IMG/VR virus record: IMGVR_UViG_3300041955_000117
Location: 1 to 25,898 of that record
Source of the DNA: a virus
Length of the DNA: 25,898 nucleotides
Direction: 5' to 3' (one strand)
Each line of letters starts with the position of its first letter. The first letter of the stretch is position 1. The notes beneath the pieces were generated by a model. It made no database searches, had not been told where the DNA came from, and saw only the letters and a list, made by a program, of their open reading frames with translations. Of the stretch, positions 1 to 25,898 are shown in pieces. Position numbers and translations under genes: made by a program.

Positions 1-785
1 ACTATCTGCGGATAGTTGGAGCAGGAAAGCGTTACCGGCACAATCGCGTGCAAGGCCCCACCAATATCCTGGTACCTGTCTGCCGTATCGTCTGTGGCCG
101 AAAGCGCCGTGATGGTACCCGCCGCGATGGTCAATCCAGTGATGTCCTGCGGCGCGCTCGGGGTGTAATACTCGTTGTACGTCCGAATCCGAACCGTCCA
201 GCCGGTCTGCGCAGAGCCGGTCTGCGGGATGGTGATATCCCACCCGCTGCCGGATAACACGCCACCGACCGCGCTGGAGTACGGGTACACGTCGCGGAAG
301 ATCTGCGTCTCGATTCCGCCGGGCGAAACCGCGAAGACCTCAAGATAGCGGTCATGGGAATAATCGGGGCTTCCGGTCGGCAGTGTGATCGCGAAGCCGA
401 AGGTGGGGTATGTGGCGTTCAGTCCATGGTTGTCGTACCCGGTGATGCTCGCGGTAGCCGTTGCGATTGGCGGCGGCGGTACGCCAGTAGTCGCCACGTT
501 CGTGCTGCTGATTTCCCATTTCCCGGCCACGCCTACGAACGTGGCATTCGTCACGGATAGCGGAGTAGTCGGAACCGCCGGCGCCCCGACGAACATCGTG
601 TCCCACGTCACCGCGTGCCCGGTGGCATCCATAGTGATGCCGACGAACAGCACGTCCCCGTCCACCTCGACAATCGAGATCAGCGTGGGCGCCGTGATCG
701 TGTACGTCCGCACGAGAGTAGGAGCACCAGCCCCTGCGCCCGGCATCCCCATGCCACCCGTCGTGATGGCTTTCCTAATTACCAT
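1..785 (-). CDS. Fibre-like or tail-tip structural protein, 3' end beyond window
   Basis: An open frame runs from ATG at 785 to the left edge with no stop, giving about 261 residues of an incomplete protein. It begins with a glycine/alanine-rich segment (around residues 10-22). It then continues as Ser/Thr/Gly-rich sequence with alternating hydrophobic residues, a proline run (VPPPPIA near residue 108) and stretches such as GWTVRIRTYNEYYTPSAP, typical of immunoglobulin- or fibronectin-like beta domains in phage tail fibres. It follows the J-like tip protein by 93 nt, the usual place for fibre or baseplate accessory genes. The ribosome site is weak. No enzymatic motif is seen. A structural role is inferred from position and composition; the exact family is not recognised. 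Confidence 0.65.
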   Translation of the reverse strand, partial: MVIRKAITTGGMGMPGAGAGAPTLVRTYTITAPTLISIVEVDGDVLFVGITMDATGHAVTWDTMFVGAPAVPTTPLSVTNATFVGVAGKWEISSTNVATTGVPPPPIATATASITGYDNHGLNATYPTFGFAITLPTGSPDYSHDRYLEVFAVSPGGIETQIFRDVYPYSSAVGGVLSGSGWDITIPQTGSAQTGWTVRIRTYNEYYTPSAPQDITGLTIAAGTITALSATDDTADRYQDIGGALHAIVPVTLSCSNYPQI

Positions 786-878
786 GACACCAATCTGGTT
801 TCATTCCTGGAACGCATAAAGGCTTCACTGACAGTCAAAGGGTCTTGGGCTATCCATAAACTCCGTACCCAGAAAGCA

Positions 879-3800
879 TTAAGCTCCAGGCACTGTCCAC
901 GCTTTGTTCTCTCCTGGATTCAGCGCCCAGGAGGTTGTCACTCCATCGTCAAATGTGTCCTGCCATCCGGTACCCGAGGCAAGTTGAATTGTCAGCACTG
1001 CGGTGGAAGAGGCATCATTCCGCACGATGAAGGATTGATTCGGCAGCGTTGAAAACGGCAGCGCGCTATAAGTAGCCGGGGCAGAAATGAAGGCATCGAT
1101 TACGCGGTCTGTGGGCAGTCCCGCAGCGTCGCCTGTGATCGTGCGCGTGCCCTGGGCGCCGAAAAAGTAGATCTCCGCCATTGGCGCATTCCATCCCCAG
1201 ACACTATGCCCGGCCGCATCCTCCGTCCGAACCGCGATCAGCCACGCCTGGCCAGCCAAGTTCGGTACCGTCACTTGCGCCGGCATCGAAGACGCCTGCG
1301 TGTCCACCCAACCTGGGGCCACAATCACCACGTGATCCCCCGTGTTGGGGGTGATCTGCCAAGCTCCCGCCATATTGAACGTGTCGAACCGTCCCGAACC
1401 CGGAACAGATTCCGTCACGCTCTCGACTACCAGCAGATCGCCTTTATCGATGCCATCCACCATGATGGCCACATGGCCCGCTTCCACCGCCGTGGCGCCG
1501 TTCGGATAGTATTCGTTGGCAATATTCGGATCGCAGAACGAACTTGGCGTGAAGGTGGCCTTGTGCCGCATCAGCAGCAGATCGCCCACCGCCAGCGTGG
1601 TAGTCACGTCCGCCGGCAGATTGCCATCCGCCCCCGGCCCCATCGTCACCACGAATACGCCCCCGCTACTAGCCCCGTTGGCCGCAATCGCCAAATTCAG
1701 CACCGGGATTTCGAGCGTCTGATCAGCCTTCGCCAACAGGGAAAGCACGTAGCCATCCCATTGCCCGGAAGTCATTCCCGAACCGCCGACAGGATCGGCG
1801 AATCGGATGTAGCCCGCGTTCGTACCGGAAATCCCCGGCGAAAGCGCCTGCACCTGCTGAGCCCATGGGCCCCCATGGATTTCCTGCATCAACCAGATTA
1901 CAAAGTGGTCGAACAAAGGGTCCGGACCGCCTGCGCTCGCCTGGTTGAAGCTCGTAATCGTGGCCGTGGTCTGAATATTGGTCAGCGTCTGTTGCCAGTG
2001 CATTGCGTAGGACCCTGGAGTGATTTCAGCCCCAGACGCATTCAGCCGCACTTGCGCCATGAACAGATCGCCGCCGTCATCTCCCGAACCCCATTGCGCA
2101 GTCACCGCAATAGATCCGGTTCCAGAGCCTCCGATCACCACTACGGCCAGGCTCAGATAATCCGTGCTCTCATAGCTCGATCCGCAGCTGTCGCGCGCCG
2201 CGAGCCCAACCACATACGTACCGGCCGGAATCGTCCCCCCTGTGTTCGACGACACGCATGCGAGTTGCGGACGCGCGATGCCTGTGTCCAGCACACTCAC
2301 CGGCGCTGTACCCTTGAGCACCACCGCGACCGTCGGCGCCCCGTTCGTGTCTAAGCCGTACACCGGCTGAATTCCGAACCGCGCTGCACCACCCACCGCA
2401 TCACCCGGGGCCGGAGCCGCATATCCTGGGGACCACGGCAGAGGCGCGCTCTCCGCAAACGTCCCCGTCCCCCAACTGCCCTGCACGTAACCCTGCGCGC
2501 TCAGTTCCTCTTCCGTGCTCCAGGCGTAGGTGCTGGAATCCGTCTCCTGGACGTCAATCTCCGTGCCGAGGGTAACCGTATCGCCGTGAGCATCGATTCG
2601 GAAGCGCGTAGACTGGACCTCGAGCAGCTTGTTGGCGAAGCCCAGAAATGGCACCGTGGCCTCAAAGACGTCCAGAGGCGCGAACTGGTAGCCCGCCATG
2701 TTCAACGGAAATGTTCCGGTCCCACCATTGCGGCGCCGCAATAGTTCGATCTTGGCGATACGTTGGGCCGTGGGCGCCGAGATCGTGAACGGTAAATGCA
2801 ACTCAAGCCAGCGCCGTTCCCCTGCGTCGGCCGCCAGCAGGACATCGCCGCCGTACTGCAAGGGCCCGCTGTAGCCGTGCATCGAGTCCTGCGCGTAGGC
2901 CGGGAAGTCCGTGGACTGCCATTTATTCGCCGGGCTGATGTATGTACCCTTGCACCCGTTGAACAGGTCGCGGATGGAGCTTGTGGGACGCCAGTGTGGC
3001 GCGCCGGCAGCGATGGCTTGGAGGTTCGCGCCGGCGCCGCCGGTCAGCATGGTGACGCTGAACGTCGCAAGGGTGCCGTATCCACCAGAGACGGCCAGAC
3101 CGTTCGCAACGGAGTATCCCGAGCCGGCCGCGCTCACATGGTAGTCGATGATCCCGCCCGTTGAGTTGGTGGCATCCACCGTGATCTGGCCACCGGACGC
3201 GCCCGATTGGACAACCGTGAGCACGTCGCCCGCCTGGTATCCGCTCCCGATGGCCGCCAGGGCCGCCGCCGCAATCCCGGCCGGCAAGGTCGGCCCGACC
3301 CAGTAGCCAGGTTGGATCACGAACGGAGCTTCTGGGCTGATCCTGCCTGCGCATGACGTGAGCAGGTTCTGGAGAGTCTCGCCGCGCTTCGTGGTTACCT
3401 CGAACTGCCCATTACACGCATATCTCGGCTCTGATCCACCGATGGCCAGGGAAACGGCCTGATCGCAGACGTTGGCCGCCGTGGTCAGGGCATCGGCGGG
3501 GATATCGGTTCCGTACTGCGCTTTGTATCCCCAGGTCTGATCGGCCAGGAAATCGGCGATGCAAAGCGCAGCGTTCTCGCTGTAGCCGCATGACCCGGCT
3601 GCGCCCGTCAAGAGCGTGATGTTCACCGTGGCGCTGGACCCATGGCCCCCGGACAGGGCCAATCCGCTCGCAATAGAATACCCGCTGCCGGGAGCAGTGA
3701 CCACAAAGGCCGTAATCGCCCCGGACCCGTCTACCGCGGTTACCGTGATCTGGCCGCCCGAGGCCCCCGATTGCGTGACCGTGAGGACGTCGCCCGCCTG

Positions 3801-4892
3801 GTACATGCCTCCGGCGTGATAACCACTTCCGGCAGCGGCCAGCCCAGCCGCGCCAATTCCAGACAGTGCCCCCAAGCGAGGGTCGTATATGTCGTTCTTC
3901 CCCCGCATGTAGAAGCTGATCATCGGGAGGCCGGAACCGAAGTACTTGGTGTCCAGGGTGATGCGGAGGAAGACCGCAGTTTTGCCCTGCAGAGAGCAGT
4001 AGTTCGTCCACGGGTTCGCGCCCGACGAGCCGCCCGCTTGCTGGGGACTCGCCGGCGTGCACAATTTCCCGGTCCCCTGCCACGGAACGCCCGCCGTCGC
4101 GCCGATGAAGGTCTCACCAAGCAACTGCTTGCCGCTCAGCACCTCCATGTAGACGTTGCGGCCGTAGTCCGCCCATTGTGTCGTCGCGCCGCCCTCATTG
4201 CTCACGGAGCAAACAACGCCCCCGGAGAGATAGGTGAACGTCAGGACTCCGCTCACCCGGCTGATGATTTCTGCGACCTGGAAAACCCCAGTCAGAGCAT
4301 ACGTATCCAGAATGCCGCCGCCGTTGGCGTTGGTGATGCCGATCTGATCTCCCCCTGTCAGATACGGGATGTCCTGCGAGAGCACGACGGTGACCACGTT
4401 GGCGGCGCGGCTGATGGAGCTGATGGGGACGTTGGTTTGCTGGAGAGGTGAGAAACTCGTTCCACTGCCTGCCTCCGGCGCGGGGATGGTGTACCCCGCC
4501 AGGGCGCTGTTTGGAATTGCTGAGGTATCGATCTGCACGCGCTGCTGGTCGAACAGCAACTCATCAACGGACTCACACGGGTGCGCGGCCAGGACAATCA
4601 CCATGTCGAGCACCTGTCTGTTGTTGCCCCACTGGTGCATGTAGACCAGCGTTCCGCCCGTGCGTTGGCGGCCATAACAACAACGCCACGGAGCGATGGG
4701 GTTTCGCATCGTGGTGCCGAAGCCCTTGACCGGATCTCCCTGAATGAGAGAGCCGACGCCGGATATCATCGTGCCGACGCCCATGCCGATCAGAGCGTTA
4801 CCGAACCCGGCGCCGCCCGGAACGTATATGTCTATGGCGATTCCGGCAGAGATTTCCGCGTAACCCGCGATGAGTTTGAGTATTCCAGCCAT
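879..4892 (-). CDS. Tail tip / host-specificity protein (lambda J-like, 1337 aa)
   Basis: This is the largest gene of the window and the probable central tail-tip protein that contacts the host. The N-terminal about 130 residues resemble the start of lambda J/TipJ proteins: a glycine-rich hydrophobic segment (about residues 20-50), then a NPIAPWR..YG..R.GG motif near residues 63-80, and a VLAAHP..SVDELLFD stretch near 100-115. The middle (about 650-830) again reads like the J beta-rich core, while the C-terminal third is Ser/Thr/Gly-rich with Ig/FN3-like character. Two copies of an about 80-residue glycine-rich module are inserted near residues 348-430 and 538-619 (listed separately). The ATG shares bases with the upstream gene's stop (TAATG), so translation is probably coupled. 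Family assignment rests on motif memory and on position after distal-tail and hub genes. Confidence 0.85.
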   Translation of the reverse strand: MAGILKLIAGYAEISAGIAIDIYVPGGAGFGNALIGMGVGTMISGVGSLIQGDPVKGFGTTMRNPIAPWRCCYGRQRTGGTLVYMHQWGNNRQVLDMVIVLAAHPCESVDELLFDQQRVQIDTSAIPNSALAGYTIPAPEAGSGTSFSPLQQTNVPISSISRAANVVTVVLSQDIPYLTGGDQIGITNANGGGILDTYALTGVFQVAEIISRVSGVLTFTYLSGGVVCSVSNEGGATTQWADYGRNVYMEVLSGKQLLGETFIGATAGVPWQGTGKLCTPASPQQAGGSSGANPWTNYCSLQGKTAVFLRITLDTKYFGSGLPMISFYMRGKNDIYDPRLGALSGIGAAGLAAAGSGYHAGGMYQAGDVLTVTQSGASGGQITVTAVDGSGAITAFVVTAPGSGYSIASGLALSGGHGSSATVNITLLTGAAGSCGYSENAALCIADFLADQTWGYKAQYGTDIPADALTTAANVCDQAVSLAIGGSEPRYACNGQFEVTTKRGETLQNLLTSCAGRISPEAPFVIQPGYWVGPTLPAGIAAAALAAIGSGYQAGDVLTVVQSGASGGQITVDATNSTGGIIDYHVSAAGSGYSVANGLAVSGGYGTLATFSVTMLTGGAGANLQAIAAGAPHWRPTSSIRDLFNGCKGTYISPANKWQSTDFPAYAQDSMHGYSGPLQYGGDVLLAADAGERRWLELHLPFTISAPTAQRIAKIELLRRRNGGTGTFPLNMAGYQFAPLDVFEATVPFLGFANKLLEVQSTRFRIDAHGDTVTLGTEIDVQETDSSTYAWSTEEELSAQGYVQGSWGTGTFAESAPLPWSPGYAAPAPGDAVGGAARFGIQPVYGLDTNGAPTVAVVLKGTAPVSVLDTGIARPQLACVSSNTGGTIPAGTYVVGLAARDSCGSSYESTDYLSLAVVVIGGSGTGSIAVTAQWGSGDDGGDLFMAQVRLNASGAEITPGSYAMHWQQTLTNIQTTATITSFNQASAGGPDPLFDHFVIWLMQEIHGGPWAQQVQALSPGISGTNAGYIRFADPVGGSGMTSGQWDGYVLSLLAKADQTLEIPVLNLAIAANGASSGGVFVVTMGPGADGNLPADVTTTLAVGDLLLMRHKATFTPSSFCDPNIANEYYPNGATAVEAGHVAIMVDGIDKGDLLVVESVTESVPGSGRFDTFNMAGAWQITPNTGDHVVIVAPGWVDTQASSMPAQVTVPNLAGQAWLIAVRTEDAAGHSVWGWNAPMAEIYFFGAQGTRTITGDAAGLPTDRVIDAFISAPATYSALPFSTLPNQSFIVRNDASSTAVLTIQLASGTGWQDTFDDGVTTSWALNPGENKAWTVPGA
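3037..3280 (-). repeat. Tip-protein module copy 2 (about 80 codons)
   Basis: The second copy of the module, with IGSGYQAGDVLTV, QSGASGGQITV, AGSGYSVANGL and MLTG in the same order. GxGY..GD..TV elements of this kind recur in phage tail and fibre proteins as small beta modules (established knowledge). The high DNA identity between copies in the central part suggests a fairly recent duplication or recombinational spread. The boundaries are approximate. Confidence 0.85.
3606..3850 (-). repeat. Tip-protein module copy 1 (about 80 codons)
   Basis: The first of two in-frame copies of a glycine-rich beta module inside the tip protein. It contains AGSGYHAGG..YQAGDVLTV, then QSGASGGQITV, a second PGSGYS element, and ends with LLTG. 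It carries five extra residues (HAGGM/Y region) compared with copy 2. The 60 bases at 3745-3804 match 3181-3240 at about 50 positions, and the two blocks are offset by 564 nt, exactly 188 codons. Confidence 0.85.
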
Positions 4893-5470
4893 TAGATGTT
4901 GTTGGTGGTGTTGGCTTGGCCGCCGATAAACAGCGTCATCTCCTGGAGGCCGTCAACGAACTGAAAGCAGAGATCTCCAGGCCAGGTCATCTGCTGATCT
5001 TGATTCGTGTACCGGCGGTCCACCGGGATGTTGGAGTCCGCCAGCCGATTCTCGCAGGCAATCGTGATAGTGGCCGTCTCCCCGTCGTAACTGATCTCGG
5101 GTATATCGGTGCGTCCGCTCCAGGACACAATCGGGGTGGCGATCAGCGAGCCGCCAGAGTACGCGCCGAACAGCACGCTCGCCGGCAGACCGGTTTTGAA
5201 ATCAGAGAGCGCGCCGGCCAGCAGCGACGCATCCAGCCCGCTCAATGTGATCGAGATGCCACGCGCCTCGACCGTGGCCGCGTCCTCAATGACGCTAACG
5301 CCCAGCAGCGACCCTATGCCGATCCATGTCTGTCCGTTCCACGTAACTGACCCCGCGCCAGACCAGAGACGCACGATAGCCGACACGAACTGTATCTGCA
5401 CGAAGATAGCGGGCTGAAGGTCGCAGGCTTGCAGCGCAGCCAGCATCGTGGATGAGGTTGTACGCGGCAC
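4892..5470 (-). CDS. Minor tail / tail hub protein (gpL- or DUF2163-like position)
   Basis: The protein has about 192 residues from a GTG at 5470, which lies just after the stop of the preceding gene. The start MPRTTSSTMLAALQA matches the usual opening of this phage family better than a start further upstream, which would overlap the preceding gene. Diagnostic stretches are VRLWSGAGSVTWNGQTWIGI (about residues 32-51), EARGISITLSGLD and ISYDGETATITIACENRL, ending with DRRYT..DQ. Tail proteins of this type sit between the distal tail protein and the J-like tip and probably form part of the hub. The SD-like GGAG lies somewhat far from the GTG. The family is recognised by pattern only. The 3' end overlaps the next start by one base. 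Confidence 0.75.
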   Translation of the reverse strand: MPRTTSSTMLAALQACDLQPAIFVQIQFVSAIVRLWSGAGSVTWNGQTWIGIGSLLGVSVIEDAATVEARGISITLSGLDASLLAGALSDFKTGLPASVLFGAYSGGSLIATPIVSWSGRTDIPEISYDGETATITIACENRLADSNIPVDRRYTNQDQQMTWPGDLCFQFVDGLQEMTLFIGGQANTTNNI

Positions 5471-5474
5471 GGTT

Positions 5475-5726
5475 CTAAGAGATCTCCACCTGCGACCGCG
5501 GGCCCTTGAGGACAATGGACCTTGCCATCTCCCGCGCCTCTTCTGGATTGCGCTTTAGCGCATCTGCGATCTGCTGAACTTGTTCCTCAGAGGCATGAAC
5601 CTCATATCGAAGCCGAACGGTCTTGCAGGCCTCAGCCAGTAACTCGAAGCGGATGCACTCCGGCGGGATAATGCCGGCAGCGATAAGCTCCTTGATCGCC
5701 TTGGAGTGGTGTGGTGAAATTGGCAT
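5475..5726 (-). CDS. Small hypothetical protein in tail-tip module (83 aa)
   Basis: The protein is 83 residues from ATG at 5726; a GAGAGG element about ten bases upstream supports this start rather than a longer in-frame one that would overlap the distal tail gene. It is mostly helical in character, with an N-terminal HHSKAIKEL segment and an acidic/basic helix (SEEQVQQIADALKRNPEEAR). The start is two bases beyond the stop of the distal tail gene and its stop is four bases before the next GTG, so it belongs to the tail operon. No family is recognised. It could be a small assembly factor, but nothing in the sequence shows that. Confidence 0.65.
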   Translation of the reverse strand: MPISPHHSKAIKELIAAGIIPPECIRFELLAEACKTVRLRYEVHASEEQVQQIADALKRNPEEAREMARSIVLKGPRSQVEIS

Positions 5727-5728
5727 GT

Positions 5729-6130
5729 CTATTTTGCCTCTCGAATTTCGAAGGTCAGCCCGTAAATTTTGCCCTCTTTGATCGTCCACTGGACCTTGTT
5801 AGCCTTGAGCCTCCAATAGCGCGGGGTTGTGCCGTCCGTGGTCAACTCGTTGGGGAAGAGGGTGCAAACCCCGGAGGGAAACTGAAACACGTTCGCGACC
5901 CCATCGCAGGACTCGATGAATGCGGCCCACAGCGCGCCTTGCGCCGCGGTCATGGACGCCATCGAGACGGACCCTTCCTTCCAGTTTGCTTGCCAGTCGT
6001 AGGTCTGCTGCTGTGCGGTGAAGGGATTCGTGTTCGCGCCCGCAACGGCGTTATGCGCGAACTCCATGGACGCCGGCGCCGGCGGATCCGTGGGCATCGA
6101 AACGACAGGCCATCCCAGGTACGTGGACAT
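5729..6130 (-). CDS. Distal tail protein-like minor tail protein (133 aa)
   Basis: The gene immediately follows the tape measure, with its ATG overlapping that stop (TAATG). The segment NPFTAQQQTYDWQANWKEGS (around residues 35-54), followed by SMASMTAAQGALWAAFI, has the pattern of a common phage family with FTG.QQ.YDW..QWW and a Trp-containing helix. That family is placed at the distal tail ring between tape measure and hub genes. The C-terminus is beta-rich (KVQWTIKEGKIYGLTFEIRE). The likely role is to connect the tail tube to the hub and tip. Assignment is by pattern and synteny; lambda gpM would be the positional equivalent. Confidence 0.75.
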   Translation of the reverse strand: MSTYLGWPVVSMPTDPPAPASMEFAHNAVAGANTNPFTAQQQTYDWQANWKEGSVSMASMTAAQGALWAAFIESCDGVANVFQFPSGVCTLFPNELTTDGTTPRYWRLKANKVQWTIKEGKIYGLTFEIREAK

Positions 6131-8784
6131 TATGCTTTCGCTCTCTGGGGCACGCGCCAGGACCGCTGCGCGTTGGCCCGTACCGCGGTGGCCACCGCCG
6201 ATTGATGGGTGGCTTCGAGGGCCCGCGAGATCCGATTGGCCGCGCCCAGATCCGCGCCGCGGGCATCGATGTGGTTGATGGTGGTGGATGATCCGCCGAT
6301 CTTGCTGGCCGGCGTGATCGTGCCTGCTGTGCGGGGGCTGAAGAACTCCGGCTCATGCTCACCCACCACGTAGGCGCCGCCAGGGTCCACGTCTCCGCCC
6401 CCGGCCATGAAGGTGATGCTGCTGCTCACCGCTTCGGTAAGCCCCGAAGAGGCGCCGGAACTACCAGCAGAGAAGAGGCCCTTGAGCAGCGCCGCCAGAC
6501 CACTGGAGCCGGCGCCAACGAGTCCGGCCAAGTTCTGGAAGTTGCCGGCCGGTGATGCTCCGCCCGGCGCGCCCGGCTGGTTGTCAACCAAGACGTGGAC
6601 CGCATCGCCCGGGTTCCCCGTCGGCTTGTGCACCTCCGCGTCCTTCTTCTTTCCGAAAATGAGGTCCCCGAGCTTTCCGAGTCCCTGGTGCATCAGGCTC
6701 TTCGTGCTCTCCTTGACCATCTCTTCACCAAGACCCTGAAGCATCTTCCCGAAGTTCGTTTTTTGGCCGGTGAGCAACTTGGCGAGTTGATCGGATACCC
6801 TATCGAGGCCGGAGCTCATCGCATCGTAGAGGATGTTCTCCAAGCTCTGCGCTTGCCCCTGCATCTCGCGGAAGAAGTCCTTGACGCCTTTCTGCCGGGT
6901 CTCGGCGGCCTTCTCAGCCAGTTCATCGTCGAGCCGATCCACCGCGAGCTTTTTTTCCGCCTCGATACGTTGCTTTTCCAGCGTCGCCAGCAGGACAGCC
7001 TGCTGGTTGTTATCCTGCTGAGCCAGCGCAAGGGCCTGGTTGGCGAGACCGATAGCGGCTTTGTACTGCTCTTCGATGGCCGCCCTCTCCGGCGCCTGCT
7101 GGAGTCGAAGCGTGCCAAGGGGATCGGCTGCAGCGCCAGGAGCCATGCTCGTCATTCGGGACTGATGCTCCGCCTTCAGCTTGCCCTGAGCCTCATTTAG
7201 CTTTCCAAGCTCCACGAACGCTTTTCCGAGAGCTCCCTTATATTCGTCCAGGGACTTGATCCCTTCCTTAACCGCCTCATTGTCCTTGCGAAGAGCTTGT
7301 TCATGTCGAGACGTGACATCCTTCAGGCGGCCGGTCTCATCGTAAAGCGCGTAGATGCCCAACTCGGCTTTATCCATTGCCTCAGTCCAGGCATTCATGT
7401 ACTTCACGTCGAACGTGGCATTGATGCCTTGGGCCGCAGTTGCCTTAGCGCCAGCGGAAAGGTCAGTTCTCTCCTTCAGCTTGTCCAGTTCCTCTTGGCG
7501 CTGCCCCTCGATCTTTTTCAGGACCGATAATCCCGCATCCTGCGCGGCCCAGTATTCACGGCTGATCCGGTTAAGTTCTTCCTGGTCTTTTTTGGCCTGC
7601 GCGGCGGCCGTCTTGCGCTTCTCAGAATCCTCTTGCGCTCCGCCCTTTTTCTCGACCAGGGAGGCGTTCGCGATTGTATCGCGCGTGACCTTCATTTGGG
7701 CCTGAAGCTGCTGTTGGCCGAACTGAAGGGCCTCCAAATATTCAGGGGATTTGATGCCGCCAAGCTTGCTTACCCGGTCGAACTCGGCTTTCAGCTTGTC
7801 GTACCCGTCCTGCTGTATTTTCAGAATCTCAGTGTAGGCTTTGCGAATAGCCTCCTTCTCCTGTTCTAACGGGTTTGTCCCTGCGATCTTGAACTGTCCA
7901 ACCAGCCCTTCGATGGGCAATCTCGGTTCCGGAATACCGCCGCCCGTGATATGGAATCCTGGAAGGCCGGCGGCAATTCCAGCGTTCGGCGGAGGCGCCA
8001 CCCCGAACCGTGCCGGCGCGGCGGTGGATGGCGGGGTGCGGATCGCGTCAATCGTCTTGTCCGCATCCGCTTTGATTTTGGCGATTGCCGCATTCATCCC
8101 ACCGAGGCCCGTGGCGCCCCCGAATAAAGATGAGATGTCCACGTCTTTGTGGACTCCCATCATGAAATGGATGATGTCGTCAAACTCTCCGATTTTGGTC
8201 TCAGACAAAGCCTTGTAGGAACCGGAAAGCATCCGGTCAATGGAATCGGCGAGCTTATCGAAGGCGAGGGCCGTCTCCTCTACGGCCAGTTTCAACTGAT
8301 TCTCCGGTTTTCCCTCCAATTTTGCGATTTCGTTTTCCAGCCGGGCGTTAGAGACCAGCAACTCATCGTCCGTGGTGCGCAGCGCGTCGCCGGCCTTTCG
8401 GAACGTCCCCTCCATCTTTTCGGGGCCCTCGCTCATTTGCTTGAAGAAATCGTGGACCTTATTTCCGATCTCTACCAGCACGCCGGCGAAGGCGATTGCC
8501 CCGATGACCGGGAAAGCTGCCTGCACCGCCTTCCCCAAGCCAGGGATCGTCATCAGAAATGAATCGGCCGCGCGCTTGTTGTTGAGGAAGTTCCCCTCGA
8601 CGGTTTTCATGGCCGCCGCGACTGCCCGGTGCTCGCTGACTCCGGCTTCGCCAAATTGACGGAACTGATTGACGCCAGCCGCTCCGAACTCGCGCAGTTT
8701 TCCTTTGGCGCTTTCGAGGTCCAGCAACATCTTCGCTTGGCCAATGGAGATGTCGATTACGATCTGTCCCGCTTTTGCTGGCAT
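6130..8784 (-). CDS. Tape measure protein (884 aa)
   Basis: This is a long, charged, helix- and coiled-coil-rich protein that sets tail length and lines the tail tube. An N-terminal amphipathic region is followed by a hydrophobic stretch (about residues 86-106, AVQAAFPVIGAIAFAGVLVE). Long Glu/Lys/Gln-rich helices follow (about 330-680). The C-terminus has the typical lambda-H-type ending, a Ser/Gly-rich region then FMAGGGDVDPGGAYVVGE and EPEFFSPRTAG (about 805-840). If the usual about 1.5 angstrom per residue holds, the tail would be roughly 130 nm (inference). The gene starts two bases after the gp10-like gene and overlaps the distal tail start. No lytic transglycosylase or peptidase domain was seen. 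Confidence 0.93.
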   Translation of the reverse strand: MPAKAGQIVIDISIGQAKMLLDLESAKGKLREFGAAGVNQFRQFGEAGVSEHRAVAAAMKTVEGNFLNNKRAADSFLMTIPGLGKAVQAAFPVIGAIAFAGVLVEIGNKVHDFFKQMSEGPEKMEGTFRKAGDALRTTDDELLVSNARLENEIAKLEGKPENQLKLAVEETALAFDKLADSIDRMLSGSYKALSETKIGEFDDIIHFMMGVHKDVDISSLFGGATGLGGMNAAIAKIKADADKTIDAIRTPPSTAAPARFGVAPPPNAGIAAGLPGFHITGGGIPEPRLPIEGLVGQFKIAGTNPLEQEKEAIRKAYTEILKIQQDGYDKLKAEFDRVSKLGGIKSPEYLEALQFGQQQLQAQMKVTRDTIANASLVEKKGGAQEDSEKRKTAAAQAKKDQEELNRISREYWAAQDAGLSVLKKIEGQRQEELDKLKERTDLSAGAKATAAQGINATFDVKYMNAWTEAMDKAELGIYALYDETGRLKDVTSRHEQALRKDNEAVKEGIKSLDEYKGALGKAFVELGKLNEAQGKLKAEHQSRMTSMAPGAAADPLGTLRLQQAPERAAIEEQYKAAIGLANQALALAQQDNNQQAVLLATLEKQRIEAEKKLAVDRLDDELAEKAAETRQKGVKDFFREMQGQAQSLENILYDAMSSGLDRVSDQLAKLLTGQKTNFGKMLQGLGEEMVKESTKSLMHQGLGKLGDLIFGKKKDAEVHKPTGNPGDAVHVLVDNQPGAPGGASPAGNFQNLAGLVGAGSSGLAALLKGLFSAGSSGASSGLTEAVSSSITFMAGGGDVDPGGAYVVGEHEPEFFSPRTAGTITPASKIGGSSTTINHIDARGADLGAANRISRALEATHQSAVATAVRANAQRSWRVPQRAKA

Positions 8785-8786
8785 GG

Positions 8787-9245
8787 TCAGGCTGCCTTTG
8801 CTGCTGGTATTCCGGGAATGCCCTCGGCGAAGCTCTCCTTGAGTGAATTGACGGCGGCCTCAAGTGCTGCATCCAATGACTGAGCAGCCGACAGCCGCAT
8901 AAATGGATTCTCTGCGACCGGCCCGCTTATGGCTTTGTGGCTATGACCATGAGCGATCTGACGGTGGCCGTACTCGACGAACCTGGCGATGTAACCGAGC
9001 TTTCCGAAGCCGACCTGGGCCACTCCTCCGCGACCGTCGGCATCCAAAGCCACGTCAGTCATCAGGTGCTTCAGCAGGTCTCCCGTGAGGACAGGAGTAT
9101 TTATCCGCAACGCCACAACAACGGGCTGGCAGGCTGCTGTAAGCGCCCGTGCATATGCCGCCTTTGCGATGTGGGCGGGGGCCATCGTGAGCATCGCGCA
9201 GGTCTCCTCTATACCGGAGATTTGGATTGAGAACTCGTCAGGCAT
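8787..9245 (-). CDS. HK97 gp10-like tail/connector protein (152 aa)
   Basis: The protein starts with IQISGIEET.AMLTMAPAHI and continues through AYARALTAACQPVVVALRINTPVLTGDLLKH and YIARFVEYGH, with ENPFMRLSAA near the end. This is the layout of the HK97 gp10 family: a DEL/EET helix, a basic middle, a P..TG.L motif, then VEYG...PFxRPA. HK97 gp10-like proteins act in head-tail joining or tail completion. Here it lies after the chaperones and before the tape measure, not in the usual slot upstream of the tail terminator. It overlaps the second chaperone by eight bases. Confidence in the family is moderate to high from the motif order. Confidence 0.78.
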   Translation of the reverse strand: MPDEFSIQISGIEETCAMLTMAPAHIAKAAYARALTAACQPVVVALRINTPVLTGDLLKHLMTDVALDADGRGGVAQVGFGKLGYIARFVEYGHRQIAHGHSHKAISGPVAENPFMRLSAAQSLDAALEAAVNSLKESFAEGIPGIPAAKAA

Positions 9246-9531
9246 GTATTTGGGCCGCCAGGAATGCGCGGACCTTCGTCGCCACCCGCCGGCGGTTCAC
9301 CCGCCGCGGTTTTTCTTTTTCCCTCTCTCGACGCGATGGCATGAAATCCGCGGCGCAGAGCGGTTCCTTGGGGGACTTCATACTCCAGTTGGCCACAGCG
9401 GACGCGACGGTCCCAGCGAGCAGCTCCTGATGCTCAACGCGCGCCCGGTGCTGATCTATCAACAGGTGGAACTGGCGCGGGGTCAGGGCGTAGAATTCTT
9501 CATCCGTTAGCCCCAAATGCACCCGCGCCAT
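9238..9531 (-). CDS. Second tail assembly chaperone segment (97 aa)
   Basis: A small basic protein containing LGLTDEEFYALTPRQFHLLI (about residues 6-25), a signature of downstream tail assembly chaperones, where a conserved L..EF..LTP..F helix is found. The C-terminal half is Arg/Lys-rich (SRREREKEKPRRVNRRR). The same frame stays open upstream of the ATG, reading KLSNRELWARCWS, so the functional product may start earlier or be made as a -1 frameshift fusion with the first chaperone gene, as for lambda G/GT. The stop overlaps the following gene start. The listed start is the first ATG. Confidence 0.72.
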   Translation of the reverse strand: MARVHLGLTDEEFYALTPRQFHLLIDQHRARVEHQELLAGTVASAVANWSMKSPKEPLCAADFMPSRREREKEKPRRVNRRRVATKVRAFLAAQIHA

Positions 9532-9563
9532 CGACCAGCAGCGCGCCCAGAGTTCCCGATTGC

Positions 9564-9932
9564 TCAGCTTTCGGCCGGCGCGCTGGCCGCGGGAGGGTCC
9601 GCCCGTTTCGCTGGCATGGAAAGCTGGTAAGCCTTGCCCAACGCCTCGGTAATGGGCTCGATGGTATCCAGCCGGACCAGGGAGCCAGCCTGTTCGATGG
9701 TGACCTTGGGATCCGCCACCGACATGGCCGCGTAGAGCAGTCCGCGCAGTTGCAGCGCCGTGAGGTCGCGCAGGCTTTCGAGACCAGCCAGCAGATTACA
9801 GCCAGCGACGTGCTCCGCCTCGGCGATGGCGTTGAAGCTATACGACAGGCGATAAATCTTCCCGTCCAGTTTCAGCTCGGAGAACTCGATGGTGGGATCC
9901 GCCGCCGTTCCGGCAACGCTATGCTTCGCCAT
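9564..9932 (-). CDS. Tail assembly chaperone (first frame, 122 aa)
   Basis: The gene directly follows the tail tube gene, in the canonical chaperone position before the tape measure. The protein opens with a short beta segment (EFSELKLDGKIYRLSYSFNA), then helical sequence with AIAEAEHVAGCNLLAGLESL and LRGLLYAAMSVADPKVTIEQ, like the gpG/GTA-gp10 type chaperones that bind the tape measure protein during tail assembly. The C-terminus is Pro/Ala-rich, a probable linker. The -1 frame remains open past this stop into the second chaperone. The sequence CCCTCCC (minus strand, 9597 to 9591) lies in the zone where a shift could occur, but it is not a canonical slippery heptamer. Confidence 0.8.
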   Translation of the reverse strand: MAKHSVAGTAADPTIEFSELKLDGKIYRLSYSFNAIAEAEHVAGCNLLAGLESLRDLTALQLRGLLYAAMSVADPKVTIEQAGSLVRLDTIEPITEALGKAYQLSMPAKRADPPAASAPAES

Positions 9933-9933
9933 T

Positions 9934-10401
9934 TTAGCTGCCGACGGTGAGAACGATCGGTCCCGAAACCTTCAGCTTCGCCTGGGTGGAGATCTTCTTG
10001 TCGGCCTTCACCGTTCCGAGGTCGTTGAACTCCTCAACCATAGCGGAGAACGCGAAAGCATCCCCGGTGGTGCTCTGGCCGGCCGCCTTGGGCAACGTGA
10101 TCTTATACTGCTTGATCGTCGGCGGAAGTTCGTTGAAGGATTCGAGAACCGCCGCCTGGCCGGCGTTTCCCGAAACCCGGTTGAGGGTCAGTCCCCAGGA
10201 GCCGGGGGTAAGAATCGTCGGGATGAACTCCTCCGCCGAACTTTGCAGGTTTGTGGCGTCATCCGATTTGTTGGTTTTCCCCGATTGGGCGATATCGGAA
10301 ATTTCTCCGACCGTTGTCCAGATCGCGGAACTGACGGTACCTGTGTTGATGGCCAGAATGCTTCCGTTGCCACTCTGGGCCTGAGTCGAAGTGTAATCCA
10401 T
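9934..10401 (-). CDS. Major tail tube protein (155 aa)
   Basis: The protein is Ser/Thr/Gly-rich and beta-rich with the features of siphophage tail tube subunits. The N-terminus has NGSILAINTG and WTTVGEISDIAQSGKTNKSD, the tube-family pattern in which W..VGEV..I is followed by a TD/SD motif. Then come EEFIPTILTPGSWGLTLN, a helix-like AVLESFNELP and a C-terminal beta strand. It polymerises into the tail tube around the tape measure. It has an AAGGAG ribosome site five bases before the ATG, suiting an abundant virion protein. It lies one gene downstream of the radical SAM/glycosyltransferase cassette and is therefore a candidate substrate of that cassette (inference). Confidence 0.88.
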   Translation of the reverse strand: MDYTSTQAQSGNGSILAINTGTVSSAIWTTVGEISDIAQSGKTNKSDDATNLQSSAEEFIPTILTPGSWGLTLNRVSGNAGQAAVLESFNELPPTIKQYKITLPKAAGQSTTGDAFAFSAMVEEFNDLGTVKADKKISTQAKLKVSGPIVLTVGS

Positions 10402-10406
10402 GTCTT

Positions 10407-10412
10407 CTCCTT
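10407..10412 (-). promoter_or_regulatory. Consensus ribosome binding site of tail tube gene
   Basis: The minus strand reads AAGGAG followed by a five-base spacer (AAGAC) and ATG. The site overlaps the TAA of the tail terminator gene. Most neighbouring genes have shorter SD matches. Confidence 0.8.
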
Positions 10413-10827
10413 AGATTTGGTCGTAATTCACGAGATATTCCAGCGTCCGCACGTAACTACGATTTGCATCGCTGAATCCGTCAATAAAGGGCGCCATGCG
10501 GAAGATTCCCTGTACCACCGTGTGATCGGCGTCCGGCAGCACTCCCGAATAGCCGCCGCGCAAAACCCCGTCGATGGCCCGGGCGAGCGTGATAGCGTCG
10601 GCCATCGCATACCCGTGGCAATCGATCTGCAGCTCCAAGCCGGTAAACGGGTCCTGGCCCTGGAGAGTGTACGTTGGCTCGGCAACGATGCAGCGGTACG
10701 TCCAAGCCATCGTCGAGGCCGAGGAGATCTGATCCTTGGGTAACTGAACGGCGAAGCCTCCCGGCACACCAGGGAGCGCCGATGTGATACCCTGCTGGAC
10801 CAGCGCTACAAGTCCAGCCTCGATCAT
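10411..10827 (-). CDS. Tail terminator / tail completion protein (DUF3168-like, 138 aa)
   Basis: The protein opens with an N-terminal helix (MIEAGLVALVQQGITSALPG). A beta-rich core follows, with MAWTYRCIVAEPTYTLQGQD and LELQIDCHGYAMADAITLARAIDGVL, and the C-terminal FSDANRSYVRTLEYLVNYDQ. This pattern (short-chain tail protein with D..C.G....A..LA..I...L and a final edge strand) matches the DUF3168/gp17-type tail terminators that cap the tube. Position directly before the tail tube gene agrees. Its ATG overlaps the stop of the second glycosyltransferase gene (ATGA), so the cassette upstream is translationally coupled to this structural gene. Confidence 0.78.
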   Translation of the reverse strand: MIEAGLVALVQQGITSALPGVPGGFAVQLPKDQISSASTMAWTYRCIVAEPTYTLQGQDPFTGLELQIDCHGYAMADAITLARAIDGVLRGGYSGVLPDADHTVVQGIFRMAPFIDGFSDANRSYVRTLEYLVNYDQI

Positions 10828-12203
10828 CTAAGCGCCTCCTCGGCGCGATGAAAACGCCGCATGTACGGATTCCCCTCCAGTTCTTCCCAGGCTAGGCCCC
10901 CGATCACGCGCCCGCTCACGTTGTCGGCGTGGTTCGTGGCGTAGAGCAGATCGCGGCCGTCAACCGCTATCGCGGCGCCCGCGTGTTCTGCGGCGGACCA
11001 GAAACGATCATCTTCCCCGCAGCCCACCGCCTCGAATCGATGTCCCTGCCACCATTCGCGGCGGTAGCATAGAGACGTTCCGGTCACCAAGCCATCGGTC
11101 TTGTGAAGCCTCCACCAGCCCGACGACGTCCGGGCCTTGCCGTTCTCCACCACGCGCACGTCGCGCGTTTCGCGGACCAGGATCGTGTGGTATGCGGTTA
11201 CCTCCTTGCCGGTCTGCTGGAGGCGTCGAACCTGATCGGCAATACGGTCTGGGGCGCTGTAATCGTCGTCATCGAAGTGGCAGATTATCTCGCCGCGACT
11301 TTGCTCACAGCACAGATTTCGCTTATCGCCGAGCGTCAACCCGCGCCGAGCGAAAAAATGGAAGAGCACTTGCGGGTCGCCAATTGGGATCAGCCCTACG
11401 GACTCGTCCTCGGAAATGATCCACATTTCCTTGTTGGGCCAGCTCTGGCACTGAAAGCTATCGATGGCGCGCGGCAGCCATTCCCGTCGCCGCTCGGTAG
11501 TGGGGCAGATGCAGGAAACGAGCGGGACATTGAAGAATTCCCGGTAGACTCGGGCATCCTCTCCGATCCAGGAACGCAGTAGCTCGAGGTCTGGGTCTGG
11601 CGTCATCAATTCGCCGCCATGCCGGTGGGGCCATCCCTGCCCGGGTCGACCCGGAAGGCCCTTTATACCCGCCGTCTCCTGGCCACCGAACAATTGCTTT
11701 TCGGCGGCCGTTCCCCACAGCGCCACATCAATCAACGCGCCGGATTCGCAGACGCTCTTCAGCAACGGCAGGTATTTGCCGCGAATCCCGGTCTGAAACA
11801 GCGAGGCATGCTTGTCGTTTCCGCAGTCCATCCACATGCGAGACCGGACATTGTAATATCGGCCGGGATATTCGCCCACAAGCGGGGCAGCCTCCAGCCG
11901 CCACGCCATCGTCTCAAGGTAGGTGGGTGCGTACCAATCGTCATCTTCGATGATGAGCACCTTGTCGAACTGAACTAAAGGCAATGCGGCAAGGATGTTC
12001 CGGTGCTGCGAATTCTCCCCGAGGCGCCAGAAAGGTTGCGGACGTATAGAGACCTGCCCCATTGTCAAAGGCGTGGATCTTTCGCAGTCGTCCACCACGA
12101 TCCACTGAACCTCTCCGCGATAGGTCTGGCGCGCTATCCACCGTTCGCACAGGGAGAACGCCTCGGGCCTGCCCCCGGTCGGCGTGATGAGCGTCAGGCC
12201 CAT
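10824..12203 (-). CDS. Dual-domain glycosyltransferase (two GT-A/GT2-like domains, 459 aa)
   Basis: Two glycosyltransferase-like domains lie in tandem. Domain 1 (about residues 1-200) starts LTLITPTGGRPEAF, has VQWIVVDDC, and carries an acidic nucleotide-sugar/metal motif IIEDDDW at about 85-90. Domain 2 (about 226-459) starts VPLVSCICPTTERRREWLPRAIDSF, has a QSWPNKEMWIISED strand, the QSRGEIICHFDDDDYSAPDR motif near 301-320, and a late GCGEDDRFW acidic element. GT2 enzymes transfer sugars from nucleotide sugars; the acceptor cannot be read from sequence. It has no signal peptide or membrane segment, so it should act in the cytoplasm. It overlaps the preceding glycosyltransferase by 10 bases and the next structural gene by 4. 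A role in decorating virion proteins is inferred. Confidence 0.85.
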   Translation of the reverse strand: MGLTLITPTGGRPEAFSLCERWIARQTYRGEVQWIVVDDCERSTPLTMGQVSIRPQPFWRLGENSQHRNILAALPLVQFDKVLIIEDDDWYAPTYLETMAWRLEAAPLVGEYPGRYYNVRSRMWMDCGNDKHASLFQTGIRGKYLPLLKSVCESGALIDVALWGTAAEKQLFGGQETAGIKGLPGRPGQGWPHRHGGELMTPDPDLELLRSWIGEDARVYREFFNVPLVSCICPTTERRREWLPRAIDSFQCQSWPNKEMWIISEDESVGLIPIGDPQVLFHFFARRGLTLGDKRNLCCEQSRGEIICHFDDDDYSAPDRIADQVRRLQQTGKEVTAYHTILVRETRDVRVVENGKARTSSGWWRLHKTDGLVTGTSLCYRREWWQGHRFEAVGCGEDDRFWSAAEHAGAAIAVDGRDLLYATNHADNVSGRVIGGLAWEELEGNPYMRRFHRAEEALR

Positions 12204-13615
12204 TTCTGTTCCAGCACCCGATTCATATCGGCCATTGACGCGCGCCAGTCGGAATCGGACATGATCCGGCGGTACGACGTCGAGCCTGTGCCACTTTCAT
12301 GCCCGTGGATCACCGTGGCCTTTGGCGTGACCGCGAGCGTAAACCCCGCCTGCTGGGCCCTCCGGCAGAAATCGAAATCATCGGAACCGTAGCCCGTAAA
12401 TCTCTCGTCCATTTCGCCAACCGCGCTCAATACCGCGCGCTTGATATAGACACAGACGAATGCAAGCTCATGCTGGGCCAGCGTGACCTCGCGGAGCCTG
12501 CATCCGGAGACCTGCAATGGGTTCGCTACGCTTCCGACAACCTGTGGAGAGACGATTCCTATATTTGTTTTGGAGTACGCCGCTCGGCGCAACTCCTCGA
12601 TAGTGCCGGGTTGATGGAAAATCACATCGTCATTGGTAAACAGTACGTCCGAATCCGGATCAGTGGCTCCGATGGCGATGTTCCAGTTGTGCGCGAAAAC
12701 GAACGGACGCTTACCACGCACCACCGTCCAGGGAGAAGGCGACACCCAGTCGCCATCCGATACCATCAGGCGCGGGAATGTGGCGGCGTAGTGGTTGACG
12801 GATTCGTGCAGCCGCAAAAACACGTCCTTGAAACGCGAGAGGGTGACGATGGTCACGCGCGGCAGGTTATCCTCCCAGCACTGGAGGGTGTTCGGATCGT
12901 GGAGGAAATTCGATCCCGCCGACAGTCCCTCGTATTGGACGTGCCAGCCCCAGGACCGCTCCTCTGCGTTCCAACGATTCAGCCGCTCGGCCATCTTGCG
13001 GGCGCCGTGCCGCTGCCCGCGAATCGGGTAGTGTTTTAGGACCCACTTTTGGGGGTGGACTTTCATCCCCGGAAAGCCAAAGGCGTGGCCTCCGCCGGCC
13101 GCCCGCGTTCCCAGACCGGTCAACCTGCCAGCGTTCTTCCATGCCTTGATGTGGTTCAGCCCGCAGTCGACGTGCGCCCTGGTGTAATAGGAAAAGTGTC
13201 TTTCCGGGTCGCCGATATAATCGTCGTCAATTGGCCTGAACAGATAGAGATTGTGATTGACCGCGTTGTAGCCTTCGGCTTCTACCCGCTGAAGGCCGCG
13301 GACTATCGTTTCGCCTGGCCGCGGACTGCGCCGAATCTCATCGGCGTCATGGAAGATGCACCAATCAGCCTTGGACGCCGCGGCCACCTCGTCGATGCGG
13401 CCTAGCATGGAGAGGCAGTTATAGCGATCCTCGGGGCCGCTCGAGGGAAACCGCTCCCGCCCGCTGATCGGCAGCCAGGAAAGCATTTCCCAACTGCCGT
13501 CCGTGCTCCAATTGTCGATGACGTACACCTCGACGCCCTGGTCAACGAGGTGCTGGACGGTCCAGGGCAAAATGTCCGCCTCGTTCCGGACGGGCATGAT
13601 GGCCAGCGCTCTCAA
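12194..13615 (-). CDS. Dual-domain glycosyltransferase (two GT2-like domains, 473 aa)
   Basis: The N-terminal domain (about residues 1-240) starts with LAIMPVRNEADILPW, then VEVYVIDNWSTDGSW and a DxD-type FHDADE at about 89-93, as in GT2 family enzymes. The C-terminal domain (about 253-473) has VTIVTLSRFKDVFLR, an acidic FTNDDVIF motif at about 326-333 and MDERFTGYGSDDFDFCRRA near 402-420, the usual late GT2 acceptor-side element. The start is TTG, overlapping the radical SAM stop, and a GAGGAGG ribosome site seven bases upstream supports it strongly. No membrane segment is present. It forms one transcriptional unit with the radical SAM gene and the second glycosyltransferase. Donor and acceptor are unknown. 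Confidence 0.87.
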   Translation of the reverse strand: MRALAIMPVRNEADILPWTVQHLVDQGVEVYVIDNWSTDGSWEMLSWLPISGRERFPSSGPEDRYNCLSMLGRIDEVAAASKADWCIFHDADEIRRSPRPGETIVRGLQRVEAEGYNAVNHNLYLFRPIDDDYIGDPERHFSYYTRAHVDCGLNHIKAWKNAGRLTGLGTRAAGGGHAFGFPGMKVHPQKWVLKHYPIRGQRHGARKMAERLNRWNAEERSWGWHVQYEGLSAGSNFLHDPNTLQCWEDNLPRVTIVTLSRFKDVFLRLHESVNHYAATFPRLMVSDGDWVSPSPWTVVRGKRPFVFAHNWNIAIGATDPDSDVLFTNDDVIFHQPGTIEELRRAAYSKTNIGIVSPQVVGSVANPLQVSGCRLREVTLAQHELAFVCVYIKRAVLSAVGEMDERFTGYGSDDFDFCRRAQQAGFTLAVTPKATVIHGHESGTGSTSYRRIMSDSDWRASMADMNRVLEQKWA

Positions 13616-14853
13616 GCCGCGACCTCCTCGCCGGATGTGCGGCGCGATAAGCCCAACTCTCGGCGCACCGATGCTTCGATGATCTCGGGCAACTCCGCCA
13701 GCTCGCCTGCGCCAAGGGCGGCCGTTCGTGTGGTGTGTGGCAACTGAAGGCCCGCCGCGCCGCGGAAGGGAACGCCGCGCCGCTCGTAATCGAGTTCGAA
13801 CTCTACGTCGAATCGTTCCGGGTGCTCGTGGATCGCGCTGCCGGGATATGGAACCAGCATCGTAACGGTCAGATCGTCCACTTCGTTTTCGATTAACCAG
13901 CGCCGCGTCTGCTCTACGGTCCCGCGCGTCTCGCCCGGCAGACCGATGATGGTGAACGCCTTGAATTTGATCCCCATCTCGCGGCAGAACCGACGCGCGC
14001 GTGTGTTGACCTCTGGAGTTGTCCCCTTGGAGACCTTACGCAGGATCTCCGCCGATCCACTCTCTACGCCGAAACACAGCCACGAGCATCCAGCCACGGC
14101 AAAGGCCTGAACCTGCTCGCGCGTCAACAGGTCCGCCCGCGCGTTGGCCTTGAACCGGACGCCGAGCGGAGCCATTCGCCGGCAGAGGTTGAGCAAACGG
14201 CCGTTCAATAAATTCATCTCATCGTCATGGAAGACCAGGGAGCCGAAACCCATATCCTTCAACTGGCCGATCTCCTCGATGACGTTGTCGACCAGCCGCG
14301 CGCGCACCTTGCGCGTGCTGGCCCACCGCGAGCAGAAAGCGCAGGCAAATGGGCAGCCCCGTTGCGAGACAAGCGAAGTTGCGGCTTCTCCGTCCACCGC
14401 GCACGAATAATCCGCGATCGGCACCAGATGACGCGCCGGAATCGGGTAGCGGTCGACGTCCACGGGCCCGCGATCCTCGCCATGCCCAGCAGCCAAAGCG
14501 ATGATCGTTTCCTCTCCGTCGCCCGCGACGCCAACGTCCGCTCCCAGGCGCTCCGTATCCCTACGCACCGAGAGGTGCGGCCCTCCAACCGCCACCCGCA
14601 CGCCCGGATAGAGAGACCGGCATCGTGAGACCAGTGATCGCACCGCCGCAAATTGGGCCGTGACACAGGTCACTCCAATCAACGACGGGTTATATCCGTC
14701 GAGCGTCTCGCCAGGTAAGTTCAGATCGGCCACCTGCACGCGGAATCCATGCGCCTCGAGCGCAGCTCCCAAATAGAGCAGACCCAGGGGAGGCACAAAG
14801 GCCGGCTCCGCGAGGAACTCGGACCGCGGATTGATTAGAAGAACTTCCTTCAC
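13612..14853 (-). CDS. B12-binding-type radical SAM protein (413 aa)
   Basis: The N-terminal about 130 residues look like a cobalamin-binding Rossmann domain: VLLINPRSEF, FVPPLGLLYLGAALEAHGF, PSLIGVTCVTAQF, VAVGGPHLSV and GDGEET. The radical SAM core follows with C167-x3-C171-x2-C174 (RGCPFACAFCS), which would hold the 4Fe-4S cluster, then FGVESGSAEILRKVSKGTT (about 261-279) and IIGLPGET (about 302-309), both typical of this class. Such enzymes often perform radical methylations or rearrangements; the reaction here is unknown. The C-terminal about 70 residues are not recognised. The start is GTG with GAAGG seven bases upstream. The gene sits 10 bases after the head-tail adaptor and is coupled to the glycosyltransferases, so it probably works on the same target. 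Confidence 0.9.
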   Translation of the reverse strand: MKEVLLINPRSEFLAEPAFVPPLGLLYLGAALEAHGFRVQVADLNLPGETLDGYNPSLIGVTCVTAQFAAVRSLVSRCRSLYPGVRVAVGGPHLSVRRDTERLGADVGVAGDGEETIIALAAGHGEDRGPVDVDRYPIPARHLVPIADYSCAVDGEAATSLVSQRGCPFACAFCSRWASTRKVRARLVDNVIEEIGQLKDMGFGSLVFHDDEMNLLNGRLLNLCRRMAPLGVRFKANARADLLTREQVQAFAVAGCSWLCFGVESGSAEILRKVSKGTTPEVNTRARRFCREMGIKFKAFTIIGLPGETRGTVEQTRRWLIENEVDDLTVTMLVPYPGSAIHEHPERFDVEFELDYERRGVPFRGAAGLQLPHTTRTAALGAGELAELPEIIEASVRRELGLSRRTSGEEVAA

Positions 14854-14863
14854 CTTGTCGCCT

Positions 14864-15226
14864 TCAGTTATTCGGCCCGATCCCGAGGCACATCAACACG
14901 GCGTAGATGTTCATCCGCCTCACGTTCTCCACAGCCTGAATCACGAACTGCGCGCCATCCGAGGTCTGAATTCGCTTGTTCGCTGTGAACTCTGGCCGAA
15001 ACCACATGGTGACCTTGACGTAAACCTGCGAGATATCCTGGCCGGCTTTGATGATGTCGGTTCCGCGGAGATACTCAAAATCAGCCCACGCCGTCACGGG
15101 GATATCATCCGCCTTGTAGTCCACTTTCGCACCCGATGCATCCGACCCCGCGACCTGCTCCAGGAGAGTGATCTGATGCCGGAACCGTCCAGGATCAACG
15201 GTGGGCCAATCGGAGCCGAGCGACAT
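14864..15226 (-). CDS. Head-tail adaptor / head closure protein (120 aa)
   Basis: The protein has the pattern of the siphophage head-closure family: an N-terminal PGRFRHQITLLEQVAGSDAS element (about residues 12-31), a conserved WADFEYLRGTDIIKAGQ stretch, then VTMWFRPEFTANKRIQT and a final beta strand (FVIQAVENVRRMNIYAVLMC). These proteins seal the portal after packaging and provide the docking surface for the tail. The ATG directly abuts the stop of the gp6-like gene. The length is normal for the family. The next structural gene expected, the tail terminator, is separated from it by the three-gene modification cassette. Confidence 0.85.
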   Translation of the reverse strand: MSLGSDWPTVDPGRFRHQITLLEQVAGSDASGAKVDYKADDIPVTAWADFEYLRGTDIIKAGQDISQVYVKVTMWFRPEFTANKRIQTSDGAQFVIQAVENVRRMNIYAVLMCLGIGPNN

Positions 15227-16129
15227 TCAAAGCCTCAAATCCATGACCGGGCCCAAAATCGCTTTCACGCAATCGCGCGCCTTGGCATCGAAACTGGGAA
15301 CGCGGTTCACGTACCAGGCGTTCACCAAGACCTTGATGGCGAGCTTGAGCAACTCCCAATGCCCCGGCGTACCATTGGTGACCAGGAGCGCGGTCGCGTC
15401 CCCGCCGGTCAATGCTGGATCGCGCATCGTCGCCGCGCCGGCATCGTCGACCGAGGCTATTACCGTGTTCAGGCACCCTCCAAGTACGCCAGCCCCTGGG
15501 ATCGAGATCGGCTGGCCGACGTTCGATTGAGTGAAGGAACCGCCCGCGAGGGCGTCGGCGCCGCTTGTTGTGGTCACTGCCATCGGCGTGGCGTAGCCGA
15601 CCTCGTAGTTCACTTGCACGGCATTGACGACCACGCGAGCCACGGGCCACATTTGGCCGAACGGCGGCGTGAGGCGCGCCGGCTGCGATTGCAGATCCAA
15701 GACGAAGTTCCATTCTGCCGGGGCGTCTGGATTCCCGTTCATCATGTCCGCAACGGCGCCGTTGGCGTCCTGGTAAACGAAGGCGACCAGGCTCTGCACG
15801 GGCGGATACGGAAGCAGGATCGCGTAACGAATGCCCACCAGCACGGCGTTAGATCCGGAGACGAAGGGAGAGGAGACCTTCTGGCCGGCCAGCTTCATGT
15901 CGATGTAACCGGGGAAGAAATCCATCATCAGCGCCCAAGTCTGCTGAACGAAGCGGCGCTGTGTGAGCGTTTCGCACCACGCCCGCGCCGCTACTTCGAG
16001 CGTCGTCAGGACGTCGTCCTGGGAGGCATCGCCCTGGTCCATGCGGAGCATGTCCTTCAGCTCTTGCATCGAGACCGGTTCAACGAGCGGCGGGGCTGTA
16101 CAGATTAGAGCCGTAAAATTACCCTCCAA
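15227..16129 (-). CDS. gp6-like head-tail connector with insertion (300 aa)
   Basis: The N-terminus (LICTAPPLVEPVSMQELKDM, then a DDVLTTLEVAARAWCETLTQR helix at about 39-58) is that of HK97 gp6-type connectors, which form the ring below the portal. The C-terminal helix (LLKLAIKVLVNAWYVNR, about 260-276) also fits. At 300 residues it is longer than the common gp6 form, and about residues 186-252 form an extra Gly/Ser/Thr-rich beta insert with VGQPISIPGAGVLGG. The only suitable start is TTG at 16129, inside the 3' end of the upstream HNH gene, with AAGGGG very close to it; the next in-frame ATG (residue 21) would remove a conserved part. Confidence 0.8.
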   Translation of the reverse strand: MEGNFTALICTAPPLVEPVSMQELKDMLRMDQGDASQDDVLTTLEVAARAWCETLTQRRFVQQTWALMMDFFPGYIDMKLAGQKVSSPFVSGSNAVLVGIRYAILLPYPPVQSLVAFVYQDANGAVADMMNGNPDAPAEWNFVLDLQSQPARLTPPFGQMWPVARVVVNAVQVNYEVGYATPMAVTTTSGADALAGGSFTQSNVGQPISIPGAGVLGGCLNTVIASVDDAGAATMRDPALTGGDATALLVTNGTPGHWELLKLAIKVLVNAWYVNRVPSFDAKARDCVKAILGPVMDLRL

Positions 16130-16619
16130 TCCCCTTATTCCACGGAACGTGACTGGCCTTGAAACGGGTAGGCGATCCGGATTCGAGGAATTTACGTTTG
16201 GCGACGCTGTCCATGGGACCGCGCAAGGCGCGAGCGGCGGTAAGCCGTTTCCGGTGTTCTTCGGATAGCGATCTCCCTTTGCTCCACATGTTTTTGCCCT
16301 TGTGAGAACAGCTCATTTTCTTCCGGGTTTCCGCTGAATGGTGCAGTCCAATTCTGCTCTTGCCGATGGCTGTCAGCGTTTCCTGCGAATACACTCCAGT
16401 CTTCCCTTTATTCCACGGGACAATTCCCTTTAGTGATTGACCGGAGAGCATCCTCCATGCAATAAGATCACCGATTTTCCCAAATTCTCGGTATAGGTCG
16501 CGATGCAATTCCGCGTGAAGCCCCACCGAAATTGGAGGGGTTACATTGTCGGGGGAATCGTCCTCATATCCCAGGTGGTGCCTCGGGCAGATATGGTGGA
16601 CGTGAAGTGGATATCGCAT
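16119..16619 (-). CDS. HNH homing-type endonuclease with NUMOD3 motifs
   Basis: The N-terminus holds an HNH-type core (VHHICPRHHLGYEDDSPDNV, then GLHAELHRDLY). The rest contains repeated NUMOD3-like DNA-binding segments: VPWNKGKTGVYSQETLTAIGKS, HSAETRKKMSCSHKGKN and SLSEEHRKRLTAARALRG, with a final PWNKG. This combination is known from phage homing endonucleases, which cut and invade related genomes. The ATG at 16619 is chosen; a TTG 18 bases further upstream lies in the U-tract of the terminator. The gene appears more AT-rich than its neighbours (not computed), and it separates the capsid gene from the connector gene. Its end overlaps the start of the connector. About 166 residues. Confidence 0.85.
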   Translation of the reverse strand: MRYPLHVHHICPRHHLGYEDDSPDNVTPPISVGLHAELHRDLYREFGKIGDLIAWRMLSGQSLKGIVPWNKGKTGVYSQETLTAIGKSRIGLHHSAETRKKMSCSHKGKNMWSKGRSLSEEHRKRLTAARALRGPMDSVAKRKFLESGSPTRFKASHVPWNKGIGG

Positions 16620-16635
16620 AAGGCGTTGATCTTTC

Positions 16636-16676
16636 AAAAAAGGCGTGCGGCCCCTGGAGGATATCGGGCCGCACGC
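16636..16676 (-). terminator. Intrinsic terminator after the capsid gene
   Basis: A perfect 11-base inverted repeat (GCGTGCGGCCC at 16643-16653 and its complement at 16666-16676) has a 12-base loop. On the minus strand the stem is followed by C and six T residues (16641-16636). It starts 27 bases downstream of the capsid stop. This is the clearest Rho-independent terminator in the window. Confidence 0.93.
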
Positions 16677-16702
16677 TGCAGATGGGAGAATCCGGTGTCC
16701 GC

Positions 16703-18040
16703 TTAGCTCGCGGCGTTGACGCCGACGGCTACCGGGTGCGTGCCGGCATCGATGAGTTGGGAGTCGAAACGCTGGAAGGCGATGAAACCGACCTGGAGGT
16801 AATCGGCGTAGCGCTCGACCAGCCGCATGACCGTCGTCCCTCCGGCCACTTCACGCACCTTGAAGGTGCTCATGTCGCCGAAAAGCACGGACTTGGCGCT
16901 GGCGGTCGGCGTCGCCATGTCCTGGTTGATGACATAGGGGTGATCGAGGATGAGCGGCTTGGCCGCGATCAAGTCCACCGCGGCGCCGTCGCGGAAGCTG
17001 GCCGAGAGGCCCGGCTGCCACAGCGGCCGGCCCACGCTATCCACGATCTTCTTGAGGGATTTCAGCACCAGATCGCTGAACATCCAGCGGGTGGCCGGGT
17101 TGAACCGGTACGCCGGATTGACGGTGTGCTCCAGCTCCACCAGGTCCGCATAGGCCGGAGCCGTGACGCCGGCGCCGCTGTTGCTGTCGAACTGGTAAGT
17201 TCCCCCGGCGGCATAGGCCGCGGGCACGATGCCATAGGGTTCGGAGGAGCCGGTCCCGAGGGTGCACTTCCAGTTGTAGAGACGGCCCAAGCGGGTGCCG
17301 AGCAGCCGCGCGGTCAGGGCGTCCATGTCGAAGAAAGCGTCCTGGATCAGAGCGAGCGGAATCAGGATCAGGTCGCTCGATCCGATGTAGGCGTTGAACG
17401 TGACCGAGTTAAACGCGAAGTCCGTTTCGGTCACCTGCACATTCACCCCGATGATGCGGCCACGGTTCGTTGTGTCGTTGACGGTCGGCCACGGGAACGG
17501 CTTGCCCGTCTCGGTGGTGAACTTCTCGACCACGCCGTCGATCCCTCCGAACCACTTCTTGGCCTCTTCCAGCATGCCGGAAAATCCGGTAGGGATCAGG
17601 TAGCCGCCGCCCGTGGTGGTGAGCGTCTGCTGATTGCGAATCCTGGGATCGTTATCGATCCGCATGTGAATCCGCTCCTCGGAGTCGAGCGCGGCCAGCC
17701 CATGCCGCAGCCATTTCGAGAACGCCCGGTAAGCGGCGTCCTTCATGCGCTCGGCGCGGGCCTTGCCGGTGATCCGCATGGTGTCCTGGAGCTCTTCCAC
17801 CTGGACTTCCGTGGGCTTTACGCCACCCGGCGCGGCGGCCAGCGCGTCCACAATGGAGGTCGCCTTTTCGGCGGCCTTGATGCTGTCTTCGAGGGCCGTG
17901 TATTCGGTTTCGAGCGCGTGAAACTTCTCACGCTCTTCGGAGGTCAGGCCCCGGTTGTTTTCGTTTTTCGCTTTGTCCACAATGGCCTGCAACTGGGCGG
18001 CCAGTGGCGCGAGCTTTTCCCGTAACGCTTTGGCGTACAT
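16703..18040 (-). CDS. Major capsid protein, HK97 fold (445 aa)
   Basis: The N-terminal about 110 residues are charged and helical (ALREKLAPLAAQLQAIVDKA, then EEREKFHALETEYTALEDSI), like the delta domain that acts as internal scaffold and is removed by the prohead protease. The mature HK97-fold part appears to begin around residues 125-145, with QQTLTTTGGGYLIPTGFSG, the usual opening of this family. It goes on through ITLFR-like beta segments, GTGSSEPYGIVPA (near 280) and the C-terminal VLFGDMSTFKVREVAGGTTV then ADYLQVGFIAFQRFDSQL. The order portal-protease-capsid is standard. A strong AAGGAG site precedes the ATG and an intrinsic terminator follows the stop, both fitting an abundant product. 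Confidence 0.95.
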   Translation of the reverse strand: MYAKALREKLAPLAAQLQAIVDKAKNENNRGLTSEEREKFHALETEYTALEDSIKAAEKATSIVDALAAAPGGVKPTEVQVEELQDTMRITGKARAERMKDAAYRAFSKWLRHGLAALDSEERIHMRIDNDPRIRNQQTLTTTGGGYLIPTGFSGMLEEAKKWFGGIDGVVEKFTTETGKPFPWPTVNDTTNRGRIIGVNVQVTETDFAFNSVTFNAYIGSSDLILIPLALIQDAFFDMDALTARLLGTRLGRLYNWKCTLGTGSSEPYGIVPAAYAAGGTYQFDSNSGAGVTAPAYADLVELEHTVNPAYRFNPATRWMFSDLVLKSLKKIVDSVGRPLWQPGLSASFRDGAAVDLIAAKPLILDHPYVINQDMATPTASAKSVLFGDMSTFKVREVAGGTTVMRLVERYADYLQVGFIAFQRFDSQLIDAGTHPVAVGVNAAS

Positions 18041-18047
18041 GAGCTTT

Positions 18048-18053
18048 CTCCTT
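18048..18053 (-). promoter_or_regulatory. Consensus ribosome binding site of capsid gene
   Basis: The minus strand reads AAGGAG seven bases before the capsid ATG. The 97-base leader between protease and capsid genes (18041-18137) also holds an imperfect GC-rich hairpin (GCGAG...CTCGC arms around 18075-18101); I see no convincing promoter there. Confidence 0.8.
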
Positions 18054-18137
18054 GTGTTGTTCAGGTTGCGCGCCTGCGAGCGCCCTGGCGCCCACGCCTC
18101 GCTTGCCGATGGTTGTGGGATCGGCTTTTGACTCGAT

Positions 18138-18989
18138 TCAGCGGCCCAGCATCGATATGCGGGCCTCGTACAGACTCAGATCCGATTCCGCGCTGGCGCC
18201 TTCCTGCATTGGGCAGTCCTTGCAGTTCTTGTCGGCGCAGTCCGCGTTGGTGCAGGCGTCGCAGTTCGACGCCGCGCAATTCTCACACGAGCATTCGCAC
18301 TCAGCCTTCGCCTGGAATCGCGCGCGGAACCTCCGCGCCAGCGCCATCGCTTCCGGCTCCTCGGCCTGGCTGATCTCGGTGCAGAATCCATCCCGCAAGC
18401 AATCCTGGGAGGACATCCACGTTTCGGCGTCCATGAGGGCCCGGATTTCCGCCGTCGTTTTTCCCGTGCGATCTACATACGCCTGGCCAATCGCCTCCGA
18501 AACCTTATCCAGCGTATCGGCCATCTTGCGCATGTCGCTGGCGTAGCCGCGGCAGTCGGACCAGGCGTTGTGAATCATCATCATGGAACTCGGCCCCATC
18601 GTGATCGTGTCGCCCGCCATCGCGACGATGGAGGCGGAGGAGGCGGCAACTCCATCCACGAACACGGCCACCGGCTTGCCCTGCGAACGCATCAGGGAAT
18701 GAATCGCAATGCCTTCGAAGGCGTCACCGCCGGGCGAGTTGACGCGCAATGCAATCTTGGTGTAGGCGCCGGCCGAGTCCATCTGCTTTTTGATGGCGGT
18801 GGCGCTGATCAGGCCTTCGGTGGAACAGCCCCAGGACTCCAGCATGCTGATGGTGGCCGCGTCCACGATGTCTCCGTAGATCAGCATCTCGAGTGTGCCA
18901 TCGGGCAGGATCGAGGCTTGAAAGCGCGGACGAGCCGGGACCGCCGCGGTCGGCGGCCGCTTGTTGGGTTGGTGCAATTGCAAAGGCAT
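18138..18989 (-). CDS. ClpP-like prohead protease with cysteine-rich C-terminus (283 aa)
   Basis: This is a ClpP/S49-type serine protease of phage heads. Seen motifs: RVNSPGGDAFEGIAIHSLM (about 82-100), the nucleophile region DGVAASSASIVAMAGD with Ser117, the histidine motif MMMIHNAW with His140, and a downstream YVDRTGKTTAEI and MDAETWMSS segment (about 171-194) that would supply the acidic residue. It cleaves the capsid delta domain and scaffold during maturation. Unusually, residues 231-259 contain nine cysteines (231, 233, 235, 238, 243, 246, 251, 256, 259) in CxC and CxxC spacing, which looks like a metal-binding tail. It follows the ferritin-like gene with no gap. Catalytic assignment is by homology reading. 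Confidence 0.92.
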   Translation of the reverse strand: MPLQLHQPNKRPPTAAVPARPRFQASILPDGTLEMLIYGDIVDAATISMLESWGCSTEGLISATAIKKQMDSAGAYTKIALRVNSPGGDAFEGIAIHSLMRSQGKPVAVFVDGVAASSASIVAMAGDTITMGPSSMMMIHNAWSDCRGYASDMRKMADTLDKVSEAIGQAYVDRTGKTTAEIRALMDAETWMSSQDCLRDGFCTEISQAEEPEAMALARRFRARFQAKAECECSCENCAASNCDACTNADCADKNCKDCPMQEGASAESDLSLYEARISMLGR

Positions 18990-19451
18990 TTACATTTTCT
19001 CCGCGATGTATTCGTCCTCGCCGATTCCAGCGATCAGACGGAGTTGCTGCTCAAGCCAGCCGACGTGCTGCTGGTGCCACTTCAGCAGGTGCTCGAACAG
19101 GTTCCGCGTGGTATCGTCGAGCGCCTTCATGGAGGTCTGGATGGCTTCTTCGTAGGGCTGGATGATCGCCATCTCCAGTGCGAGCTCGGCCTGAAACGTC
19201 TCCGTAAGCGTTGGCTGTTCGGTTACCGGCGCCGCGACGTAGCCCGGGTTGCCTCCCAGCAGAAGCAGCCGATCGGTCACCTTCTTCAGAAATCGATGGG
19301 CATCGCATCCGAGCGATTTGATCTTGCACGCGATCTTTTTGACGCCCAGGAACTTCAATGACCGCCAATCGAGGCGGTACTGAATGTTGAGATGGGATTC
19401 GGCCGCAACGGCCGCCTGCAGAGCTTTGATTACGTCGGGGTTGCCGGTCAT
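18990..19451 (-). CDS. Bacterioferritin-like four-helix protein with altered metal site (153 aa)
   Basis: The protein follows bacterioferritin almost residue for residue in numbering: MTGNPDVIKALQAAVAAES at the start, QYRLDWRSLKFLG, DRLLLLGGNP (60-69), ELALEMAIIQ (89-98) and HVGWLEQQL (129-137). By eye against E. coli Bfr, ferroxidase ligand Glu18 is kept, Glu51 is Ala51, His54 is Phe54, Glu94 corresponds to Glu93, Glu127 to His126 and His130 to His129. The haem-ligand Met52 position is His52. So the classical di-iron centre is not intact. The gene lies between portal and protease, and its ATG (GGAGG four bases upstream) overlaps the portal stop. Possible roles are structural scaffold, metal binding or iron-related cargo; none is demonstrated. 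Confidence 0.85.
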   Translation of the reverse strand: MTGNPDVIKALQAAVAAESHLNIQYRLDWRSLKFLGVKKIACKIKSLGCDAHRFLKKVTDRLLLLGGNPGYVAAPVTEQPTLTETFQAELALEMAIIQPYEEAIQTSMKALDDTTRNLFEHLLKWHQQHVGWLEQQLRLIAGIGEDEYIAEKM

Positions 19452-21040
19452 AAAACCTCCAGCGCGAGTGCGCCGTAAACCTGTTCTGTGATTCGTGCCG
19501 CACTAGCCGCGGCATCTTTCTTTTGCCACCCGGCGGCGGCGGAGGCTATTTCCGCAACTTGCGATTCGACGACCTCGAGCTCCCGCCTCGATAGCTCGGC
19601 GTTTCCGAATCGCTGCGCAACGAGAGCCTGGGCCATCGAGGCGACTGCCGGGTAAATCGCGCGCCGGGTGAATTCGGCTTCTCCACCACGGTTGATCGCG
19701 CGCCCGATAGCATCCCGGAAGAGCCGGCGGTAGGAGGCGATGATCTGGTGGCCACGTAACTCGGCGGCCGGGTTCCCCTCATCGGAATTGGTGCCGGCGC
19801 CCCCGCCAGCCGCCGAGTTATCCTCTTCGCCGGGCAGCAGCGACGTGAGGGAAATGTATGCCCCTTGAACGATTCGAATGTGGCCGCCGTCGGCCTCGCC
19901 TATCGGATTCTGCCTGAGCGCCCGGAGCACATCGTCGGCATGATAGATGCCGCCGTTCCGGAGCGCCATCAGCCCGGCCGTCTGCGAGGCGAAGTCCCCG
20001 CGCGTCAGGTCCATGAAGTTGTGCTCGCAGACAAATGGCCCACTGAGGAGCTTGTAATTGATTTCCTGTTCCATGTTCACCGCGCGCGGCGAAAGACAGA
20101 AACGGACGTAATCGAGTCCTTGGTGTTCGATGTTGTTGTTGGTGGCCCGCTGGAGATCCTGGAGAAGGTGCATGGGCACGCGGTAGAGGCAAGCTATTTC
20201 CTCTTTTTGAAACTTCCGCGTGGCGATGAACTGGGCATCCTCGGGGGGGATGCTGATCTGCTCCCACTTCATGCCCTCCTCGAGAATGACGGGCCGGAGG
20301 GCTGTTTCCCCGGTGGCCCATTCGCGCAGGGACTTTTTGAGGTTCTCGTAAGCCTCCGGCTCCAACGTCTGCGGGTGACTCAGGACTCCTGTGGCTCGGG
20401 CGCCATTCCCGAAGAACTGCGCCCCGAATTTCTCGGCGGCCATGCTCAGTCCGAAGGCGTTCTTGCATAACTGGATTGGAGAGAGGCCCACGATGCCATC
20501 GAGGGATAGACCCATGAAGTGCAACATGTTTTCGGGGTCGATCCGCGCAACCTGGCCGGTGTCCGTCTGCGTGGTGGCATAGGCAAACTCCCCGTTGATC
20601 TTCACCGGGGAGGTCCTGCCGGAATCGAGCGGCACGAGCGCGATCACGCGCGCGGCTTTATCACGCTTGATCCACGAATAGCCATTTCCGTAGGAGGAGA
20701 CCGATGCGAGCATGGCCGCGCGCCAGACCTGGCTCGACATATTCGGGTTCGGACGATCATGCAGGAGCGGGTAACAGCGGTGCGTCGTCGCCAGCCGCAT
20801 ACTGTCATCGGGCATCTGCTGGAAGATGTCCAGAGAGATGCGCGATAGGTCTTCGCTGATAATCTTGATGCAGCCATATGCCGTAGTGAGCCGTAACGCC
20901 TGCTTCTCGTTGACCATCATGCCGGCGTCGGAACGGCCAATCCCGAGGGATTCAAAAAGCGCGCTCATAGGCAGCAGCGGCTGCGCCGGATCTTCGAGCG
21001 AGAACGCCTTGATGCCGAGGTTGTTACTCAGCCAACCCAT
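19448..21040 (-). CDS. Portal protein, HK97 family (530 aa)
   Basis: Typical HK97-type portal sequence: KQALRLTTAYGCIKIISEDL (about 46-65), PLLHDRPNPNMSS, YGNGYSWIKRD, ENMLHFMGLSLDGIVGLSPI (about 169-188), FGNGARATGVL, QFIATRKFQKEEIACLYRVP and TNNNIEHQGLDYVRFCLSP. It forms the dodecameric DNA entry ring and anchors terminase and connector. After about residue 425 there is a Gly/Ser/Asn-rich linker and then an added helical domain of about 100 residues (HQIIASYRRLFRDAIGRAIN and AELSRRELEVVESQVAEIA), a C-terminal extension beyond the usual core. Its ATG overlaps the stop of the upstream small membrane gene, and a GGAG lies six bases upstream. Confidence 0.94.
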   Translation of the reverse strand: MGWLSNNLGIKAFSLEDPAQPLLPMSALFESLGIGRSDAGMMVNEKQALRLTTAYGCIKIISEDLSRISLDIFQQMPDDSMRLATTHRCYPLLHDRPNPNMSSQVWRAAMLASVSSYGNGYSWIKRDKAARVIALVPLDSGRTSPVKINGEFAYATTQTDTGQVARIDPENMLHFMGLSLDGIVGLSPIQLCKNAFGLSMAAEKFGAQFFGNGARATGVLSHPQTLEPEAYENLKKSLREWATGETALRPVILEEGMKWEQISIPPEDAQFIATRKFQKEEIACLYRVPMHLLQDLQRATNNNIEHQGLDYVRFCLSPRAVNMEQEINYKLLSGPFVCEHNFMDLTRGDFASQTAGLMALRNGGIYHADDVLRALRQNPIGEADGGHIRIVQGAYISLTSLLPGEEDNSAAGGGAGTNSDEGNPAAELRGHQIIASYRRLFRDAIGRAINRGGEAEFTRRAIYPAVASMAQALVAQRFGNAELSRRELEVVESQVAEIASAAAGWQKKDAAASAARITEQVYGALALEVL

Positions 21041-21231
21041 TACTGTCTCCGATTCGCCGCCAGCGCTTCACGCTTCGCTATGCGCTGGGAGCGCTCGATC
21101 AAGAGTGCGAACGAAAAGAACATCAGGCCGGCCAGAATCAGCGCTGCCGGCCAGTAGATCGCAGCCACGCCGGATTCCAACCCCAGGAAGCCGGCAACAA
21201 TCAGCACATCCTGAAGGTCAAGCTTCTTCAT
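21040..21231 (-). CDS. Small two-helix membrane protein between terminase and portal (63 aa)
   Basis: A 63-residue protein with two hydrophobic segments (about residues 8-26, VLIVAGFLGLESGVAAIYW, and 29-45, ALILAGLMFFSFALLIE) and a basic tail (RSQRIAKREALAANRRQ). Its ATG overlaps the terminase stop (ATGA), and its stop overlaps the portal ATG, so it is embedded in the packaging operon. No named family is recognised. Two short membrane helices with a basic C-terminus would allow a holin-like protein, but position between terminase and portal is not typical for lysis genes. Confidence 0.75.
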   Translation of the reverse strand: MKKLDLQDVLIVAGFLGLESGVAAIYWPAALILAGLMFFSFALLIERSQRIAKREALAANRRQ

Positions 21232-22922
21232 AGAGTGAGTAACCCGCGGGTCGCATAAATCGAGTGCTTCTTGGGCGCCGCTGCCAGCGCCCGCGCCATG
21301 GCAGTCACAGTCGCCGAGATCCCGTCGATGCGTTTTGACGATTTGGATCGCTCTGGCTTGCTCGGTTGCACGTTGTCCTTGTGATCACCCTGGAGCCGCA
21401 GACACCGGGCATTCCAATTGAAGACCGGGTTGTTGCCGTGCCGGATTCGCTGGTCGAGATAGAGGGCGAGGAGTTCCTTGGTGGGAGAACTCAGCATCTT
21501 GAAATTCTGCCCGATGTCCACCACCGTGATTCCCTCTTCGAGCTCTAGCTTCTCAGCGGCCGTCCGGAAGTTCCACGGGTCAAAAGGCATCTCCCGGAGT
21601 TGGAACATTCCGTTGGCCCACTTGATCTTTTCCGTGATGGCGTCGAGCTTCACGGAGTTGCCGGGAGTGGCAGTGATAAAGCCGCGCCGCGCCCACTCGG
21701 AGTAAGGGACCTTGTCGCGCCGCTCCCGCTCGGCGATCTTCTCCGCGGGCATCCAGTAATAGAGCAGCACCGACCATTGCGGCGCCTTGCCAGGCGGAAA
21801 GAGCAACGCCAGGGCGCTCAGATCCGTCGTCCAGGAAGCATCCACTCCGGCCCAGCAGGGCTCGCCAACCAATTCCCAATTCCTGATGAGCAACTCGTCA
21901 TCGTATGTGGGCCAGGTTCGAAGGTCTACGCCTCCGCCGCACTGTTGCCACTTCACGATGTCGATAACCGAATCCTCCTGCTGGCCCCAGTATCCGAGCT
22001 GGTAACGCAGGTAGTCCGAACGGATGCGCGGGTCGTTTTCCGCCTTGCGGCAGAGGTCGGCGAGGTCTTTGTCGCGCACGTACCCCCCGTTCTCCTCGTG
22101 GCTCGGGTTCGCGGCGACGCGCGCTTCTTTCGATTTCCAGTAGTCCGGATCGGCTTCAATGCGTTTCGAATCGGCGGCCCAGATGCGCCCGTAGAACCTG
22201 GGGTCCTGAAAAACCTTCTCTTTGATCTGGATCGCGTACTCATGCCGGCGGTAGCAGAGCGGCGATTCATCAGGATCCCCGGCGCTAGTGATGTCGATGA
22301 TGAGCGGGTTTTTCCGCTTCATGACCTTGCGCTCCAGCACCTCGTTAAGTTCGAGGGCGCGAAACGTTCGCCACCGGTGAAGCTCATCCCGGACTACGAA
22401 GGAAGGCGCCAGCCCGTCATGCGCGAAACCATCTGCGGAGATCGCCTTGTAGAAGCTGGTCGGATCGTCGCGGCGCACGATGGTCTTGGTCGATGGCGTG
22501 ACCAGCATCCTGGATGACAGCCTCGCGTTGGCGCCGATCATCTGCGCCGCGGCGCGGAAGACAATCGAGGCTTGCTCTTTGGTGGTGGCCGCCGAGTACA
22601 CCTCCGTCCCAGTGCCTTGTGCCGTCCCCAGGAGCGCCACCACGAGGCCGGCGCAGATCGTCGTTTTCGAGCTTCCGTTCGGCATCTCTAAATACACGTC
22701 CCGATAGACCCGGGTCCCGTCATCGTCCAGCGTCCCGAAAATGTCCCGTATGACTCCGCGCACCCACGGCATGAGCACGAAGGGTTGGCCGGCGTAATCG
22801 CCCGTGAGTGTGAGTTCCCGCTCGAAGAACCTGGTGATCTTGCAGGCCGCGCAGCGCAGGCGCCCATCGCTCAGAAGTTCGGCCCATTCCGTAGGCTCGT
22901 CGCAGAAGGAACAAAATCGCAT
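21228..22922 (-). CDS. terL: Terminase large subunit (564 aa)
   Basis: This is the ATPase-nuclease motor for DNA packaging. An N-terminal CxxC-x16-CxxC zinc-ribbon-like motif (Cys4, 7, 24, 27) precedes the ATPase. The Walker A region is MPNGSSKTT (about 80-88), lacking the usual Gly-Lys pair order but keeping a P-loop-like Lys86-Thr87. Walker B is SFVVRDE (174-180). A TSAGDP coupling motif lies near 212-217. The nuclease domain begins with WAGVDASWTTDLSAL (Asp361 and Asp367), has FDPWNF (447-452), and ends with RIDGISATVTAMARAL (Asp533). Gene order after the small subunit and before the portal is canonical. Overlap with the next gene is four bases. The zinc motif is an addition over many homologues. 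Confidence 0.94.
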   Translation of the reverse strand: MRFCSFCDEPTEWAELLSDGRLRCAACKITRFFERELTLTGDYAGQPFVLMPWVRGVIRDIFGTLDDDGTRVYRDVYLEMPNGSSKTTICAGLVVALLGTAQGTGTEVYSAATTKEQASIVFRAAAQMIGANARLSSRMLVTPSTKTIVRRDDPTSFYKAISADGFAHDGLAPSFVVRDELHRWRTFRALELNEVLERKVMKRKNPLIIDITSAGDPDESPLCYRRHEYAIQIKEKVFQDPRFYGRIWAADSKRIEADPDYWKSKEARVAANPSHEENGGYVRDKDLADLCRKAENDPRIRSDYLRYQLGYWGQQEDSVIDIVKWQQCGGGVDLRTWPTYDDELLIRNWELVGEPCWAGVDASWTTDLSALALLFPPGKAPQWSVLLYYWMPAEKIAERERRDKVPYSEWARRGFITATPGNSVKLDAITEKIKWANGMFQLREMPFDPWNFRTAAEKLELEEGITVVDIGQNFKMLSSPTKELLALYLDQRIRHGNNPVFNWNARCLRLQGDHKDNVQPSKPERSKSSKRIDGISATVTAMARALAAAPKKHSIYATRGLLTL

Positions 22923-22929
22923 TCATCTT

Positions 22930-23112
22930 CTATGGCAGTTTTGGTGGCGGCGGAGGCTCTGGTATTCGTTGGAGCGGTGGCCATCCCGCTTTTGGGTTAG
23001 CTCGATAGGCCGCCAGGTTACGCAGTCTTCGCTGCTCTTCCCGGTATGGAACCACGGCAAGAACCCAGGTGATCAGCAATCCAGCGAAAAGGAAAATCAG
23101 AAGTTCCGTCAC
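22930..23112 (-). CDS. Small single-pass membrane protein between terminase genes (60 aa)
   Basis: A 60-residue protein starting at GTG, with one N-terminal hydrophobic segment (about residues 3-22, ELLIFLFAGLLITWVLAVVP), a basic middle (YREEQRRLRNLAAYR) and a proline-rich end (PEPPPPPKLP). It starts three bases after the small terminase stop and ends seven bases before the large terminase ATG. The family is not recognised. The layout (N-out anchor, cytoplasmic basic and proline-rich tail) suggests a membrane-anchored accessory or spanin/Rz-like fragment, but evidence for a role is lacking. Confidence 0.68.
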   Translation of the reverse strand: MTELLIFLFAGLLITWVLAVVPYREEQRRLRNLAAYRANPKAGWPPLQRIPEPPPPPKLP

Positions 23113-23115
23113 ACC

Positions 23116-23673
23116 TTAAACCTTCAGCAGTTGCGGTCCGCGGGCAAAAGTCGCCACGTCCTCGGGGTCAATGTGAGCCTCGCGCTGCGCTCCGCTGATG
23201 TGGATACTGCTGCGCGCCGAAGCGGACAGACCAAGTTCACGCCGGAGAACGTTTTCCCGGTGACGCAGGGTGTTCAGCATCCGGCCCGATTTTGTCATTT
23301 GCGCTTGGGAGGCAGCGGCGGCGATCTCCGCCTTAGTGACTTTCACGCCTTGTTCTTTGGTCTGCTCCTGGGTCGCCCTGACCGCCCTCCGTTGAGCATC
23401 CCGCATCGCCCGCTGCAAGGTATCCTTGTCCGCCCGTACTTCACAGTAATCGGCCAGCACTGCCCCATCCGCGATGGTGAGCAGACCGGGGACCTGCAGC
23501 ATGATCGCCACGGTGATGCGCCAGATCCGGCGCGCACCCCTGCTCAATCCCCGCGGCATGTCCGGTTCACCCTCCGCAAACTGCGGCTCGTGGTCATTCA
23601 CCGCGCGCTTGCCGGGAAATCCCTGCGCTGCCTCTAGCGCGGTTGGCTTTTTGGCTGGCCCACGAAGTCCCAT
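23116..23673 (-). CDS. terS: Terminase small subunit, P27 family (185 aa)
   Basis: The N-terminal MGLRGPAKKPTALEAAQGFP (residues 1-20) is the hallmark of P27-type small terminases, followed by GKRAVNDHEPQF, a helical middle (ARRIWRITVAIMLQVPGLLT, then VLADYCEVRADKDTLQRA) and an LRRELGLSASARSSI segment near the C-terminus. It recognises the packaging start and regulates the large subunit. ATG at 23673 is chosen since family members start with this motif; a TTG three codons upstream overlaps the stop of the HNH gene and could be used by coupled translation. No strong SD is visible. The middle contains a Lys/Gln/Ala-rich helix longer than in some relatives. Confidence 0.92.
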   Translation of the reverse strand: MGLRGPAKKPTALEAAQGFPGKRAVNDHEPQFAEGEPDMPRGLSRGARRIWRITVAIMLQVPGLLTIADGAVLADYCEVRADKDTLQRAMRDAQRRAVRATQEQTKEQGVKVTKAEIAAAASQAQMTKSGRMLNTLRHRENVLRRELGLSASARSSIHISGAQREAHIDPEDVATFARGPQLLKV

Positions 23674-23678
23674 TGTTT

Positions 23679-24491
23679 TCAACTATTTTGTAACTTGCGG
23701 AAATTTGCGTGATGCTGCGCAACGGTCACCACGGCCTTGGCAACCCGAGGAATCGAGGCACCCTGGGTAAGGGGACTCGTATTCAACAGGAGCATCAACT
23801 GGCCCTTGAACTCGTTCGACCGCTTCGAGTTGCAGGCATGATGCGCTGGTCGAACGTTCCTGATATCATGCCATCCGCCCAGGCTCAGCGGAACCACATG
23901 ATCCAAGCTGAACTGCTGTCCCTGGGTCGCGCGTTGAAGCGGGATTTCCTCACCACACAGCCAGCACTTCAAGCCATATTTGGCAATCACGTCTTGCCGC
24001 CGGACTACTGCGAACGGTACGCCAGCTTTCCGCGCCCTAGAGCGTGCCGTCTTCGCATCTCGCCTCGACGCCTTTTTGTTTTGCGCCGCGCATTCGCCAC
24101 ACAGCCGGTTTGAGGCGCCGCGTTCCCTTTTCACATTGAATGGATGATGGCATTTACGGCATTGCTTGGCCAACAAATCGGTTGGCCGCTTGCGTAGATA
24201 GGACGCCAAGGCAGCACGGCGGCTGTGGTCTCCCTCGCACGCCGATCCACAGAACCGCCTTCTCCTCCCCTTGTGGTTTCCCTGGATGAACCGTCCCCCG
24301 CAGGTCTCACAATCACTGAAATACCAATGAGTCCACGCTCCCTCACGCGCGGACTCATGAAACGCCGCGCTTGCGATTGCTTTCTCCCGCCGTTGCAACG
24401 CGAACCCGCATTCGCGCGAGCAGCAACGGTTCGAGTCATTTGTTCGCACGCGCCGTTTGAATTCATTTCCGCAGATCTCGCAATTCGGCAT
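23679..24491 (-). CDS. HNH endonuclease with three zinc-finger-like units (270 aa)
   Basis: Three Cys4 units come first: Cys4/7/24/28, Cys61/64/81/85 and Cys111/114/131/134. A basic helix follows (RRDAKTARSRARKAG), then a C-terminal HNH nuclease core: CWLC (176-179), FSLDHVVPLSLGG with Asp197-His198, and NVRPAHHACN with Asn212, His217 and Cys220. The fingers probably recognise DNA and the HNH cuts it. HNH proteins next to terminase genes can assist packaging-related cleavage in other phages (known for HK97 gp74), but a mobile-endonuclease role is equally possible. The ATG at 24491 has GAGG eight bases upstream; an in-frame ATG at 24536 has no visible SD. Confidence 0.88.
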   Translation of the reverse strand: MPNCEICGNEFKRRVRTNDSNRCCSRECGFALQRREKAIASAAFHESAREGAWTHWYFSDCETCGGRFIQGNHKGRRRRFCGSACEGDHSRRAALASYLRKRPTDLLAKQCRKCHHPFNVKRERGASNRLCGECAAQNKKASRRDAKTARSRARKAGVPFAVVRRQDVIAKYGLKCWLCGEEIPLQRATQGQQFSLDHVVPLSLGGWHDIRNVRPAHHACNSKRSNEFKGQLMLLLNTSPLTQGASIPRVAKAVVTVAQHHANFRKLQNS

Positions 24492-24561
24492 CACCACTGC
24501 CTCATCCCATCCCAGAGTGGATGCGCCGGCCGCCATGGAACAGGCGGCGGCGAGGCGGCGA

Positions 24562-24702
24562 TCATGCGGCCCTGGCTGGAGTCGCCGCTATCTTCTTGGC
24601 TGCCTCGATGCACTTCGGACAGAGGGCCACTGAGCGCCCCCACAGCTTCACTACCCGCACTCGCTGGTTCCTGGCTGGGCAAATCTCGCACCGAACTTTC
24701 AT
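24562..24702 (-). CDS. Small zinc-ribbon-like protein (46 aa)
   Basis: An open frame of 46 residues, from ATG at 24702 to TGA at 24562, reads MKVRCEIC followed by basic and hydrophobic residues (RVRVVKLWGRSVALCPKC) and an Ala-rich helix. The pair CxxC (residues 5-8) and CxxC (28-31) gives a zinc-ribbon layout. AGAGG lies about nine bases before the ATG. It lies between two HNH genes that also have Cys4 fingers, so it may be a DNA- or RNA-binding accessory or a remnant of a nuclease finger. Competing frames over this stretch lack such motifs. Confidence 0.6.
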   Translation of the reverse strand: MKVRCEICPARNQRVRVVKLWGRSVALCPKCIEAAKKIAATPARAA

Positions 24703-24756
24703 GGCCGACCGCCTCTTCTTTCGCCGCCTCCGTTGCTTTGGCCCTACGCCGCATCG

Positions 24757-25068
24757 TTATTCTCCGCGCGCCGTCCTGGCCGCATGGCACCCATGGCAGA
24801 GCCCTCGCACATTGGCCTCAACGAGCCGCAGTTCGGGGTGATCCTTGACCTTGAGAATGTGGTGTCCATCCGTGGTGGGCCTGATGCTGCAGTCCGCGCA
24901 GACGGGATGGCGACGTTTAAACCATTCCATGAACGCGCGCCAGGCACCGTCATATCCTCGCTCGGTCGTCTTCGCGCGATCCTGTCCATACCCATGCTGC
25001 TCACACCTACCAGACTCCACCAACGCCGCGCAGCCGGGATACGTGCACGGGCGCCTTGGGGCAGCCAA
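24757..25068 (-). CDS. Small HNH endonuclease (103 aa)
   Basis: This is a compact HNH nuclease of the type common next to phage terminases. It has a zinc-binding N-terminus (Cys8, Cys13, Cys22, His25), a GYDGAWR helix often seen in this group, then VCADC (Cys57, Cys60), the active-site TDGHHI (His69-His70), ANVRGLCHGCH with Asn86, Cys91 and Cys94. The likely role is endonuclease, possibly linked with packaging or homing. The start is TTG at 25068, directly after the stop of the upstream 49-residue gene, with GGAAAG just upstream. A later in-frame ATG (residue 47) would cut the finger. Confidence 0.88.
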   Translation of the reverse strand: MAAPRRPCTYPGCAALVESGRCEQHGYGQDRAKTTERGYDGAWRAFMEWFKRRHPVCADCSIRPTTDGHHILKVKDHPELRLVEANVRGLCHGCHAARTARGE

Positions 25069-25218
25069 TTACTTTCCATGGTGCGTCCCGAGCCACTCGG
25101 CCAGGCGCTTCAAAGAGAAACGGGATTCGGACGCACGGGCAACGGACGCCTCTGCTGCATCGACCTCCACCACCACCTCCGGATCAACAACCGCGCGCCA
25201 TTGCTCTTGTTCTGTCAT
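25069..25218 (-). CDS. Small hypothetical protein (49 aa)
   Basis: A 49-residue open frame from ATG at 25218 to TAA at 25069; the stop abuts the TTG of the HNH gene, as expected for coupled small genes. The protein is acidic at first (EQEQW..VVDPEVVVEVDAAEAS) and basic at the end (RFSLKRLAEWLGTHHGK). No family is recognised. Support comes from packing and codon-like amino acid composition only. The 64 bases upstream (25219-25282) hold an imperfect GC-rich hairpin without a U-tract. Confidence 0.5.
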   Translation of the reverse strand: MTEQEQWRAVVDPEVVVEVDAAEASVARASESRFSLKRLAEWLGTHHGK

Positions 25219-25282
25219 GTAAACTCTATCGGACGATCCTCGGCGGCCGGCCAGCTCGCAACTGGCTGGTCGCCGGTTTTTC

Positions 25283-25690
25283 TCATTTCCCGAAGATCCT
25301 CAGAACCATATCCACCGCCGCGACGATACATCCGACCACCGCAATAAAAAAAGTCACATTCAAATTGCTTTGGTTCGCTTTCCCTTGCATCTCCGCGCGC
25401 GATTCCCGCAGCACTCGCAGATCGATTTCCACGCCTTTGGCGTAGGCTTCGTGCTCGACCCGCGAGAACGTTCGCTCCCGTTCGGCACGCTCGTCCTTCA
25501 GCGCGCCCCTCATCTCGTTCAGCCACCCAAGGTGCTTCTCTAGCGCCAGTTTATCCGCCAGCCGCACCACTTCCATCAGCTCATGCTCGCGTTCATGAGC
25601 TTTGAAGTTGGTCGCGACCAGCTTTTCGAGGTCGGCTAACCTTGCGTCGAAGTGGTCCCGAAGCGGGACTTCGTCCGATTCATCGCCCAT
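25283..25690 (-). CDS. Coiled-coil protein with C-terminal membrane anchor (135 aa)
   Basis: The protein is a long charged helix (about residues 10-105, with HFDARLADLEKLVATNFKAH, EHELMEVVRLADKLALEKHL and EIDLRVLRESRAEMQ), followed by one hydrophobic segment (about 112-131, VTFFIAVVGCIVAAVDMVLR) and a short basic end. Many phages carry such coiled-coil plus membrane-anchor proteins near lysis or packaging genes, without a clear function. Holin-like or membrane-scaffold roles are possible; the single membrane segment at the C-terminus is unusual for classic holins. It starts 11 bases after the stop of the edge gene. Confidence 0.75.
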   Translation of the reverse strand: MGDESDEVPLRDHFDARLADLEKLVATNFKAHEREHELMEVVRLADKLALEKHLGWLNEMRGALKDERAERERTFSRVEHEAYAKGVEIDLRVLRESRAEMQGKANQSNLNVTFFIAVVGCIVAAVDMVLRIFGK

Positions 25691-25701
25691 TTCGTTTGCT
25701 C

Positions 25702-25898
25702 TCAGAATCCGAGACGCCGGTCCGCCGGCCGTTTGTTGATCTGGCCCTCGATCTCACGTCGGAGCGCCTCCCGGCCGGGACCATTGACGCGGATAGGACC
25801 GGCCACGTTATCCGCCGCCGACGCAGGCGCCGGCCTGGGTCGCTCCGTTCTTTCGTGGGCGCCCCGTTCGTGGGCAAGCCAGCGGCCTCCTTTGGTCG
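25702..25898 (-). CDS. C-terminal fragment of unknown protein, 5' end beyond window
   Basis: A frame open from the right edge ends at TGA (25702-25704) after about 64 residues. It is basic and Pro/Ala-rich (HERGAHERTERPRPAPASAA), then a short helix-forming end (REALRREIEGQINKRPADRR). Its stop lies 11 bases before the next ATG, consistent with the operon. Nothing identifies the family from this fragment; another frame gives a shorter competing peptide, so support is limited. Confidence 0.5.
   Translation of the reverse strand, partial: TKGGRWLAHERGAHERTERPRPAPASAADNVAGPIRVNGPGREALRREIEGQINKRPADRRLGF

Follow-up and report, generated by a model that had tools for sequence, protein, structure and literature searches.

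A candidate virion-glycosylation cassette with a radical SAM enzyme among the connector genes of a siphophage

A three-gene cassette in the late module

The window analysed here, the whole stretch of 25,898 bases of the virus record IMGVR_UViG_3300041955_000117, carries a siphophage late module encoded on the minus strand. The head part of this module includes terminase, portal and protease genes, an HK97-type major capsid protein (MCP), a NUMOD3 homing endonuclease, the adaptor Ad1 and the head closure protein Hc1 (14864..15226, minus strand; PF05521, phrog_25). Hc1 is followed by a radical SAM gene (rSAM), two glycosyltransferase genes (GTa and GTb), a tail terminator-like gene (10411..10827, minus strand), the tail tube gene, a tail chaperone region, Neck1 and the tape measure gene, after which distal tail and tail fibre genes end the module. 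The cassette rSAM-GTa-GTb is therefore bordered upstream by Hc1, with Ad1 also on this side, and downstream by the terminator-like gene, with the major tail protein (phrog_158) beyond. The sequence of the 10411-10827 gene has no family match of its own and its label comes from a homologue in L017, which matches phrog_347. The Neck1/tail-completion gene (8787..9245, minus strand; phrog_5) is out of its usual place, and the homing endonuclease (16119-16637) is another insert in the MCP-to-tail-tube interval of the window.

The three open reading frames were found on the minus strand between 10824 and 14853, as claimed in the first-pass annotation, and with the overlaps that it gave: rSAM and GTa share 4 bases (TTGA), GTa and GTb 10 bases, and GTb and the terminator-like gene 4 bases (ATGA). 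The coupling to the structural genes deduced from these overlaps was borne out by the overlaps themselves and by the linkage to the late operon, but not at the upstream border, where Hc1 and rSAM are separated by a 10-base gap. No promoter-like site was detected in the cassette stretch, where terminator-like sites were not in excess and none stood above chance. Scans of the 25,898-base window for tRNAs and Rfam families were both empty.

The encoded enzymes

The first gene of the cassette, rSAM (13612..14853, minus strand; 413 aa, GTG start), encodes a B12-binding-domain radical SAM enzyme. The B12-binding domain covers residues 20-120 (14494..14796, minus strand; PF02310, E 1.4e-18, 67.3 bits for a cut-off of 32.1) and the radical SAM core residues 162-320 (13894..14370, minus strand; PF04055, E 1.6e-22, 80.8 bits for a cut-off of 29.5), with the CxxxCxxC motif present as CPFACAFC at residue 167. 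These features are common to the class which includes AprD4, HpnJ, PhpK and GenK/GenD1. Unlike this class, however, rSAM stays below every curated equivalog cut-off and is embedded in a phage late operon. It fell far short of all curated functional subfamilies (HpnJ, PhpK, AprD4, BchE and others), the best match being HpnJ with 116.2 bits (cut-off 577.6), while AprD4 reached 102.9 (cut-off 500). Among solved structures its best relative is AprD4, which deoxygenates a sugar (PMC5461906), although the match is generic and far below the curated cut-offs; the substrates of AprD4, GenK and GenD1 are aminoglycoside sugars (PMC5461906). Methyl-coenzyme M reductase glutamine C-methyltransferase and RiPP methylases are also among the profile neighbours. 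Relatives of rSAM occur in L002-L008. Among phage isolates, the sole match was Streptomyces phage SF3 (28%), without adjoining glycosyltransferases, and a scan of genome contigs with alignment A1, whose patterns reach close relatives only, revealed no bacterial source of the gene.

GTa (12194..13615, minus strand; 473 aa, TTG start) and GTb (10824..12203, minus strand; 459 aa, ATG start) each appear to be composed of two tandem GT-A-type domains, as judged by Pfam matches and fold searches for both proteins, together with PHROG glycosyltransferase matches for GTa and a structural model for GTb. The N-terminal domain of GTa (GTaN, residues 1-250; 12866..13615, minus strand) matches both PF13704 and PF00535 above cut-off and is 50% identical to L026:8522-9301. 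The C-terminal domain (GTaC, residues 251-473; 12194..12865, minus strand) is 34% identical to L026:9294-10007; its GT2 matches are weak and below cut-off, and its predicted fold resembles GT-A enzymes including polypeptide GalNAc-transferases. In GTb, the N-terminal domain (GTbN, residues 1-222; 11538..12203, minus strand) belongs to a family recognised by alignment A3 and by scanning, with the motif TLITPTGG and an invariant EDDD. It has no Pfam match in the window, unlike its L028 homologue, and its model (pLDDT mostly >90) finds GT-A enzymes as fold matches. The C-terminal domain (GTbC, residues 223-459; 10824..11537, minus strand) matches PF00535 with 54 bits (cut-off 23.3) and has its counterpart in L003:9758-10468. 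The GT-A/GT2 assignment thus comes from profiles for GTaN and GTbC, from the model and a homologue for GTbN, and from sub-threshold matches with a moderate-confidence model for GTaC. The GTb model is confident for its N-terminal half only, and that of GTa has moderate confidence in parts and is poor elsewhere. Acidic DxD-like motifs are present in each of the four domains and, with the Pfam and fold matches, support the four glycosyltransferase domains proposed earlier.

GTa and GTb resemble SpsA-like GT2/GT-A enzymes in their predicted GT-A folds, DxD-type motifs and PF00535/PF13704 matches, and differ from them by their two tandem domains per protein. GTbN differs further, being a phage-rich family of its own, without Pfam match in the window and, in the two members tested, without PHROG. 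No transmembrane-like segment was detected in rSAM, GTa or GTb (highest 19-residue hydropathy 1.19-1.48). Neither GTb, compared by tblastn, nor two other GTbN proteins gave a match in 50,697 phage records. The only tblastn match of GTa among phage isolates was to GX15bay (30% over one third of GTa), in which the glycosyltransferase cluster is located before the terminase.

Relatives of the cassette and placement of the GTbN family

At least five near relatives (L002, L004, L005, L006 and L012) have the cassette, whole or cut by the contig end, in this position, and L007 carries the head of the block. Comparison of the window with its relatives gave dN/dS values of 0.08-0.12 for rSAM, 0.10-0.18 for GTa and 0.16-0.22 for GTb. 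All three genes are under purifying selection. Since the block recurs in relatives with such values, it is neither a chance arrangement nor an assembly error. The genes were thus not the unlinked single insertions that would have spoken against a functional block.

A variant occupies the same place in L003, with rSAM, a class I methyltransferase, a further glycosyltransferase (GT0), GTa, and a GTb reduced to its GTbC half. The L003 tail tube gene showed a higher dN/dS of 0.6, a value set aside because it came from a single comparison. A similar cassette was found in another phage, L008 (51-kb contig), which carries a radical SAM gene 60% identical to that of the window with a GT42-like gene, an epimerase, a methyltransferase and two copies of GTbN, one of them within a GT0+GTaC+GTbN fusion. 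The genes downstream of the L008 cassette gave no connector or tail profile match (hhalign, Phage_tube_2, tblastn). In L026, GTaN, GTaC and GTbN are three separate adjoining genes ordered as in the window proteins. The simplest reading of this sequence comparison is that GTa and GTb would be fusions of an ordered glycosyltransferase set.

The cassette had been described as interrupting a normally tight junction between adaptor and tail terminator. Instead, in the cassette-free L017 (terminator identity 36%), a Neck1/tail-completion protein (phrog_5) lies between Hc1 and the terminator, and a gap of matching size exists in L016 (terminator identity 45%). In the window, the phrog_5 gene follows the tail chaperone region and precedes the tape measure gene. 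The cassette thus occupies the position of Neck1 in L017.

To return to the partners of GTbN, they include GT42-like proteins (phrog_4603, one with a faint MptE-like signal), methyltransferases, PhyH, WbsX, a GT92-type glycosyltransferase, a sulfotransferase and an epimerase. The linkage of radical SAM and glycosyltransferase genes recurs: the window clade, L008, L115/L118/L120 and the Bacteroidales MAG L057 all have a B12 radical SAM gene close to GTbN. Two kinds of radical SAM enzyme are involved, because the enzyme of L115 shares 55% identity with that of L057, and both only 26-30% with the window/L008 type. No radical SAM gene is seen in the L119 and L121 cassettes, and in L125-L127 an in-frame remnant consisting of the first 41 and the last 37 residues persists in an otherwise retained cassette. 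These absences suggest an optional tailoring role for the radical SAM enzyme. The two-step modification pathway suggested at first was accordingly too narrow as a fixed scheme, since radical SAM, methyltransferase and glycosyltransferase modules come and go (L003, L119, L121, L125-L127). The cassettes of other siphophages that combine GT42-like and GTbN genes (L065, L115, L028 and L046 groups) have in common with the window the GTbN family and the capsid-to-tail-tube interval. In contrast to them, the window clade has fused glycosyltransferases and lacks a GT42-like gene, as seen in the window and in further L004/L005 pieces, and the window radical SAM gene is only ~27% identical to that of L115.

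GTbN was confirmed on 241 IMG/VR contigs, and the 80 best were retained. A scan of species genomes added 16 loci, including Stenotrophomonas sp. 278 (L044), Lysobacter antibioticus HS124 (L046), Xanthomonas sp. NCPPB 1128 and Planctomycetota MAGs. The 102 GTbN domains fetched formed 40 clusters at 60% identity. To place them, iterated profiles were run on all ORFs, with purpose-built profiles for structural labels beyond Pfam/PHROG. Most records were fragments. In 19 of the 40 clusters, GTbN had a gene of the MCP-to-tail-tube interval on either side, and one further cluster (L087) had MCP on one side only. Five clusters (L054, L116, L057, L106 and L111) had GTbN near other head genes, and the fetched locus of the remaining 15 was without a recognised structural gene. 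The slots varied: MCP/Ad1 (L065, L048, L101, L110), MCP/Hc1 (L093), Ad1/Hc1 (L028), Hc1/Neck1 (L044, L094, L046), Hc1/terminator (window clade), Neck1/tail tube (L025, L060, L069, L088) and, in phages with another capsid family, MCP/adaptor (L033, L115, L118, L122, L129). Among 50 such GTbN records, curated Pfam models recognised a capsid gene in 18 and a head-completion gene in 19. The chance of finding 20 of 40 clusters in the interval would be 2e-10 to 2e-5 if it made up 10-20% of the genome, a rough guide as this share is assumed and full independence of the clusters is not given. In the tree of GTbN sequences, slots mostly stay within their own clades; the window branch is unsupported in its place, with L008, L025, L026 and L060 as nearest rows.

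Candidate functions of the cassette

Taken together, these results make it fairly probable that the window carries a virion-glycosylation cassette, which would modify a virion protein late in infection with a glycan tailored by the radical SAM enzyme. The cassette would be transcribed and translated together with the late structural genes. The two fused, soluble GT-A enzymes, with their four domains, could then build a short glycan stepwise in the cytoplasm from host nucleotide sugars, on a head, connector or tail protein as acceptor. rSAM would tailor the sugar or glycan by C-methylation, or by an AprD4-like deoxygenation or epimerisation. The particle surface would thereby be altered towards whatever recognises the virion. 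This reading is favoured by the overlapping late-operon genes without a promoter-like site of their own, by purifying selection, by the absence of transmembrane-like segments from the three proteins, and by the position of GTbN between capsid-to-tail-tube genes in 19 of 40 clusters and in varied slots. It is also favoured by the partners suited to glycan tailoring (methyltransferase, sulfotransferase, PhyH, WbsX, epimerase, GT42-like), by the B12 radical SAM gene that accompanies GTbN in the lineages named above, and by the mycobacteriophage precedent of capsid and tail tube glycans. It is weakened by the 15 clusters whose locus showed no structural gene and the five with GTbN near other head genes, by the dependence of many structural labels on purpose-built profiles, and by the lack of connector or tail matches downstream of the L008 cassette. 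A virion protein, the target supposed from the outset, is the most likely one given the placement of GTbN in at least 19 of 40 clusters; we nevertheless infer this acceptor, as well as the length and sugar of the glycan, the radical chemistry and the benefit of the cassette.

A search for S/T-rich sequences was uninformative and pointed to no nameable acceptor. Among the window proteins, the tail tube ranks first in S/T content, a property of tail tubes in general. In the L065 and L101 groups, the ORF that follows MCP ends in an S/T-rich stretch, which was also discarded, as it overlaps with the GT42-like ORF and its reading frame may be wrong.

Phage glycosyltransferases commonly serve temperate phages to modify the host surface, and the cassette might similarly alter LPS, capsule or teichoic acid, as in seroconversion or superinfection exclusion. 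PHROGs classes related glycosyltransferases as morons, one L115 glycosyltransferase weakly resembles a GtrB-like family, and bacterial surface-glycan enzymes are among the fold neighbours. Nevertheless, we consider this improbable: rSAM, GTa and GTb have no membrane segment, no GtrA-, flippase- or polymerase-like gene is present in the window cassette, which thus differs from Gtr-type seroconversion cassettes in the test for membrane-bound glycosyltransferase or flippase components, the cassette is tightly coupled to late structural genes and not placed like a lysogeny gene, and placement among virion genes is recurrent. Glycosylation of modified bases in the phage DNA is very unlikely. Virus-encoded DNA-hypermodifying glycosyltransferases are known (Pyle et al. 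2024, as cited in PMC12619734), but the cassette is coupled to structural and not to replication genes, and no thymidylate-synthase-family gene (PF00303) was found in ten related, incomplete records including L004, L005 and L008. The lack of membrane segments in the three proteins, and of thymidylate synthase in the records available, makes envelope and DNA targets less likely.

The radical SAM enzyme might also act independently of the glycosyltransferases on a protein residue, for example by C-methylation of a structural protein, as the glutamine C-methyltransferase and RiPP methylases among its profile neighbours would suggest. Its linkage to glycosyltransferase and sugar genes in several lineages and the aminosugar enzyme AprD4 as best solved relative make this unlikely, with every curated-model match far below cut-off. 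Finally, the cassette could be unrelated cargo in a permissive interval, its placement being uninformative on the target. The homing endonuclease of the window, the large unrelated ORFs that separate Hc1 from Neck1 in the L101 group, and the modules gained or lost in L003 and L125-L127 are in line with this, and with such other cargo in the same interval the placement signal may partly reflect tolerance for inserts. However, one glycosyltransferase family with sugar-tailoring partners recurs across slots and backgrounds, the GTaN-GTaC-GTbN order is common to L026 and the window, and the cassette genes are under purifying selection, so we regard mere cargo as improbable too.

Virion glycosylation itself is already known from mycobacteriophages, the phages in which the literature found describes it; the window cassette differs in its placement and in its radical SAM partner. 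Virion glycosylation has been described for Che8 and Rita (Freeman et al. 2023, as cited in PMC12619734, PMC11256854 and PMC10955285), and mycobacteriophage glycans are placed on capsid and tail tube C-termini in the articles citing such work (PMC12619734, PMC11256854). As far as these sources go, the Che8/Rita system and the window are alike in their phage-encoded glycosyltransferases and in the capsid or tail tube as proposed acceptor. In Maravista (F1, related to Che8 and Rita), the glycosyltransferase genes are reported near the genome 3′ end, whereas those of the window lie among connector genes; in addition, the phage collection yielded no match for GTb. In the open-licence papers searched, no radical SAM partner is mentioned for Che8/Rita-type systems, and we found no account of glycosyltransferase cassettes placed among connector genes or accompanied by a radical SAM enzyme.

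Whether such loci are a widespread, previously unrecognised means of virion glycosylation in environmental siphophages, with one GT-A family interleaved among connector genes and interchangeable glycan-diversifying tailoring enzymes including B12 radical SAM, we consider evenly balanced. If true, many uncultured siphophages would decorate their own particles, and the radical SAM enzymes, methyl- and sulfotransferases and oxygenase would point to glycan diversification on virions. Direct testing is possible, since Stenotrophomonas sp. 278 and Lysobacter antibioticus HS124 are cultured and carry prophage-like loci with related cassettes.

Remnants of the radical SAM gene

In three loci that encode a homologue of the N-terminal GT-A-type domain of GTb (GTbN), the radical SAM gene is reduced to an in-frame remnant in which the first 41 and last 37 residues are left (L125, 8899-9111; L126, 6745-6957; L127, 8256-8468). 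The remaining cassette genes are retained beside the remnant in all three.

Genes near the capsid and connector genes

Insertions of multiple large ORFs, the longest of 837 aa and all with no assigned function, lie between the head closure gene Hc1 and Neck1 in L101, L096, L100 and L109, phages in which GTbN is also present. The Neck1/tail-completion gene of the window (8787-9245) precedes the tape measure gene and does not occupy the slot between Hc1 and the tail terminator; L011 carries two tandem Neck1-like copies (2344-3424). In L075 (5542-6323) and L104 (1341-2182), the ORF following the major capsid protein (MCP) gene runs into the first part of the GT42-like ORF, which is read in a different frame. 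The S/T-rich end of the former ORF may be out of frame, or there may be a frameshift at this point.

A NUMOD3 homing endonuclease gene lies between the MCP and adaptor Ad1 genes of the window (16119-16637). Sequence comparison of the near relatives showed that L005 and L006 share this gene at 75% identity, and no copy was found in L003 or L004. An HNH/endonuclease VII-like gene of the window (23679-24536) overlaps the terminase small subunit gene, and its match in L004 is limited to the last 16 residues.

Genes near other glycan clusters

A few genes ahead of the glycan cassette of L008, the region 488-4074 encodes a reverse transcriptase (RT) of the phage RT family (phrog_1423) beside a 618-aa ORF. 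The N-terminal part of the RT resembles the C-terminus of this ORF, an arrangement suggestive of a diversity-generating retroelement. In Caudovirales GX15bay (L010, MK557849), a mangrove soil phage whose genome is complete, a run of glycosyltransferase and methyltransferase genes is located immediately upstream of the terminase.
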